From the IMG/VR virus record IMGVR_UViG_3300037294_000399, positions 1 through 64,000 of that record: a stretch of 64,000 bases of DNA, one strand, 5' to 3'. Every line of letters starts with the position of its first letter. Position 1 is the first letter of the stretch. The notes under the pieces are model-generated. The model was not told where the DNA came from, ran no database searches, and saw nothing but the letters and a program-made list of their open reading frames with translations. A program made the position numbers and the translations under genes. The stretch is from a virus. Of this stretch, positions 1 to 64,000 are shown one piece after another.

Positions 1-481
1 TCGTATTTTTCAATTTTAGCTAAATCAGATTTAGTTAAAAAATCTGGGCTAGATGTATAACTAGCGACCCCATGGTTCTCTATCATACTTTTTCTAATCT
101 TATTTTTAACGGTTTTTAATTTATTAGTCGAATCAACACCATATTTCTCTAGATTACTATTTTTAGTTTGTTTTACCCTTAATGAATAATCACATTCTTT
201 AGAACATGTTCTTAGTAAGATATTATCTTTATTATGTTCTCTAACTGGTCTATCACAAGTAACACATTTAGGGAATTCAAAAATATCATTTAAAATAAAT
301 TTAATTCTAATTTGGATACTAGTATTCTCTGGAGAAAAATCAGTTAGTTTATTAATTCCCTCAATTTGGGTTGGTGTTAAATTTTTAACAAAGTTGTTCT
401 TAATCCTACCATTACTGGATAAACCTTTCGTTTTTATTAACTATTTCATATGGTGTATTTAAATTATTTTATTATGTTCAT
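1..481 (-). pseudogene. Homing endonuclease remnant, cut by window edge
   Basis: Reading the minus strand from the ATG at 479-481 gives an HE-like protein running off the window start. It has a pair of zinc-type cysteines in 'CVTCDR' and a 'CSKECDY' motif, then the 'EKYGVDS...ENHGVAS' repeat typical of phage HE accessory regions. The frame is broken twice, near 466-470 and near 430-437, both next to A-runs. It is therefore either a decayed gene or two homopolymer-length errors. An ATATTTAT-class motif lies just upstream. Confidence 0.6.
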
Positions 482-492
482 CATCTTAGATG

Positions 493-506
493 TAAATAAA
501 TACCTA
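493..506 (-). promoter_or_regulatory. ATATTTAT-class (putative late) promoter motif
   Basis: Minus-strand reading GGTATTTATTTAC, about 12 nt upstream of the HE remnant start at 481. It matches the motif found before most HE genes in this window. Confidence 0.4.
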
Positions 507-512
507 AAAAAG

Positions 513-543
513 TTGTGAAAGTTAAATTATTTTCGTATCTTTG
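513..543 (+). promoter_or_regulatory. Bacteroidota-type -33/-7 promoter
   Basis: TTG at 513-515 and TATCTTTG at 536-543, 20 nt apart, reading into the gene that starts at 570. Confidence 0.7.
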
Positions 544-569
544 TTATTATTAATTAAAAATATAAAATT

Positions 570-1220
570 ATGAAAAAATTATTATTAGTTATTGTATTAT
601 TATTTAGTGTGGTTAGTTTTGCACAAGAAATTACTTTACCTAAATTAAATTCTAAAGAATTTAATTGGAAGGATGGTTATGGTAAAGTAAAGGAAGTAAG
701 GTTTGTTTTTCTAGGCGATAAACCTAATATAACGAATAAAATTTTGGAAAATGTCGTCATGTATTCAATGGTCAATGCTAAATCTAGTTTAACAAATCAA
801 CTTACATTTACACCTATAGCTTTAAATGTAATGGAGTATGAAGGTAATGTAATTGGAACTGTCACATTTAGAGGTAAAACTGCTGAACACAATATCCTTA
901 CAATCGTAAAATCTAACGAGATTGAAGAATTTGCAGCAACTTTCCCAGAAAGAACTGAGGAATTATTGAAACTTAAAGAAAACTATGATTTATTGACTGC
1001 AAAGTTAAATATGGTTTGGGATGAGTTGAAAATTTGCAGACCAAAAAATATAAGTAAAGAAGAACAAAAAAAATACGCTATTGCTGTTTTTGAAGTGTGT
1101 AAAACACATAAAGTTGAAAACTTCACTGGTTTATATTTCGGACTTGCACAATACAAGGTTAATTCTGTTGAAGAATTCTTGTTAAATTACGATGATAAAT
1201 TATTATACAAAATCCTTTAA
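570..1220 (+). CDS. Secreted protein, function unknown
   Basis: 216 residues. The N-terminus has two lysines, a hydrophobic core of about 14 residues and a 'SFAQ' end, a classical signal peptide with cleavage expected after residue 18 or so. The mature part is mixed charged and hydrophobic with no motif I recognise. It has its own promoter at 513-543 and a hairpin terminator directly after it, so it is a single-gene transcript. It probably acts in the host periplasm or at the outer membrane. Confidence 0.75.
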   Translation: MKKLLLVIVLLFSVVSFAQEITLPKLNSKEFNWKDGYGKVKEVRFVFLGDKPNITNKILENVVMYSMVNAKSSLTNQLTFTPIALNVMEYEGNVIGTVTFRGKTAEHNILTIVKSNEIEEFAATFPERTEELLKLKENYDLLTAKLNMVWDELKICRPKNISKEEQKKYAIAVFEVCKTHKVENFTGLYFGLAQYKVNSVEEFLLNYDDKLLYKIL

Positions 1221-1243
1221 CCCACATGGGTTAAGGGATTTTA
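1212..1243 (+). terminator. Rho-independent terminator
   Basis: ATCCTTTAACCCA pairs with the complementary GGGTTAAGGGAT, followed by TTTTAATT. It overlaps the stop of the secreted protein gene. Confidence 0.7.
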
Positions 1244-1258
1244 ATTAAACCAAATATT

Positions 1259-1618
1259 ATGGCAATAGATTTTAAAGAAAAATTTGCAAATTTAAAGGCT
1301 AAAGATGCGGAACCTTTATCTCAAGAAGAATTGGGTTATGTTAAGATAATCGAAGATTACATCGATTCACAAATCGAATCTAAATTATCAACTGATAATG
1401 GAGAAGTTTGGGTCAACATCGTATACACTAGGTTCGCATATAATCCAGTATTAAAAAAACCTTTTCCGAACATGACAAACACTAGGCGAAGTTTTTTAAC
1501 TGATGAATTATTGAAACGTTATGAAGATGCCAACTGGTTAATCAAGTGGCAGATTGATGATGGGATGGATGGAAACATGTCTGGAGGTAATTATTTAATT
1601 TTAAAAGGTATGAAATAA
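1259..1618 (+). CDS. Hypothetical protein, 119 aa
   Basis: A small acidic soluble protein with no recognised domain. It starts a run of short genes (1259-2664) whose stops and starts overlap as TAATG, so they are translationally coupled. The shared ending 'DGNMSGGNYLILKG' resembles the end of the next, broken gene ('QLDGNYLTISW'), which hints that the two are distant paralogues. Confidence 0.65.
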   Translation: MAIDFKEKFANLKAKDAEPLSQEELGYVKIIEDYIDSQIESKLSTDNGEVWVNIVYTRFAYNPVLKKPFPNMTNTRRSFLTDELLKRYEDANWLIKWQIDDGMDGNMSGGNYLILKGMK

Positions 1619-1863
1619 TGAGAGAACAAATTACAGCCGAATGGGCAAAAAAAACAGCTGAAAGTATTTTAGGTGAGAAAATACAAAAACAAATAGGTGT
1701 GTGTTTAGACGCTATATAAAACGCTGTAAGACAAAATAAAATGTCGTGTAGTATTGGTATCTATGCAAATGCGTTTGTTATAAAAGAGTTGAATAAAAGA
1801 GGGTTCAGTGTTAAACAATATAATAACCAACTTGATGGTAATTATTTAACAATTTCTTGGTAA
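1618..1863 (+). pseudogene. Small gene with in-frame TAA
   Basis: The ATG at 1618 overlaps the previous stop (TAATG). The frame stays open for 81 codons except for one TAA at 1717-1719 (codon 34), and coding character continues unchanged on both sides. The C-terminal part resembles the end of the preceding gene. It is either a nonsense mutation or a base error. A restart at the ATG at 1741 would give a 40-residue protein. Confidence 0.55.
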
Positions 1864-2243
1864 TGACACATGAAGAAATGAATTTTTATTTAGCCAGTAT
1901 TGGTGGTTTAAATAGAACATATCGAGGAGACAAAGGTCCAATACTAGACTCTAAAGCTTTTGGTGTTGGTGAAGGGTGGTTACATTTAATTAAAGATATG
2001 GTTGAAGAACTAATCGCTTTAGGTTGGGATAAACGTTTGTTACAATCAAAAGAAAAGTTTGGTGGTTTAAGGTTCTACATCGAAACCTATCCAGAAGGTG
2101 GTCAAGATGTAATTATCAAATATGGAAAAATGTCATACGAAACATGTGAAGAATGTGGTGAGAAAGGTGGTTCTAAAAAAATTAAAGGTTGGATATACAC
2201 ACTATGTGAATATCATGAAAAAGAAAAATATGAAAACGATTAA
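1863..2243 (+). CDS. Small zinc-motif phage protein
   Basis: 126 residues from the ATG at 1863, which overlaps the previous stop. A TTG six bases earlier is less likely. The C-terminal third has 'TCEECGEKG' and 'YTLCEYH', giving Cys-Cys-Cys-His ligands for one zinc. 'KEKFGGLRFYI' is a run I associate with a widespread phage family of unknown function. It is the third gene of the coupled run. Confidence 0.7.
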   Translation: MTHEEMNFYLASIGGLNRTYRGDKGPILDSKAFGVGEGWLHLIKDMVEELIALGWDKRLLQSKEKFGGLRFYIETYPEGGQDVIIKYGKMSYETCEECGEKGGSKKIKGWIYTLCEYHEKEKYEND

Positions 2244-2664
2244 CGCACAAGGAATCATAGTAAGTTATGATTTAGAAGCTTTAGCAAATGAAGTTAACAA
2301 TATTCAATATGATAGACAAAATTATGTTGATAACCATAGAACATCTGGTGATGGTGTTTCTCTTCATGAAGGTTCACCAATAGAAGAAGAATTCAATGAG
2401 TTAAGAACTCAATTTGCTAATGATATTCTTGGTTTAGAACCTAGATTGGAAAAATTAATAGAAGATAATTTATTCCTAACTAAAAAAGGTGTCTTGGCTA
2501 AAAACAGACGTAGACCAATCTTAACAGGTGGTAGACAGTTTTATGTAAACGTTATCGATGAATACGACCACGATTTACAATTCGACAAACCTTACCTTAA
2601 ATTGGATAGAATTGGTGACAAGAAAGGTAAACTAATTATTCACGAAATGCAAACAAATTATTAA
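2230..2664 (+). CDS. Hypothetical protein, 144 aa
   Basis: The start is placed at the ATG at 2230, which overlaps the end of the previous gene by 14 nt; the open frame extends upstream to 2122 but that part is a shadow. It is acidic, with a helical middle and a basic 'KNRRRPILTGGRQF' stretch. No family recognised. It converges on the HE at 2661-3290 with a 4-nt overlap. Confidence 0.65.
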   Translation: MKTINAQGIIVSYDLEALANEVNNIQYDRQNYVDNHRTSGDGVSLHEGSPIEEEFNELRTQFANDILGLEPRLEKLIEDNLFLTKKGVLAKNRRRPILTGGRQFYVNVIDEYDHDLQFDKPYLKLDRIGDKKGKLIIHEMQTNY

Positions 2665-3290
2665 ATATGTTTCCAAGTTCGATATGTAACTATTTTAAAA
2701 ATACACGCATCTTGAACTTGGAATTTTATTGCCAAATTTTTTTGTGATGTTCCATTAACAAAATATAAATCTCGAATCATTAATACTTGTTGTTCGGTTA
2801 ATTTGGCTTTAGAATTTTTTTCACCTTTTCTTTTTTCACTCATTTTTGCTTTTGCTTTTTCAGATGCTTTTTTACCTAAATTAATATTTTTTAGTTTTAA
2901 TTTTACAGTATCAGTATGTGTCTTGCCAAACATAGGATTATTTTCACCAGAAACATCGTGATGGTTTTTACTAATATTATCTTTATGTTCCTTAGTAAAA
3001 ACAATACCTTTATTACTACAACCTAAACAACCGTCACCACCTTTTGTTATGTTATAACCTATCTTTTTATTTCTAGCATCTAATTTACTTATCCAAAATA
3101 TTTCTTTTTCATTCATATCTTTTTTATCTACACAATTTTCTAAAATTTCTTTTTTAAAATTTTCTTTACCGTATTTTTTTATAGCGTTATTTAAAGCTAA
3201 ACCAGAGCCTAAATATTTAGGGTTATTTTTCGAATCTTGACCAACATAAATTTTATTATTTATTAGATTTGTTGTTTTATAAATTATCAT
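2661..3290 (-). CDS. GIY-YIG homing endonuclease with NUMOD3 repeats
   Basis: 209 residues. The GIY-YIG core is at residues 1-20 ('IYKTTNLINNKIYVGQ') with the conserved Lys/Glu region following. NUMOD3-type 'GENNPMFGKTHT' and 'SEKAKAKMSEKRKG' DNA-binding repeats sit in the middle, and a C-terminal helix-turn-helix starts at 'KLTEQQVLMIRDLY'. It is a free-standing selfish nuclease on the strand opposite to its neighbours, inserted between two unrelated genes. Confidence 0.9.
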   Translation of the reverse strand: MIIYKTTNLINNKIYVGQDSKNNPKYLGSGLALNNAIKKYGKENFKKEILENCVDKKDMNEKEIFWISKLDARNKKIGYNITKGGDGCLGCSNKGIVFTKEHKDNISKNHHDVSGENNPMFGKTHTDTVKLKLKNINLGKKASEKAKAKMSEKRKGEKNSKAKLTEQQVLMIRDLYFVNGTSQKNLAIKFQVQDACIFKIVTYRTWKHI

Positions 3291-3325
3291 TTTAAATTGT
3301 TTATGAACCTATTGAAGATGTTATT

Positions 3326-3341
3326 TAATAATAAATACATA
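3326..3341 (-). promoter_or_regulatory. ATATTTAT-class motif upstream of GIY-YIG gene
   Basis: Minus-strand ATGTATTTATTATTA, about 35 nt upstream of the HE start. A weaker copy of the shared motif. Confidence 0.4.
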
Positions 3342-3346
3342 AAAAC

Positions 3347-3377
3347 TTGTGAAAGTTAAATATATTTTGTACCTTTG
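3347..3377 (+). promoter_or_regulatory. Bacteroidota-type promoter
   Basis: TTG at 3347-3349 and TACCTTTG at 3370-3377, reading into the HD-domain gene at 3400. The flanking GTGAAAGTTAAAT is the same as in the promoter at 513. Confidence 0.75.
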
Positions 3378-3399
3378 TATAAAATAAAATATATTTAAT

Positions 3400-3912
3400 A
3401 TGGAATACACTGATAAATTACTAAGAGATGCTCTATTTGTTGCTGAAAATGCACATAAAAATCAAAGATACGATGAAATTTTTCCGTATATGAAACACAT
3501 ACATGATGTAATTGATGTTTTAAAACGGTTTGATTTTAAGAGTAATAAAATGTTAATAGCTGCTGCCCTACACGATGCTATCGAAGATGATGGTATTTCT
3601 TACAATGACATCAACAGACACTTTAACACGGAAGTTGCCGAGATGGTTTATTGTGTTACTGATGAGTTAGGTCGTAACAGAAAAGAGAAAAAAATAAAAA
3701 CTCTTCCTAAAACAGCTGGTAACCCAGATGCTATTATTCTTAAATTGGCTGACCGTATTGCTAACATTGAACATGGTGGTAAAATTGATATGTATGCTAA
3801 AGAGTATCAAGAGTTTAAGGGTGCTTTATATTTGAACACACCAGCACATGGTAGACCAATGTGGGAACATTTAGATAAATTATTACAAATTAATTTGGTA
3901 GAGTCAAATTAA
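3400..3912 (+). CDS. HD-domain hydrolase, MESH1/SpoT-like
   Basis: 170 residues. 'ALHDAIEDDG' carries the HD pair plus the following ED, and 'ILKLADRIANI' supplies the last metal-binding Asp. This is the arrangement of small alarmone hydrolases (MESH1, SpoT hydrolase domain), which remove pyrophosphate from (p)ppGpp; MESH1 can also dephosphorylate NADPH. A soluble Mn-dependent enzyme is expected. Inference: it blunts the host stringent response or cleaves an alarmone. No synthetase or TGS domain is present. Confidence 0.8.
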   Translation: MEYTDKLLRDALFVAENAHKNQRYDEIFPYMKHIHDVIDVLKRFDFKSNKMLIAAALHDAIEDDGISYNDINRHFNTEVAEMVYCVTDELGRNRKEKKIKTLPKTAGNPDAIILKLADRIANIEHGGKIDMYAKEYQEFKGALYLNTPAHGRPMWEHLDKLLQINLVESN

Positions 3913-3917
3913 TTTAT

Positions 3918-3925
3918 TACCTTTG
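3918..3925 (+). promoter_or_regulatory. Promoter -7 element for DNA ligase
   Basis: TACCTTTG, with a TTGG about 20 nt upstream inside the end of the HD gene. It decides the ligase start as the ATG at 3947, not the TTG at 3923 that lies inside the promoter. Confidence 0.7.
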
Positions 3926-3946
3926 TATCAACAAAACAAAAAACAT

Positions 3947-4681
3947 ATGAAAATTAAAGACATTTTTGACGAGATTGCTGCTGAAGGTGGTACTAACCAA
4001 AAAATGGTTATTTTAGCTAAATACGCTGACAACGAATTGTTAAAACGAGTATTATATTTGGCAAACTCTAAGAGAGTTAAATTTTACATTAAACGTGTTC
4101 CAGAATACGTTGATGTTAGGAATAAAATCTCCTTGGATGACGCATTAGATGAATTATCAGTGATTAGTAATAGAACACTTACAGGTAGTGCTGCCGTGGC
4201 TCACTTAGTTGATTTATTGTCAATAACTGAACCAGAAGATGCTTATATCTTAGAACGTATCATCGAAAAAGATTGTAAAATAGGTATGGGTACCTCAAAT
4301 ATGAACAAAGTGTTCAAAAACCTTATTGAAGATACACCTTATATGGGTGCCGTATCGTTTGATGAGAAGAAAGCACGCAAGTTGTTTGAGAAAGGTGCCA
4401 AAGGTTATTCACAAGTTAAGATGGATGGTCGTTACTGCAACGCAACAATAGTTAACGGTGAAGTTTATTTGGAAAGCCGCCAAGGTGAACCAACAATCAT
4501 CACTGGTGCAAAGTTGATTGACGATTTAGCTAATTTGAATGAAGTGGTTCTTAATGGTGAATTGACCATGGATGGTTCAAAAGATATTGTATTAAAAATT
4601 GGTGAAATTATAAATATTGATGGGGTTGAGTGTAATGGAGATGAAATATTAGAAAAATTTAATAAAACCATTAAAAATTAA
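3947..4681 (+). CDS. ATP-dependent DNA ligase, N-terminal part
   Basis: 244 residues matching the first half of T4-gp30-type ligases. It has an all-helical N-terminal region, motif I 'VKMDGRY' at about residue 153 (adenylated lysine) and motif III 'LNGEL' near residue 203. After 'LTMDG' the ligase homology stops; a 34-residue tail of unrelated sequence precedes the TAA. The remaining motifs are encoded at 5744-6583 beyond an HE gene. The two proteins may assemble as a split enzyme. 'TTGACCATGGATGGT' at this break recurs with one mismatch in the second half. Confidence 0.85.
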   Translation: MKIKDIFDEIAAEGGTNQKMVILAKYADNELLKRVLYLANSKRVKFYIKRVPEYVDVRNKISLDDALDELSVISNRTLTGSAAVAHLVDLLSITEPEDAYILERIIEKDCKIGMGTSNMNKVFKNLIEDTPYMGAVSFDEKKARKLFEKGAKGYSQVKMDGRYCNATIVNGEVYLESRQGEPTIITGAKLIDDLANLNEVVLNGELTMDGSKDIVLKIGEIINIDGVECNGDEILEKFNKTIKN

Positions 4682-4710
4682 ACAAGTAATCCGAACAATT
4701 AGATTTTATT

Positions 4711-4726
4711 AGATATTTATAATAAA
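4711..4726 (+). promoter_or_regulatory. ATATTTAT-class promoter of HE gene
   Basis: AGATATTTATAATAAA, 9 nt before the ATG at 4735. One of the best matches to the shared HE upstream motif. Confidence 0.6.
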
Positions 4727-4734
4727 AGAATATT

Positions 4735-5736
4735 ATGTATGTCTGTTATTTAATAAAATATAGTGGTGATAAACTACCAAGATTCTATATCGGGTCAACC
4801 TCATTAGATAAAATAAAAAATGGTTATCGTGGTTCAGTAGTTTCAAAAAAATATGGTAAAATTTTTAAAAATGAATTAAAAACAAACCCTCTTTTATTTG
4901 AATATGAGATATTAAGTGAACATACAACCAGAGAAGAAGCTTTAGAAGCTGAATTAATTCAGCAAAAGAAGAACAATGTTGTTAAATCAAAAGATTTTAT
5001 TAATGAATCATACGCATCTGTTAATGGAATGTTTGGTAGAGATGTTTCGGGTGAAGTGAATCCTATGTTTGGTAAAAAACATAGTGAAAAAACTAAGAAA
5101 ATACTCAGCGAAAAACGAGGTAACTTACTAAGATATAGTTTAACTGACGAACATAAATTAATTATTAGTAAAACACATAAAGGTAAAATTGTTAGTGAAG
5201 AAACAAAAAGTAAAATAAGTAATAAAAAAAATGGTACCTTTACTGCTATTGATGAATCTAGAAATTATTTTAATATTGGTAAAAATGATGAGAGGTATTT
5301 AAACGGTGAATTATCTGGTATGACTGTTGGATTTGTTGTTGTTAAAGATATTAATGGTAATAAATTATTAGTTGGTGTTAATGATGAACGTTATTTAAGT
5401 GGTGAATTAGTTCATATTAATAAAGGTAAAGTTATGAGTGATGAAACTAAGGTTAAAATATCCGAATCAAGTAAAGGTAAAATAATAAGTGAAGGGTGTC
5501 GTAAAAAAATATCCGAAGCACATAAAGGTAAAATTAAAGGTCCGTTGAGTGAGGAAATTAAAATTAAAATATCAGAAGCTAATAAAGGTAGAGTTATGAG
5601 CGAAGAAACTAAACAAAAGTTAATTATTAGTAAAACGGGGATGAAATATATTGAACGAATTTGCCCATATTGTAAAAAAGTAGGTCGGGGTGGAAATATG
5701 TTTAGGTATCATTTTGATAATTGTAAATTAAGATAA
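4735..5736 (+). CDS. GIY-YIG homing endonuclease splitting DNA ligase
   Basis: 333 residues. The GIY-YIG module is N-terminal ('CYLIKYS...FYIGSTS'). A long middle has at least six NUMOD3-type units ('MFGKKHSEKTKK', 'SEETKSKIS', 'SDETKVKISESSKGK' and so on) that wrap DNA in this family. A C-terminal 'CPYCKKVGRGGNMFRYHFDNC' is a C2HC zinc finger. It lies between the two ligase fragments and is the likely cause of the break. Confidence 0.9.
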   Translation: MYVCYLIKYSGDKLPRFYIGSTSLDKIKNGYRGSVVSKKYGKIFKNELKTNPLLFEYEILSEHTTREEALEAELIQQKKNNVVKSKDFINESYASVNGMFGRDVSGEVNPMFGKKHSEKTKKILSEKRGNLLRYSLTDEHKLIISKTHKGKIVSEETKSKISNKKNGTFTAIDESRNYFNIGKNDERYLNGELSGMTVGFVVVKDINGNKLLVGVNDERYLSGELVHINKGKVMSDETKVKISESSKGKIISEGCRKKISEAHKGKIKGPLSEEIKIKISEANKGRVMSEETKQKLIISKTGMKYIERICPYCKKVGRGGNMFRYHFDNCKLR

Positions 5737-5743
5737 AAATATT

Positions 5744-6583
5744 ATGGTGGAGTTTAAAAAAATTAAAAGGGTTACGAAAAATGAAGATGGTAGTGTAACA
5801 TTGACAATGGATGGTGTACCTCGTTATGAGTCTAACGGTATCATAGCATCAATCATTGATATCTGCGGGAAACGTGAGTCTAGGACTAGTGAAGAAAATA
5901 TCAAAAAAGTCTTAACTTTTGAAGACAAGCATGGTAGTTTTGAGGATGCTTTGGTTAAAATACGTTACACTGTTTGGGATATGATTACTATTGATGAGTA
6001 CAATACTACTAAATCAACTACACCATACAATGTAAGACTTAAAAATCTTTCAGAAACGTTATCAACTATCCAAAACGATAATGTTATGGTGTCAATCATT
6101 GAAAATAGAGAGGTTAATACCTTTGAAGAAGCAATGGAGCACTTCAAAGAAATGCTAGGTCGTGGTGAAGAAGGTACTATCCTTAAAGCACAAACTGGTG
6201 AGTGGAAAGATGGTAAACCAACATGGCAAATCAAACTTAAGTTGGAATTGACATTAGATTTGATGATTACTGGTTTTAATTACGGCACTAAAGGTACTAA
6301 AAATGAAAACGTTGTTAGTTCGTTTAATGCTATGACATCATGTGGTTTATTGAAAACTAGACCACAAGGATTGAAAGAAGATTTAATGAAAGAAATTACA
6401 GAAAGACAAGATGAGTTGTTAGGTACAATCATCGAAGTTAAATGTTCTGGTCTTTCATTTGACAATACTGGTGCTTATTCGTTGTTATATCCAGCGTTTA
6501 AACATTTCAGAGACGATAAGGGTGTTGCCAACTCTTTGGAAGAATGTATTGACATTCAAAATGCGGCTTTAGGTTTATCTTAA
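5744..6583 (+). CDS. ATP-dependent DNA ligase, C-terminal part
   Basis: 279 residues. From 'VPRYESNGII' onward it matches the second half of T4-type ligases, with 'IRYTVWD', motif IV 'GEEGTILKAQTG' and motif V 'WQIKLKLELTLD', then the OB-fold region. The first 24 residues ('MVEFKKIKRV...LTMDG') are extra; they end in the same LTMDG that closes the upstream ligase homology. Joined at that pentapeptide the two pieces form a full ligase. No intron core is visible between them. Confidence 0.85.
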   Translation: MVEFKKIKRVTKNEDGSVTLTMDGVPRYESNGIIASIIDICGKRESRTSEENIKKVLTFEDKHGSFEDALVKIRYTVWDMITIDEYNTTKSTTPYNVRLKNLSETLSTIQNDNVMVSIIENREVNTFEEAMEHFKEMLGRGEEGTILKAQTGEWKDGKPTWQIKLKLELTLDLMITGFNYGTKGTKNENVVSSFNAMTSCGLLKTRPQGLKEDLMKEITERQDELLGTIIEVKCSGLSFDNTGAYSLLYPAFKHFRDDKGVANSLEECIDIQNAALGLS

Positions 6584-6610
6584 TTATTAATTTTAAAAAC
6601 AAAAAACAAA

Positions 6611-7084
6611 ATGAAAAAAGTATTATTTTTATTAGTGGCTTTAATTAGCTTAAGTGTAAGTGGACAAACAGTTATATATTTGACAAAAGTAGAAACATCT
6701 AGAAATTTGTTCGTGTCGGTTGGTTTATCAAGAAGTCAAGGTGACTTCGCAACAAATTCATATCCTAGTATTGAATTAGGTTATGTACATGAAAACATTT
6801 CTTATTCTGCGGTATTTGGTCGTGGTGATTTTAATGGAATCTTTAGAAATGGTGACAACTTAGATAACTATTGGTTTGAAGCAAAATTCTCACCTAGTTA
6901 TAGTATTGGTCGATTGAATGGTTTCTTAATAGCTGGTGGTGGTGCGTATTTTAATTCAGACCATTATTTTGCTGAATTAGGTTTAGGGTTGAGTTATACA
7001 CATAATAGATTAACCTATGGGGCTAGTTTTAGTAACTGGGACACCAAAAATTATATAACACCGTTTATTTCGGTTAATTTTTAA
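6611..7084 (+). CDS. Secreted beta-barrel-like outer-membrane protein
   Basis: 157 residues with a clear signal peptide (cleavage expected after 'SVSG', residue 18). The mature part alternates aromatic and polar residues in short strands and ends in '...ITPFISVNF'; a terminal aromatic residue is typical of outer-membrane barrels. It could change the infected cell surface, for example for superinfection exclusion, but that is inference. Confidence 0.65.
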   Translation: MKKVLFLLVALISLSVSGQTVIYLTKVETSRNLFVSVGLSRSQGDFATNSYPSIELGYVHENISYSAVFGRGDFNGIFRNGDNLDNYWFEAKFSPSYSIGRLNGFLIAGGGAYFNSDHYFAELGLGLSYTHNRLTYGASFSNWDTKNYITPFISVNF

Positions 7085-7130
7085 GACAATGAAAAAAATG
7101 ATTAAATTCCCGTAACATTTTAATATTCCA

Positions 7131-7146
7131 GATATTTATTAATAAA
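7131..7146 (+). promoter_or_regulatory. ATATTTAT-class promoter of HNH gene
   Basis: GATATTTATTAATAAA, 9 nt before the ATG at 7155. Confidence 0.6.
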
Positions 7147-7154
7147 GATAAACT

Positions 7155-7904
7155 ATGGAAACAAAAACCTGTAATAAATGTAACGATGAAAAAGAAATCA
7201 TTCATTTTCATAAAAAAAGTAATAACCACGATGGTTATAATACAATCTGTATTGAATGTATAAGTAAACAAAAAAAAGAGTATTACTATAATAATAAATC
7301 TCTTATAAAAGAGAGACAAAAAGATTATTCAAAGCAATATTACGTGAATAATAAGGTTGAGATAAAGGAACATCGGAATAAGTATTATTCCGAGAATAAA
7401 GATGTGTTTGCTAATTATTATATAGAAAATAGAGACAAGATTCTCGAAGACCAAAAAAAATATAGGGAAGAAAATAAAGAATCAATTAAAAAAACGAAAC
7501 AAGAGTATCTTAAGAATAATCCAGAAAAGATTGCTGATTATCGAAAGAAATACTACGATGAAAATAAAGATGCTATCTTAGCCAACAATAGAGCGTGGAA
7601 TAAGAAAAATGCTCACATTGTTGCGTGGAGAAGCGTTCTAAAAAGCCATTTAAGACGAATAGGGAAGAAAAAAGAAGGTCACACAATAGACCTACTTGGT
7701 TATTCGGCACTCGAATTGAAAGAACACATTGAAGCATTATTTGTTGACGGTATGTATTGGGATAATCATGGGGTATGGGAAATAGACCATGTAATGCCAG
7801 TAACTAGTTTTGATTCAGAAACATTACCAAATGTTGTAAATGCGTTATCTAATTTACAACCGTTATGGCGAGCAGATAACAGGAGCAAATATAATAACTA
7901 TTAA
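7155..7904 (+). CDS. HNH homing endonuclease
   Basis: 249 residues. It has an N-terminal zinc ribbon ('CNKCNDEKE...CIECISKQ'), a long lysine/tyrosine-rich helical spacer of repeated 'YYxxNKxxI' units, and a C-terminal HNH fold with 'WEIDHVMPVTSF', 'NLQPLW' and 'DNRSK'. It sits just before the first RNA ligase fragment. It is closely related to the HNH gene at 13005-13700. Confidence 0.9.
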   Translation: METKTCNKCNDEKEIIHFHKKSNNHDGYNTICIECISKQKKEYYYNNKSLIKERQKDYSKQYYVNNKVEIKEHRNKYYSENKDVFANYYIENRDKILEDQKKYREENKESIKKTKQEYLKNNPEKIADYRKKYYDENKDAILANNRAWNKKNAHIVAWRSVLKSHLRRIGKKKEGHTIDLLGYSALELKEHIEALFVDGMYWDNHGVWEIDHVMPVTSFDSETLPNVVNALSNLQPLWRADNRSKYNNY

Positions 7905-7916
7905 AAATATACAATT

Positions 7917-8288
7917 ATGAATACAAACAAACGTATGGTTAAATTCCCGTCTATTGAACAATTTAGAACAGTTGTTTCTAACATCAATAGAGATTTTAAC
8001 TTTGTTGGTTTAGATGAAAATGGGGACGCTATTTATGACCCTAGTTTAAAAAAACCAACACTTACATTCAAAGGAACTGTGAAATTACACGGAACCAATG
8101 CTGGCGTGTCTTATAATGAGGTTGATGGTCTTTGGGCACAATCTCGTGAAAATATTATCACACCAGCAGCATCAAAATTAGTAGAAATTGAGTTTGAAGA
8201 TGGCTCAAAACAATTATTTGATGAAAACGCAATTATTAATGGTAAAGTAATTAATGATTTTAAAATAGGTGAGACTATTGTTTTATAG
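7917..8288 (+). CDS. RNA ligase (Rnl2-like), N-terminal part
   Basis: 123 residues. Nucleotidyltransferase motif I is present as 'VKLHGTNAGV' (adenylated Lys in KxHGTN), followed by 'LWAQSRENIITP' (motif Ia region). After 'IITP' the ligase homology ends and a 37-residue tail with no ligase similarity leads to a TAG. The rest of the ligase is at 8498-9334. The family seals RNA nicks and repairs anticodon-loop cuts. Confidence 0.8.
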   Translation: MNTNKRMVKFPSIEQFRTVVSNINRDFNFVGLDENGDAIYDPSLKKPTLTFKGTVKLHGTNAGVSYNEVDGLWAQSRENIITPAASKLVEIEFEDGSKQLFDENAIINGKVINDFKIGETIVL

Positions 8289-8497
8289 CATACCAATTTT
8301 TATATTTGTAAAAATCTTTATTGGTTAATCTAGTAATAATTCGTTTATTGGTAATGTTTTCATAAAGTTTGGTATAACATCCATATATGAATGGCAAATA
8401 GAGGAAGGGACTATATTTGAAGAAGATTATGTCAAAAACGTAGATGAATACGTATTCACTTTAGATGAATGGTTTGAAAAAAATAAAAAACATAAAA
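8289..8497 (+). pseudogene. Insert between RNA ligase halves, decayed ORF
   Basis: No intact HE is present. One frame from about 8330 to 8523 stays open and looks coding ('FIGNVFIKFGITSIYEWQIEEG...'), but it lacks an ATG. It may be the tail of a lost HE or part of the element that split the ligase. No promoter or group I intron core seen. Confidence 0.4.
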
Positions 8498-9334
8498 ATG
8501 GAAAAGAAAATAAAAAATATTAGAGAAATTAAAACATCTGACAACGCTGGTTTTGCTTTCTTTGTTGAAGCAAACAAAGAAACATTTATTGATTTGATGA
8601 ACCAAGTAAAAACTGAAACTGGTTTGGATTTAGTAACAAACACTATTAGCATTTATGGTGAGTGGTGTGGTGGAAACATCCAAAAGGGTGTTGGTATCAC
8701 CAATTTAGAAAAATCTTTCTTTATTTTTGGTGTTAAGGTAACACCACATACTGAAAATAAAGAAGAATTAACAGAAAACCCAGCGTATTGGGTTGATTAT
8801 AGTTACTTGGAAGCAAGTGATAAAAAAATATATAACATCGATAATTTCAAAACCTTTACTATCGATATCGATTTCAATATGCCACAATTGGTTCAAAACC
8901 AATTGTCTGAAATGACAATCGAGGTTGAAAATGAATGTCCAGTTGCCAAATCTTTTGGTTTCTCTGGTATTGGTGAAGGTATTGTTTGGTCATGTGGCTT
9001 TAAAGGTGTTGTTAATAGGTTCAAAGTAAAGGGTGAAAAACACTCTTCTAGTAAGGTAAAAACACTTGCCGCTGTTGATGTTGAAAAATTGGAGTCTATA
9101 CAAAAATTTGTTGACTATGCTGTAACTAAAAGTCGTTTTAACCAAGCACTTGAAAATGTTTTCCCAAATAATGAACCAATCGACACCAAAAAATTAGGTG
9201 ATGTTATCAGATGGGTGGTTAACGATGTTATCAAAGAAGAAATGGATACTATGGTTAAGAATAAACTTGAACCAAAAGAAATTAACAAATACATTTCTGT
9301 TAGCGTTAGAGATATGTTTTTTAAATTGGTTTAA
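8498..9334 (+). CDS. RNA ligase (Rnl2-like), C-terminal part
   Basis: About 278 residues from the ATG at 8498 (another ATG lies at 8465). Ligase homology begins at 'SDNAGFAFFV' and includes motif III 'SIYGEWCGG', motif IIIa 'FFIFGVKV', motif IV 'EGIVW' and motif V 'FKVKG', followed by a helical C-terminal domain. With the upstream fragment all six nucleotidyltransferase motifs are represented. Whether the halves reassemble is unknown. An RlaP-like partner is encoded at 14620. Confidence 0.8.
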   Translation: MEKKIKNIREIKTSDNAGFAFFVEANKETFIDLMNQVKTETGLDLVTNTISIYGEWCGGNIQKGVGITNLEKSFFIFGVKVTPHTENKEELTENPAYWVDYSYLEASDKKIYNIDNFKTFTIDIDFNMPQLVQNQLSEMTIEVENECPVAKSFGFSGIGEGIVWSCGFKGVVNRFKVKGEKHSSSKVKTLAAVDVEKLESIQKFVDYAVTKSRFNQALENVFPNNEPIDTKKLGDVIRWVVNDVIKEEMDTMVKNKLEPKEINKYISVSVRDMFFKLV

Positions 9335-9335
9335 G

Positions 9336-9434
9336 ATGGGTGTGAATGGTATTATTATTATCGTATTAATAGTTGCCGCTATCACATCGGTAATAATAAA
9401 AGAAGTTGATAAAAACAAAAATAAAAAGTTATGA
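9336..9434 (+). CDS. Single-pass membrane peptide, 32 aa
   Basis: Starts 1 nt after the RNA ligase stop. About 20 hydrophobic residues followed by a basic 'KEVDKNKNKKL' tail, so an N-out/C-in transmembrane peptide. The stop (TGA) overlaps the next ATG. Function unknown. Confidence 0.55.
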   Translation: MGVNGIIIIVLIVAAITSVIIKEVDKNKNKKL

Positions 9435-9640
9435 TACAAATTACAAATAAAGTTTACAGACTTAAAAAAGCGGCAGAAGTTGCTAAAGATATGCCACTTC
9501 CAGCTGGACAAGAAATAGAAATAGTAATGGATGTTGTTTATGTTAACGGACACATGGTTCCACCAGCAATGCAAAACTTATTCTACAATTGGGTCACAGG
9601 AAACCCGACATTATTTGATGATGTCACAAAAAAGTGGTAA
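9431..9640 (+). CDS. Hypothetical protein, 69 aa
   Basis: Overlaps the previous gene as ATGA. A compact soluble protein with 'GQEIEIVMDVVYVNGHMVPP', predicted beta-rich. No family recognised. Confidence 0.6.
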   Translation: MIQITNKVYRLKKAAEVAKDMPLPAGQEIEIVMDVVYVNGHMVPPAMQNLFYNWVTGNPTLFDDVTKKW

Positions 9641-9733
9641 ATGTATAAAAAACTTAAATTAGCTTTAAGTAAATGGTGGAAGCGTCACATATGTGATGAC
9701 TTCCCAAAAGATATTGACGAAACTTTATTTTAA
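9641..9733 (+). CDS. Hypothetical protein, 30 aa
   Basis: ATG immediately after the previous TAA. A basic N-half ('KLALSKWWKRHIC') and acidic C-half. Supported only by its tight position in a coupled gene run. Confidence 0.4.
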   Translation: MYKKLKLALSKWWKRHICDDFPKDIDETLF

Positions 9734-9738
9734 AATAT

Positions 9739-9769
9739 TTGGTTATTTAAAATAAAACAATTACCTTTG
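9739..9769 (+). promoter_or_regulatory. Bacteroidota-type promoter for PARP operon
   Basis: TTG at 9739-9741, TACCTTTG at 9762-9769, 20 nt apart. Confidence 0.75.
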
Positions 9770-9785
9770 TTAAAAATAATAAAAT

Positions 9786-11093
9786 ATGATAGTAAAAGAA
9801 AATGATTTAAGATACGCTAAACTTATTCATGTATCTGTAGATAATGGATTAACTGACAACAGTAATAAAGTTTACGTTATGGAAGAACTTTCTGATGGTA
9901 GAATCAAATGTGAATATGGTCGTGTTGGTAAAAACATGACGACAGTTTATAAAAGCAGTCGTGAATGGGATAAAATTGTTAGGGAAAAAACTTCTAACAA
10001 AAAAGGTTACACGGATGTGACTGATTTATTAGCTGAACCAGTTGTTGATGATTCTAGACCAGTCAATAACAAAGTTGACAGTATCAAAGATGATATTGTT
10101 AGAAAACTAGTTGATGAGTTGATGTCTTTTGCTAACAAATCTATCCAAAGAAACTATAAGGTAACCCAAGAAGCTGTGTCTGAACAACAAGTAAATGTTG
10201 CTCAAGATGTTATCAATGCTATTAGTGGTTTATTGATATTAGGTGTTGATAAAAAACATGTTAATGATATGTTACTTAAACTATATACAATTATCCCTAG
10301 AAGAATGGATAATGTTAAGAGTCATTTAATTAACGATGTAAATACAGATTCTGATTTAGAAACAGCACAAAGATTAATTGGTGAAGAACAAAGTACTTTA
10401 GACACAATGGCTGGACAGGTTGAATTGATTCAACAACAAAAAGAAGCAACTAAAAAAGCGGCAGAAGCTGAAGCTAATGGTGTTGAAGAAGAAGTAGAAG
10501 AAGTAACTATCCTTGACCAAATGGGTTTAAGTATTGAAGTTGAAAATGATGAAGAAACGTTAGCACTTATTAAAAAACTAATGGGTTCAAATGTAAACCA
10601 AATGAAAAAAGTTTACAAGGTTGTTAATACCAAGACACAAGTTAAATTCGACAAGAACTTAGATAAATCAAGGGTTAAAAAGAAACGTCTTTACTGGCAT
10701 GGTTCTAGAAATGAGAACTGGTTCAATATTTTACAAACTGGTTTGCTTATTAGACCTTCTGGTGCGGTTCATACGGGGTCCATGTTTGGTGATGGCGTAT
10801 ATTTTTCAAACAAATCCCAGAAATCAATAGGTTACACGTCCTTGAGAGGAAGCTACTGGACTAAGGGTGGGGACGATAAAGCATATCTTGCTTTATTTGA
10901 CGTACACATTGGTAACCAGAAACACATAACAAACCATACATCTAGTTGTTATTCATTATCCCAAAAAGTCATGGATAAGGAAGGATTCGATAGCGTCTAC
11001 GCACACGGTGGAGCCGATTTACGTAATGATGAGTTCATTGTTTATAAACCAGAGCAATGTACTGTATCACATTTAATAGAAATTGGGAATTAA
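9786..11093 (+). CDS. WGR-PARP ADP-ribosyltransferase
   Basis: 435 residues. An N-terminal WGR-like domain (about 8-75; 'CEYGRVGK' replaces W-G-R) binds nucleic-acid ends in PARPs. A helical, acidic middle (about 100-290) follows. The C-terminal catalytic domain has the H-Y-E triad: 'WHGSR', 'GVYFSNKSQKSIGYT' and 'NDEFIVYKP'. It should transfer ADP-ribose from NAD+ to protein or nucleic acid, perhaps poly(ADP-ribose). It has a strong promoter and leads an operon with PTH2-like genes. PARPs are rare in phages. Confidence 0.9.
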   Translation: MIVKENDLRYAKLIHVSVDNGLTDNSNKVYVMEELSDGRIKCEYGRVGKNMTTVYKSSREWDKIVREKTSNKKGYTDVTDLLAEPVVDDSRPVNNKVDSIKDDIVRKLVDELMSFANKSIQRNYKVTQEAVSEQQVNVAQDVINAISGLLILGVDKKHVNDMLLKLYTIIPRRMDNVKSHLINDVNTDSDLETAQRLIGEEQSTLDTMAGQVELIQQQKEATKKAAEAEANGVEEEVEEVTILDQMGLSIEVENDEETLALIKKLMGSNVNQMKKVYKVVNTKTQVKFDKNLDKSRVKKKRLYWHGSRNENWFNILQTGLLIRPSGAVHTGSMFGDGVYFSNKSQKSIGYTSLRGSYWTKGGDDKAYLALFDVHIGNQKHITNHTSSCYSLSQKVMDKEGFDSVYAHGGADLRNDEFIVYKPEQCTVSHLIEIGN

Positions 11094-11341
11094 TGAGAAT
11101 CAAAGCAATATATATTAAAAACCTTAAAATGACAGAAGGTAAAATAGCTTCACAAGTGGCTCATGCTGTTAAAAATTTAGGTTACACACCAATAGACTGC
11201 GATATAGTAGTCTTAGGTGTTTCCACCAAAAAGTTTAATGAACTTATTGAAGAAAACGATTGTTATGTTCAAACAGATAAAGGTTTAACACAAGTTGAAA
11301 GTGGTACACAAACAGCCGCTGCTTGGATTGACAAACACTAA
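11093..11341 (+). CDS. PTH2-family protein
   Basis: 82 residues from the ATG at 11093 (TAATG overlap with PARP). 'MTEGKIASQVAHAVKNLG' matches the core helix of type 2 peptidyl-tRNA hydrolases ('GKxAAQxxHA'), and 'CYVQTDKGLTQVESGTQT' fits the later strand with the substrate loop. It is shorter than usual PTH2 (about 115 aa). It may release peptidyl-tRNA or bind ADP-ribosylated tRNA; the second is speculation from its position. Confidence 0.65.
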   Translation: MRIKAIYIKNLKMTEGKIASQVAHAVKNLGYTPIDCDIVVLGVSTKKFNELIEENDCYVQTDKGLTQVESGTQTAAAWIDKH

Positions 11342-11350
11342 AATTTTAAA

Positions 11351-12064
11351 ATGGAAATAAAAAAAACAGGTTACGAATGGTGCTTAGATGCAAACATGCG
11401 TATATTAGATATCTCATCTTGGGATACTGAATTAGCTTTCTATGAAGAAGCTTATTACGAAGAAAAAATTGATGTTAAAGAGTTTTACAGGCGTATTGCG
11501 TTGTGTAAAGTCAAACCCAATTCTATGCCTCGTAAAACAATGATGTTCTTGGAGTATAGAATGTATGGTCTTGTACCTTACAATTTAAGTCCTATCCAAC
11601 AAGGTATCCAATTTGGACACTCTGTAGTTGATTATGCTAGAACAGCTGAAGGATTACCACCACATTTTGAGGTTTATAAGAAATGGGCTGATAAAGATAA
11701 AACGTTTATCATCTTGAACGGTGGTACCACAAACAATAACCCAGAAAGACTTGGTAGTTTGAACCAACACATGAATACGCTTCGTGATAATGGGGTTATT
11801 CTACAAGAGTTCCACGAACCAGACTTAGGTGACCAACTTACTGCGTTTGTATTCTTGGTGGATGAAAGAGTTTTTAATCGAACAGTTTATCCAGACTTTG
11901 TTGGGTCACCATACCCATGGCCAATGAATAAGAAACCAACAGAAAAACAATTCTCTCAATGGGAAGTTGAGAACAACAAGAACTATGCTGCTTGGGAAGA
12001 AAAAGTGGGTGGTCCTAAGAACGCTTTTCTTAGAGATTATTTAAGAAATTTGAAGTTGGCTTAA
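11351..12064 (+). CDS. PTH2-like domain protein, 237 aa
   Basis: 'LSPIQQGIQFGHSVVDYA' near residue 80 resembles the PTH2 helix, followed by a strand 'KTFIILNGGTT' and 'LGDQLTAFVFLVDERV', as in a PTH2 fold with extensions at both ends. It follows the small PTH2 gene by 9 nt. The same pair is likely one functional unit. I have no firm function for this subfamily. Confidence 0.5.
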   Translation: MEIKKTGYEWCLDANMRILDISSWDTELAFYEEAYYEEKIDVKEFYRRIALCKVKPNSMPRKTMMFLEYRMYGLVPYNLSPIQQGIQFGHSVVDYARTAEGLPPHFEVYKKWADKDKTFIILNGGTTNNNPERLGSLNQHMNTLRDNGVILQEFHEPDLGDQLTAFVFLVDERVFNRTVYPDFVGSPYPWPMNKKPTEKQFSQWEVENNKNYAAWEEKVGGPKNAFLRDYLRNLKLA

Positions 12065-12066
12065 TA

Positions 12067-12096
12067 TTGACTATTCTATTTAGTTTCTATATATTT
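12067..12096 (+). promoter_or_regulatory. Promoter for hypothetical gene at 12101
   Basis: TTG at 12067 and TATATTTG at 12089-12096. The start is therefore the ATG at 12101, only 5 nt downstream (leaderless-like). Confidence 0.55.
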
Positions 12097-12100
12097 GCGT

Positions 12101-12472
12101 ATGAAAACCAAAGAAAAATACTGTACCGTATTAAATTACTTATCTAAAAACTACACAATAAAAGATGGTAGTTTTTGGGATATTCATGACCCACATAAAG
12201 AACCTTATGATTATATTATAAATTCATTGGCTATAATATTTTCGTTTAACAAGGGGTTATGTAAGCTTTGTTTAAAAATGTGGTCGCTTAAAGAGGGTTT
12301 AAGTTATGAAGAATGGGCTAAACTATCTTCCACTTTAAAATTTACTTGGTCTCCAGTGCTTGTTCAAGACGTTAGTGCATTCCACAATATTTATGCTGAA
12401 GCTGAATTAACAGCGTTATTATCACATGAAATAGCACAAGAAATTGATAGAGAAATTGATAGAGATTTATAA
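12101..12472 (+). CDS. Hypothetical protein, 123 aa
   Basis: Soluble, mostly helical, with two cysteines in 'CKLCLKMW' and a terminal repeat 'EIDREIDRDL'. No family recognised. It starts right after a promoter and is followed 21 nt later by the 2H phosphoesterase. Confidence 0.6.
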   Translation: MKTKEKYCTVLNYLSKNYTIKDGSFWDIHDPHKEPYDYIINSLAIIFSFNKGLCKLCLKMWSLKEGLSYEEWAKLSSTLKFTWSPVLVQDVSAFHNIYAEAELTALLSHEIAQEIDREIDRDL

Positions 12473-12493
12473 ACAAATTATTTGAATTATCAA

Positions 12494-13015
12494 ATGGACA
12501 ATAGATTAACACTTATTGGTAAGATTAGATTCGAACCAGAAGACAAGACAAAAAAACACAAGAATCAAGCATCATGGAAAAAAATGGCTATGGTGTTCTT
12601 AGATGGTGATATTTGCGAATACTATGCTTGGTTTATTAAGCGTAGATATAATCTAGTGCTAAACAAACCACTCAGAGGTGCCCATATTTCGTTTATAAAT
12701 GATAGTATGAGGGATTTGACCAACAACGGTGAAATAACAGAAGAGGAAGCCTTAAAAAAGTGGGAAGAGGTGAAAAACCGATGGGATGGTAAAGAAATTG
12801 AAATAGTATTGGACCTTAATCCAAAGAGTGACTATGACCACTGGTGGTTAAACATTCCTCATGATGAAAGAGAACTACTACAAAGTATTAGAACTGAATT
12901 AGGTCTTGGTAAACCATACTGGGGAATGCATATGACTATAGGTATAGTTCATCCAAAACATATTGAATATTCTAAGTATATTGTAAATGGTATTGTAAAT
13001 GGTTTCATACCTTAG
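12494..13015 (+). CDS. 2H phosphoesterase-like protein
   Basis: 173 residues from the ATG at 12494. Two HxS/T signatures lie far apart, 'GAHISF' in the middle and 'GMHMTIG' near the end, which defines the 2H phosphoesterase fold. Members open 2',3'-cyclic phosphates, and the phage member Acb1 degrades cyclic nucleotides of CBASS defence. The final 60 residues are duplicated as an orphan fragment at 13996-14184 on the far side of an HE. The target is inferred, not shown. Confidence 0.65.
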   Translation: MDNRLTLIGKIRFEPEDKTKKHKNQASWKKMAMVFLDGDICEYYAWFIKRRYNLVLNKPLRGAHISFINDSMRDLTNNGEITEEEALKKWEEVKNRWDGKEIEIVLDLNPKSDYDHWWLNIPHDERELLQSIRTELGLGKPYWGMHMTIGIVHPKHIEYSKYIVNGIVNGFIP

Positions 13016-13700
13016 CGTGTTTATTTAGATTACCCTCATAAATAATTCCATTTATTTCTCTCGTGGTCGCCCATAATGGTTGTAAGTTACTTAACGCATT
13101 AACCACATTCATTGATGTTTCTTTATCAAACTTAGATACTGGTTTTACGTGGTCAATATGCCACTGTCCATAATTATCCCAAGACATACCTTCAGTAAAT
13201 AAAGAAGTAATATGGTTTTTAAGTTCAATAGCTGAATAACCAAGCAAATCAATAGTGTGACCTTCCTTTTGTTTACCAAGTCTAAATAATGTATCGCTAA
13301 TTAAACGCCTCCAAGCTTTTATGTGTTTAATTTTTTCATAATATATACGATTCCATTCTTTAATTTTATCTTTATTATCTTCTCTATATTTCTGTTGATT
13401 TTTTCTAACTTCATCACCTTTTTTTTGGTAGTATTTTTTTCGATATATTCTATGTTTTTCATTAATAGCTTTACGGTTTTTTTCTTTCCATTTTTTTTTA
13501 GCGATAGCACAAATTTCTTTATTTTTGCTAACATACTCTTTAGCTTTTTGTGTAAGACTATTTTTGTTTATTTTTCGATATTCTTTGGTTATCTTAATTC
13601 TACATAATTTACATTGTCCTCTATAACCATCCTTTGAATTTTTCATTTTATGAAATTCAGATAATTCTTTATCTATTTCACATACACTACATTTTTTCAT
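13005..13700 (-). CDS. HNH homing endonuclease
   Basis: 231 residues with an N-terminal zinc ribbon ('CSVCEIDKE...CKLCRIK'), a lysine-rich helical spacer, and the HNH module 'WHIDHVKPVSKF...NLQPLW'. Very similar in plan to 7155-7904 and 60094-60738. It is transcribed toward the 2H gene and overlaps its end by 11 nt. Confidence 0.9.
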   Translation of the reverse strand: MKKCSVCEIDKELSEFHKMKNSKDGYRGQCKLCRIKITKEYRKINKNSLTQKAKEYVSKNKEICAIAKKKWKEKNRKAINEKHRIYRKKYYQKKGDEVRKNQQKYREDNKDKIKEWNRIYYEKIKHIKAWRRLISDTLFRLGKQKEGHTIDLLGYSAIELKNHITSLFTEGMSWDNYGQWHIDHVKPVSKFDKETSMNVVNALSNLQPLWATTREINGIIYEGNLNKHAKV

Positions 13701-13708
13701 ATATTTTG

Positions 13709-13726
13709 TTTATTATAAATATCTAA
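13709..13726 (-). promoter_or_regulatory. ATATTTAT-class promoter of HNH gene
   Basis: Minus-strand TAGATATTTATAATAAAC, 10-25 nt before the HE start. Confidence 0.6.
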
Positions 13727-13784
13727 TATTTTAAGGAAAGTAGAGTTTGGTGGTTAAAAATTTGTTTTATTGTAAAATAATTAG

Positions 13785-13792
13785 TACCTTTG
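13785..13792 (+). promoter_or_regulatory. Bacteroidota-type promoter
   Basis: TACCTTTG at 13785-13792, with TTG near 13761. It precedes a small gene with a GTG start. Confidence 0.65.
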
Positions 13793-13813
13793 TTAAAACA
13801 AATATAAATTATC

Positions 13814-13993
13814 GTGAGAAAAGTATTAGTTAATAAAATAATTAAAAAATTAAAACTAGCTCATGTGGGTATAAAAAATTATGAATGTAAATCGTTTGAA
13901 TGTTCATTAGATAAATTTTCTTATGAGATACTTAAAGATATTGTTTTGGTTAGATTAGAAGAATTAATAAAGAATCCAAATTTAAAAAGATAA
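13814..13993 (+). CDS. Small protein with GTG start, 59 aa
   Basis: The open frame begins at the GTG at 13814, 21 nt after a clear promoter. No ATG is available in frame nearby. Basic, helical ('VNKIIKKLKLA'), with two cysteines. It may be unrelated cargo between the HE and the orphan 2H fragment. Confidence 0.45.
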   Translation: MRKVLVNKIIKKLKLAHVGIKNYECKSFECSLDKFSYEILKDIVLVRLEELIKNPNLKR

Positions 13994-13995
13994 TT

Positions 13996-14184
13996 TATGA
14001 CAGAGTATGGTGGTTGAATATACCAAATGACGAAAGAAACGGTTTACAGGGTATTCGTAATGAATTAGGATTAGGTAGACCATTCTTTGGTATGCATATG
14101 TCTATTGGCTACGCAAGACCAGGTATTATGGAAGAACATAGTAAATACATTCACTCTATGATTAAAGATGGTTATATACGATAA
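13996..14184 (+). pseudogene. Orphan 3' end of a 2H phosphoesterase gene
   Basis: 62 codons without a start that align with the last 60 residues of the gene at 12494-13015: WWLNIP, DER, Q, IR, ELGLG, GMHM, IG and SKYI are shared. The second HxS/T motif is kept as 'HMSI'. It looks like the original end of the gene, displaced when the HE cassette brought in a diverged copy. Confidence 0.7.
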
Positions 14185-14213
14185 AAGAGAGCATATGCTC
14201 TCTTTTATTTTAA
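14183..14213. terminator. Bidirectional terminator
   Basis: AAAAGAGAGCATATGCTCTCTTTTATTTT is a perfect palindrome with T-runs on both strands. It lies between the orphan fragment and the convergent holin-like gene. Confidence 0.8.
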
Positions 14214-14227
14214 TTAATAACTATAAA

Positions 14228-14485
14228 TTATTGTTCGGTTGAAGCATCGTCATCACCTTTAATCTTCTTGGTGAAGATTTTATCAGCTGAGGCTAAACCT
14301 AAACAACCAAACGATAACATTGCCACTGCGTTTACTAGAGAATCTGACGGTTTAATGTCACCACTAGTGTAGCTGTTTACAAACATTGTAATACACAATG
14401 TTAATCCAGCGAAAATACCCATAAACCTCTTAGAGGAGTATGAACCTTTTTCATCTTGGAAAATTTGCGAAAAGAATTTTTTCAT
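14228..14485 (-). CDS. Holin-like two-helix membrane protein
   Basis: 85 residues with two hydrophobic helices (about 24-40 and 52-66), a charged N-terminus and a polar 'KKIKGDDDASTEQ' tail. Size and plan fit class II holins, and a motif of the putative late class lies upstream. No endolysin gene is adjacent, so the role is not certain. Confidence 0.55.
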   Translation of the reverse strand: MKKFFSQIFQDEKGSYSSKRFMGIFAGLTLCITMFVNSYTSGDIKPSDSLVNAVAMLSFGCLGLASADKIFTKKIKGDDDASTEQ

Positions 14486-14546
14486 GTTTTTTTGTTTTTT
14501 TATTTTATGTTATTTTTACATACATGAATTATGTAAAATAAATCAC

Positions 14547-14566
14547 GTATATTAATAAATATAAAA
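14547..14566 (-). promoter_or_regulatory. ATATTTAT-class promoter of holin-like gene
   Basis: Minus-strand TTTTATATTTATTAATATAC, about 62 nt before the start. It links the motif to a gene expected late in infection. Confidence 0.45.
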
Positions 14567-14593
14567 AAAATTGGTTATCTCATAAATTATATG

Positions 14594-14601
14594 TACCTTT
14601 G
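14594..14601 (+). promoter_or_regulatory. Bacteroidota-type promoter
   Basis: TACCTTTG with TTGG about 20 nt upstream (near 14571), reading into the nucleotidyltransferase gene at 14620. Confidence 0.7.
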
Positions 14602-14619
14602 TAACTTAATATTGTAAAT

Positions 14620-15813
14620 ATGAAACAAATAACACACGAATACTTAGTAGAAAATGGTTTAATACTTTTTGAAACCATCGTTGGTTCACAAGCATACGGT
14701 ACACAAACTCCAACATCAGACATCGATAAAAAATTTGTCTATATATTACCTATGGATTCAATTTTAGGTACTGGTTATGTTGAACAAATAAATGTAGATA
14801 AAGATTACGTTGGTTGGGAGATTAGACGTTTCCTAGAACTTATGGGTTCAAACAATCCAACGGTTCTTGAACTTCTTAATAGCCCAGAAGATTGTATTGT
14901 ATCAAAACATGAGCTGTTTGACCTTATTCTTGCACACAAAGAAGATTTTATTACAAAAATTTGTAAAGATTCATTCGGTGGGTATGCAAGACAACAAATC
15001 AAGAAAGCCAAAGGATTGAATAAAAAACAAAACTGGGAAAAAGATAAAGTAACTCGAAAAGATTTACTAGATTTTTGTTACATTGTTGATGGTGAAAAAA
15101 CTATCCCATGGAAATCTTGGAATTGTGATAAATATGATGAAAAGTATATTGGTGCTGTTAATCTACCTAACGCTAGAGATGTATATGCATTATTTTATGA
15201 TAGTGTTGCAGAAATGTTACAGTCTGAAAAATATGCTGAAGATTTAAGACAAGTTTATAAAGAAACCCTTAAAAAAGCTGGTAAACCTATGGGTCACCGT
15301 TATAAAGGGTTGGTTAAAACAGGTGAAGGAGCAAACGCTGCTGAATCAAATCAATTACGTCTTTCATCAATACCAAAAGGTGAAAAAAGTATCTGTAATT
15401 TAGTTTACAATAAAGATGCTTACACCACACATTGTAAAGACTACAAAGAGTATCAAGAATGGTTAGAAAACCGTAACGAAACTCGTTATGTTGAAACACA
15501 GGAACATGGACAACGAATTGATGGTAAAAATATGATGCATTGTATTAGACTTATTCGTATGGCTCAAGAAATTGGTAGAGGGGAAGGCGTTCAAGTTCGT
15601 AGACCAGATGCTGAAGAACTATTATCGATTAGACGTGGTGAAGTTGATTTAGAACAACTTATTGATATGGCTGACAAAGCTATTGAAGAAATGGACTCAA
15701 TCTTTGATAATTCAGATTTACCAAGCAAACTTAATAGTGGCATCATCGATGCTCTGTTGGTAAATATTAGAAGAGACTTTTATAACTTGCCAATATCGGC
15801 AACTAATATTTAA
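14620..15813 (+). CDS. RlaP/YcgL-like nucleotidyltransferase
   Basis: 397 residues. 'GSQAYGTQTPTSDID' is the GS-x9-DxD signature of the polymerase-beta nucleotidyltransferase superfamily, in the form seen in the RlaP/YcgL group, which is often linked to RNA ligases in RNA-repair loci. The DxD aspartates bind metal. The following gene starts 4 nt later. It may modify RNA ends together with the Rnl2-like ligase; that link is inference from family habit. Confidence 0.75.
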   Translation: MKQITHEYLVENGLILFETIVGSQAYGTQTPTSDIDKKFVYILPMDSILGTGYVEQINVDKDYVGWEIRRFLELMGSNNPTVLELLNSPEDCIVSKHELFDLILAHKEDFITKICKDSFGGYARQQIKKAKGLNKKQNWEKDKVTRKDLLDFCYIVDGEKTIPWKSWNCDKYDEKYIGAVNLPNARDVYALFYDSVAEMLQSEKYAEDLRQVYKETLKKAGKPMGHRYKGLVKTGEGANAAESNQLRLSSIPKGEKSICNLVYNKDAYTTHCKDYKEYQEWLENRNETRYVETQEHGQRIDGKNMMHCIRLIRMAQEIGRGEGVQVRRPDAEELLSIRRGEVDLEQLIDMADKAIEEMDSIFDNSDLPSKLNSGIIDALLVNIRRDFYNLPISATNI

Positions 15814-15817
15814 AAAT

Positions 15818-16318
15818 ATGAATATATTTGACGCACCAAAAGACTGTATCAGAACCAATAGTGGTTTATACGTCAATGTTTTCGAACCAACATCAGAAAT
15901 GATACGTGTAGAAGATATCGCTCACGCATTGGCTTCAATGCCAAGGTTCGGTGGTCACCTTAACAAACACTATTCAGTAGCACAACACAGTGTCAGATGT
16001 TGTGAAATGGCTGTGAGTTTAGAGGACAAAAAAGCGGCCCTTATGCACGATGCTAGTGAAGCGTACATGTTGGACATTCCAACACCAATAAAAGCTAAAC
16101 TACCAGATTATAAAATGTATGAAGCTAGACTTATGGGGTTCATTTCAAGACATTTTGGTTTTGAGTTTCCGTTGTCTGATACTGTACATACAATTGACCG
16201 TGATATGTTATTGCTTGAGTGGGAGAATCTGGTAGTAAACGAAAACGATGAGTTTGAGTGTTGGGACCATGCCACAGCCAAAGCTAGATTTATAGAACAA
16301 TTTAATAAATTGTTTTAA
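15818..16318 (+). CDS. HD-domain phosphohydrolase, YfbR-like
   Basis: 166 residues. 'HYSVAQHSV', 'ALMHDASEAYMLDIPTPIK' and 'IDRDML' give the H..HD..D metal set of HD phosphohydrolases in the 5'-deoxynucleotidase-like branch. It probably dephosphorylates (d)NMPs or a related nucleotide in phage nucleotide metabolism. It is co-transcribed with the upstream nucleotidyltransferase. Confidence 0.75.
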   Translation: MNIFDAPKDCIRTNSGLYVNVFEPTSEMIRVEDIAHALASMPRFGGHLNKHYSVAQHSVRCCEMAVSLEDKKAALMHDASEAYMLDIPTPIKAKLPDYKMYEARLMGFISRHFGFEFPLSDTVHTIDRDMLLLEWENLVVNENDEFECWDHATAKARFIEQFNKLF

Positions 16319-16458
16319 TTAAAAAATGGGTTGTTCTTCAATAAGAAGCTGATACTTTTGTCAGCTTCTTTACAATCATCTATAAATGAAATAACTTGTT
16401 CATCAGTTAGTTCTTCACCATGAATGTTTCCTTCTAAAATTAAATACACATATCCCAT
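16315..16458 (-). CDS. Small acidic protein, 47 aa
   Basis: A minus-strand frame with an ATG at 16456-16458, ending just inside the convergent HD gene. A Bacteroidota-type promoter (TTGACAG, then TATATTTG at 16462-16469) lies directly upstream. The sequence 'EELTDEQVISFIDDCKEADK' is helical. Function unknown. Confidence 0.6.
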   Translation of the reverse strand: MGYVYLILEGNIHGEELTDEQVISFIDDCKEADKSISFLLKNNPFFN

Positions 16459-16461
16459 AAT

Positions 16462-16490
16462 CAAATATACTAATTTATCCAGGAACTGTC
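16462..16490 (-). promoter_or_regulatory. Promoter for small minus-strand gene
   Basis: Minus-strand TTGACAG at 16484-16490 and TATATTTG at 16462-16469; the ATG follows within 4 nt. Confidence 0.6.
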
Positions 16491-16495
16491 AAGTC

Positions 16496-22424: not shown

Positions 22425-22699
22425 GTAGTTTAGAGGTGGCTCCCTTTCCCACATTTGGGATATGTAGAAAAAGAGCTGTGGCTGACCACGGGCATCTAAT
22501 TGGGTTAAATACTCAATGATACAGGGGGCGAAGTTAGACGAAAGGTTTCTAGAATCGAGGTATGGGTATTCCCTTGAGTCCCTGTTCTTCTAGTTTTTTG
22601 TTTGTTTTAGTAAAAACAAACTGGTGGACAGTCAGATTGTTAATTCCAATCGACCCAAAAAAAATGACGTTATCATTTGGTAGTGTCATTTTTTATTTG
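22425..22699 (+). other. End of tRNA array with hairpins
   Basis: No real gene. ACAGGG at 22522 can pair with CCCTGT near 22580 at tRNA-like spacing, followed by TTCTAGTTTTTTG. AATGAC/GTCATT at 22672-22690 plus T-run is a terminator-like hairpin overlapping the next promoter. Confidence 0.35.
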
Positions 22700-22707
22700 T
22701 ACCTTTG
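22700..22707 (+). promoter_or_regulatory. Bacteroidota-type promoter
   Basis: TACCTTTG with TTGG about 20 nt upstream. It fixes the next gene's start at 22727; the frame upstream to 22562 is not coding. Confidence 0.7.
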
Positions 22708-22726
22708 TAATCTAAAAATAAAAGAA

Positions 22727-23200
22727 ATGACATTAAATTATCAATTAGGATTGTATGTTGGTGAATATATAGTAGCATTGCGTTTGCCAACGTTAAGTAC
22801 TGACATGTTAAAAACTAGAACAATCATTGATGTGTCACCAGAAGAAACAGCTGAGTGGGAAGTGTTGGATGCCCAATATGGTCCAATATATATTAGCGAT
22901 AAAGACCCAGATAAAGAAGCTAAAGAAGAAGCTAGAACTAGGATTTTTTATGAAAATCGTAAATGGTATCATAAGTTAGAAGAAAAATATCTACCAGAAA
23001 CTATAAAAGTACAAGTTCCTAGAGTTGTACCAACTAACATGAAGGAATTTACCAAAGGAATTGAGGATACTTTATGGGATAGTGATTTATCACATTATAG
23101 AATTAATGAAGGTTATTTCGAGCAAACATCTAAGTGTGCATGGTGTTCTTATATTATTTTAACAAGACACATAGAAAAAATTCCAGAAAAATTTGCATAA
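22727..23200 (+). CDS. Hypothetical protein, 157 aa
   Basis: Soluble, rich in Glu/Lys, with 'CAWCSY' near the end. No domain recognised. The start is the ATG 20 nt after the promoter. A separate promoter follows, so it is not clearly part of the ABC operon. Confidence 0.7.
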   Translation: MTLNYQLGLYVGEYIVALRLPTLSTDMLKTRTIIDVSPEETAEWEVLDAQYGPIYISDKDPDKEAKEEARTRIFYENRKWYHKLEEKYLPETIKVQVPRVVPTNMKEFTKGIEDTLWDSDLSHYRINEGYFEQTSKCAWCSYIILTRHIEKIPEKFA

Positions 23201-23215
23201 TTTAAATATTATTCA

Positions 23216-23223
23216 TACCTTTG
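23216..23223 (+). promoter_or_regulatory. Promoter of membrane operon
   Basis: TACCTTTG with TTG about 22 nt upstream; next ATG at 23260. Confidence 0.7.
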
Positions 23224-23259
23224 TACTCAACAAGTAAAAAAAACTTAAAAAAATAAAAA

Positions 23260-23976
23260 ATGGGATTAAAAGATTTATTTATCGTTAGTGATGAAAAACC
23301 TATCGATAAACCAGTACAAGAACCTGTGAAACAATCTGCTCCAAGCACGACAAAGTTTCCTAGTTCTACACCTAAAACGGAAGAAACGACTTCAAATCCG
23401 TTTAGTTCATTCGGTTTTGGTAGTTCACCAACACCTACTTATCAAGCTGCAACTGTAAGCAATGAAGTATTAGCTAAAACCTTAGAAATGTATGAAGCTG
23501 GTTTTGATTCCCTTAACCAACCAGGATACGACTTCTATGAGTTTTTCAAAACTGTAATGGCTGGTGGTGCTGACAACCCAGCAATCTACGGTATGGCTTT
23601 CGGTATGGGTAGTGCAATGGATAAAACTATTACCAAAGACAAATTATTGATGCAGTCTGAATTTTATATTACTGAAATAAACAAAGTTTACAATGACTAT
23701 GTTGCTAAAGGTAATGGTAAAAGACAAGAAGTTATCAACCAAAAGAATCATGAAAACGAATCATTATTAGGTGAATTGAATTTAATGAGACAACAATTAG
23801 AACAACTTCAAGTTCAAATTTCTGACCGTGAAAACAAACTATCTGTAATTGATAGCAAATATGGTCCAATCTTAAATGAAGTTGAAACTAAAATTACCGC
23901 TAATGATTTAGCAAAACAAAAGATAGTTAGTTCTATCGAACAAGTTAAAAACGGAATTATTAATAATTTAAAATAA
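23260..23976 (+). CDS. Pro/Ser-rich coiled-coil protein of ABC operon
   Basis: 238 residues. Residues 10-65 are low-complexity and rich in Pro, Ser and Thr ('PSSTPKTEETTSNPFSSFG'); the middle is a compact helical domain, and 155-238 is a coiled coil. No signal peptide, so cytoplasmic. It begins a tight run with the membrane coiled-coil protein and the ABC transporter. Role unknown, perhaps an adaptor. Confidence 0.65.
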   Translation: MGLKDLFIVSDEKPIDKPVQEPVKQSAPSTTKFPSSTPKTEETTSNPFSSFGFGSSPTPTYQAATVSNEVLAKTLEMYEAGFDSLNQPGYDFYEFFKTVMAGGADNPAIYGMAFGMGSAMDKTITKDKLLMQSEFYITEINKVYNDYVAKGNGKRQEVINQKNHENESLLGELNLMRQQLEQLQVQISDRENKLSVIDSKYGPILNEVETKITANDLAKQKIVSSIEQVKNGIINNLK

Positions 23977-23987
23977 AAAAAAGAGAT

Positions 23988-25118
23988 ATGCAAACTCAAA
24001 CTCAAACAAGGACATCTACTTTAAATGCAAATTTATCGGAGTTGCCAATTTTAAAACACTTTAACCAAAACGAAATCTCAACCAAAGTTGATACGTTTAG
24101 AAAAGGTGAGAAAAACATGTTCTGGTTCTTTAAATTAGCTGCACTTATTGGTGTTGGTTATTTAACTTGGACATATGTGTTACCGCCAGTATTCCAAGCA
24201 ATTGGACAAATGTTAGCAATTGCGGCTACCGCAGTAATGATTGTTGCGGGTGTTATTATGGCCCCAGTAATTGTTAAAGGTATTCGTTTACTTACTAGAG
24301 CGATTCACAAATCACTTATTAAGTATGACCCATTTGCTCAGTTAGAAATTGAAAGACAAAAAATGCTTGTGAATCAAACAACATTCAGAGTTGCTAAAGG
24401 GAACATTGTTCAATTAAAACAAGAAATGGAAATTGAAGCTGATAGGTCACAAAAAGAAGCTGAAAGTGGTCAAACAAGAGTAATCGCTTTGCAAGGTAAA
24501 GCTGAGAAGTTAAAATTTTCCATGGATGAAATGATTAAATCACAAGGTGTTGCTGCTAAAGGTGAAGATGAGTATGTTAACATGGCTGCTGAATTACAAA
24601 AAGTACTTGCAGAAGCACAACGTGTTGCTAACAAATACAACCAATCAAAAAACTTCGTTCAAAAGTACGGTACTCGTGCTAATGTAATGAAAAAAATGGG
24701 TCAAAAATTAACCCTTGTTGAAACTGCGATGGATATTAAAATCCAAGACTTTGATGCAACTATTGATATGTTGAAAAAAGACTACGAGTTCGGTCAAAAA
24801 TCTAATGCTGCAACAACTGCCGCTAAGTCTGCAATGGGCTTCACAAAAGGCTGGGAGTTTGATTATGCCTTGGATGTTGTTACATCTACGATTGCTGCTG
24901 ATATCGCAATCACGGCTGGTAACTTGAAAGATATTGAAAGTATTACAAGCAACTACACGTTAGATTCTGACGAGTTGTATGCTAACTTGAATGCAGTTGC
25001 TGATAAAATTAAAATTGGTACTGATATCATTCCAGATGCTAGTCAGTATTCAAACCCAGAGTACACTTTGTCATCAAGTGACAAATTAAAATCTGGTGGA
25101 TTTGGTGACATGTTCTAA
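23988..25118 (+). CDS. Membrane coiled-coil protein of ABC operon
   Basis: 376 residues. Two transmembrane segments (about 42-64 and 68-92) follow a 40-residue soluble start. Residues 110-260 form a long coiled coil, somewhat like PspA/TelA-type proteins. The end is 'SSDKLKSGGFGDMF'. Most of the protein is cytoplasmic. It starts 11 nt after the previous gene, so the two are coupled and may form a membrane scaffold. Confidence 0.65.
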   Translation: MQTQTQTRTSTLNANLSELPILKHFNQNEISTKVDTFRKGEKNMFWFFKLAALIGVGYLTWTYVLPPVFQAIGQMLAIAATAVMIVAGVIMAPVIVKGIRLLTRAIHKSLIKYDPFAQLEIERQKMLVNQTTFRVAKGNIVQLKQEMEIEADRSQKEAESGQTRVIALQGKAEKLKFSMDEMIKSQGVAAKGEDEYVNMAAELQKVLAEAQRVANKYNQSKNFVQKYGTRANVMKKMGQKLTLVETAMDIKIQDFDATIDMLKKDYEFGQKSNAATTAAKSAMGFTKGWEFDYALDVVTSTIAADIAITAGNLKDIESITSNYTLDSDELYANLNAVADKIKIGTDIIPDASQYSNPEYTLSSSDKLKSGGFGDMF

Positions 25119-25329
25119 GAAATATTAGATAAAAAACTGTTCGAGTAGCTATTGCGTCTTATCAACCGATTGTAAAGTAGTGGACAAAATATATACGGGA
25201 TTGCTGAGCCTAAATGAGTAAGAAGGAAGTCATAAGAGTTTTAAACCGATAAGGGTAGTTTCTCCGATGGCGAAAAAAAAAAAAGAAAAAAAAAATGACA
25301 AAATGTTTGGTAGATTAAAAAAGAATATG
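25119..25329 (+). other. Non-coding gap with structured look
   Basis: No frame is convincing. The stretch 25140-25280 is less AT-rich than coding sequence around it, so a small RNA or riboregulator for the transporter is possible. Confidence 0.3.
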
Positions 25330-25337
25330 TACCTTTG
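25303..25337 (+). promoter_or_regulatory. Promoter of SBP-OmpA gene
   Basis: TTTGG near 25303 and TACCTTTG at 25330-25337. Confidence 0.7.
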
Positions 25338-25384
25338 TCATGTTAAATTAAATAAAGTAAATTTTATAAACTAAAAATAAACAA

Positions 25385-27199
25385 ATGGGAAGAATTTTAA
25401 AACAAGCTAAATTAACAACTTTAGCTGAAAGTGTAATCGTAGCGTTAGGTGTAATCTTAATCTGTGGAATCGTTTATATGGTATCTCCTGGGTTACGAGT
25501 TGAAGTTTCAAAACAATTAACTGGTCTAGAATTAAATAGTGACGAGTTAAACAATGTGACGAGTGGTGCTAAATTACCGTTACCATCTACACAACCATCT
25601 ACCGCTGTTGCGAATCAAGGACTTATTCGTATTGCAGAATATGCTTGGAATGGTAACTCTGGTATGATTGTAGCAAATGGTGGACCACGTACAACACAAG
25701 GGTCTCTTATGGAAGCTGCTGGTGTTAACCTTGAAATCGTAAGACAAGATATGGTTGGTGGGTTACGTGATATGCAAATAAAATTCGTTGAAGAATATGA
25801 TAAAGGTTTTGCTTATCCAAAATCAGACAAATCAGCTTGGGGTGTTAGTATAATGGGTGACGGTGTTCCGTTCTATATTACTACAACACAAAAAGCGTTA
25901 GATGAAAAGTTTGGTAAAAACAAATATCATGTACAAGTTATCGGTGCTTACGGATTATCTTATGGTGAGGATAAATTAATTGGTCCAAAAATTTGGAAAG
26001 AAAACCCACAATCAATGAGAGGTGCTGTAGTTTCTTCTGTAATTGGTGATGGTGACTGGGTTGTTGCGTGTAACTATGCGTTTGCTAATAAAGTACCAGT
26101 AAATCCAGACCCAACAACTTACGATGCAGATGCCTTGAATTTTTTCCCATCACAAGACGATGACTACATCAACTCAGTTAAAGAATTAATCAAATCTCAA
26201 AAAACAGGGTTTATAGTTCCTTTGAAAGAAGTTAAAGATGGTAAATTAACTGGTAAGACAGTAAATAGAAAAATTGATGGTGCAACTACTTGGACTCCTG
26301 GTGATAAGATGGCGTTTGATGCGTTGACTGGGTTTACCGATGTAGTTTCAACTAAAGAGTTCGTTAACCAAATGGCTACTACTTTAGTAGTGATTAAAGA
26401 GTGGGCTTTGCAACATGAAAAAGAAGTTGTGTCTATCTTAAAACAAACTTATACTGCAACTAATCAAATTAAGTTATATGATGAATGGGCTGTAAAAGCT
26501 TCTGAAGCCGTAGCTAAAACTTATGACTTTGAAACACCAGCTTATTGGTATAAAATGTTTAAAGGTCAAAAAGGTACTAAAGATGGTTTAGATTATAATA
26601 TTGGTGGTACACGTGTCTTCAATTATGCTGATGCTATGCAATATTACGGAATTACTGATGGTAACAACCGATACAAAGCAGTTTACAATCAAATCTCTAC
26701 TTATTTGACTGACTTGAACCCAATGGGTTTCAATGAATCAAACCCTAATGGTGTAGTAGCTTATGAAGATGCAGTTAACTTATATTTCTTAAAAAGTGTT
26801 ACCGATGTTGCGGTAGGTAAAGCTGAAAAAATTAACTACGATGGTAATAAGACTAAAGTATTAGCTAGTGGTCAATGGAACATAAACTTTGCAACTGCAA
26901 GTACGTCAATTCAAGGTTCGGATAAAGACTTAGAGGCCATATACAACTTATTAATGCAAGCTGAACAAGCCAAATTGAAAATTGTTGGTCATACCGATAA
27001 CGTAGGTGATTCTGGTTCTAATCTAACATTATCAAAAGGTCGTGCTAATTCAGTTGTTGAGTGCTTAATTAATAGAGGTATTTCTAAAAATCGTTTCCAA
27101 TTGGTTGATGGTAAAGGTGATGCTTCTCCAATTGCGACTAATGCAACTCCAGCTGGTAAAGCTAAGAACAGACGTGTGGAAATCACATTGTTAGACTAA
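25385..27199 (+). CDS. Substrate-binding protein fused to OmpA domain
   Basis: 604 residues. An uncleaved N-terminal membrane anchor (about 12-33) is followed by a periplasmic solute-binding fold of the NMT1/SsuA/TauA type (about 80-450; 'WGVSIMGDGVPFYITT', 'GDWVVACNYAF'). The C-terminal 110 residues are an OmpA domain with 'KIVGHTDNVGDSGSNLTLSKGRA' and 'NRRVEI', which binds peptidoglycan. It would tether the receptor between inner membrane and cell wall. Permease and ATPase follow. The ligand cannot be told from sequence. Confidence 0.85.
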   Translation: MGRILKQAKLTTLAESVIVALGVILICGIVYMVSPGLRVEVSKQLTGLELNSDELNNVTSGAKLPLPSTQPSTAVANQGLIRIAEYAWNGNSGMIVANGGPRTTQGSLMEAAGVNLEIVRQDMVGGLRDMQIKFVEEYDKGFAYPKSDKSAWGVSIMGDGVPFYITTTQKALDEKFGKNKYHVQVIGAYGLSYGEDKLIGPKIWKENPQSMRGAVVSSVIGDGDWVVACNYAFANKVPVNPDPTTYDADALNFFPSQDDDYINSVKELIKSQKTGFIVPLKEVKDGKLTGKTVNRKIDGATTWTPGDKMAFDALTGFTDVVSTKEFVNQMATTLVVIKEWALQHEKEVVSILKQTYTATNQIKLYDEWAVKASEAVAKTYDFETPAYWYKMFKGQKGTKDGLDYNIGGTRVFNYADAMQYYGITDGNNRYKAVYNQISTYLTDLNPMGFNESNPNGVVAYEDAVNLYFLKSVTDVAVGKAEKINYDGNKTKVLASGQWNINFATASTSIQGSDKDLEAIYNLLMQAEQAKLKIVGHTDNVGDSGSNLTLSKGRANSVVECLINRGISKNRFQLVDGKGDASPIATNATPAGKAKNRRVEITLLD

Positions 27200-27216
27200 G
27201 AATAAATATAAATTAA

Positions 27217-27250
27217 AAATCCTCAGAGAAATCTGGGGATTTTTTTTGTA
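27217..27250 (+). terminator. Rho-independent terminator
   Basis: AATCCTCAG pairs with CTGGGGATT, followed by T8. Confidence 0.85.
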
Positions 27251-27280
27251 AAAAGATTTGGAAGTTCGAATTAAATTTCG

Positions 27281-27288
27281 TACCTTTG
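27281..27288 (+). promoter_or_regulatory. Promoter of permease-ATPase pair
   Basis: TACCTTTG with TTTGG about 22 nt upstream; next ATG at 27313. Confidence 0.75.
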
Positions 27289-27312
27289 TCTTATAAATTT
27301 TAAAACAATAAA

Positions 27313-28083
27313 ATGAAAAGATTATTTAAACCGTTTGAGCGACTTAAAGGTTCTAGTACAACAACAATACTAGTTTCTTGGTTAGTTATCTTATTTGTGT
27401 TTTGGGGTGTAAATAGCTTAGGAACAACAAACATGTTCCCAACACCAAAACAAGTACTACATGGATTACAAAATTTATGGTGGGAAGGTCTCATTGTTCA
27501 TTTGGGTAGTTCAATTGCGTTGTGTGGTCAAGCAGTATTTATTTCAATAGTGATTTCATTACTATTTGCTTATACGTCAGCAATTCCATTTTTTAAACCA
27601 GTAGGTACCTTTATATCTAAGCTTAGATATTTGCCATTGACGGGTATTGCGTTTTATTTAGCTATAATAATTCAAGATGCTAGAAATCTTCAAGTATGGG
27701 TTCTTGTAGTGTTTATGACAACATTCTTAACTACTGGTCTTATGCAAATGATTAAAGATATACCAGAAGAAGAATTTGACCACGCTAGAACACTTGGGTG
27801 TAACAGATGGGAAACACTTTGGGAAGTTGTAATTAAAGGTCGTATTGACTACGTATTTGAGTTAGTAAGGCAAAACTTAGCTATTGTGTGGATGATGCTT
27901 GTAACTGTTGAATCTATTCTTGTAGCTGCTGGTGGGTTAGGGTTCCTAATTAAAAACAATGATAAGTTAGGTGATGCTGGTAAAGTAATTGCTTTGCAAA
28001 TAATCATAGTAGTGGTAGGGTTGTCTTTGGACTTCATCATCACAAAATTGAGAAAATTAATCTTTAGATATTCAAACTATTAA
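27313..28083 (+). CDS. ABC importer permease
   Basis: 256 residues with five to six transmembrane helices. The cytoplasmic EAA loop is 'EFDHARTLGCNRWETLWEVVI' minus its ends, the coupling helix that docks on the ATPase. It belongs to the binding-protein-dependent inner-membrane family (SsuC/TauC-like). The ATPase gene begins 3 nt after the stop. Together with the OmpA-anchored receptor it makes a complete importer. Confidence 0.88.
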   Translation: MKRLFKPFERLKGSSTTTILVSWLVILFVFWGVNSLGTTNMFPTPKQVLHGLQNLWWEGLIVHLGSSIALCGQAVFISIVISLLFAYTSAIPFFKPVGTFISKLRYLPLTGIAFYLAIIIQDARNLQVWVLVVFMTTFLTTGLMQMIKDIPEEEFDHARTLGCNRWETLWEVVIKGRIDYVFELVRQNLAIVWMMLVTVESILVAAGGLGFLIKNNDKLGDAGKVIALQIIIVVVGLSLDFIITKLRKLIFRYSNY

Positions 28084-28086
28084 TAT

Positions 28087-28908
28087 ATGAGTTATAAAGC
28101 AGAACAAACGTTATTATACGTTAAGGACCTAAGTGCTGGTTATGATGGGAAGATTATCCTTAAAGATATATCATTTGAGGAAAAAGACATCGTTAGAGAA
28201 GGGGTAGAATCGACAGGGCAAATAATTGCATTTATTGGTCGCTCTGGTCGTGGTAAATCTACATTGTTTAAAACACTTACTGGTTTATTAAAGCCACTAA
28301 CTGGACAAATGTTGATATCAGATATGTCAACAGATGAAATGGATGACGCTAAAAAATTGTCTGAGGGTGATATAGGTTTTGTGGACCAAAAGTATACGCT
28401 TTTCCGTCACAAAACAATCATACAGATTTGTGAATATGCGTTGCGTAAATCAACACTTACAAAAGAGGAAAAGAAAGTGCTTATCACAGAGTACTTGACT
28501 GATTGGGGTCTTGAAGAACACAAAGATAAATATTCATGTGAGTTATCTGGTGGTCAAAGACAAAGAACAGCAATCATTGAGCAAATGCTTTCGTCTAAAC
28601 GTTTTATGATTCTAGACGAACCATTTTCTGGTTTAGATGTTGGGAATATTGAGAAAGTAAAAGAGTCTTTCAATCGAATTAGCGCTACCAACGAATATAA
28701 TACGATTATTTTTTCAACACATGATTTACGTCTTGCTGCTGAATTGGCTGATAGTATTTACATCGTTGGTTTTCCAGAAGGCACTACTGATTATTCTACT
28801 ATCGTTGGTCACTACGACTTAAAAAAACTAGGATTAGCTTGGCAACCATATGGTGATGGACATACAAGGTTAGTTGAAGAAATGAAACAATTGTTATTGC
28901 ATTCATAA
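28087..28908 (+). CDS. ABC importer ATPase
   Basis: 273 residues. Walker A 'GRSGRGKS', Q-loop 'VDQKY', signature 'LSGGQRQR', Walker B 'RFMILDEP' and H-loop 'STHD' are all intact, so it should hydrolyse ATP. It pairs with the permease at 27313. No self-standing regulatory domain. Confidence 0.92.
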   Translation: MSYKAEQTLLYVKDLSAGYDGKIILKDISFEEKDIVREGVESTGQIIAFIGRSGRGKSTLFKTLTGLLKPLTGQMLISDMSTDEMDDAKKLSEGDIGFVDQKYTLFRHKTIIQICEYALRKSTLTKEEKKVLITEYLTDWGLEEHKDKYSCELSGGQRQRTAIIEQMLSSKRFMILDEPFSGLDVGNIEKVKESFNRISATNEYNTIIFSTHDLRLAAELADSIYIVGFPEGTTDYSTIVGHYDLKKLGLAWQPYGDGHTRLVEEMKQLLLHS

Positions 28909-28953
28909 TGAATAAAGAATAAAAAACCATATATTACATCTAAAAAACACATT

Positions 28954-28971
28954 GAATATATTTATAGTATG
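28954..28971 (+). promoter_or_regulatory. ATATTTAT-class motif
   Basis: GAATATATTTATAGTATG about 55 nt before a small lipoprotein gene. Confidence 0.4.
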
Positions 28972-29026
28972 TGTTAATGTTAAATTGAGTACCAAAACAT
29001 AATATTAACCTTAAACAAAGATAAAA

Positions 29027-29190
29027 TGAAAAAAATGATTCTTGTTCTTGTTGTGATAGCGTCTTTAACAGCATGTACTGGTAAAGCTAAAACACAAGAT
29101 ACTACTGCTACGGATTCGACAGCGGTAACAATTGATTCAGTTGCTACTAGTGTAGATACTACAACAGTAGATACAACTGCAACTAAATAA
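29027..29190 (+). CDS. Small Thr/Asp-rich lipoprotein
   Basis: About 54 residues. Signal peptide with lipobox 'SLTAC', then a Thr/Asp/Val-rich tail of repeated 'DTT' and 'DST' units. The exact frame near the start should be rechecked because my codon count is one base off. A hairpin GGGGCA/TGCCCC follows the stop. Confidence 0.5.
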
Positions 29191-29196
29191 TTATGA

Positions 29197-29222
29197 GTGG
29201 GGCATTAATTTGCCCCTCTTAT
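29197..29222 (+). terminator. Terminator-like hairpin
   Basis: GGGGCA pairs with TGCCCC across ATTAATT, then TCTTAT; a modest terminator. Confidence 0.5.
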
Positions 29223-29333
29223 ACTAGGAAAAATAAGACCCATCATGTGTTTAAAAGCACTAGGTCACGACTAAATATAATACTATGGACAGTGAGAGGA
29301 ACAGTAACGAGAAAAGTGATGGCGACAGTCTGC

Positions 29334-30251
29334 CTAATTTATTAAACCCTTAAATAATACATCAATATCATTAATTTTATTAAATTTAACCCTAATTAAT
29401 TTAGGGTTTTCTTTTTTATTACAATATAAGGTCTTAATTTTATCTCGTTTTTTAACCATTGATAAATTACTATTTTTATGAGTAAATACGCTTATTTCTT
29501 TAAAGTGTTGCTCTCCGTCATATTCAATGCAAATATCGTAATCTGGTAAGTAAAAGTCAAAAGGTAATGGTCTAATATCCCTACAATCTTTAAACTTATG
29601 TTGTTTAACATATTTTATGTTATGCTTATCTAACCATTGTTTAATTGTACGTTCACCTTTAGATTCATTACACATAGGACAACCATTTTTATTTGATATG
29701 TGGTCATTAGGTGTTTGTTCGAATCCACCATGTTTAGGGCAGACGATTCTCACTTTCTTATTAGTTTTTTCGTATGTTACTTTTGAGTAATCGTAAAATA
29801 AACCATGCACATTAGTGGCTTTATTAATAAAATACTCAGTTGACTTGGTTCTACCATTGGCTCTTGTTATTTGTCCACACAATTGACAACCATAACCAAA
29901 TAAATGATTTGATGCTGTTTGTTCAAATTGCCCATGTTCTGGGCATGTTATCTTAATTAGTTCATTAGATTTATTAAACGAAACTAATTTGTAACAATAT
30001 TTGTTATTATGTTTTTCATTTGCTTTAGATATAAAATCAGTTAGTGTTAATTTAGTACCACCATTACATTTTGGACAACTATGATTCCTAACATGACTAT
30101 CTGGTGTTTGTTCAAACTCACCATGATTAGGGCAAATTATTGTTACTTTATTATGTGGTCCTTCATAGGTTACTTTTGAGTAATCATACTTATCACCATG
30201 AGTATTTATAGCTCTGTCGATAAATTTTGTTTGTTTTAATTCTTGTTTCAT
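29334..30251 (-). CDS. Vsr-like (EDxHD) homing endonuclease with DUF723 repeats
   Basis: 305 residues. Three repeats of 'HGxxYDYSKVxYxxxxxKVxIxCPxHGxFEQTPxxH...CPxC' are zinc-binding DNA-recognition units. The C-terminal nuclease 'PLPFDFYLPDYDICIEYDGEQHF' is a Vsr-like PD-(D/E)xK fold. Selfish element, opposite to its neighbours. Confidence 0.88.
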   Translation of the reverse strand: MKQELKQTKFIDRAINTHGDKYDYSKVTYEGPHNKVTIICPNHGEFEQTPDSHVRNHSCPKCNGGTKLTLTDFISKANEKHNNKYCYKLVSFNKSNELIKITCPEHGQFEQTASNHLFGYGCQLCGQITRANGRTKSTEYFINKATNVHGLFYDYSKVTYEKTNKKVRIVCPKHGGFEQTPNDHISNKNGCPMCNESKGERTIKQWLDKHNIKYVKQHKFKDCRDIRPLPFDFYLPDYDICIEYDGEQHFKEISVFTHKNSNLSMVKKRDKIKTLYCNKKENPKLIRVKFNKINDIDVLFKGLIN

Positions 30252-30260
30252 ATGTTTCTG

Positions 30261-30275
30261 TATAATAAATATCTA
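30261..30275 (-). promoter_or_regulatory. ATATTTAT-class promoter of HE gene
   Basis: Minus-strand TAGATATTTATTATA, about 10 nt before the ATG. Confidence 0.6.
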
Positions 30276-30344
30276 GGTTTTCGATAAAAACCGTTTCTAA
30301 CACAAAATAGTTTCGAAATATTTGCATTTTAATTAAATTTTTAG

Positions 30345-30352
30345 TACCTTTG
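30345..30352 (+). promoter_or_regulatory. Bacteroidota-type promoter
   Basis: TACCTTTG with TTTGC about 20 nt upstream; the ATG at 30360 is only 7 nt downstream. Confidence 0.65.
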
Positions 30353-30359
30353 CTTATAA

Positions 30360-30875
30360 ATGAAAAAATTAGAAATATATAGTAAATCTCATTCAATCGA
30401 AGACTGGGAGAAAATAATAAGATTAAAATTCTACGATATACCATTCAGAACTAGAGGAGATGATATTTATAAAATTTTAGGTACTGATGATAAGGAAAAA
30501 AATATAATAAATGAAGCATCACTATTAATTTATAGTAAAGATATTGGTGTATTATCTTTTGAAGATGCTTGTAATAAATTGCAAATTTCAAATGTAATTC
30601 AAAATATTCCCAATGAGTTTGTAGCTGGATATAAGTTAAAGATTATAATCAAAGCACTTAACGAAGGTTGGGTACCAGATTGGAATAACTCTAATCAACT
30701 TAAGTATTTTAACTATTTTAATATGAAGGGTGGTTTTTCGTATTTTTATACTTATTATTACGCTACTAATACGATTGTTCCCTCGGCCCTTTTATTTAAG
30801 AACTTTGATTTAGCTCTTTACTGTGGTAAACAATTTGAATATTTATTTGAAGAATATTATAAACAAATATTATAA
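30360..30875 (+). CDS. Hypothetical protein, 171 aa
   Basis: Aromatic-rich C-terminal half ('FNYFNMKGGFSYFYTYYYAT') and 'ALNEGWVPDW' before it; this arrangement recurs in Bacteroidota phage hypotheticals, but no function is known to me. Soluble. Confidence 0.65.
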   Translation: MKKLEIYSKSHSIEDWEKIIRLKFYDIPFRTRGDDIYKILGTDDKEKNIINEASLLIYSKDIGVLSFEDACNKLQISNVIQNIPNEFVAGYKLKIIIKALNEGWVPDWNNSNQLKYFNYFNMKGGFSYFYTYYYATNTIVPSALLFKNFDLALYCGKQFEYLFEEYYKQIL

Positions 30876-30877
30876 TC

Positions 30878-30899
30878 TTTATATTTATATTAAAATAAG
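30878..30899 (+). promoter_or_regulatory. ATATTTAT-class motif
   Basis: TATATTTATATTAAAATAAG about 30 nt before the membrane protein gene. Confidence 0.4.
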
Positions 30900-30932
30900 A
30901 TAGTGTAAATTTAATTATGGATAAAAGTGATA

Positions 30933-31358
30933 ATGATAAACAGGAAGGTGATAGGTACACTATGTTTGGTTCTGGCCAGCTTTCTAAACCCGTTTGGGTT
31001 CGATATTTTGGTTTTCAAACTAACTCAGTTAACCAACGACTATTGGAGTACAATGTACGTGCTATATTTATTAGCATTCCTATCGTTCTCTTTGTCTTAC
31101 TTGTTCTTTAAAACTGGGAAACGAAAAATAGGTAACTTATCAATTACTTTGGCACTATTTTTAAATCCTTTGGGTTATGATTTGGTTGTTCACGGTATCA
31201 TGTTACTAACAAAAAGTTATTGGTTAACAATGACTATAATGTATGCGATAACAACATTATTCTTTGGGTTGTTTGCTTATTTTGAAAACATAAAATTCAT
31301 TAGTCGTGTTAAAAATATACATATAAAAATTAAAAATAAATTTAGTAAAAATGGATAA
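30933..31358 (+). CDS. Four-helix membrane protein with internal duplication
   Basis: About 141 residues from the ATG at 30933. Two similar halves: each has a helix ending 'FLNP(F/L)G(F/Y)D' and a second helix after 'YW'. That is a tandem duplication of a two-helix unit. A competing frame from the ATG at 30917 covers 64 codons and is probably not used. Function unknown. Confidence 0.6.
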   Translation: MINRKVIGTLCLVLASFLNPFGFDILVFKLTQLTNDYWSTMYVLYLLAFLSFSLSYLFFKTGKRKIGNLSITLALFLNPLGYDLVVHGIMLLTKSYWLTMTIMYAITTLFFGLFAYFENIKFISRVKNIHIKIKNKFSKNG

Positions 31359-31815
31359 ATCTTTTGATGACCTATTCAACCAATTTTTTGGTGGTAAAAG
31401 AAATAAAAAAAACTCTGATGATAAACCAACTGATTTTAATAAAGCCAAAAATGAGAATATCAAAAAAATGATTGATATGATATCTAATATGGAAGAAGTT
31501 ACTGGTTCACATATTGCTGGTCAGATTGATGATGGATTAGGTGAACCAAACCAAGTTGAATATTATGAAGAAGATGGAATGTATTTTGAAAAGAAAACAT
31601 GGAAAGTATTTGGTGGTGAAATGGTAAAAGTAATCATGTCAGATGAACCATTTAACGAATATGCGGAAGAAAATAAAGAATCTCAGTTAACATTACAAGA
31701 ACAATTAGAGGATGCTGTAAAAAATGAAAACTATGAAATGGCAGCAAAATTAATGGGTTTAATAAAAAAAGAAGAAAAAAAACAAAAAAAAATACAAAAA
31801 GACTTGCTTTTATAA
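31351..31815 (+). CDS. Acidic protein with UVR-like motif
   Basis: 154 residues. The C-terminal 'QLEDAVKNENYEMAAKLMGLI' matches the UVR helix-hairpin found in UvrB/UvrC/McsA-type proteins, a protein-interaction element. The rest is charged and low in motifs. Overlaps the previous gene by 8 nt. The next leader cassette overlaps its end. Confidence 0.6.
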   Translation: MDKSFDDLFNQFFGGKRNKKNSDDKPTDFNKAKNENIKKMIDMISNMEEVTGSHIAGQIDDGLGEPNQVEYYEEDGMYFEKKTWKVFGGEMVKVIMSDEPFNEYAEENKESQLTLQEQLEDAVKNENYEMAAKLMGLIKKEEKKQKKIQKDLLL

Positions 31816-31868
31816 AATAAAAGTAGTACCTTTGTGTAACTTTTAGAAATAGAGGTATATTTATTAGA
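31803..31868 (+). promoter_or_regulatory. Leader cassette copy 3
   Basis: CTTGC at 31803, TACCTTTG at 31827-31834, GTGTAACTTTTAGAAATAGAGGT, TATATTTATTAG. Nearly identical to copy 2 over about 75 nt. Confidence 0.75.
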
Positions 31869-31897
31869 AAAGAGGTAAAACTCACAAACAAAAAATT

Positions 31898-31999
31898 ATG
31901 AAAACAACAACGACATATCAAACGCAATATCAACCGAAGGGCGGGAAGCCTCAAGGGAAGACTGGGTATGTCATGTTTGAAGACGTGATATTAGGATAA
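31898..31999 (+). CDS. Leader peptide 3, 33 aa
   Basis: 'MKTTTTYQTQYQPKGGKPQ...' to TAA, followed by a terminator and then the second tRNA array. Confidence 0.4.
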   Translation: MKTTTTYQTQYQPKGGKPQGKTGYVMFEDVILG

Positions 32000-32025
32000 A
32001 ATTATAAACGTATAATTTTTACACA

Positions 32026-32056
32026 ACCCAGTCAGAGAAATCTAGGCTGGGTTTTT
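32026..32056 (+). terminator. Rho-independent terminator of cassette 3
   Basis: AACCCAG pairs with CTGGGTT, T6 follows; 9 nt before tRNA-Pro. Confidence 0.8.
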
Positions 32057-32064
32057 TATTTTAT

Positions 32065-32140
32065 CTAGGTGTGGGAAAGTTGGTAATCCGCATGGTTTGG
32101 GACCATGAGACCGCAAGTTCGACCCTTGCCACTTAGACCA
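32065..32140 (+). tRNA. tRNA-Pro (TGG) 1, CCA encoded
   Basis: Acceptor CTAGGTG/CACTTAG, A73, CCA; anticodon stem CATGG/CCATG with loop TTTGGGA. Confidence 0.88.
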
Positions 32141-32198
32141 GAAGAGACTGTTACCAATTCATAGAACTACATGTTGTGAGCGTAGAATTGGAAATTAT

Positions 32199-32272
32199 CG
32201 AGTAGTATAGGAGCGGTTTATCTAACCTACCTTGGACGTAGGAGCACGCTGGTTCAAATCCAGCCTATTCGA
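32199..32272 (+). tRNA. tRNA-Pro (TGG) 2
   Basis: Acceptor CGAGTAG/CTATTCG, anticodon stem CCTAC/GTAGG with loop CTTGGAC, T-arm GCTGGTTCAAATCCAGC. A CCAATTC/GAATTGG hairpin separates it from the first Pro tRNA. Confidence 0.85.
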
Positions 32273-32277
32273 CTAAT

Positions 32278-32346
32278 GAAGAATCGTCTAATTAATAAGA
32301 CAAACACGTTAAAGTGTTAAATGTAGGTGTGAATCCTACTTCTTCT
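32278..32346 (+). tRNA. Degenerate tRNA-like (UAA/UUA loop)
   Basis: Acceptor GAAGAA/TTCTTC and T-stem GTAGG/CCTAC pair, but the T-loop is TGTGAAT and the D-loop lacks GG. Anticodon stem AACAC/GTGTT encloses GTTAAA. It could read as Leu UAA or an ochre UUA; decay is more likely. Confidence 0.4.
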
Positions 32347-32356
32347 ACTAATATAA

Positions 32357-32427
32357 TGTCGTATAGTGTAATGGCAGCACGTCTGGTTTTGAGCCAGAAG
32401 ATATAGGTTCGACCCCTGTTATGACAA
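32357..32427 (+). tRNA. tRNA-Gln (TTG)
   Basis: Acceptor TGTCGTA/TATGACA, anticodon stem TCTGG/CCAGA with loop TTTTGAG, D-arm GTGTAATGGCAGCAC. Confidence 0.85.
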
Positions 32428-32442
32428 CAAAACGAGATAACC

Positions 32443-32508
32443 CTTTTGAGTGGGGCGGTACTAAGAGTAATTAACTTAGTTTGTGGGTTCGAATTCTATT
32501 ACCTCCAC
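32443..32508 (+). other. tRNA remnant lacking D-arm
   Basis: A stem ACTAAG/CTTAGT and T-arm GTGGGTTCGAATTCTAT followed by TACCTCC; the 5' acceptor is imperfect and no D-arm exists. Confidence 0.35.
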
Positions 32509-32558
32509 GATATGCTGTTAGATTTTAAGCTTTATTGGTAAAGGTAAAAAATTATTAT

Positions 32559-32641
<83 letters not shown>

Positions 32642-32703
32642 CTGTGAAATAGGTGAGATTAAATAAATGGGTCTGAGGGAGTCCATTAAGGAACCCTCTC
32701 CAT

Positions 32704-32777
32704 GCTCTGTACGCACGAAAGGTGGTGCACTGGATTTGTAACCCAGAATAGAATCGGTTCGATTCCGATACAGAGCT
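32704..32777 (+). tRNA. tRNA-Thr (TGT)
   Basis: Acceptor GCTCTGT/ACAGAGC, anticodon arm CTGG/CCAG with TTTGTAA in the loop, T-arm ATCGGTTCGATTCCGAT. Confidence 0.8.
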
Positions 32778-32787
32778 CAATAAATAA

Positions 32788-32820
32788 GTATAATACGCAT
32801 TGAAATATACGTATTATACC
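32788..32820 (+). repeat. AT-rich perfect hairpin
   Basis: TATAATACG pairs with CGTATTATA across 13 nt, between tRNA-Thr and tRNA-Gly. No T-run, so a processing or regulatory stem. Confidence 0.6.
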
Positions 32821-32825
32821 AAAAT

Positions 32826-32899
32826 GCGGATATAGCTCAATTGATTAGAGCACTAGCCTTCCAAGCTGGGGGTTGTGGGTTTGAGTCCCACTATCCGCT
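32826..32899 (+). tRNA. tRNA-Gly (TCC)
   Basis: Acceptor GCGGATA/TATCCGC, anticodon stem CTAGC/GCTGG with loop CTTCCAA, T-arm GTGGGTTTGAGTCCCAC. Confidence 0.9.
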
Positions 32900-32973
32900 C
32901 TAGTTTAAAAATCGTTGCATGTAGCGAAGATAGTCAAGCTAACTATCACCCAGTTAAGCGATTCTGGGTAAAT

Positions 32974-33037
32974 GCGAGAGTAGCTCAGTGGTAGAGCATC
33001 TGGTTACCAACTAGAGGGTCGTTGGTTCGAACCCCAC
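32974..33037 (+). tRNA. Truncated tRNA (ACC loop), 3' acceptor lost
   Basis: GCGAGAG, D-arm GCTCAGTGGTAGAGC, anticodon stem TCTGG/CTAGA with loop TTACCAA and part of the T-arm are present. The 3' strand that should read CTCTCGC is replaced by the palindrome region at 33041. Probably dead. Confidence 0.5.
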
Positions 33038-33040
33038 AAA

Positions 33041-33098
33041 TGTATATTACAATATACAAAAAGATATAAAAACAGTAAAATGTATATTATAATATACA
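33041..33098. repeat. Paired palindromes TGTATATT..AATATACA
   Basis: TGTATATTACAATATACA (33041-33058) and TGTATATTATAATATACA (33081-33098) are inverted repeats with centres 40 bp apart, about four helical turns. Operator-like. Confidence 0.6.
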
Positions 33099-33159
33099 AA
33101 ACAAAATGATTATGAAAACAACAAAATTGGTATAATAGAACATTATAAATACCTTCATT

Positions 33160-33183
33160 GGTTCAAATCCAATCGGGGGTACT
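33160..33183 (+). other. Orphan 3' tRNA fragment
   Basis: T-arm ATTGGTTCAAATCCAAT and acceptor CGGGGGT plus A. It resembles the 3' end of the tRNA-Lys that follows. Confidence 0.4.
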
Positions 33184-33188
33184 AAAAA

Positions 33189-33260
33189 TCCCTCGTAGCA
33201 AACTGGCGTAGGCAATAGACTTTTAATCTATGGGGCTGGGTTCGACTCCCAGCGGGGGAA
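33189..33260 (+). tRNA. tRNA-Lys (TTT)
   Basis: Acceptor TCCCTCG/CGGGGGA, anticodon stem ATAGA/TCTAT with loop CTTTTAA, T-arm GCTGGGTTCGACTCCCAGC. Confidence 0.9.
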
Positions 33261-33294
33261 CAATTAGTTGATAATCAAGTCACTAAACTATATT

Positions 33295-33333
33295 TTGCAC
33301 AATAAAGTAGATTGGTTTATTGTGCAATTTTTG
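33295..33333 (+). terminator. Strong terminator of tRNA array 2
   Basis: TTGCACAATAAA pairs perfectly with TTTATTGTGCAA, then TTTTT. Confidence 0.92.
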
Positions 33334-33376
33334 CTTTATTATAATACTATTTGGTCTGTATTTTTTATTAATATTT

Positions 33377-33394
33377 CATATATTTATAATAAAA
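33377..33394 (+). promoter_or_regulatory. ATATTTAT-class promoter
   Basis: CATATATTTATAATAAAA, 8 nt before the GTG at 33402. Confidence 0.5.
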
Positions 33395-33401
33395 CAACAA
33401 T

Positions 33402-33724
33402 GTGAAAGACTTACTGAAAGTGTTACTTAGAGAGAACATATTAACTGAGATTGATTGGAATGAAAAATACAAAGATGTTTCTAAACAACCAACGAAAAAG
33501 GTAAAGTTGTGTTCATCAACGGTAAAAATGGCGCTAACGAATTAAAAAATCGTTTAGGTAAACTTTACAATGTTGAACCTTCTACTATATTAACTTATGA
33601 TGAAATGTTAAGTATGCCAGAAGGTGAACCATTATCATATAATGTTATCGTAAATCCTAAAGGTGATGGCGATAGAGGAGCACAAAGAAATGATATTAAA
33701 ACTAGTTTCTTATTGTTTCATTAA
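33402..33724 (+). pseudogene. Frameshifted gene with head-targeting-like leader
   Basis: From GTG 33402 the frame gives 'KDLLKVLLRENILTEIDWNEKYKDVSKQPTKK' minus its ends and then leaves frame at the A-run near 33497; coding resumes one base off ('VVFINGKNGANELKNRLGKLYN...'). One added A restores about 107 codons. The start resembles leaders of phage head-internal proteins. Either decayed or a homopolymer error. Function unknown. Confidence 0.5.
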
Positions 33725-33736
33725 AAAAAAAATACT

Positions 33737-34302
33737 ATGGATATTAAAAAAAAAAATTGAGAAGTGCTTTATTAAAAGAAGGTAAACACAAAACACATAA
33801 AAATGAGTATGGTTGTCTAATGGTTTATTTAGATGTTACCAAAGAAGATTGGAATGAGTTACAGGACATGATTGATGATGATGACTTATATGTTGATAAA
33901 GAAGACCCAAGCTACGGTAGAGAGAATGAACCACATGCAACGGTTTTATTTGGTTTTCATGCAGACGTTAAAGATGTAGATATAGAAAAAGAGATTTATA
34001 AGGTTAAAACACCTAAAATTGGTTTTAAAGGTATATCAGCATTTAGCAATGAAAAGTTTGATGTGTTGAAGTTTGATGTTGATAGTGAAGATATGCATAA
34101 AATGAATTCAAAATTTAAGCAATTCCCACACACAAATAATTTCCCAGATTACCACCCACATGTTACTATTGCGTATTTAAAACCAAAAACTGCTGATAAA
34201 TACATAAAGAAAATGAAAGGTATGGAAGAAATGCCAATCAAACTAGATAAGTTGGTTTATTCAAAACCAGATGGTGATAAAAAAACCTACGAATTAAAAT
34301 AA
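33737..34302 (+). CDS. 2H phosphoesterase (Acb1-like candidate)
   Basis: About 188 residues. HxT motifs 'EPHATVLFGF' and 'HPHVTIAYL' lie about 80 residues apart, the defining 2H pair. Phage Acb1 proteins of this fold cut CBASS cyclic nucleotides; other members process RNA ends. The ATG at 33737 is separated from the body by an 11-A run that breaks the frame by one base, so an open frame as given starts only at the TTG at 33757. A terminator follows. Confidence 0.75.
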
Positions 34303-34328
34303 AAAAGGGCCTTGAGCCCTTTTTTTTA
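34303..34328 (+). terminator. Rho-independent terminator
   Basis: AAGGGC/GCCCTT hairpin with T8, after the 2H gene; the A-run on the other side makes it partly bidirectional. Confidence 0.85.
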
Positions 34329-34475
34329 TTACTTACCTTGTCCGTTATACTTTTTTAAGTAGCTTTTAGAACGTTTAAGTTTGGAGGATTTACATTTTGA
34401 ATGTATACTTGGTCTTTTTTTTCTGGTTTTTTGGTTTGCACCAGAAGATGTTGAAGTTTGTTTTGCTTTTGCCAT
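34329..34475 (-). CDS. Small very basic protein, 48 aa
   Basis: Minus-strand ATG at 34473-34475. Rich in Lys/Arg/Ser ('KTRKKRPSIHSKCKSSKLKR') and ending 'YLKKYNGQGK'. It should bind nucleic acid, perhaps packaged DNA or RNA. An ATATTTAT-class motif lies just upstream, which fits late expression. Confidence 0.6.
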   Translation of the reverse strand: MAKAKQTSTSSGANQKTRKKRPSIHSKCKSSKLKRSKSYLKKYNGQGK

Positions 34476-34486
34476 AATAACTATTT

Positions 34487-34502
34487 TTTCTAATAAATAC
34501 TT
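34487..34502 (-). promoter_or_regulatory. ATATTTAT-class promoter of basic protein
   Basis: Minus-strand CAAGTATTTATTAGAA, 12 nt before the start. Confidence 0.45.
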
Positions 34503-34523
34503 GCATTTTTTCTTTTATTTGTG

Positions 34524-34531
34524 TATATTTG
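34524..34531 (+). promoter_or_regulatory. Promoter
   Basis: TATATTTG with TTGC near 34501; next ATG at 34550. Confidence 0.6.
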
Positions 34532-34549
34532 TAAAAAAACATAAATTAT

Positions 34550-34825
34550 ATGAAAAACACTATTTATATCGATATCGATACGGAAAGAGAACAACCGATT
34601 CTTATTGGAAAAGGTCCAGAAACATCACCACCAGAAACTAGGGAAGAAGCTGGTAAAATGATAGTTGAAGACATTGCATGTGTATGTGATGCACTAATTA
34701 ATTTGATACATGTAGCTGACCAAAATAGTTACGGTACCAAAGAAAGTTTAATTGAAAAAGTTAAAGGTCAGTTAAATGAGTACTTGTCAAATCCAACACC
34801 AAAAGATAACGAAAAATCAGAGTAA
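34550..34825 (+). CDS. Hypothetical protein, 91 aa
   Basis: Acidic, with a helical core 'EEAGKMIVEDIACVCDALINLI'. No family recognised. Own promoter. Confidence 0.65.
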   Translation: MKNTIYIDIDTEREQPILIGKGPETSPPETREEAGKMIVEDIACVCDALINLIHVADQNSYGTKESLIEKVKGQLNEYLSNPTPKDNEKSE

Positions 34826-34831
34826 TGATGG

Positions 34832-34963
34832 TTGGAAGAGATATTAATAACTGAAGACCAGAGAAAGAGAGCTAAAGAGCTTTACGAGTTCAATGTGTTG
34901 AACGGGTCAGTAACAGAAGGTAAAGGTAATGAAGTAGGTGCCTTGGGTGAAATTATTGTTTAA
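34832..34963 (+). pseudogene. 5' stump of a lost gene
   Basis: 43 codons from a TTG ('EDQRKRAKELYEFNVLNGS...GALGEIIV') ending abruptly at TAA. 'GALGEI' after an R..A..LY.F helix reads like the start of a larger enzyme domain. The rest is absent; the next gene has its own promoter. Confidence 0.4.
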
Positions 34964-35020
34964 ACATAGGTGAACTTGAAAATAAGTCTAAAAAGATTTG
35001 GAAGAAACAAATTAATTTAG

Positions 35021-35028
35021 TACCTTTG
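35021..35028 (+). promoter_or_regulatory. Bacteroidota-type promoter
   Basis: TACCTTTG with TTTGG about 20 nt upstream; the real start downstream is the ATG at 35045. Confidence 0.7.
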
Positions 35029-35044
35029 TTAAAAATAATTGATT

Positions 35045-35473
35045 ATGATTATAGACAAAACACAAAAAGATAAATTAACCGCTGTGCATTCGTTTACCGT
35101 TTTACCTCAAGACTTAAATTATGCAGATACTTTATTTGGGGGGAAAATAATGGCTGAGATGGATATTGCTGGTGTTAAAGTTGTAAGACGTGCTTTGTAT
35201 GGTACAGGTGCTGAAGGTTCGGTTACCGCAAGTGTTGATAGAATAGATTTTAAAAAACCAGCTTTCTTGGGTGATTAAATCACCATGATTGCCGAAATTA
35301 AAACGTTAGGTAAATCCAGCATTCAAATAAAAATTAGTGTGTCTAGAGAAAGTATTCAAGGGTTTATTGAAGACATATGTGCGGCTAATTTTACTTTTGT
35401 TGCTATGAAAGATAAGAAATCTTATCCACATGGGTTAAATTTTGATAAATTAGAAATTAAGGATGATGAGTGA
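35045..35473 (+). pseudogene. Hotdog acyl-CoA thioesterase with in-frame TAA
   Basis: One frame from 35045 to 35473 encodes a hotdog thioesterase: 'LPQDLNYADTLFGGKIMAEMD', 'GSVTASVDRIDFKKPAFLGD' then TAA (35276-35278), then 'ITMIAEIKTLGKSSIQI'. The family usually has 'GDL(I/V)' here, so TTA to TAA is the simplest change. The enzyme would hydrolyse acyl-CoA. As read it is split into 78- and 63-codon pieces. Confidence 0.65.
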
Positions 35474-35660
35474 ATCTAAAAAAAAAGCAAAGGAAAAAAG
35501 TGTTTTGGTAATTAAATCATGTGTTAATTGTAACCATATCAAATGTGCTAAATTATATTTAGATTTATATCTTTTAAGGTTCAATGACCTAGAATCATAT
35601 AATGAGTTATTACTTATCTACGATAAAAAGAAACAAGTCTTAAATTGTGAAAAACTATAA
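35463..35660 (+). CDS. Small Cys-rich protein, 65 aa
   Basis: Overlaps the thioesterase end. 'CVNCNHIKC' suggests a metal site. Function unknown. Confidence 0.55.
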   Translation: MMSESKKKAKEKSVLVIKSCVNCNHIKCAKLYLDLYLLRFNDLESYNELLLIYDKKKQVLNCEKL

Positions 35661-35661
35661 T

Positions 35662-35934
35662 ATGGTTGAGTTAGGTGAATTTACTATAGAGGAAATAATA
35701 GAACACTTAGAGTGGGAAGCTGATAATATAACGTTACATGAATTTAAGAAATTAAAAGAAATAGTAAAAGATGTTGACGAAGTTTTTAGTGAAAAAACAT
35801 TGGCCGAAAATTACTTGTACCAAAAAATATTATCTTTAGAATGTGCAATCGATAGATGGAAGTTGGATATCATATTAGAAAATTTACATAAACACACCTA
35901 TAATGAAATTTGTGAATTTTTTGAAAATAAATAA
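35662..35934 (+). CDS. Hypothetical protein, 90 aa
   Basis: ATG at 35662 immediately after the previous stop; an upstream GTG at 35647 is less likely. Acidic, helical. No family recognised. Confidence 0.6.
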   Translation: MVELGEFTIEEIIEHLEWEADNITLHEFKKLKEIVKDVDEVFSEKTLAENYLYQKILSLECAIDRWKLDIILENLHKHTYNEICEFFENK

Positions 35935-35957
35935 ATAAATAAATATAATAAGTGATT

Positions 35958-36155
35958 ATGGATGTAACATTTAGAAAAGAAATACACGGTAAAGAACTTT
36001 ACCTATATAACGCTAAAGGTGAACTAATATTTAAGCGTTGGTTAAATCAAAATAGGTCAGTGGTTTTTGATGTGATGACCTATGATAAACACACCCTAGT
36101 TTCGATAACAGATAAAATGTTGGAGGATGATAAAGGTAGTCAAAAAAGTACATAA
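35958..36155 (+). CDS. Hypothetical protein, 65 aa
   Basis: Short beta-rich protein ('GKELYLYNAKGELIFKRWL'). Start set at the ATG at 35958. No family recognised. Confidence 0.55.
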   Translation: MDVTFRKEIHGKELYLYNAKGELIFKRWLNQNRSVVFDVMTYDKHTLVSITDKMLEDDKGSQKST

Positions 36156-36182
36156 AAAGTTGCATATTGTTAAATTAGTTAG

Positions 36183-36190
36183 TACCTTTG
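36183..36190 (+). promoter_or_regulatory. Bacteroidota-type promoter
   Basis: TACCTTTG with TTGC near 36160; next ATG at 36198. Confidence 0.7.
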
Positions 36191-36197
36191 TTATATT

Positions 36198-36527
36198 ATG
36201 AGTGATGAAAGAAAAAAAGCTGATAAAAAACCAGTTCCTAAATTGGAACCCAAAAAAAGGGTTGCGCCAATTCCCGTTCCAAAGGTAGAACCTAAGAAAC
36301 GAGCAGAGGTTAAACTTATAGCCAAGGAAATTCCTAAACCAATTATTCTAGAACCAACTGAAAAAGTTAAAAGGTCTGAAAATAAATATGTTAGAATATC
36401 TTTAGATGCTAAACAAGAAGAAAGAAAAGAGTTTAGTGAAAAAATGCAAAGGGGCGAATTAAAATTAGCTTATTATGCGATAGATGGTGATAAAAGTTAT
36501 CACTATTATTTAGTAATGAAAAAATAA
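36198..36527 (+). CDS. Lys/Pro-rich repeat protein, 109 aa
   Basis: The first 55 residues contain 'VPKLEPKKR' and 'VPKVEPKKR' repeats, probably disordered. The last 50 are a compact domain ('GELKLAYYAIDGDKSYHYYLV'). It precedes YqeY by 6 nt. Role unknown. Confidence 0.6.
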   Translation: MSDERKKADKKPVPKLEPKKRVAPIPVPKVEPKKRAEVKLIAKEIPKPIILEPTEKVKRSENKYVRISLDAKQEERKEFSEKMQRGELKLAYYAIDGDKSYHYYLVMKK

Positions 36528-36533
36528 ACGGAT

Positions 36534-36929
36534 ATGACTTTAAAAGAGCAAATCAATGCGGGTTTCATGACTGCATTTAAAGCAAAAGATATGGAAAGAA
36601 AAAACTTCTTAGGTCTTGTTAAAGGTGAAATCCAAAATGAAGAAGGAAGAGGTACAGTAACTACTGATGGAAGTGTTTTGATTATTCTTAGAAAATTAGA
36701 AAAATCTATTAAACAAACAAACTCACCGCAGTCGTTAGTTGAATTGGAATATTTAAAACCTTATTTACCAAATCTTATGAGTGAAGACCAAATCAAAACA
36801 ATTATTCAAGGTTATAAAGAATCTGGTTTAACTAATACTGGTCAAATTATGGGCCAATTTAACAAAGAACACAAAGGGTTAGCTGATAATAAATTAGTTT
36901 CTGAAATTATTAAAGAATTGTTGCCTTAA
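36534..36929 (+). CDS. yqeY: GatB/YqeY-domain protein
   Basis: 131 residues matching bacterial YqeY along its length: N-terminal 'MTLKEQINAGFMTAFKAKD', 'EIQNEEGR', 'LEYLKPYLP' and a C-terminal 'GQIMGQFNKEHKGLADNKLVSEIIK' minus a few residues. The domain is shared with GatB and binds tRNA-like substrates. Its exact job in bacteria is not settled. It adds to the phage's translation-related genes. Confidence 0.85.
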   Translation: MTLKEQINAGFMTAFKAKDMERKNFLGLVKGEIQNEEGRGTVTTDGSVLIILRKLEKSIKQTNSPQSLVELEYLKPYLPNLMSEDQIKTIIQGYKESGLTNTGQIMGQFNKEHKGLADNKLVSEIIKELLP

Positions 36930-37303
36930 TGTGGGTTTTTCTTTACATATTATTAGTACATTGGGTTGCTGATTTCTTATTACAAACTAGACACATGGCA
37001 ACTAGAAAAAGTGAAAGTAATTATTACCTTAATTTTCATGTTACGATTTATTCGTTTACGACTATTGTGTTATGGGTTTTATTTTTATTAACTATAGGTG
37101 TTCACGTTACTAAAATTAGTATATTATTATCATTTGGTGTAACCTTTGCAACACATTGGTTGACTGATTATGTTACCAGTAGACAAACAAGTAAATTTTA
37201 TAAAGCTGAAAATTATAAGGGTTTTTTTGATATGATTGGTTTTGACCAATTAATCCATGTTTTAATATTATTTTTAACATACAATTACATCATATTAAAT
37301 TAA
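36929..37303 (+). CDS. DUF3307-like membrane protein
   Basis: 124 residues with three to four membrane helices. 'HWVADFLLQTRHMATRKS' and 'HWLTDYVTSR' are typical of DUF3307. Overlaps YqeY as TAATG. Function of the family is unknown. Confidence 0.75.
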   Translation: MWVFLYILLVHWVADFLLQTRHMATRKSESNYYLNFHVTIYSFTTIVLWVLFLLTIGVHVTKISILLSFGVTFATHWLTDYVTSRQTSKFYKAENYKGFFDMIGFDQLIHVLILFLTYNYIILN

Positions 37304-37307
37304 AATT

Positions 37308-37874
37308 ATGAATTAAGAACAAATCCATGCTAACTTAGATAACATGTTGGCAGACCATAAATCTAAAAAATTCCTTAATCATTTAGTTAGAGCTTACATG
37401 CCAGTAACTAATATTGAAAAAGTTTGGGATACACCAACAGGTGATTTCAAATGTGTTTTAACGAGAGAACCATTGTTTTCTTTGCAAGATATATTAAAAG
37501 GTGTCCAAACTGAAGAATATAAAGTTGCTTTAATGAACAATCTTAAAACAATGTTTGATGAAAACGCTAAAACATCCAACCCAATCACTGAAGTAATTGG
37601 AGATAAAAAAATGGGTCTTACTGGTAAAGATACAACAACTTTTATGACAGTTGAGGCGTTTCAAAGTTTTTATGATTGGGTAATGACAAAAGTGTTAAGA
37701 GGCGATAAACACATCAATTGGTTGGTTAGGGGTATAAACCGAAACTTTTCTGATAACTCTACAAATAGCCCTGTTGTTCAAGTAAAAGAAACTAAAAGTA
37801 GTAAAGCAACCTATACATTAGGTGATGCTAGTGAAGCTTTATTAAAATTAAAAGAAAAATTAGAAAATAAATGA
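37308..37874 (+). CDS. Hypothetical protein with TAA at codon 3
   Basis: The natural start is the ATG at 37308, but codon 3 is TAA (37314-37316); the frame then continues through 'EQIHANLDNMLADHKSKKF'. As given, translation must begin at the ATG at 37344 (176 aa). No family recognised. It precedes a metallophosphoesterase with a 4-nt overlap. Confidence 0.6.
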
Positions 37875-38461
37875 GAATAAAATTAGATGACCAAAATATA
37901 TGGTTTACTTCAGATTGTCACTTTTGTCATACAAATGTGATTAAGTATGATAACCGTCCATTTAATGATGTCGAAGAAATGAATGAAAAGTTAATACTTA
38001 ACTGGAATTCAGTTGTTGGTGAAAAAGATGTAGTGTTTTATTTAGGTGACCTATCATTCGATAGGGGTGGTGGGAACACTGAAAGAATAGTAAATGAATT
38101 GAACGGAAAGATTCATTACATACTTGGGAATCACGATGACGAAAGAGATATACGTAAATTAAATCGTTTTGAAAGTATTAGTGATTATATCAACTTATCA
38201 GTTAATGATTTGGATAACCCAAGAAAAAAACAAGGTATTGTTATGATGCACTACCCTATTTTATCGTGGGATAAAGCACACCATGGTGATTGGCATCTGC
38301 ATGGTCATTCCCATCAAAGTCTTGTTACTCAGAATCCAGAATACTACAAACGTAAAGTTTTAGATATGGGTTGTAATGGATGGGGTTATAAACCAGTTAG
38401 TTACAATGAAATAAAAACAATAATGAACATAAAAGAAATAGAAAGAATTGACCATCATTAA
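37871..38461 (+). CDS. Calcineurin-like metallophosphoesterase
   Basis: 196 residues. All metal motifs are present: 'SDCHFCH', 'GDLSFD', 'GNHDDE', 'MMHYP' and 'HGHSH'. Small phage and bacterial members act as phosphodiesterases on nucleotides or phosphoproteins. Substrate unknown. Confidence 0.85.
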   Translation: MRIKLDDQNIWFTSDCHFCHTNVIKYDNRPFNDVEEMNEKLILNWNSVVGEKDVVFYLGDLSFDRGGGNTERIVNELNGKIHYILGNHDDERDIRKLNRFESISDYINLSVNDLDNPRKKQGIVMMHYPILSWDKAHHGDWHLHGHSHQSLVTQNPEYYKRKVLDMGCNGWGYKPVSYNEIKTIMNIKEIERIDHH

Positions 38462-38481
38462 TCAAATTTAAAAATAAAAAA

Positions 38482-39873
38482 ATGAGTGAAAATAAAAAAA
38501 AGAATACTGAAGTGACAAATTCAAATAAAAATCGTGAAACTAGACTACCTAAAAATTTAGAGGATTTAGTTAGAGGTTTACCAACAATGGATGTTGAAAC
38601 GATGAATGAAGTTGCTATTGCAATAGCGTTAAGTGAGGATGAAACTTTCGAAAACCCAAATGATTCATTTTCAAATCAAACATATGATAGTGATGAAGAA
38701 GATGATGAACCGTACTTAACTAATTCATACACTGAAGAAGTTAGTTTTATTGAGTTTGCAATTATCAACGCTTATTTACATTCAGTGATGAAGGGTAAAC
38801 AAAGTGGTATGGTTGTAAATAGTTACGGTACTAGTGATAATATTGGTAGAGTAGAGTTTGGGGGTAATTTTGAGGTTACAGGTTCTTACTGGTTCATTTG
38901 TAAATTAGAAGATGATGAGAATGATTATATCTTTCAAACAAAAATGTTTTTAGATGGTCGAAATGACTTAATCAATCAATTCCATTTAACTTCTAAAAAA
39001 GGTATTGAGTTCAATGATTTCGAAAAACTAATGAAGAAAATCAAAACCCTTGCGTTCAACGAGTCTGAATACAAAGGTAAATGTATCAAAGTTAAATTGA
39101 GAGAAGGTCGTTTCAAAGGTATTGAAATCATCGATATTAAAGCTGCCAGTAACGAACTTATCCTTAATGATGTTCAAATGAAATTCATAGAACACTTTAT
39201 ATCACGTGTGGCTAGAGGTGGTAATGCAAGATACTTACTTAATGGTGAACCAGGAACTGGAAAAACAGAATCGATTCGTGAGATTGCTAGAAAACTTATC
39301 CCTAACGTAACATTTGTTATACCAGACTTCGGTAACTCTGAAGACTTAACGTCAATCATGGAAGCATGTGAGATTTTTGAGAACGCTGTAATCATCATGG
39401 ATGATATTGACTTGTACTTAGGTTCAAGAGACAATGGTAGCTACACTCGTTTGTTAGGTCAATTCTTATCGTTCTTTGATGGGGTTAAGAAAAGAAAAAT
39501 TAGTTTATTGGCTTCTACCAATGACAAAGGTTTAGTTGATAAAGCGGCTGAAAGACCTGGACGTTTTAACTTCACGTTAGATTATAGTTTCTTAGATGAC
39601 GAACAAATAATCAAAGTATGTAACATTCACTTACCAGAGCAATGGAAGGTTCAAGAAGTATACGATGCACTTTCTGGTAAAATAAACGGTAAAAAAGTTA
39701 ACATTACAGGTGCTTTCATAGCAAACTTAGCTGATAACATCAAAGAGATGTCTGAGGATGATGCTGAATGGGGTATTGACGATACTGTTAGTTTAATTAA
39801 AGAATCATACAAAGGGTTTTACTCAAGCCAAGTGGAAAAAGAGAAACAAACAATGGGTTTCCAAGTTAAATAA
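38482..39873 (+). CDS. AAA+ ATPase
   Basis: 463 residues. The N-terminal 230 are an acidic start and an unknown domain. The AAA core has Walker A 'GEPGTGKTE', Walker B 'AVIIMDDID', sensor 1 'LLASTN' and arginine finger region 'ERPGRFNF', as in classic AAA proteins (BCS1/proteasome-like branch). Probably a hexameric remodelling enzyme. Followed by a strong terminator. Confidence 0.85.
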   Translation: MSENKKKNTEVTNSNKNRETRLPKNLEDLVRGLPTMDVETMNEVAIAIALSEDETFENPNDSFSNQTYDSDEEDDEPYLTNSYTEEVSFIEFAIINAYLHSVMKGKQSGMVVNSYGTSDNIGRVEFGGNFEVTGSYWFICKLEDDENDYIFQTKMFLDGRNDLINQFHLTSKKGIEFNDFEKLMKKIKTLAFNESEYKGKCIKVKLREGRFKGIEIIDIKAASNELILNDVQMKFIEHFISRVARGGNARYLLNGEPGTGKTESIREIARKLIPNVTFVIPDFGNSEDLTSIMEACEIFENAVIIMDDIDLYLGSRDNGSYTRLLGQFLSFFDGVKKRKISLLASTNDKGLVDKAAERPGRFNFTLDYSFLDDEQIIKVCNIHLPEQWKVQEVYDALSGKINGKKVNITGAFIANLADNIKEMSEDDAEWGIDDTVSLIKESYKGFYSSQVEKEKQTMGFQVK

Positions 39874-39879
39874 AAAACG

Positions 39880-39911
39880 TCTCGATAATTTGTTTTATCG
39901 AGATTTTTTTT
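39880..39911 (+). terminator. Rho-independent terminator
   Basis: TCTCGATAA pairs with TTATCGAGA, then T8. Confidence 0.88.
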
Positions 39912-39912
39912 G

Positions 39913-39920
39913 TACCTTTG
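39913..39920 (+). promoter_or_regulatory. Promoter before NMNAT stump
   Basis: TACCTTTG, with TTG near 39889 inside the terminator stem. It reads into the stump and onward to the NAD+ genes. Confidence 0.65.
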
Positions 39921-39942
39921 TACTATCAAAACAAACTCAAAT

Positions 39943-40011
39943 ATGGATATTAGAAAAAACATAGAACCAACAGATTTTGAAGTTGGGGTCATAATAGGGC
40001 GATTTATTTAA
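39943..40011 (+). pseudogene. 5' stump of NMNAT gene
   Basis: 22 codons ending 'EVGVIIGRFI' then TAA. It aligns with the start of the full NMNAT at 40870 ('EVGVVVGRFQTN'). Codons differ at most synonymous sites (for example GGG CGA TTT against GGG AGA TTT). An HE gene separates the two. Confidence 0.75.
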
Positions 40012-40050
40012 TTTATTTCTTTTTGAAATAGGTTTTATTATAGGTTAGTT

Positions 40051-40066
40051 GATATTTATTATTAAA
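40051..40066 (+). promoter_or_regulatory. ATATTTAT-class promoter of HE gene
   Basis: GATATTTATTATTAAA, 26 nt before the ATG at 40092. Confidence 0.6.
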
Positions 40067-40091
40067 TAACAATTAATAATTTTAAAATAAA

Positions 40092-40865
40092 ATGGAAAAT
40101 AAACCCGTAGTGTATAAAATCACAAATTTGATTAACAATAAAAAATATGTTGGTAGTGCTAAATCATTTATTAAACGTAAAAAAGACCATTTAAATAGAT
40201 TAAAAAATAATAAACACCATTCTAAAAAGTTACAAAATTCTTTTAACAAATATGGTGAAGACGCTTTTGAATTTAATATTTTAGAAGTTGTAGAAGATAT
40301 CAATCTATTAATTCAAACCGAACAAAAATGGATTGATGAATTAAAACCAGAGTATAATATGACATTAATCGCTGGATTAAATAGTCATTTAGGTATGAAA
40401 CGTTCAAATGAAACTAAAAAGAAAATTAGTGATGCTTTGACTGGTAGAAAATTGAGTGATGAACATAAAGAAAAAGTTAGGCAAACGCTAACTGGTAAAA
40501 AATTTAGTGAAGAACGTAAAGAAAAACACAAAAAGGCTTTAAATGAGTCGACAAAATTTAAAGAAATGTTAAAATCAAAAGAAAGAAACGAAAAAATTAA
40601 ACAAACTAGATTAAAAAACGGAGGGTACATCGTTACCTATGAAACAAAAAAATTAATAAGTGAAACGTTAAAAAAACAAAATCTACAATCAGCTATTAGT
40701 GTTGAAATAGAAAAATATAGTTTAGATGGTGGTTTTATTGAATCTTATCCGAGTATGCTCAAAGCTGAAAACGATAATAACATAGGTAGAGGTTGTTTGT
40801 ATTATAATTTGGTTAAAAATAAAAAAGAAGAGTATAAAGGATTTATTTGGAAATTTAAAAATTAA
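40092..40865 (+). CDS. GIY-YIG homing endonuclease at NMNAT start
   Basis: 257 residues. GIY-YIG core 'VYKITNLINNKKYVGSA' with 'QKWIDEL' following, then NUMOD3 repeats ('SNETKKKISDALTGRKLSDEHKEK') and a C-terminal NUMOD1-like 'EKYSLDGGFIESYPSMLKAE'. It sits between the NMNAT stump and the full gene, 4 nt before the latter. Confidence 0.9.
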   Translation: MENKPVVYKITNLINNKKYVGSAKSFIKRKKDHLNRLKNNKHHSKKLQNSFNKYGEDAFEFNILEVVEDINLLIQTEQKWIDELKPEYNMTLIAGLNSHLGMKRSNETKKKISDALTGRKLSDEHKEKVRQTLTGKKFSEERKEKHKKALNESTKFKEMLKSKERNEKIKQTRLKNGGYIVTYETKKLISETLKKQNLQSAISVEIEKYSLDGGFIESYPSMLKAENDNNIGRGCLYYNLVKNKKEEYKGFIWKFKN

Positions 40866-40869
40866 TTAT

Positions 40870-41874
40870 ATGGAAATTAAAAACTATAAAGAAGAAATAA
40901 TTAAAAATGCAGAAGTTGGTGTTGTTGTGGGGAGATTTCAAACAAACCGATTACATACAGGACATATTGACTTGATTAGCCACGTCCTATCAAATCATAA
41001 AAAAACTGTACTTATCCTAGGTGTGTCTAGAGTACAAAACACCAAGAAAAACCCTTTGGATTTTGCTAGTCGTAAAGCTATGATTCAAAAATTGTTTCCT
41101 AGTTTAATGATTTTACCAGTAATGGACCAAAGATACGATGAGAAATGGAGTTCAGAAATTGATTCAGCTATTTCTATGCCGTTTGGTGAAAAGAAAACAG
41201 TTATCTATGGTAGCCGTGATTCATTTATTCCTCATTACAAAGGTAAGTTTCAAGTTATTGAGTTAGAAGCTATTCCTTACCATAACGCCACAAACATTAG
41301 AGCAGATATTGCTAAAGAAACTATTGACTCTACTGATTTTAGGTCTGGTGTTATCTACTCAGCATTCAATCAAAGACCAGTTTCTTATCCAACAGTTGAT
41401 ATCTGTGCATACAACGATGATGGTGAGATTCTTATGGGTAGAAAACCTAACGAGAAGTATTGGAGATTCGTTGGTGGGTTTGTTGACCCGACAGATGAAA
41501 GCTATGAAAAAGCAGCTTTGAGAGAGTTTCATGAAGAAACTGGTGGTAATTGTGTTATCAGCGACTTAAAATATATCTTAAGTCACAGAGTAAAAGATTG
41601 GAGATATGCCAAAGAAGAGTCTGGGATAATGACTACTTTATTCTTGGGGCGCAGAAATATGGGTTACGCAAAAGCTAGTGATGATATCGCAGATGTTAAA
41701 TGGTTTCCAATTAGGGAGTTCAGCAACTTTGATACTGTTAGAACTAAAGTAATGCCAGAACACCGTGAAATGATGTTAGCTTTGGTTAACAAAGTGTACA
41801 GCGAAAAACTTATACCAAATATTGGTGAAAGATTAGCTGAAAGAACTGATAATGTAACTTACATTGGTGAATAA
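40870..41874 (+). CDS. nadM: Bifunctional NMN adenylyltransferase/Nudix
   Basis: 334 residues. N-terminal nucleotidylyltransferase: 'VGRFQTNRLHTGH' (HxGH) and 'NIRADIA' near residue 140. C-terminal Nudix hydrolase: box 'GGFVDPTDESYEKAALREFH' plus EETGG. The first domain makes NAD+ from NMN and ATP. The second, in bacterial homologues, cleaves ADP-ribose to AMP and ribose-5-phosphate. It directly precedes NAMPT; together they form the two-step NARP2-type pathway. The N-terminus is a diverged second copy; see the stump at 39943. Confidence 0.9.
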   Translation: MEIKNYKEEIIKNAEVGVVVGRFQTNRLHTGHIDLISHVLSNHKKTVLILGVSRVQNTKKNPLDFASRKAMIQKLFPSLMILPVMDQRYDEKWSSEIDSAISMPFGEKKTVIYGSRDSFIPHYKGKFQVIELEAIPYHNATNIRADIAKETIDSTDFRSGVIYSAFNQRPVSYPTVDICAYNDDGEILMGRKPNEKYWRFVGGFVDPTDESYEKAALREFHEETGGNCVISDLKYILSHRVKDWRYAKEESGIMTTLFLGRRNMGYAKASDDIADVKWFPIREFSNFDTVRTKVMPEHREMMLALVNKVYSEKLIPNIGERLAERTDNVTYIGE

Positions 41875-41894
41875 TATTAAATAAAAATAAAAAT

Positions 41895-44418
41895 ATGGGT
41901 TTACAAAAAAAAGTAATTGAAAAATTAGAAACTGCAATAGAAAACAAAGATTGGGTGTCTATTGAAGATATTCAAAAGTATCTTAGCAAAGCATTAACAA
42001 AACCGAACAACTTGATTTTGTGTTCAGATGCTTACAAATATTCACATCACAGATTCTATGGTGGTGAAATGACCAAGATGGTATCTTACTTGGAATCAAG
42101 AGGTGGTAAATTCTCTGAGACAGTATTCTACGGATTACAAATCTTCTTAAAACAATACTTAGAAGGTGTTGCCATTACGAAAGAAGAAGTTGATGAAGCA
42201 TTTGACTATTTAGGTACAAAGCACGGTGTGTTTGGCCGTGACGATGTATTCGATAGAACAAAATTCGATTATATTATCGAGATGTATGATGGTAAATTAC
42301 CTATCAGCCTAAAAGCAGTTCCAGAAGGTTAACAAATGTAGCCATTCATACTAGTAATAGTATGTCTAAAGAAATCTAATTGCTGGGAACCCCTTAGAGC
42401 CTTTAACACTACAACGTAGATAGCAATATCAAGCGTGAATGTTTGAAAAGATAAAGGATTGGGAAATCAGCAGCGAAGTTTCTAAATTTAATTTCAATTA
42501 ATTAGTGCGTTTTTAAAAGTTTATGATATTTATTAATAAACGCATTAATCATGAGAGAGTATAAAAAAGGGAAAGAATCACCATTGTTTAAAGATTTAAC
42601 TGGTGAAAAGTTTGGTAAATTAACAGCTAAAAACTACATTTACGATGACACAAAGAAATATAAAAAACATATGTGGATTTGTGATTGTGATTGTGGTAAT
42701 GAAGCTAAAGTTAGAACCAATGAATTAACAAAGGGTGAAAGAACACAGTGTAAACAATGTTCAATCAATGAAGTATCAAAAACTAGAACAAGACCAGATA
42801 ATGGTGCATTAATAACAAGAGTTATTAAACAGTATAAAGCTGGTGCTAAAAGAAGAGGTTATGAATTCTTATTAACAGATGAAAAACTAAAGGAATTAAT
42901 TTTTTCAAATTGTTATTATTGTGGTGAAGAACCAAAAATAAATAAGGGTGAAGAACGTTATTTTAGAGGTGGTTTAGAGTTTAAAAGAAATGGAATTGAT
43001 AGATTGAATAATAAAATTGGTTATACAAATGAAAATGTTGTTACTTGTTGTGAAACATGTAATAGAGCTAAAATGTGTTTAGAGCATGATGATTTTTTAA
43101 CCCTTATTAATAAAATATACTTAAATTTAGAAAAACGTTCAACGACTATCCCACAAGGGAGTACAGAACAAGCTAATGGTTCTGGAAATGGTTTTGACCC
43201 TAGTAAATAGGGTTTTGATATAGTCTAGTCTTTATCTAAAGATAAAGCAGTTCGTAAGAGAACGTATTCAACTGTTGCGAGTTGAGTAGAATGTAAACGT
43301 CAGTAGTTGGAACTAAAAATGTTTTGTTCGTTATCGAATCTTTAGATGAGAACTGCGCATGGTTAACCAATTTTTTAGAAACTATCTTGTTGCAAGTATG
43401 GTATCCAATTACGGTTGCTACACTTTCAAGAGAAGTTCGTAAAATCGTAGATGCTAGTTTTCAAAAAAACACATCATATGATACTGGGTTAAGAGAGTTT
43501 CTGGTTGATTACGTGTTGAATGACTTCGGTTTCCGTGGTGTATCGTCTGTACAATCAGCTGGTATTGGTGGGTCTGCTCACTTGGTAAACTTTAGAGGTT
43601 CTGATACAATCATGGCATCTAAATACATCAGAGATTACTACAATACAGAAACAGTTTATGGGTTATCTATCCCAGCAACTGAACACTCTATCATGACACT
43701 TAAAGGTGAAGAAGGTGAATTGGAAATGATGAAACGAGTACTTACAACATTCCCTACTGGGTTAGTTGCGTGTGTATCTGATTCATACAATATCTTTCGT
43801 GCATGTTCTGAGTATTGGGGAACTGAATTGAGAGACTTAGTACTATCTCGCCCATCAGAACCAGGAAATCAACTAGTTATCCGTCCAGATTCTGGTGACG
43901 TGTTAATGACATTGAAAGAAATTTTCACTATATTATTCGACAAATTCGGTTACACAGTAAACGATAAGGGTTATAAAGTGTTACCACCACAAGTTCGTGT
44001 GATTCAAGGTGATGGTGTTAATCTAGATTCAATTAAAGAAATCTACGCATTGTTAGAGGAAGAAAAAATATCACCAGAAAACTTAGCTTTAGGTATGGGT
44101 GGTAAATTATTACAAGCAGTGGACCGAGACACATGTGCATTTGCTACCAAAGCTTGTACAGCCGTAGTTGACGGTGTTGAAGTTGAAGTACAGAAAAATC
44201 CTACCGAAATGGACGAGAATGGGAATTTAACAAAAAGTTTCAAAAAGTCTAAAAAGGGTAGATTGAAGTTGGTAAAAACTGATAACGGTTATATTACTTT
44301 AACTTCTAAAGATGAAGGATTCGAAGAAGCTAAGGATGAACTCGTAGAGGTTTTCCGCATGGGAGATATTCTTAAAGAGTGGTCTTTTGAGGAAATCCGT
44401 GAGAGAGCCAAAATTTAA
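41895..44418 (+). CDS. nampt: Nicotinamide phosphoribosyltransferase, interrupted by intron
   Basis: Exon 1 is 41895-42329 and exon 2 is 43300-44418; together 517 residues. The join gives 'KAVPEG-SVVGTKNVLF', matching the vertebrate enzyme at this spot. 'CSDAYKYSHHRFYGG', 'ETVFYGLQIFL', 'WYPITVAT', 'DFGFRGVSS' and 'VIRPDSGD' are NAMPT signatures. It converts nicotinamide and PRPP to NMN for the adjacent NMNAT. Without splicing, exon 1 ends at a TAA in the intron. The 3' end is duplicated at 45779. Confidence 0.92.
42525..42540 (+). promoter_or_regulatory. ATATTTAT-class promoter inside intron
   Basis: GATATTTATTAATAAA, 11 nt before the HNH ATG at 42551; allows HE expression separately from NAMPT. 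Confidence 0.6.
42551..43210 (+). CDS. Intron-encoded HNH endonuclease
   Basis: 219 residues. Zinc pairs 'CDCDCGNEAKV...CKQC', then 'CYYCGEEPK', 'NGIDRLNNKIGYTNENVVTC' and 'CCETCNRAKM' form an HNH/NUMOD4-like intron endonuclease. It would cut intron-less NAMPT genes to spread the intron. Confidence 0.88.
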   Translation: MREYKKGKESPLFKDLTGEKFGKLTAKNYIYDDTKKYKKHMWICDCDCGNEAKVRTNELTKGERTQCKQCSINEVSKTRTRPDNGALITRVIKQYKAGAKRRGYEFLLTDEKLKELIFSNCYYCGEEPKINKGEERYFRGGLEFKRNGIDRLNNKIGYTNENVVTCCETCNRAKMCLEHDDFLTLINKIYLNLEKRSTTIPQGSTEQANGSGNGFDPSK

Positions 44419-44421
44419 CTA

Positions 44422-44452
44422 ATAAAAGCCATTCTATAGAATGGCTTTTATG
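44422..44452. terminator. Bidirectional terminator
   Basis: AAAAGCCATTCTATAGAATGGCTTTT is a palindrome between NAMPT and the convergent HE gene. Confidence 0.85.
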
Positions 44453-45345
44453 TTTTTTAATATATCATCTTCATCATGTTTGATACTAATTAGGTTAATC
44501 TTTTTGAAACTACAATAATCAAGTTTTATCTTATCTTTCTTTTGTCGGTCCTTTAAACCCAATACACCACCCCATTGTTGTATAGTTTCAAAGTGTTGTC
44601 TACCTTGATATTCAATACATGTATTATATTTTGGTAAATAGAAATCGAATGGTAATGGTCTTTTATCTCTACAATCTGGAAATCTGTGTTGTGGTGTAAA
44701 TTCAATATCATTTTCAAGTAACCATTCTAAAATTTTTTCTTCACCTTTGGATATTATACATAATGGACATCTAGTACCACTTTTATGGTTCGATGGTAAT
44801 TGTTCAAAATCACCATGTTTAGAACAGATAATAGTAACCTTGGTCCTATTATCAACATAATTTACTTTAGAGTAATCATATTTGTTTCCGTGAACCAATT
44901 TAGCTTTTTTAATAAAAGTATCTGTATCGTCACTAAAATCGTTTGAAACCTTATCTAATGAACATTGTTTACAACCACTACCATTTAAATGATTAGTGGC
45001 TTTTTGTGTAAATTCACCATGCAACGGACATTCTATAGTAATACAATTTAATGCACCAATATAATTTATGTTACTATAATTGTAAAAAAAACCATGAATT
45101 TTTTCAGCTTTTTCAATAAATTTATTTCTAGTTGTTTTTGTGCTATTTCTACCACATGAATAGCATCCGTAACCCTTTAAGTGACCATTTGGTGTTTGTT
45201 CAAATTCTCCATGAATAGGACATATAATGATTACTTTAATATTTCTATTGGTATAGTTAACTTTAGTGTAATCATATTTATCACTATGTAGAATAGTTGC
45301 CTCAATAACAAACTCAGCTGTTGTTTTACGTTTCTCAGCACCCAT
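44434..45345 (-). CDS. Vsr-like homing endonuclease with DUF723 repeats
   Basis: 303 residues with three 'YDYTKVNYxxxxxKVxIxCPxHGxFEQ' zinc repeats and a C-terminal 'PLPFDFYLPKYNTCIEYQGRQHF' nuclease. Its ATG overlaps the stop of a ribbon-helix-helix gene (TAATG), so the two are translated together. It separates NAMPT from an orphan NAMPT 3' end. Confidence 0.88.
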   Translation of the reverse strand: MGAEKRKTTAEFVIEATILHSDKYDYTKVNYTNRNIKVIIICPIHGEFEQTPNGHLKGYGCYSCGRNSTKTTRNKFIEKAEKIHGFFYNYSNINYIGALNCITIECPLHGEFTQKATNHLNGSGCKQCSLDKVSNDFSDDTDTFIKKAKLVHGNKYDYSKVNYVDNRTKVTIICSKHGDFEQLPSNHKSGTRCPLCIISKGEEKILEWLLENDIEFTPQHRFPDCRDKRPLPFDFYLPKYNTCIEYQGRQHFETIQQWGGVLGLKDRQKKDKIKLDYCSFKKINLISIKHDEDDILKNIKAIL

Positions 45346-45497
45346 TATTTAAGAGAATTAAAATGTTGTTCTAATAACCAGTTAATTAATTTAGATTTAT
45401 TGATTTTTTCATCAGACATTAATTCATAATTATCTTTTGAAATAGATAACGATATTTTTGTTTTTTTATCTTCTTGTGGTTTTATTTTTCTTCCCAT
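45345..45497 (-). CDS. Ribbon-helix-helix protein coupled to HE
   Basis: 50 residues: 'EDKKTKISLSISKDNYELM' strand and helix, then 'INKSKLINWLLEQHF' helix, an Arc/CopG-type fold. The stop overlaps the HE start. Likely autorepressor of the HE operon or part of a targeting unit. Confidence 0.65.
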   Translation of the reverse strand: MGRKIKPQEDKKTKISLSISKDNYELMSDEKINKSKLINWLLEQHFNSLK

Positions 45498-45520
45498 GAT
45501 ATTTTATTTAAGTATTTGTT

Positions 45521-45537
45521 ATACTAATAAATATCTA
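45521..45537 (-). promoter_or_regulatory. ATATTTAT-class promoter of RHH-HE operon
   Basis: Minus-strand CTAGATATTTATTAGTA, about 24 nt before the RHH start. Confidence 0.6.
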
Positions 45538-45567
45538 GAAATAATATAAAAGTCATAAAATTATGAA

Positions 45568-45705
45568 TTATTTTAATTTTTTATCTTCATAGTGTTTGGT
45601 TAATAACTCATCGATAAGTTTAGAACGATTATAATTACCCTCATCTATTTTTTTAATTAGGTTTTTATCTATGGCTACACCAATAATTTTATTTTCTTGT
45701 TTCAT
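45568..45705 (-). CDS. Ribbon-helix-helix protein, 45 aa
   Basis: 'ENKIIGVAIDKNLIKKIDEG' then 'NRSKLIDELLTKHYED': same RHH plan as its neighbour but diverged. It has its own ATATATTTATATAAA motif upstream. Confidence 0.6.
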   Translation of the reverse strand: MKQENKIIGVAIDKNLIKKIDEGNYNRSKLIDELLTKHYEDKKLK

Positions 45706-45712
45706 AATCTTT

Positions 45713-45729
45713 TTATATAAATATATGTT
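45713..45729 (-). promoter_or_regulatory. ATATTTAT-class promoter of RHH gene
   Basis: Minus-strand ACATATATTTATATAAA, about 8 nt before the RHH start. Confidence 0.5.
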
Positions 45730-45734
45730 TTTTA

Positions 45735-45765
45735 TTGATATTGTAAATTAAATGTTGTATCTTTG
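45735..45765 (+). promoter_or_regulatory. Promoter before NAMPT 3' fragment
   Basis: TTG at 45735-45737, TATCTTTG at 45758-45765, 20 nt apart. Confidence 0.65.
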
Positions 45766-45778
45766 TAAAAAATATAAT

Positions 45779-46087
45779 ATGATAAAATTAAGTGATACAC
45801 AAAACTTTGCAACCAAAGCATGTTATGCCATTGTAAATGGTGAAGAAAAGAACATAATCAAGTCACCAACTGAAATGGACGCTAACGGTAACATTACAAA
45901 ATCATTTAAGAAATCAAAACAAGGTTTGCTTAAATTGGTTAAGAATGAAGATGGTACCTTTAGAACAGTAACTTCAATGGATACTGAGTTCAACAATGTT
46001 ACAGACGAGTTGGTAGAAGTATTTAGAAACGGTATAATCACTAAAGAATGGACATTCGAAGAAGTGAGAGAACGAGCAAAACTTTAA
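45779..46087 (+). pseudogene. Orphan C-terminal end of NAMPT
   Basis: 102 residues from an ATG at 45779, aligned with the last 105 or so residues of NAMPT: 'FATKAC', 'PTEMD.NGN.TKSFKKSK.G.LKLVK', 'DELVEVFR', 'KEW.FEE.RERAK' are shared. Nucleotides are diverged. It has a promoter and start, so it may still be made, but it lacks the active site. Confidence 0.8.
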
Positions 46088-46089
46088 TT

Positions 46090-46584
46090 ATGGGAACAAA
46101 AAACGTTACAATAACAGACGAGTTTGTGTTCTTTTGGAATGGGGTTTACAGTCAATGGCATCCATCAAAGTTTGTAATTGCTGGAATCACTTACACTAGT
46201 TGCGAACAATACATGATGGCACAAAAAGCTTTATATTTCAAAGATATGGAAGTATATGAAACTATCATGGTTTCTAACAACCCAAAAGAACAAAAAGCTT
46301 TGGGTCGTAGTGTTAAAAATTTTGACACTAAGCGTTGGAATGAAGTATGTAGAGAATTTGTTTATCAAGGTAACTTGGCCAAGTTTACACAAAATTATAA
46401 CTTTAAATCGACACTATTAGCGACTGAAGATAAAGAAATTGTTGAAGCAAGTCCCTACGATAAAATATGGGGAATTGGAATGGGTATTGAGCACCGAAAT
46501 ATTGAAGATAAGAGCAAATGGGAAGGTCTTAATTGGTTAGGTGAAGCTATTATGCGAGTAAGAGAAACTTTAAAACAAAAATAA
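46090..46584 (+). CDS. NADAR-domain ADP-ribose glycosidase
   Basis: 164 residues from the ATG at 46090, 2 nt after the previous stop. 'FFWNGVYSQWHPSKFVIAGITYTSCEQYMMAQKA' (first part) and 'IWGIGM' late are NADAR (YbiA) signatures. NADAR enzymes release ADP-ribose from N-glycosidic conjugates, including guanine in DNA modified by DarT-type toxins. The macrodomain gene follows by 2 nt. A role against DarTG-like defence or in ADP-ribose recycling is inferred. Confidence 0.88.
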   Translation: MGTKNVTITDEFVFFWNGVYSQWHPSKFVIAGITYTSCEQYMMAQKALYFKDMEVYETIMVSNNPKEQKALGRSVKNFDTKRWNEVCREFVYQGNLAKFTQNYNFKSTLLATEDKEIVEASPYDKIWGIGMGIEHRNIEDKSKWEGLNWLGEAIMRVRETLKQK

Positions 46585-46586
46585 AT

Positions 46587-47036
46587 ATGATAAAATACAT
46601 TGATGGTGACTTAGTTAAAGATGCCGAATTATTTGATGTGGTTGCACACTGTTGTAACTGCTTCTGTAGTATGGGTGCTGGTATAGCCCCACAAATCAAA
46701 AATAAATTTCCAGAAGCTTACGAGGTTGATTGTGAAACAATAAAAGGTGGTAAAAGTAAGTTAGGTACAATTACCTATACCGAAAACACGACACCTATAA
46801 TTGTTAATTTGTATGGTCAATATGACTATACTGTAAGACGAAATGGCCAAATGGATTTAGATTATGATGCTTTACGTTCTGCGTTAAGAGAAATGAAAAA
46901 CCAATTTACGGGGTTACTTTTTGGTATGCCACTTATTGGTTGTGGGCTTGCTGGGGGTGATTGGGATGTGATTGAGGCAATCATTGAAGAAGAACTAGAA
47001 GGTGAAAGAGTGATTGTGGTAAATTACGTTCCCTAA
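46587..47036 (+). CDS. Macrodomain protein, TARG1-like
   Basis: 149 residues. 'DVVAHCCNCFCSMGAGIAPQI' and 'FGMPLIGCGLAGG' are the two ADP-ribose-binding loops; 'IVNLYGQYDY' is typical of the TARG1/OARD1 branch, which removes ADP-ribose from Glu and from thymidine. Coupled to NADAR, so the two may reverse different ADP-ribosylations. Confidence 0.88.
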   Translation: MIKYIDGDLVKDAELFDVVAHCCNCFCSMGAGIAPQIKNKFPEAYEVDCETIKGGKSKLGTITYTENTTPIIVNLYGQYDYTVRRNGQMDLDYDALRSALREMKNQFTGLLFGMPLIGCGLAGGDWDVIEAIIEEELEGERVIVVNYVP

Positions 47037-47076
47037 TTTATTTCACTAAAACATTTGATTTATGTAAATTTTTTAG

Positions 47077-47084
47077 TACCTTTG
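47077..47084 (+). promoter_or_regulatory. Bacteroidota-type promoter
   Basis: TACCTTTG with TTG near 47054. A 15-codon ORF (47098-47145) follows before the HAD gene. Confidence 0.65.
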
Positions 47085-47146
47085 TAATATAAAAGTAATG
47101 TTCTTAGATATTAAAGATAAAATAATAAGTTTTTCGGACAAATAAT

Positions 47147-47590
47147 ATGAGTATAATAAAATCAATAAATGTAAATCATTTTGGGTATATGGTTTCTAAA
47201 AACTGGGATAGAACTTTTTGGGCGTTTGATATCCATGGCACCATACTTAAACCTAATTACGAATATGGTAACACTCCAGATGAGTTTTACCCTATGGCAA
47301 AAGAAACCTTGCAATTAATTAGCAAGTTGCCAGATGTTGTTATGTTTTTATATACATGTTCTCACCCACATGAAGTCAATGAGTATTTAGCTTTATTCAA
47401 AGCTAACGATATTCTATTCAAGTATGTCAACGATAATCCAGAGGTGCCTACTCAACCAGATGGTTATGGGAACTACGATAAAAAACCTTATATGAATGTT
47501 TTGTTTGAAGACAAAGCTGGTTTTGACCCAATCACTGATTGGTCAGAGGTTTATGATTTATTAACTAAACACTATGGCGAGTTTAAATAA
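47147..47590 (+). CDS. HAD-like phosphatase
   Basis: 147 residues. 'WAFDIHGTIL' is a HAD motif I with His in place of the usual Asp+2 neighbour ('DxxGT'), and 'FLYTCSH' fits motif II. Motif III/IV 'VLFEDKAGFDP'. Substrate unknown. Confidence 0.7.
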   Translation: MSIIKSINVNHFGYMVSKNWDRTFWAFDIHGTILKPNYEYGNTPDEFYPMAKETLQLISKLPDVVMFLYTCSHPHEVNEYLALFKANDILFKYVNDNPEVPTQPDGYGNYDKKPYMNVLFEDKAGFDPITDWSEVYDLLTKHYGEFK

Positions 47591-47945
47591 CCCTTACAAT
47601 TTATCTTTCGATGATAGTCGAAAAGATTATATAAAAATAAAAACGGTTAATGATGAAACTGTTTTGATGTCAGCAGATGATTTGAAAGCTATTATGGTTG
47701 ATTACCTAAAGACAGAAATAGATTTTTTCGTTGATGGTATCACTGAACAAGATAAAATAAAATTCAAAGACCGTTTAGATTTTAAGCTAAAGCAAATCGA
47801 AAATGATATATTAAGACACATTGATGATAAGATAAATTGTATTACTGAAAAAATAATTTCAAATTGTACCACTAGAATCATTGAAGGTGAAGTTGACCGA
47901 AGAATTAACGAAAAATTAAAAATTAAATACGATGTTAGAATTTAA
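47574..47945 (+). CDS. Hypothetical coiled protein, 123 aa
   Basis: Overlaps the HAD gene by 17 nt. Helical and charged from residue 40 on, probably coiled. No family recognised. Confidence 0.6.
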   Translation: MASLNNPYNLSFDDSRKDYIKIKTVNDETVLMSADDLKAIMVDYLKTEIDFFVDGITEQDKIKFKDRLDFKLKQIENDILRHIDDKINCITEKIISNCTTRIIEGEVDRRINEKLKIKYDVRI

Positions 47946-48126
47946 AACCCCAATACCAGTAATTGTTGAAGAAGACAAAGAAGGTTATGCTATTTATGTC
48001 GCTAATGGTGGAACATTTGAAAACGATATCTGGTGTGTGGTTTTATGTGATGGTGGTATTGTTAGACATTATCTTAGTAACCAAATTAAAATTTATAAGA
48101 ACTTAACCTTTAAGATTACAAAATGA
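47932..48126 (+). CDS. Hypothetical protein, 64 aa
   Basis: Overlaps neighbours on both sides (14 nt and 4 nt). Beta-rich, 'GGTFENDIWCVVLCDGGIVRHYL'. Function unknown. Confidence 0.6.
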   Translation: MLEFKTPIPVIVEEDKEGYAIYVANGGTFENDIWCVVLCDGGIVRHYLSNQIKIYKNLTFKITK

Positions 48127-48425
48127 AAAAATTAATTATATTATTTGCGTTTTTTACGCTATTATTAATAACTGGATGTGCTGATGTTTCACAAATCCAA
48201 TATATGAATCCTAGTGAGCATGTATATGGCTTTTGGGGTGGTACATGGCATGGTATGATTACGATACCTTCATTTATCGGTAGTCTTATCTGGAATGATG
48301 TAGCTATCTATGCTGTTAATAATAACGGTGGGTGGTATGATTTCGGTTTCATCGGTGGGTTTTATTTAATAGTTAAAGTTATCAAAACCATGATTCTTGG
48401 GGTTAAATCGGCTGTTCAGAAGTAA
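48123..48425 (+). CDS. Lipoprotein-like membrane protein, 100 aa
   Basis: N-terminal signal with lipobox 'LLITGC'. Two hydrophobic stretches follow, with Gly/Trp-rich 'YGFWGGTWHGM'. This resembles small host-derived 'DUF' lipoproteins. Overlaps the sirtuin start. Role unknown. Confidence 0.6.
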   Translation: MKKLIILFAFFTLLLITGCADVSQIQYMNPSEHVYGFWGGTWHGMITIPSFIGSLIWNDVAIYAVNNNGGWYDFGFIGGFYLIVKVIKTMILGVKSAVQK

Positions 48426-49153
48426 TGAAAAAGAAAGTAGTTATATTTACAGGTGCTGGAATAAGCAAAGAATCTGGTGTTGATACATTCAGAGATTCGG
48501 TAGATGGCCTTTGGGAAAACCATAAGATTGAAGAAGTTTGTACTCTTGATGGTTGGAGAAAAGACCGTGAGAAAGTACTTAACTTTTACAATGACCGCAG
48601 AAGACAAATGCCAAGTGTTGAACCTAACAATGCACATAAAGCATTGGCTAGGTTAGAAGAAGACTTTGATGTAACTATCGTTACACAAAATGTTGATGAT
48701 TTGCACGAAAGAGGTGGGTCCACTAACATCATTCACTTGCATGGTGAGTTAACTAAAGCTAGGAGTTCTTATTTAACTGGTAATCTTTTAAAAGTTAAGT
48801 TAGATTCTATTGACATTGGTTATTCTGATATTAATATTGGTGATAAATGCGAGAAGTATGGTGCACAATTAAGACCACACATTGTATGGTTTGGTGAATA
48901 TCCTTTTGATATAAATAAAGCTTATGATGCTTTTTTAACAGCTGATATTGTAATAATTGTTGGAACTAGTTTACAAATTGGTTATACCTTAAGTTTTTTT
49001 GATAACCTACCGAAAGGTTTTAACGTAATATACATTGACCCTAACCCTAGTCATGATTTAGACACACTTGATTTAAACATTGAGTACGTAGAGAAAAGTG
49101 CTGTTGAAGGGGTGACAGAAATTGTGGAAAGAATTATTAACGAACAAAATTAA
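48425..49153 (+). CDS. Sirtuin (Sir2-family) NAD+-dependent deacylase
   Basis: 242 residues, full Sir2 core: 'FTGAGISKESGVDTFRD', 'VTIVTQNVDDLHERGG', catalytic His in 'IHLHGEL', 'RPHIVWFGE' and 'VGTSLQI'. It resembles the class III (CobB/SIRT5) type. The zinc cysteines seem missing; only 'GDKCEKYG' remains. It uses NAD+ to remove acyl groups from lysine, making nicotinamide that the phage's NAMPT can recycle. Confidence 0.9.
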   Translation: MKKKVVIFTGAGISKESGVDTFRDSVDGLWENHKIEEVCTLDGWRKDREKVLNFYNDRRRQMPSVEPNNAHKALARLEEDFDVTIVTQNVDDLHERGGSTNIIHLHGELTKARSSYLTGNLLKVKLDSIDIGYSDINIGDKCEKYGAQLRPHIVWFGEYPFDINKAYDAFLTADIVIIVGTSLQIGYTLSFFDNLPKGFNVIYIDPNPSHDLDTLDLNIEYVEKSAVEGVTEIVERIINEQN

Positions 49154-49157
49154 ATAT

Positions 49158-49505
49158 ATGCATTATTTTTTAGATGGTACAATTAAACAAATTGGAGAGA
49201 TACAGGAATTTGGTAACTTTAAAAAGAGAGAATTTGTTGTAAAAACAGAAGAACAATACCCAGAGATTGTTAAGTTAGAATTTATTAATGAAAACGTTGA
49301 AACGTTAGAAAGATTTAGCCTTAATGAAGTAGTAACAGTTGCTTTTGTGGTTAAAGGAAACGAACATAACGGTAAATTTTATAACAATTTAAGGGCAATA
49401 GCTATTTGTGAGTATATGGATAATAGAGTTGAGAAAGAACAAGCGAAAGCTAAAAAAGAAAATAAAAGGGTTCAAGCATTATTGGACGCTAAGGTAAAAA
49501 ATTAA
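49158..49505 (+). CDS. DUF3127-like OB-fold protein
   Basis: 115 residues from the ATG at 49158. 'GNFKKREFVVKTEEQYPEIVKLEF' and 'VTVAFVVKGNEHNGKFYNNLRAIAI' match the Bacteroidota DUF3127 family, an OB-fold related to single-stranded-DNA-binding proteins. The tail is basic. It may bind phage ssDNA. Confidence 0.75.
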   Translation: MHYFLDGTIKQIGEIQEFGNFKKREFVVKTEEQYPEIVKLEFINENVETLERFSLNEVVTVAFVVKGNEHNGKFYNNLRAIAICEYMDNRVEKEQAKAKKENKRVQALLDAKVKN

Positions 49506-49509
49506 TAAA

Positions 49510-49878
49510 ATGTCAGTACTAAAATTAGAACTAAAAAAAGAACACGTAACATTGTTATCAAAATTACGTTGGTCGATGAAAGATAACATTATTTCTGGTG
49601 TTAAACATGATGGTGAAGAATATATGCCACCATTTAATGGTGATAGTCTTTACGAAGAGGTTGACCTTATATTGAATGGTATGCCAGCAGATTTTGACCC
49701 ATTTACTACAGAAGAACCTAGAGAATATTCAGAGGAACAAAAAGCCGAATGGGATAAATTATATTCTGAATTACCGATGGCTTTAGATATCATATTACAC
49801 AACAATAGTTTTGAGTTGGGAACGTATAAAACAAAATTTCATGACCGAATGTGGAAAAAAATAAATAATATTTTGTAA
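49510..49878 (+). CDS. Hypothetical protein, 122 aa
   Basis: Soluble, acidic middle ('PADFDPFTTEEPREYSEEQK'). No family recognised. Co-transcribed with the OB-fold gene. Confidence 0.65.
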   Translation: MSVLKLELKKEHVTLLSKLRWSMKDNIISGVKHDGEEYMPPFNGDSLYEEVDLILNGMPADFDPFTTEEPREYSEEQKAEWDKLYSELPMALDIILHNNSFELGTYKTKFHDRMWKKINNIL

Positions 49879-49894
49879 ATTAAATTAATGGTTG

Positions 49895-49902
49895 TGCCTT
49901 TG
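49895..49902 (+). promoter_or_regulatory. Variant promoter (TGCCTTTG)
   Basis: TGCCTTTG with TTTTG about 20 nt upstream. It reads into the HE remnant and the A1-like gene. Confidence 0.5.
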
Positions 49903-49918
49903 TTAAAAATATGCCAAT

Positions 49919-50122
49919 ATGATAGAATCAGTTGATTATTTTGGTGGTACAAGTGGTTTAAAAGAACAACAGAAGAAAGATAAAATAAAAAAAGATTACT
50001 GTGACAATAATAAAATAAAGTTAATAATAATAAAATACAATGAAAAAACAGATAATTTATTAACTAAAATAAATAAAATAAATAAAATAAATAAAATTTT
50101 AAAAAATAATGGTAAAAATTAA
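49919..50122 (+). pseudogene. 3' remnant of a Vsr-like HE
   Basis: 67 codons. 'YFGGTSGLKEQQKKDKIKKDY' minus its end matches the C-terminus of the HEs at 44434 and 51704. The tail is a run of AAATAAAT units (50068-50098). The frame overlaps the next gene by 14 nt. Confidence 0.6.
50066..50098 (+). repeat. AAATAAAT short tandem repeat
   Basis: About four tandem ATAAATAAA units at the end of the HE remnant. Confidence 0.7.
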
Positions 50123-51722
50123 ATTTAAAGATTTAACTGAAATTGAAATTGAGAAATTTAGGTTAGAATATGTTAATAGGTTAGAAAATAATTTAACAGT
50201 TGAGAAATTAGCAATTAAAATTAGTAATGACTTAGGGTTATCGGAAAGAACCGTTAGAAAATGGTTTAAAAAATTAAACTTCAAAGAAAAAGTTGAAATT
50301 GAACCAGAACAGTATGTAAAAGCCAAAACAAGAGTCCATGACGGGACTAAAAAACGTTTTATAATAAGTTGGGCCCAGAACAATACACCTGTTCATACTG
50401 GTTTGATGAAAAACTTAGAAGCTTATGGTGAATTTATCGATGCTGATATCCATATCATAGCTGGTAGGTATAGAAACCCTACTAGTATGTGGACAAATCA
50501 ACAAGAAGAATCAGAATTTTGGGTTTCAGAGGTATTACCATACTTAGACGCTAATAGACATGACATACATAAGTATGTGTCTATTATGTCAGATATTAAG
50601 ATTCAACCAACTGCTGTGAACCCAATGACTGGGTTACAAGCGTTGAGTGGTATTAATTCTTGTGTGTTTGGTAGTCCAAAGGTTCAATTAGAAATGATTC
50701 CAGTATTAGAAGGTAACAACCCTAAAATGATGACTACTACTGGTGCGGTAACTAAAAAGAATTATACTGATTCTAAAGCTGGTAAAACTGGTGACTTCCA
50801 TCATACATTTGGTTTTGTTATCGTTGAGATTAAAGATGATAATACTTTTTTCCTAAGACAGGTAACTGCTGATGACAAAACAGGTAACTTTACTGATTTA
50901 TATTATCGAGTTGAAAAAGGTGAAGTAAGTGAAGTAACTAAATTTGCTGCGGCTATCTTAGGTGATATTCACTACGGACATCATGACCAAGAAGTTTTAG
51001 ATACAACGCTTAGTTTATTTGAACGAGTAAAACCACAGCACGTTATATTACATGACGTATTTGATGGTTCTTCAATTAGTCATCATGAGATGAAAGACCC
51101 TTTCATTCAATACGGTAAAGAAATATCTGGCACCAACGACTTAGGTAAAGAGGTTGATTTTATGTTGGAATCTTTAAAGTCGTTTGAAAAGTTTGATAAT
51201 GTGGTTATTGTTAGAAGTAATCATGATGATTTCTTAGACCGTTGGCTTAAGAATGAAGATTGGAAGAAACAACCAACATACAAAAATTCTAGGCTTTATA
51301 TGAAAATGTCTGATATGTTATTAGAACAATATGCTAATGACCCATACAACGTAAAAGGTGTAATCCCAAGTATCATCAATCAGAAGTTTCCTAAGTTTAT
51401 CACACTAGGTCGAAGTGCTTCTTATCGAGTTAAAGATTGGGAACTGGGTCAACATGGTGATATTGGTTCAAATGGTAGTCGAGGTTCATTATTACAATTC
51501 AGAAAATTAAACACTAAGATTGTTGTTGGACATTACCACTCGCCTGGTCGTAAGGACGGAGCGTTAGCCGTAGGTACATCAACAAAATTAAGGGTAGGTT
51601 ATAACAGAGGTGCGAGTTCATGGTTACAATCACATGTTATCATCCACACAGATGGTCGAGCCCAACACATAAATTTTATGCTAGATAAAGACGGTAACTT
51701 GGGTTATACTACTTTTGAATAA
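50109..51722 (+). CDS. A1-like metallophosphatase with HTH
   Basis: 537 residues. An N-terminal helix-turn-helix (about 25-60; 'LTVEKLAIKISNDLGLSERTVRKW' minus ends) and an unknown middle lead to a metallophosphatase domain: 'LGDIHYGHHD', 'HDVFDGSS', 'VRSNHDDF' and 'VVGHYHSPG'. This plan resembles T5 A1-type proteins, which are needed for host DNA breakdown and second-step DNA entry. It could be a DNA-end nuclease. Confidence 0.75.
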   Translation: MVKIKFKDLTEIEIEKFRLEYVNRLENNLTVEKLAIKISNDLGLSERTVRKWFKKLNFKEKVEIEPEQYVKAKTRVHDGTKKRFIISWAQNNTPVHTGLMKNLEAYGEFIDADIHIIAGRYRNPTSMWTNQQEESEFWVSEVLPYLDANRHDIHKYVSIMSDIKIQPTAVNPMTGLQALSGINSCVFGSPKVQLEMIPVLEGNNPKMMTTTGAVTKKNYTDSKAGKTGDFHHTFGFVIVEIKDDNTFFLRQVTADDKTGNFTDLYYRVEKGEVSEVTKFAAAILGDIHYGHHDQEVLDTTLSLFERVKPQHVILHDVFDGSSISHHEMKDPFIQYGKEISGTNDLGKEVDFMLESLKSFEKFDNVVIVRSNHDDFLDRWLKNEDWKKQPTYKNSRLYMKMSDMLLEQYANDPYNVKGVIPSIINQKFPKFITLGRSASYRVKDWELGQHGDIGSNGSRGSLLQFRKLNTKIVVGHYHSPGRKDGALAVGTSTKLRVGYNRGASSWLQSHVIIHTDGRAQHINFMLDKDGNLGYTTFE

Positions 51723-52292
51723 GTTAATTTATCACCAACATTGTCATTATATTTAATAATAATAAGTGGAATATTGTTTAGTAAACAATATTCCCTTTTT
51801 ATTTTATCATTAATTTTCCTAGAATTAAACCCTTGAACCCCACCAAAATGTTCAACTACTTTATAATGTTGAATCCCGTTAAATTCAATACAAATATTAA
51901 AATCTGGTAAATAGAAATCAAAAGGTAATTTTAATTTATTTTTACAATTATTAAATTTATATTGTGGTAAATAATTGATATTAAATGACTCTAAAAAAAA
52001 CTCTAATTTTTTTTTCACCTAGTGATTCATTACAAGTTGGGCAACCATTACCATTCTTATGATTATTTGGTGTTTGGTTAAAAACCCCGTGTTTTAAACA
52101 TTTTATAATTATTTTTTTATGGGCTGAAACATAAATAACTTTAGAATAATCATATGTTTCACCATGTATTTTTTTAAAATCGTTAATTAATTTTAAGATT
52201 GTTGGTTTTTCTAACCCAGCACATTGTTTACAACCTTGGCCATTTTTATGGTTATTAATTGTTTGTGTGAAATTACCACTTTTTTTTATCAT
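51704..52292 (-). pseudogene. Truncated, frameshifted Vsr-like HE
   Basis: Two overlapping minus frames (52292-51981 and 52018-51704) make one HE with two zinc repeats and the nuclease 'KLPFDFYLPDFNICIEFNG'. The shift lies in an A9/T9 run near 52010. The N-terminal repeat seen in homologues is missing. It converges on the A1-like gene, overlapping its end. Confidence 0.7.
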
Positions 52293-52296
52293 TTAC

Positions 52297-52327
52297 TTGC
52301 ATAATTTAAAATATAGTAGTACCTTTG
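52297..52327 (+). promoter_or_regulatory. Bacteroidota-type promoter
   Basis: TTGC at 52297 and TACCTTTG at 52320-52327; next ATG at 52332. Confidence 0.7.
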
Positions 52328-52331
52328 TAAT

Positions 52332-52763
52332 ATGAAAAATACAATTGAAATCAACGTGGATTTTGACGGAACGTGTGTTACGCACGACTACCCAAGAGTT
52401 GGTCATGATATAGGTGCGATTACTGTTTTAAAAAAATTAGTTGAGAATGGTCATAGACTTATTCTTTTTACTATGAGAAGTGATGGTAGCGGTTTTGAAA
52501 GACTTGACGGTACTGTTGATAACCATGGTTTAAGCGATGCAATAAATTGGTTTAAAGAAAATGAAATACCTTTGTATGGTATTCAAACGAATCCAACTCA
52601 GTTGAATTGGACGACATCACCTAAAAGCTATGCTCCGTTAATGATTGACGATAGTGCTTTAGGTTGCCCTTTGAAAATGGACCTTAGTGTTTCACCAAGA
52701 CCATTTGTTGATTGGGTTAAAGTAGAAGAAATATTAACTGAAATGGGTTTAATAAATGTATAA
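52332..52763 (+). CDS. HAD-superfamily hydrolase
   Basis: 143 residues. Motif I 'VDFDGTCVTHD', motif II 'LILFTMRSDG', motif IV 'LMIDDSALGCPL'. Likely a small-molecule phosphatase. Start is 4 nt after the promoter. Coupled by overlap to the next small gene. Confidence 0.75.
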   Translation: MKNTIEINVDFDGTCVTHDYPRVGHDIGAITVLKKLVENGHRLILFTMRSDGSGFERLDGTVDNHGLSDAINWFKENEIPLYGIQTNPTQLNWTTSPKSYAPLMIDDSALGCPLKMDLSVSPRPFVDWVKVEEILTEMGLINV

Positions 52764-52938
52764 AGTATCAATAGCACATTTAAAAGCTTTTAAAGAAGCG
52801 TTACAAGAATCAAATAGGTTACTTAAAATTACGTTAGAAACTTTTGATGACGATGTAATTAAACGGGCCATTTACTCTAACGATAAACAAATTAAAATAA
52901 TTACTGAACAATTCCACATAGATGAAACAAGAAATTAG
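52756..52938 (+). CDS. Hypothetical protein, 60 aa
   Basis: Helical, amphipathic. Overlaps both neighbours. Function unknown. Confidence 0.55.
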   Translation: MYKVSIAHLKAFKEALQESNRLLKITLETFDDDVIKRAIYSNDKQIKIITEQFHIDETRN

Positions 52939-53254
52939 CTTTGACGAATTTTTAGAAATCGAAAGCAAACTAGAAATTAAAGTTGGTCTAATCACAGAAG
53001 CGTCATCAATACCAAAAAGCTACGGTATTAAAATGATTGTTGATTTTGGTGATGGTGATATTAGAAGTGTTTTTACCAATTTAGGTAAAACATATAAACC
53101 AGAACAATTTATTAACTTCACAACAAATTTTGTAACTAATTTAACGCCTTTTGAAATTAAAGGAGTTTTAAGTCAAGCAATGATTTTACCACCAAAGAAT
53201 ATTTCTGGTGGTGAAGAATTTGGCGAGTTATTAGTTGGTACTAAAATAATTTAA
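52922..53254 (+). CDS. tRNA-binding-domain-like protein, 110 aa
   Basis: 'FDEFLEIESKLEIKVGLITEASSIPKS' minus ends, 'IVDFGDGDIRSVFTNLGKTY' and 'QAMILPP' resemble the OB-fold EMAP/Trbp tRNA-binding domain (MetRS C-terminus, CsaA). It would bind the outside corner of tRNA. This fits the phage's translation genes. Confidence 0.65.
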   Translation: MKQEISFDEFLEIESKLEIKVGLITEASSIPKSYGIKMIVDFGDGDIRSVFTNLGKTYKPEQFINFTTNFVTNLTPFEIKGVLSQAMILPPKNISGGEEFGELLVGTKII

Positions 53255-53255
53255 A

Positions 53256-53711
53256 ATGGCAAAAACAATAGCAGCGGGTCTTTTTATCGTAAGAAAAAAT
53301 AAAAAGTTATTAGTAGCTCACCCAACAAATCACAAACCCGATTTTTGGAGTATTCCAAAAGGAAAAGTTGAGTTTAATGAAACATTCTTAGAAGGGGCTT
53401 TGCGTGAAACGTATGAAGAAACAAACCTAGAATTAACTGATTCTACCAATTTTGATATTTTTCCGATGTTAGGTGTTAATTACGGACATAAGAAAAAAAT
53501 TCTTTACCCATTTTTGTATTTGGAAAAAGAAGAATCGACATTTAATTGGGATGAACAAGAACTTAAATGTAATTCTAATGTTCCAGCTGAACGTGGTGGT
53601 TTTCCAGAAATGGACGATTATAAATGGGTTACTTTAGATGAAGCTAGAGGCTTATTGCATGAAACGCAAGTTGCCTGTATTGATAAAATTTTAGAAACAA
53701 TAAATAAATAA
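53256..53711 (+). CDS. Nudix hydrolase
   Basis: 151 residues. 'GKVEFNETFLEGALRETYEE' plus TNLEL is a full Nudix box. It starts 1 nt after the previous stop. Substrate may be a damaged nucleotide, dinucleoside polyphosphate or ADP-ribose. Confidence 0.85.
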   Translation: MAKTIAAGLFIVRKNKKLLVAHPTNHKPDFWSIPKGKVEFNETFLEGALRETYEETNLELTDSTNFDIFPMLGVNYGHKKKILYPFLYLEKEESTFNWDEQELKCNSNVPAERGGFPEMDDYKWVTLDEARGLLHETQVACIDKILETINK

Positions 53712-53721
53712 ATAAAAAAAA

Positions 53722-53811
53722 ATGGGTAAGGCGTTGCCATTAGGTGAGTCTGTGACCTCCGAAGCCCAACCCATCGGCTCTGCCGTGGGTTGGTAGTTCA
53801 CTTGGACATGT
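53722..53811 (+). promoter_or_regulatory. GC-rich structured leader with in-frame TAG
   Basis: An ATG frame of 24 codons ends in TAG (53794-53796); after TTC ACT TGG ACA TGT it continues in the same frame into the next gene. A very stable hairpin, CCAACCCA-CGGC/GCCG-TGGGTTGG (53766-53793), abuts the TAG. GC content is far above the surroundings, and a TGG codon lies on both sides of TAG-TTC-ACT. Confidence 0.5.
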
Positions 53812-54144
53812 ATGCAGACTAACTCGAATCAAGCGACAGTAATTACTGGTATCAACTACGCATATGCTTATGATGGTTACGGTAGTGCAATGGTACCTAA
53901 ACCTAAAAAAGGTATTTCTGCTTTTGCTAAAAACATCATTGATAAAATACATGATGATAGTGAAGACAGTGAAGACAGTAATATGGTAAGCGAAGAGAGA
54001 GTAATGCCTTCTAAACCAATAAGAGTTAAATCAGTTGATAGAATTAGCCATTCTGATATTAGTGAAAGCTTTTTACGAAGTGATTCATTCATTGAATCAT
54101 ATAGTGGTTCAGAAGGAATTTCAGAAGGCCCTTCACAAGGATAA
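53812..54144 (+). CDS. Ser/Glu-rich protein, 110 aa
   Basis: ATG at 53812. A Gly/Tyr/Ala N-terminus, then Ser-Glu-Asp-rich low-complexity sequence to the end ('SDISESFLRSDSFIESYSGSE' in part). Probably disordered. It may be made with an N-terminal extension if the TAG at 53794 is bypassed. Confidence 0.6.
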   Translation: MQTNSNQATVITGINYAYAYDGYGSAMVPKPKKGISAFAKNIIDKIHDDSEDSEDSNMVSEERVMPSKPIRVKSVDRISHSDISESFLRSDSFIESYSGSEGISEGPSQG

Positions 54145-54165
54145 AAACAAATAAATTTAAAGAGT

Positions 54166-54405
54166 ATGTATAACAAAATAAGACATATTGGTGATGGAAA
54201 ATTCGAAGCAGTAATGCCAGACGGAGAAATCAAGTCTGTTGGTCCCAACATTAGTGGTATGATTCGTTATACATACTTTGAAGATTATACATTACCACCA
54301 ATTGGTTGGTCAGTTACACGAGAAAAATTGTTGAACGATTACCAAGAAAAGGTAATACCAGATATTATTGCTGGTAAAATAACACCAAATACTATGAATG
54401 GTTAA
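54166..54405 (+). CDS. Hypothetical protein, 79 aa
   Basis: Small soluble protein ('GDGKFEAVMPDGEIKSVGPN'), no family recognised. Stop directly abuts the next ATG. Confidence 0.6.
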   Translation: MYNKIRHIGDGKFEAVMPDGEIKSVGPNISGMIRYTYFEDYTLPPIGWSVTREKLLNDYQEKVIPDIIAGKITPNTMNG

Positions 54406-54612
54406 ATGTTAATAAGAAAAAAGGTAGATTTAGGGGAATATATCATCGACATAGAATACGATGACGTAACTGGTGCAATTGAAGTGACCGTATTAGACGA
54501 ACTTGAAGGAGTAATTGAATCTATTACTATTAATAACACAGACGATTCTAGTGATGACGAAGATAATAATGATGATGTAGGTTTTAACGATTACACTATC
54601 AACTTGAATTAA
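54406..54612 (+). CDS. Acidic protein, 68 aa
   Basis: N-terminal beta-rich part and a very acidic tail ('DDSSDDEDNNDDVG'). Could be a DNA mimic, but there is no direct evidence. Confidence 0.55.
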   Translation: MLIRKKVDLGEYIIDIEYDDVTGAIEVTVLDELEGVIESITINNTDDSSDDEDNNDDVGFNDYTINLN

Positions 54613-54620
54613 AATGTTTC

Positions 54621-55082
54621 ATGGAAAAATCAAAAGAAATACAAGCACCAAATGATTTGACATTCGCTAAAAACAATAAATGTATTTTTTTGGCTGGGTC
54701 AATCGAAATGGGTAAAGCCGAGAATTGGCAAAAAAGAATAGTAGACGAGTTATCTGATAAAGGTTACACGTTTTTAAACCCAAGAAGAGATGACTGGGAC
54801 AGCTCATGGGAGCAAAAAATTGAGAATAAACAATTCAATGAACAAGTATCTTGGGAATTGAAAGCGTTAGAGATGGCAGACATCATTTTGATGTACTTTG
54901 ACCCTAACACGCAATCACCAATTTCATTGTTGGAATTGGGACTACACGCCAAAGATGGCAAACTAATCGTTTTATGTCCAGAAGGTTTCTGGAGAAAAGG
55001 CAACGTTGATATCGTATGTGAGAAATACGGGGTTAAACAGGTTGAATCGTTTGAAGAATTAATCAAAGCAATTAATGAGTAA
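54621..55082 (+). CDS. Nucleoside 2-deoxyribosyltransferase-like
   Basis: 153 residues. 'CIFLAGSIEMGKAENWQ' and 'MADIILMYFDPNTQSPISLLELGL' fit the Nuc_deoxyrib_tr family, whose catalytic Glu lies in the 'ELG' turn. The enzymes swap bases on deoxyribonucleosides; related folds act on NAD+-like compounds. Overlaps IF-3 by 8 nt. Confidence 0.8.
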   Translation: MEKSKEIQAPNDLTFAKNNKCIFLAGSIEMGKAENWQKRIVDELSDKGYTFLNPRRDDWDSSWEQKIENKQFNEQVSWELKALEMADIILMYFDPNTQSPISLLELGLHAKDGKLIVLCPEGFWRKGNVDIVCEKYGVKQVESFEELIKAINE

Positions 55083-55569
55083 AAAAAGAAGAGAACATAA
55101 ACTTAATTCAGAGATAACAGCAAGTGAATTGCGTATTACTGATGAGGGAATAATGGCATTAGCTGATGCCATTAAATTAGCCAAATCAAAAGAACTTGAT
55201 TTGGTTATGATTAACGAAAAAGCGCAACCACCTGTTTGTCGTATAATGAATTATGAAAAGTTTATATACGAACAAAGTAAAAAACCTAAGAATAAAACAC
55301 TTGACATGAAAGAAATCAAACTAGGACCTAATACGTCTGAGAATGATTTGAACTACAGAATCAAACACATGGTTGAGTTTTTACAAAAAGGTCATAGGGT
55401 TAAAATTAGTCTTCAATTTAGGGGTCGACAAATGCAACATATTGACATTGGTCAAGAACAAATTCTTAAGATGATACTTGCTGTTGAACAATATGGTAGT
55501 CCAGAGGCTATGCCTAAGTTAGAAGGTAAAAAAATGTTCGCCACGATTAAACCAAAACCGTCTAAATAA
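55075..55569 (+). CDS. infC: Translation initiation factor IF-3
   Basis: 164 residues, full length for IF-3. N-domain: 'LDLVMINEKAQPPVCRIMNY' minus ends and 'KFIYEQSKK'. Linker then C-domain: 'KEIKLGPNTSENDLNYRIKH', 'FLQKGHRVKISLQFRGRQ' and a final 'PKLEGKKMFATIKPK'. It binds the 30S subunit and controls start-codon and initiator-tRNA choice. It could bias the host ribosome to phage mRNAs. IF-3 is rarely reported in phages. Confidence 0.92.
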   Translation: MSKKRREHKLNSEITASELRITDEGIMALADAIKLAKSKELDLVMINEKAQPPVCRIMNYEKFIYEQSKKPKNKTLDMKEIKLGPNTSENDLNYRIKHMVEFLQKGHRVKISLQFRGRQMQHIDIGQEQILKMILAVEQYGSPEAMPKLEGKKMFATIKPKPSK

Positions 55570-55587
55570 CTTTTACTAGTCTTAGGG

Positions 55588-55704
55588 TTATATGTAATGT
55601 TGTATATTAGTTTTTTTAATATCTCGATTAATTTTTTCTTTATTATTCTCACGCCAAAGTTTAGAACGTTCTCTAGCTAAAATTTTATTTTCTTCTGGTG
55701 TCAT
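55588..55704 (-). pseudogene. 5' stump of an HNH-type HE
   Basis: 38 codons 'MTPEENKILARERSKLWREN...' matching the lysine-rich start of the HNH genes (compare 60738). It ends early and follows an RHH gene, so it is a decayed RHH-HE pair. Confidence 0.55.
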
Positions 55705-55708
55705 ATCA

Positions 55709-55846
55709 TTACAAATTTTTAATTAGGTCCTCAATAAATTTAGATTTATTATTTGTTAATTTTTCTAATTTTAAATTAGTTTCATTAGATAAAGTAATAC
55801 TAACTTTTACTTTTTTATCTTCTTTTGGTAATTTAGGTCGTGCCAT
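55709..55846 (-). CDS. Ribbon-helix-helix protein, 45 aa
   Basis: 'PKEDKKVKVSITLSNETNLKL' (part) and 'NNKSKFIEDLIKNL' match the RHH proteins near 45.5 kb. An ATATTTAT-class motif is 11 nt upstream; an HE stump is 5 nt downstream. Confidence 0.65.
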   Translation of the reverse strand: MARPKLPKEDKKVKVSITLSNETNLKLEKLTNNKSKFIEDLIKNL

Positions 55847-55856
55847 ATTTTATTCT

Positions 55857-55874
55857 TTGTTAATAAATATCACG
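55857..55874 (-). promoter_or_regulatory. ATATTTAT-class promoter of RHH gene
   Basis: Minus-strand CGTGATATTTATTAACAA, about 10 nt before the RHH start. Confidence 0.55.
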
Positions 55875-55945
55875 AAAAAATAAAAAAAGTAGCATTTAAA
55901 CAAGATTTTTATTTACTTATAATAAAAATGAGTTAAAATTAACTC

Positions 55946-56401
55946 ATGGAAAAATTCATATACACTTACTTATCGGAAAATTATTATATACAAACTAGTG
56001 ATGTTGGGAACCAAGGTATCTATCAAAGGTATGATGACTTAAGAATCCCAATTCCATTCAATGGTGATAGGCTTGTAAAAGATATCACAACCGTTTTTGG
56101 TGTTACTAAAGTTGAAGCCAAAGGTTACATAAGTGGATGGGCACAAGTTGTCGAACCTAATATTAATTTAGATTTTTATTGGAAAATTGCTGAAGTATTT
56201 GGTAACCTTGTGTTTCCAGTAATTCAAAACATTGCCGCAAGTACAATTTCACGAGATTTAATTAGCGTTCAATCAATGTCAGCACCAACGGGTGAGTTGT
56301 ATTACATAGATTATGTTTACTCAAACAAAAATATATTTGAAAAGGTTATTAAATTTTTACAAAATATTTATAAACGAATATTTGGAATATTCAAAAATTA
56401 A
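55946..56401 (+). CDS. Hypothetical protein, 151 aa
   Basis: Soluble N-part ('IPIPFNGDRLVKDITTVFG') and a basic amphipathic end ('ICFLQNIYKRIFGIFKN'-like). No family recognised. A new promoter follows its stop. Confidence 0.6.
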   Translation: MEKFIYTYLSENYYIQTSDVGNQGIYQRYDDLRIPIPFNGDRLVKDITTVFGVTKVEAKGYISGWAQVVEPNINLDFYWKIAEVFGNLVFPVIQNIAASTISRDLISVQSMSAPTGELYYIDYVYSNKNIFEKVIKFLQNIYKRIFGIFKN

Positions 56402-56404
56402 GAT

Positions 56405-56412
56405 TACCTTTG
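56405..56412 (+). promoter_or_regulatory. Bacteroidota-type promoter
   Basis: TACCTTTG just after the stop of the previous gene; next ATG at 56429. A clear TTG lies inside that gene's last codons. Confidence 0.6.
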
Positions 56413-56428
56413 TAAAAGAAAAAAAAGA

Positions 56429-56800
56429 ATGAAATTTGATATATTAAAAACAAGACGGGGGAAACTTTCAGAAAAACTAAATAATGAGATTCAAAAACCC
56501 AAACCAAACATTGAAAATGTTTTAAGAATCATAGATGATTATGAAAAAAATAACTTGGAAACTATAGATAAATTAAAGAAAGAAAAGTTATTTGAAACAA
56601 AAAGAATAAGTGGTGCGCTTAAACAAACAATAAATGCACATTCAAATATAACAAAAGAATTAATTGGGAGTGCAACTAAAAGAATAATGGGTGCGTTAAA
56701 ATCAAATGATTTAACTCAATCCCAAAAAATTTGTAAAAAAATTAGTAGTATTTATCATACTTTTATAAATATAATTATATTTATAATTAAACTAGAGTTT
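56429..56800 (+). pseudogene. N-terminal part of a TKRIxGAL membrane protein
   Basis: About 124 codons before the inserted RHH gene in the same frame. 'ETKRISGALKQ' and 'SATKRIMGALKS' are two copies of one motif. After 'KSND' the sequence becomes AT-rich filler ('TFINIIIFIIKLEF'). The motif recurs with the missing C-terminal helix at 57710-57901. The HE cassette (56801-57720) splits the gene. Confidence 0.6.
56776..56791 (+). promoter_or_regulatory. ATATTTAT-class promoter of RHH-HE cassette
   Basis: TATATTTATAATTAAA, 10 nt before the RHH ATG at 56801. Confidence 0.55.
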
Positions 56801-56932
56801 ATGAAAACAAATAAAGATAAAATATCTGTAACTATTTCAAATAAAAATAATGAGTTATTAAATAACTTATCTATTAATAAATCTAAATTAATAGATAAGT
56901 TATTAGATAATTATTTCAAAAAGATTGATTAA
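56801..56932 (+). CDS. Ribbon-helix-helix protein coupled to GIY-YIG HE
   Basis: 43 residues: 'NKDKISVTISNKNNELL' strand-helix, 'INKSKLIDKLLDNYF' helix. It is the first gene of the cassette, 2 nt before the HE, and in frame with the split host gene upstream. Confidence 0.65.
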   Translation: MKTNKDKISVTISNKNNELLNNLSINKSKLIDKLLDNYFKKID

Positions 56933-56934
56933 TT

Positions 56935-57720
56935 ATGGGTTGTATTATTGAAAATATATCAATAGAAAATAACTATAACGTTATTTATGGTTTGTTAGAA
57001 CCAAACACACATGAGATTAAATATATTGGTAAAACAATTAATTTAAAAGAAAGAGTTAGGAAACATTTACAACCGTCAAAATTGGTTAAAAAGAATTATA
57101 AAAACAATTGGTTAAATAAATTAATTAAAAATAACGAGAGACCAATTGTTGTTGTTCTAGAAAATTGTTCAAGTGAAGAAAACTTAAATGATGCAGAGAT
57201 TAAATGGATTTCTCACTACTTGGATATAGGTTGTAGTTTAACAAATGCAACTATAGGTGGTGATGGTGGTAAAATGTTACCCGAATCGATTACCAAAATG
57301 AAGATGACCAAAAAAGAAAACCCTCAAACACCGTACTGGTTAAATAAAGTTTTTAGTGAAACACATCGAAATAATATATCGTGTGGGAAAAAAGGTTATA
57401 CACCAACAATTGAAACTCGTAATAAATTGTCAGAATCACACAAGGGTTTAAATATTTGGAGTAAGGGTAAACAATTAAGTTTAGAAATTAAAGAAAAAAT
57501 GAGTATGAGTAAGTCTGGTAAACCAAAAAATTTAACTCCAGTTTATCAATTATCATTAAATAACGAAATAATAAAGGAATGGGGTAACCCATACGAAGCC
57601 GAGCAATTTCTATCAATAAGTCGAGGAAAAATAAATTCTGTTTGTAATGGAAAAAGAAAAACGACTGGTGGTTTTAAATGGGTTTATATCAAAGACTATA
57701 AGGATGGCGATGAAAATTAA
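56935..57720 (+). CDS. GIY-YIG homing endonuclease splitting TKRI gene
   Basis: 261 residues. GIY-YIG core 'VIYGLLEPNTHEIKYIGKT' with 'EIKWISHYL', NUMOD3 repeats ('PESITKMKMTKKENPQTPYWLN' in part, 'SETHRNNISCGKKG') and a C-terminal NUMOD1-like 'AEQFLSISRGKINSVCNGK'. Its end overlaps the restored host gene start. Confidence 0.9.
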   Translation: MGCIIENISIENNYNVIYGLLEPNTHEIKYIGKTINLKERVRKHLQPSKLVKKNYKNNWLNKLIKNNERPIVVVLENCSSEENLNDAEIKWISHYLDIGCSLTNATIGGDGGKMLPESITKMKMTKKENPQTPYWLNKVFSETHRNNISCGKKGYTPTIETRNKLSESHKGLNIWSKGKQLSLEIKEKMSMSKSGKPKNLTPVYQLSLNNEIIKEWGNPYEAEQFLSISRGKINSVCNGKRKTTGGFKWVYIKDYKDGDEN

Positions 57721-57901
57721 AATAAAAAAAATAATACCAATAACTTCAGTGTTGATTGGTTCAGCAACAAAAAGAATACATGGTGCTCTTTTAAGTAATG
57801 GTTCAAAACATAATCACTATCTAAGGGTTCACAAAGCAACATTAATGCTAATAACAATGGTTTTAATAGTGGCAAGTGTATTTGTGGTATTAATAAAATA
57901 A
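57710..57901 (+). CDS. TKRIxGAL membrane protein, restored copy
   Basis: 63 residues from the ATG at 57710 (or 57704). 'VLIGSATKRIHGALLSNGSKH' in part, followed by one transmembrane helix ('LMLITMVLIVASVFVVLI'). The motif LIGSATKRIxGALxSN is shared with the stump at 56429, with many synonymous differences. Function unknown. Confidence 0.6.
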   Translation: MKIKIKKIIPITSVLIGSATKRIHGALLSNGSKHNHYLRVHKATLMLITMVLIVASVFVVLIK

Positions 57902-57914
57902 AGTTTTAAATTAA

Positions 57915-58757
57915 ATGACAAAATTAACAGCTATCTTTAAAGAAAATTGGGGTTCAATATTATTTTCATATTTCCTTTTTTCGATGCAATCCATTTTTAT
58001 ATTGATTTACCCAAAAGTTTTAGGTGAATCAATTGACCACTTGATAGCTAAAGATTATTCTTTTATGTTTTATCTGGTTTTAACTTTTTTTGGTATGATG
58101 ATTTTTAATTATTTTAGTAGAGTTTATGATACTATAGTTTTCTCTAGAATATATAGACGTTTTGCTTCTATTGAAACTAGTAAACAGTTTGATAATAATA
58201 TTGAAACAACTAAAATTAATGGTAGATTAACATTAATGTCTAGTATTGTTAACTTTTTTGAACGAGATATGGTTAGTATACTTAACGCTGCTTTTGGTCT
58301 AATTGGTTCAATTTATTTTATATCTTTAGTTGACGCAACATTAGTACCTTATTTAATTTTTAGTGGTGTATTAACGTTAATAATTAGTTATTATTTTTCA
58401 CCAAAAATAGCGTTAATAACTAAAGATTCGAATGATATATCTGAAGAACAAACTGACATCATCAACCAACGAAAAATATCATTAGTAAATAATTTGTTAA
58501 GAAGAAAACAATCATTATCTGTTAAATTGTCTAATCTAGATGCTAAATTCTTTTTTCTTATTCAATTTATTGCTTATGGAACAGTGACAGCTCTATTAAC
58601 ATATTATGTAGTATTCAATAATGTAAGTGTGGGTAGCGTATTCTCAACTTATAGGTATCTTTTTGACTTTGTGGTTTCTGTGTCGATACTACCACACATA
58701 ATAATATCATTTATTAACATTAAAGACGTAATTAAACGTTTAGAAACAGAAAATTAG
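57915..58757 (+). CDS. ABC-exporter-like membrane protein without ATPase
   Basis: 280 residues with five to six transmembrane helices arranged as in type IV ABC exporter membrane domains ('YFSRVYDTIVFSRIYRRFAS', long cytoplasmic helices). No nucleotide-binding domain is fused or adjacent; the only ABC ATPase in the window is at 28087. It may be a truncated exporter or a receptor-like protein. Follows the TKRI gene by 13 nt. Confidence 0.65.
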   Translation: MTKLTAIFKENWGSILFSYFLFSMQSIFILIYPKVLGESIDHLIAKDYSFMFYLVLTFFGMMIFNYFSRVYDTIVFSRIYRRFASIETSKQFDNNIETTKINGRLTLMSSIVNFFERDMVSILNAAFGLIGSIYFISLVDATLVPYLIFSGVLTLIISYYFSPKIALITKDSNDISEEQTDIINQRKISLVNNLLRRKQSLSVKLSNLDAKFFFLIQFIAYGTVTALLTYYVVFNNVSVGSVFSTYRYLFDFVVSVSILPHIIISFINIKDVIKRLETEN

Positions 58758-58761
58758 AATT

Positions 58762-58821
58762 ATGGAAAATATAAATAAATTATCGGTATTTGATTTTGAT
58801 GGAACGTTGGTTGTAAAATAA
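58762..58821 (+). pseudogene. 5' stump of HAD phosphatase gene
   Basis: 19 codons 'MENINKLSVFDFDGTLVVK' then TAA. It aligns with the start of the full gene at 59559 ('LAVFDFDGTLLMTP'). Four of the six DFDGTL codons differ synonymously (GAC/GAT, GGC/GGA, ACT/ACG, TTA/TTG). Confidence 0.8.
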
Positions 58822-58843
58822 ATTTGATTTTGAGAAATATTGT

Positions 58844-58860
58844 GATATTTATTAATAAAA
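58844..58860 (+). promoter_or_regulatory. ATATTTAT-class promoter of HE gene
   Basis: GATATTTATTAATAAAA, 8 nt before the ATG at 58868. Confidence 0.6.
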
Positions 58861-58867
58861 CAATATT

Positions 58868-59554
58868 ATGGAAAAAAAGATTTGTCAAATTTATAAAATA
58901 GTTTCGCCATCTGGTAGAATTTATATCGGTAAAACGAGTAATTTAAAATTAAGACTTGATTATTATAGACGTTTAAAATGTAAAAAACAACCATTAATAT
59001 ATTACTCATTATTAAAATATGGTTTTAGCGGTCATAGTTTTGATGTTATATACGAAGGTGAACATTCGTTAAATGAAATAAATGAAATTGAAATCAATTA
59101 TATAAATGAATATAATTCTTTTCATGGTAATAATGAAAACGGAATGAATTTAACATTAGGTGGTGATGGTGGTTTTGGTGTTATTTATTCAGAGGAACGT
59201 AAACAAAAAATAAGAGAAGCAAATAAAAATAGAGTTTATAACCCACATTCAGAAGAAACAAAAAAATTAATTTCTGAAAATAGAAAAAAAACTGGTAAAA
59301 CTTTAGCTCACCAGAAAGCTATTGATAACCTTAGAGGTAAAAAAATAATTAAATCTGAAGAATGGGTTAAAAATAATGCTGAAAGTATTAAAAAACCTAT
59401 TTTACAATACGATTTAAATAACAATTTTATTAAAGAATGGAAAAGTGCACAAGATGTTGAGAATGAACTTGGGTTGTCTAGAAAAAACATTAGTGCAAAT
59501 TTAAGAAATAAAACAAAACACGCTTATAAATACATTTGGAAATATAAAAACTAA
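58868..59554 (+). CDS. GIY-YIG homing endonuclease at HAD gene start
   Basis: 228 residues. GIY-YIG core 'IYKIVSPSGRIYIGKTSN', 'EINYINEYNS', NUMOD3 repeats and a NUMOD1-like C-terminus ('QDVENELGLSRKNISANLRN'). It separates the DFDGTL stump from the full phosphatase gene, which starts 4 nt after it. Confidence 0.9.
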   Translation: MEKKICQIYKIVSPSGRIYIGKTSNLKLRLDYYRRLKCKKQPLIYYSLLKYGFSGHSFDVIYEGEHSLNEINEIEINYINEYNSFHGNNENGMNLTLGGDGGFGVIYSEERKQKIREANKNRVYNPHSEETKKLISENRKKTGKTLAHQKAIDNLRGKKIIKSEEWVKNNAESIKKPILQYDLNNNFIKEWKSAQDVENELGLSRKNISANLRNKTKHAYKYIWKYKN

Positions 59555-59558
59555 TATT

Positions 59559-60083
59559 ATGGAAAAAAAAATAACTAGACTAGCTGTTTTCGATTTTGAC
59601 GGCACTTTATTAATGACACCTCTTCCAGAATTTGGTAAAAAAGAATACCAAGAAAAAACTGGAAAGGTTTGGCCTTTCCCTGGATGGTGGGGACAACCTT
59701 TGAGCTTAGATATGGATATCTTTGATATGCCAACGGTGCCAATGGTTACTTCAGCATATAAGAAAGAGAAAGTTAACGCAAACACATGTATGGTTATGTT
59801 GACTGGTCGAATAGTGAAGCTAGGTGACTTGGTAAAGAAAATCTTAGACGCAAAAGGGTTAATATTCGATGAGTACCATTTCAACAGAGGTGGTAGTACT
59901 GATGTTGCTAAAATAAAAACAATGGAATCATTGTTAGAAAAATATGCTAACGTAAATGAATTAGAAGCTTGGGATGACCGTAAGGAGCATATCCCAATAT
60001 TTCAAGAATTTGGTGATAAGTTGGTTAAAGCTGGTCGATTAACGAGTTTTAAAATTAATTTAGTTCCAGCACATAGACATTAA
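59559..60083 (+). CDS. HAD-superfamily phosphatase, restored copy
   Basis: 174 residues. Motif I 'AVFDFDGTLL', motif II 'MVMLTGR', Lys region 'KIKTMESLL' and motif IV 'EAWDDRKEHIPIF'. This resembles swiss-army-knife HAD/polynucleotide-kinase-phosphatase-like domains. It is intact; a recoded N-terminus follows the HE. Confidence 0.8.
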   Translation: MEKKITRLAVFDFDGTLLMTPLPEFGKKEYQEKTGKVWPFPGWWGQPLSLDMDIFDMPTVPMVTSAYKKEKVNANTCMVMLTGRIVKLGDLVKKILDAKGLIFDEYHFNRGGSTDVAKIKTMESLLEKYANVNELEAWDDRKEHIPIFQEFGDKLVKAGRLTSFKINLVPAHRH

Positions 60084-60084
60084 T

Positions 60085-60112
60085 AAAAAGAGATTAATAT
60101 TGGTCTCTTTTT
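60085..60112. terminator. Bidirectional terminator
   Basis: AAAAAGAGA pairs with TCTCTTTTT between the HAD gene and the convergent HNH gene. Confidence 0.8.
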
Positions 60113-60738
60113 ATATTTCTATTAGTATAACTACAAAGTGGTTGTAGATTGGTGTAGTGATTAAGTTTAATAACGTCTTCTTCACACATTGCTGAACTAA
60201 GTGGTAGTATATGGTCAATATCCCAAGCAGTATTAATTTCTTTGGGTACCCCATTCCAATTACCACGATTTTTCCAATTCATCCATTGTTCAAACTTAGA
60301 TTCGATATGGGTTTTAAATTCTTCATAAGAACACCCAAGTATTTCATACGACCTAGATTTTCTATAAAAACCTTTTTTCTTTAAACTTTGATTTATTGAT
60401 GCGGAAACACATCTCTTTAGTTTATAAAGAATATCAGTACTCATCATTTTCTTTACATAACCATATTTAGCTTTTTTATGTTTTTCTGGGTTTTCTAACC
60501 CCCATAATTTCTTTTTTAAATTTAATTTTTCTTTATTTTTAATAGCATATTCTTTATCTTTTTTTTTCTTTTTTTCTTTATCTAATTTTTCGTATTTATT
60601 TTTATTAATGATTAAACGTTCTTCATCACTTAAAGCATTATATCTAGCTTTTTGTTGTTTTGATATTCTTAATTTATTTTTTTTACGATATTCCATATCG
60701 TAAAGTCTTTTAGCTTCTTTTTTTTCTTCTAGTGTCAT
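60094..60738 (-). CDS. HNH homing endonuclease
   Basis: 214 residues. Lysine-rich helical N-half ('EYRKKNKLRISKQQKARYN'), then the HNH module 'WDIDHILPLSSAM...NLQPLCSYTN'. Zinc ribbon of its relatives is lacking. Convergent with the HAD gene. Confidence 0.88.
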   Translation of the reverse strand: MTLEEKKEAKRLYDMEYRKKNKLRISKQQKARYNALSDEERLIINKNKYEKLDKEKKKKKDKEYAIKNKEKLNLKKKLWGLENPEKHKKAKYGYVKKMMSTDILYKLKRCVSASINQSLKKKGFYRKSRSYEILGCSYEEFKTHIESKFEQWMNWKNRGNWNGVPKEINTAWDIDHILPLSSAMCEEDVIKLNHYTNLQPLCSYTNRNIKRDQY

Positions 60739-60746
60739 AATTTATA

Positions 60747-60764
60747 TTTATTATAAATATCCAC
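60747..60764 (-). promoter_or_regulatory. ATATTTAT-class promoter of HNH gene
   Basis: Minus-strand TGTGGATATTTATAATAA, about 10 nt before the start. Confidence 0.6.
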
Positions 60765-60802
60765 ATATTTTTAAAAAGACGATAGAATTGAACATTATTA
60801 TT

Positions 60803-60832
60803 TGGATATATAAAAAATTAATAGTACCTTTG
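60803..60832 (+). promoter_or_regulatory. Promoter of metallopeptidase-RNase R operon
   Basis: TTGG near 60803 and TACCTTTG at 60825-60832; next ATG at 60837. Confidence 0.7.
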
Positions 60833-60836
60833 TAAT

Positions 60837-61145
60837 ATGAAAGAATATATTTTATGCGCAGCCAATCATTATGATGATGGTAAAGAGATGGTTCATGGAC
60901 CAAAAAACATTGAAAGTGGATTTGTAATTTGTGGTAGAAGACACCATAACTGTATTAGCATGTTTGCTGAAATGGTTGGGTTTCCATATGATGAAAACGC
61001 ACATGCTTTGATGCGAACTGAAAGACAAGGGTTCTTAACCAATACTGATAGATTTGTTGAACGTGAAGAAGCGGCACAAATCGCTTTTGAGGCTGGGCAA
61101 ATAACACAACACAAAATAGTGTTGTTCTCTGAAGACTTATATTAA
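60837..61145 (+). CDS. Hypothetical protein, 102 aa
   Basis: 'FVICGRRHHNCISMF' and 'ERQGFLTNTDRFVEREEAAQIA' are a pattern I associate with a conserved phage protein of unknown function. Coupled to the next gene by ATG overlap. Confidence 0.65.
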   Translation: MKEYILCAANHYDDGKEMVHGPKNIESGFVICGRRHHNCISMFAEMVGFPYDENAHALMRTERQGFLTNTDRFVEREEAAQIAFEAGQITQHKIVLFSEDLY

Positions 61146-61660
61146 TGATAGACAAAAAAATCATAGATAAACTAATTGAACGTGATGGAAAATACGATTT
61201 CATCAAATTGGTTCAGTTTATGGTGGGTTCTGAATTTGTTTATAAAGATAGAAAACTTAGAGGACCTTTGGCCATTGCTACGCTTAATGGTGTATTGTTG
61301 GATATGTCGGTGATTAATAGATACCATGACAAGTTGGTTTACTTCATATTGCTTCACGAAACTGCACACATGAAACGTATTAGTAGAATGGGTAAAGACT
61401 TGATGTTAGCTAATTTATCAATAGAAGACTTTAATGAATTCACAGCACATATCTTTGAAGAAGAAATTTTTGCAGACAGATACGCATGTAGATTGTTCTA
61501 CCACTTCAACAAGGAAATCTACCCATGGTATGAAACACAACAATTAAACCTAAAATATAAACAAGAACAGTATGGGCCAATGGCTAGAATGTATTACGGG
61601 AAAATACAAAATAACGAAGAAAAGTACAATGAGATGATTAATGATTTCATTGTCGATTAA
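61145..61660 (+). CDS. Zinc metallopeptidase (HExxH)
   Basis: 171 residues. 'LLHETAHMKRI' is an HExxH zinc site, and 'EEEIFADRYACRLFY' supplies the third ligand (Glu/Asp) as in M48/ImmA-like peptidases. Soluble. It may cleave a host regulator; the target is unknown. Confidence 0.75.
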   Translation: MIDKKIIDKLIERDGKYDFIKLVQFMVGSEFVYKDRKLRGPLAIATLNGVLLDMSVINRYHDKLVYFILLHETAHMKRISRMGKDLMLANLSIEDFNEFTAHIFEEEIFADRYACRLFYHFNKEIYPWYETQQLNLKYKQEQYGPMARMYYGKIQNNEEKYNEMINDFIVD

Positions 61661-61669
61661 TAAAAAAGA

Positions 61670-63652
61670 ATGATTAAAATAAACGATATATTAGAAGGAA
61701 GACTAAGCATGAACGCTAGTGGGTCCGCATATTTGGTGAGTGAGAATTTACCAAAAGACATTTATGTCCATAAAACCAACACTAACCATGCGTTGCATTT
61801 GGATAAGGTAAAGATTGAAGTAATGGCTGGTCAAGGTCGTACACTTGAGGGTAAAGTAATTGAGGTGGTTGAACGCTTTAGAACTGAGTTTGTTGGTGTA
61901 ATCCAAATAAACCCTAAATTTGCTTTCTTTGTTCCAGATAGCAACAAACTACCTATTGACTTTTTTATTCCATTAAACAAGACAATGGGTGCTACAGAAG
62001 GCCAAAAAGTAATTGCAAGTATAACTGAATGGAAAGAAGGTGCTAAAAACCCTAACGGTGAAGTTATAAGAATTATAGGTAATGCTGGTGAACACGAAAC
62101 TGAGATACATAGTATTTTAGAAGAATATGGTTTACCTTACGATTTTGAAACAGATGTAATCATGGAGGCCAATTTAATTTCCACAGAAATCACACAAGAA
62201 GAAATTGATAAACGTAGAGATATGCGTGATATACTTACCTTCACAATTGACCCAGCTGACGCCAAAGACTTTGACGATGCGTTGAGTGTGGAATGGGTTG
62301 ACGGTGAGTTGTATGTTGGTGTTCATATTGCCGATGTATCACATTACTTACGTCCAGATACCGAATTGGATAAAGAAGCTTTTGCCAGAGGTACAAGTGT
62401 TTACTTAGTTGATAGATGTGTCCCTATGCTTCCAGAGAACTTATCTAACGGTTTGTGTTCGTTAAGACCTAACGAAGATAAATTATGTTTTTCTGCTATT
62501 TTTAAGTTAGACCACAATGGTCATGTGTTAGAAGAATGGTTTGGTAGAACCGTAATTAATTCTGACCACAGATTTACCTACGAAGAAGCACAAGCTATCA
62601 TTGAATTAGATAAGCTACCTAAAGACGATGTTGAGGGTAGAACCAAAATACTATTGGAAGACACTGGTTTAAGGTTATTAGGTTGGGACCCAGCTAGAAA
62701 ACTAGCCGATGCTGTATTGGCGTTGAACAAGATAGCTAAAAAGATGCGTAAAGTTCGTTTGATAAAAGGTTCTTTATCATTTGATAAACAAGAGGTCAAA
62801 TTCAAATTGGATGAGAATAGTAAACCAACTGGGATTATATTCAAGGTTGCCAAAGACTCAAACAAACTTATTGAAGAATACATGTTGTTAGCGAATAAAC
62901 ACGTAGCTCAGTTCATCAACACGAAAGGTTTACCCAACGTGAATAGAGCACACGATAAACCTAACGAAGAAAAGTTAGCAGCGTTAAAAGACTTTATTGT
63001 TCAGTTTGGTTACGATATTAAAATCGATACACCAGAAGAAACTACAAAAACACTTAACAAATTGTTAACGGATGTGCGTGGTACTGCTGAAGAAGATATG
63101 GTTAATAACTTAGTTGTTAGGACAATGCAAAAAGCAAACTATACGACAAAAAACATTGGTCACTATGGTTTAGGTTTTGCTAACTATTCACACTTTACTA
63201 GTCCAATCAGACGTTACAGTGATATATTAGTTCATAGATTGTTAGCTTTGTATTTGGATGAGAACAAGAAAACAACACCTAAGTTAGAGAAGTTAGAAAC
63301 TAGATGTATTCATTTATCTGAAAGAGAAAAGAAAGCACAGAAAGCTGAACGTGACTCAATCAAATTCATGCAATGTATTTACATGAGTGAACACATAGGT
63401 AAAGTATTTGAAGGTATCGTTACATCAGTTGCTGAGTATGGTGTTTTCGTTGAAATACTTGAGAACAAATGCGAAGGACTTATTAAGTTATCTGAAATTT
63501 CTGGTGATACATATCAAGTTGATATGAGTAACTATTGTGTTAAAGGGTATAACACAGGTGATAAGATTCGTTTGGGTGATATGGTTCACGTTGTAGTTTC
63601 TAGTGTAGATATCGATAAAAAGAATATTAATTTAACAATGATTCGATTATAG
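61670..63652 (+). CDS. rnr: Ribonuclease R
   Basis: 660 residues. Two cold-shock domains (about 1-150), the RNB catalytic domain ('IDPADAKDFDDALS' with four Asp; 'GVHIADVSHYL'; 'NRAHDKPNEEKL'; 'HFTSPIRRYSDILVHR') and a C-terminal S1 domain ('FEGIVTSVAEYGVFVEI'). The catalytic residues are intact. It degrades structured RNA 3' to 5', which could clear host mRNA or process the phage's tRNA arrays. It is somewhat shorter than host RNase R (about 700+ aa). Confidence 0.92.
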   Translation: MIKINDILEGRLSMNASGSAYLVSENLPKDIYVHKTNTNHALHLDKVKIEVMAGQGRTLEGKVIEVVERFRTEFVGVIQINPKFAFFVPDSNKLPIDFFIPLNKTMGATEGQKVIASITEWKEGAKNPNGEVIRIIGNAGEHETEIHSILEEYGLPYDFETDVIMEANLISTEITQEEIDKRRDMRDILTFTIDPADAKDFDDALSVEWVDGELYVGVHIADVSHYLRPDTELDKEAFARGTSVYLVDRCVPMLPENLSNGLCSLRPNEDKLCFSAIFKLDHNGHVLEEWFGRTVINSDHRFTYEEAQAIIELDKLPKDDVEGRTKILLEDTGLRLLGWDPARKLADAVLALNKIAKKMRKVRLIKGSLSFDKQEVKFKLDENSKPTGIIFKVAKDSNKLIEEYMLLANKHVAQFINTKGLPNVNRAHDKPNEEKLAALKDFIVQFGYDIKIDTPEETTKTLNKLLTDVRGTAEEDMVNNLVVRTMQKANYTTKNIGHYGLGFANYSHFTSPIRRYSDILVHRLLALYLDENKKTTPKLEKLETRCIHLSEREKKAQKAERDSIKFMQCIYMSEHIGKVFEGIVTSVAEYGVFVEILENKCEGLIKLSEISGDTYQVDMSNYCVKGYNTGDKIRLGDMVHVVVSSVDIDKKNINLTMIRL

Positions 63653-63700
63653 TATTGATTTACACCAAAAAAAAGATTACACTGGTAAAAAATTAATACC

Positions 63701-64000
63701 ATGACTGACGAAAAATTAATTACAGATTTCCTAGAAAAAAACTACAGAGTAATTGCTAATGATACTTATTTTAAAGTAGCCGAGATAGATAGTTATAAAC
63801 GTATAACGCTGAGTGAATTTTTGGATACGTTTAAAACTATCTTTGGTGATTTTACAACACTTGATAATGAAACTAGTATTGAGCTATTTCAGAAATGGTT
63901 TAGCTTTCATAAGCGTATATTAACAAAAAAACTTACAGAGTATTTAGAGACATTAGATATGTCTGAGGGTAGTGTTAAACTACTTTTTAAAGCTGTTAAT
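63701..64000 (+). CDS. Hypothetical protein, cut by window end
   Basis: ATG at 63701, open to the window edge (100 codons). Helical, acidic ('FLEKNYRVIANDTYFKVAEI'). No family recognised in this part. Confidence 0.6.
   Translation, partial: MTDEKLITDFLEKNYRVIANDTYFKVAEIDSYKRITLSEFLDTFKTIFGDFTTLDNETSIELFQKWFSFHKRILTKKLTEYLETLDMSEGSVKLLFKAVN

What the first reader, a model, noticed from the sequence alone, without database searches (positions are those of the whole stretch)
23260..28908. Complete ABC importer with a peptidoglycan-tethered receptor in a phage
Five genes: a Pro/Ser-rich coiled-coil protein, a membrane coiled-coil protein, an NMT1-like solute receptor fused to a membrane anchor and an OmpA domain, a permease and an ATPase with all motifs. 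A receptor fixed to the wall and to the membrane is unusual, and full importers are rare in phages. It may feed infected cells or sense an envelope state.
Basis: partly seen in the sequence, partly recalled or inferred. Interest (0 to 1): 0.85.

Follow-up and report, generated by a model that had tools for sequence, protein, structure and literature searches.

The report
Phage-borne PspA-linked envelope transporter operon
Giant viruses of Bacteroidota bacteria carry an intact five-gene set, also found in bacterial chromosomes, that pairs a wall-anchored nutrient importer with a probable membrane-shaping protein, and it may be used to keep an infected cell's envelope working.

Summary
In detail: five genes on one strand (23260-28908) encode a coiled-coil protein (A), a membrane coiled-coil protein (B), a TM-receptor-OmpA fusion (C), a type I importer permease (D) and an ATPase (E). 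ATPase motifs, EAA loop, receptor motifs and the OmpA peptidoglycan-binding Asp/Arg are intact and under purifying selection.

It is not unique. The same A-B-C-D-E order occurs in dozens of huge-phage contigs from two deep groups, in a 462-kb and a 735-kb published phage, and in some Bacteroidota chromosomes (between atpG and dut in most Flavobacterium copies).

The main reinterpretation is that B belongs, transitively, to the PspA/IM30 (bacterial ESCRT-III-like) family. Bacterial operons joining a TM-bearing PspA/Snf7 homologue, AAA+ ATPase, ABC ATPase, permease and PBP-OmpA protein were predicted in 2024 (Ravi et al., PMC11237479). The phage cassette is a version without the AAA+ partner; I found no description of it in phages in the papers searched.

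Most likely it couples uptake of an unknown small solute to inner-membrane stabilisation during infection. The anatomy is well supported; role, ligand and direction of transfer are not. New variant of a known (predicted) kind, of moderate to high interest.

The parts
23260..23976 (+). Gene A: 238-aa protein with a short conserved N-terminus, Pro/Ser-rich linker and C-terminal coiled coil; probable cytoplasmic adaptor (no family match)
   Evidence: no Pfam hit; least constrained gene, median dN/dS 0.28; present in the same place in Flavobacterium (34-40% id) and in the 735-kb phage
23988..25118 (+). Gene B: 376-aa membrane protein (two hydrophobic helices, about 45-110) followed by a long helical hairpin (115-186, 194-284); remote PspA/IM30 (ESCRT-III-like) family member with a TM segment
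   Evidence: model helices; homologue L061 hits PspA_IM30 at 9.8e-7; profile comparison: group-2 phage B vs PspA 91-94%, window-type B vs group-2 B 96-98%, coiled-coil controls mostly under 5%
25385..27199 (+). Gene C: 604-aa receptor: TM anchor 12-33, NMT1/SsuA-type substrate-binding fold about 78-480, OmpA peptidoglycan-binding domain 502-596
   Evidence: D538 and R553 invariant in 63 of 63 sequences, SBP motifs MGDG, GED and WTPGD invariant or nearly so
27313..28083 (+). Gene D: 256-aa type I importer permease with EAA coupling loop (about 152-173)
   Evidence: BPD_transp_1 4.2e-11; EAA loop conserved in 76 sequences
28087..28908 (+). Gene E: 273-aa ABC ATPase: Walker A GRSGRGKST, Q-loop Q101, LSGGQ, Walker B D177-E178, D-loop, H212
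   Evidence: ABC_tran 9.4e-26; G/S/G/G/K of Walker A, Q, SGG, DE and H invariant in 69 of 69 sequences

Best explanation
The five genes form one functional system: a phage-borne version of the bacterial 'PspA/Snf7-TM + ABC importer + PBP-OmpA receptor' operon. Receptor C sits in the inner membrane by its N-terminal helix and grips peptidoglycan by its OmpA domain; its NMT1-type domain binds a small solute that the D2E2 transporter imports with ATP (shown: intact parts and motifs; inferred: transport). On the cytoplasmic face, membrane-anchored PspA-like B, with coiled-coil partner A, lines or oligomerises at the membrane around the transporter (inferred from family). During the long infection cycle of a huge phage this assembly would hold the inner membrane to the wall, keep it sealed and energised, and supply a solute. 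The phage copies lack the AAA+ ATPase that follows the operon in Flavobacterium, so they either do without it or borrow the host's.
For: Fixed A-B-C-D-E order in 28 of 34 contigs of the first scan and 53 of 77 of the second, with further loci recovered by frame-free search, while flanking genes differ. Same order at about 23-33% identity in the 735-kb phage and in Bacteroidota chromosomes. Purifying selection on all five genes. Invariant ATPase, EAA, receptor and PG-binding residues. PspA/IM30 relationship of B. SBP fold of C. The bacterial operon type and a remodelling-transport link are proposed in PMC11237479.
Against: The PspA link of the window's own B is transitive: its direct profile comparison scores only 1.7%, and the structure search of a low-confidence model (pLDDT 62.9) gives no significant hit, only Vipp1 entries among weak ones. 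No ligand, expression or phenotype data. L034 carries C alone, so C may act without the rest. The AAA+ partner is absent from the phage records searched.
Confidence: 0.5

Rival explanations
1. Plain auxiliary metabolic importer: the cassette only brings a limiting small solute (sulfonate, thiamine-precursor, nitrate-like or other) into infected cells; A and B are accessory scaffolding and the OmpA domain just positions the receptor.
For: Complete type I importer with intact receptor, permease and ATPase; receptor fold closest to TauA, NrtA, CmpA and thiamin-binding proteins; huge phages carry genes suggested to augment host metabolism (PMC7162821).
Against: A and B are kept in the same place in nearly all complete cassettes, in two deep phage groups and in bacteria, which a simple importer would not need. 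No neighbouring metabolic gene is conserved with it.
Confidence: 0.25
2. Envelope guard against competitors or host defence: the assembly alters or protects the inner membrane and wall so that superinfecting phages cannot inject, or membrane-damaging abortive defences fail; the transporter part senses or drives remodelling rather than feeding.
For: PspA systems stabilise membranes under envelope stress (PMC11237479); wall- and membrane-tethered receptor; membrane and surface proteins of huge phages have been suggested to affect infection by other phages (PMC7162821).
Against: No direct evidence; bacterial chromosomes keep the same operon next to housekeeping genes, and the receptor motifs are strictly conserved, which suggests a constant ligand rather than an arms race.
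Confidence: 0.15
3. Passenger: a host operon picked up by chance and decaying.
For: Patchy in Bacteroidota (7 of 297 genomes sampled in the phylum, 4 of 61 in Flavobacterium), so it is mobile.
Against: dN/dS 0.15-0.28 over high divergence, no frameshift in the window's cassette, catalytic residues invariant, deep diversity inside phages.
Confidence: 0.02

Closest known systems
Bacterial PspA/Snf7-TM + AAA+ + ABC ATPase + permease + PBP-OmpA operons (Ravi et al. 2024, PMC11237479, e.g. OGG56892.1)
   Same: TM-bearing PspA-like protein, ABC ATPase, permease, solute-binding protein fused to OmpA, in one operon
   Different: Located in phage genomes; lacks the AAA+ gene; has the conserved coiled-coil gene A, which the section of that paper read here does not mention; B is much diverged from PspA
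Flavobacterium chromosomal operon (F. terrisoli PT-3, Flavobacterium sp. WG47)
   Same: Homologous A-B-C-D-E in the same order at 34-63% identity
   Different: Sits beside the ATP synthase operon in most copies and is followed by an SpoVK/CbbX-like AAA+ gene; the phage copies do neither
Type I importers of the Ssu/Tau/Nrt family with NMT1-type receptors
   Same: Receptor fold, EAA permease, ATPase
   Different: Receptor is held by a TM helix and a peptidoglycan-binding domain; two extra coiled-coil genes
PspA/Vipp1 (IM30) ESCRT-III-like proteins
   Same: Long helical hairpin, remote profile similarity
   Different: Integral membrane anchor; below the Pfam cutoff; no psp partner genes beside it
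Huge phages LR756500 (462 kb) and LR756501/LR756503 (735 kb)
   Same: Carry the cassette
   Different: Records have no annotation; the main text of the Nature 2020 huge-phage paper does not mention a transporter

Membership tests
PspA/Snf7-TM - ABC - PBP-OmpA operon (PMC11237479) | ABC ATPase + permease + receptor fused to OmpA in one operon | tested here: met
PspA/Snf7-TM - ABC - PBP-OmpA operon (PMC11237479) | PspA or Snf7 homologue with a TM segment | tested here: inconclusive
   met through relatives only: L061 PspA_IM30 9.8e-7, group-2 phage B vs PspA 91-94%, window-type B vs these 96-98%; direct tests of window B negative
PspA/Snf7-TM - ABC - PBP-OmpA operon (PMC11237479) | AAA+ ATPase partner (occasional: the paper says PspA is not always associated with one) | tested here: not met
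   absent beside the phage cassettes and from the phage records searched, except one weak AAA match in G379; positive control G001 rang. Not a strict requirement, so this makes it a variant rather than excluding it
Type I ABC importer (NMT1/SsuA receptor class) | Walker A/B, Q-loop, signature, H-loop | tested here: met
   69 of 69 sequences
Type I ABC importer (NMT1/SsuA receptor class) | EAA coupling loop in permease | tested here: met
   BPD_transp_1, loop conserved
Type I ABC importer (NMT1/SsuA receptor class) | NMT1-type two-lobed receptor | tested here: met
   structure match; homologue over NMT1_2 cutoff; window protein itself has no NMT1 HMM hit
Type I ABC importer (NMT1/SsuA receptor class) | binds and transports a defined solute | not testable with these tools
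   needs binding and uptake assays
Pal/OmpA-like peptidoglycan binders | conserved Asp and Arg that hold diaminopimelate | tested here: met
   D538 and R553 in 63 of 63; residue roles from knowledge of OmpA-like domains

The most novel reading that the evidence does not exclude
Two lineages of huge Bacteroidota phages use an ESCRT-III-like membrane-remodelling module, coupled to a wall-tethered ABC transporter, to control the host inner membrane during infection (for example against membrane-damaging defences or for superinfection exclusion), and phages rather than bacteria are the main reservoir from which Flavobacterium received it.
Probability: 0.15. Interest if true: 0.88.

Novelty: new variant of a known kind. 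Interest (0 to 1): 0.62.

Why it matters
An intact, selected importer joined to a PspA-like protein in many huge phages would show that such phages manage the host envelope and transport, not only its genome and translation. It also makes a predicted but, to my knowledge, untested bacterial remodelling-transport system testable, with Flavobacterium strains (PT-3, WG47) as subjects, and the phage version, lacking the AAA+ ATPase, is a natural minimal set for asking what the ABC part does for the PspA part.

Tried and rejected
TelA/Ter-system reading of A and B: no TelA match in Pfam or NCBIfam, dropped. NAD-precursor ligand: the phage encodes NAD-salvage genes but about 12 kb or more away, and the bacterial operons are not next to such genes; not supported. 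Direct PspA tests on window B failed; the link rests on relatives. Scan with the 735-kb phage's C alone found nothing. L036 in the first tree had a branch length of 10 and was left out of the second. An early reading that phages simply took the operon from Flavobacterium (98/92) did not survive wider sampling: the Flavobacterium clade falls among several phage lineages, and phage monophyly is neither supported nor rejected (AU p 0.495). L170 is a Hymenobacter-like genome piece, not a phage, and was excluded. An attempt to reach Pseudomonadota through an E. coli locus failed; distribution outside Bacteroidota was not tested. Literature searches for a phage-encoded version found none; the Jug-phage paper has a pspA-like gene beside terD, a different context.

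Full report
What is there. Five co-directional genes at 23260-28908 encode proteins of 238, 376, 604, 256 and 273 aa. I call them A to E. C has an N-terminal TM helix (12-33), a receptor-like middle and an OmpA domain (502-596); D is a BPD_transp_1 permease; E an ABC ATPase. D and E are 3 bases apart, and pattern scans show no promoter or terminator excess in the region. The record is an IMG/VR virus contig of 96,307 bases, with phage-type ligases, a polymerase-family protein, homing endonucleases and 21 predicted tRNA genes in the window.

Receptor. Pfam finds only OmpA in the window's C, but the AlphaFold model (pLDDT 81.5) matches thiamin-, taurine-, nitrate- and bicarbonate-binding proteins, and the homologue in the 735-kb phage passes the NMT1_2 cutoff. 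Motifs that by family comparison should line the pocket (W88, N98-G100, MGDG 157-160, GED 194-196, DGD 222-224, WTPGD 303-307) are invariant or nearly so in 63 sequences from phages and bacteria; their pocket position is inferred, as model coordinates could not be inspected. OmpA residues D538 and R553 are invariant, so wall binding is likely.

Engine. Walker A, Q-loop, SGG of the signature, Walker B Asp-Glu and H-loop are invariant in 69 distinct E sequences, and the EAA loop of D is conserved in 76. Median pairwise dN/dS among phage copies is 0.28, 0.21, 0.16, 0.16 and 0.15 for A to E (many dS values are high, so these are rough).

The coiled-coil proteins. B has two hydrophobic helices then a long helical hairpin (low confidence). 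Window B has no family hit. Its homologue in a Hymenobacter-like genome (L061) hits PspA_IM30 at 9.8e-7 (29 bits, below the 33.9 cutoff). Profile comparison of group-2 phage B against Bacteroidota/E. coli PspA gives 91% (94% with the distant bacterial copies and the 735-kb-phage copy added); ATP-synthase b and phage A controls give under 5%; window-type B against these relatives gives 96-98%. One control was higher (group-2 A vs PspA, 37.5%), and only two of 15 members hit PspA_IM30 individually. I take B as a remote TM-bearing PspA/IM30 relative, probable rather than proven. A remains without a family.

Distribution. The first scan found 34 viral loci with C at 59-85% identity, 28 of them with all five genes in order. 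A wider scan found 121 viral stretches (77 loci kept), including a second group at 34-42% identity on contigs up to 529 kb; 53 of 77 read as ABCDE, and frame-free search recovered more members. The two scans overlap. Flanking genes differ among contigs, so the five genes are the conserved unit. Terminase_6N passed its cutoff in 10 of 24 of these records; the window's own record is a 96-kb piece without a match. Named matches are LR756500 (462 kb) and LR756501/LR756503 (735 kb). L022 is a mosaic: group-2-like A and B with group-1 C and D. L034 has C alone.

Bacterial counterparts. Flavobacterium terrisoli PT-3 and Flavobacterium sp. WG47 carry the same five genes right after atpG, followed by an SpoVK/CbbX-like AAA+ gene and then genes up to dut. 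Four of 61 sampled Flavobacterium and 7 of 297 sampled Bacteroidota genomes have C. Three more distant bacterial loci (L061-L063) have C and D with A- and B-type genes in the same order, E in two of them, and no matching AAA+ gene. The AAA+ protein is missing from the phage records searched, apart from one weak AAA match in G379, while the control genome rang.

History. In the wide tree, group-2 phages are sister to the distant bacterial copies and group-1 phages join the Flavobacterium copies. Flavobacterium copies are 82-100% identical to one another, phage-1 copies 42-84%, so the phage side is far more diverse. Whether phage-1 is one clade is unresolved (AU p 0.495), hence so is direction; transfer between phages and bacteria in some direction is the simplest reading of the tree.

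Known or new. Ravi et al. 2024 (PMC11237479) report bacterial operons in which a TM-bearing PspA or Snf7 homologue and an AAA+ ATPase occur with ABC ATPase, permease and a PBP-OmpA protein, and suggest a link between membrane remodelling and solute transport. The window cassette is this kind minus the AAA+ gene, in phages. Reviews and surveys of huge and jumbo phages that I checked do not mention it.

Mechanism. Shown: intact parts, co-conservation, selection. Inferred: solute uptake through C and D2E2; wall-membrane tethering by C; membrane support by B with A. Best overall reading: coupled uptake and inner-membrane maintenance during infection. Pure importer and envelope-guard roles are rivals.

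Noticed in passing
window 3923-6583: ATP-dependent DNA ligase in two pieces (phrog_114 positions 83-302 and 302-519) with an HNH/homing endonuclease gene (4735-5736) between them: probably an intron or intein-like insertion.
   Followed up: no
window 40870-41874, 43324-44418, 48425-49153: NAD-salvage and NAD-use genes: cytidylyltransferase-Nudix protein, nicotinamide phosphoribosyltransferase (matching from profile position 134 only) and Sir2.
   Followed up: partly
window 33757-34302: 2H phosphoesterase over the Pfam cutoff for anti-CBASS protein Acb1 (33.3 vs 27 bits).
   Followed up: no
window 8465-9334 and 14620-15813: RNA ligase and RlaP-type nucleotidyltransferase: RNA-repair genes near the tRNA array.
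   Followed up: no
window 19719-19793 and 20614-20687: Two tRNA-like genes with odd anticodon loops (two-base 'tg' and four-base 'agac') in the tRNA array.
   Followed up: no
L022 6148-10642: Mosaic cassette: A and B of the group-2 (more PspA-like) kind beside group-1 C and D, evidence of recombination between phage lineages.
   Followed up: partly
L034 5401-9815: C stands alone, without A, B, D or E nearby, downstream of a protein that by eye looks TROVE/vWA-like.
   Followed up: partly
L041 (MAG labelled Limnohabitans): The contig carries a Flavobacterium-type neighbourhood and its genome handle behaves as Bacteroidota, so the record's label looks wrong or the bin is mixed.
   Followed up: partly
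L170 (IMG/VR 2627853892): Contig classed as viral is most like Hymenobacter-type bacterial loci and looks like a bacterial genome piece; its A reads in two overlapping ORFs.
   Followed up: partly
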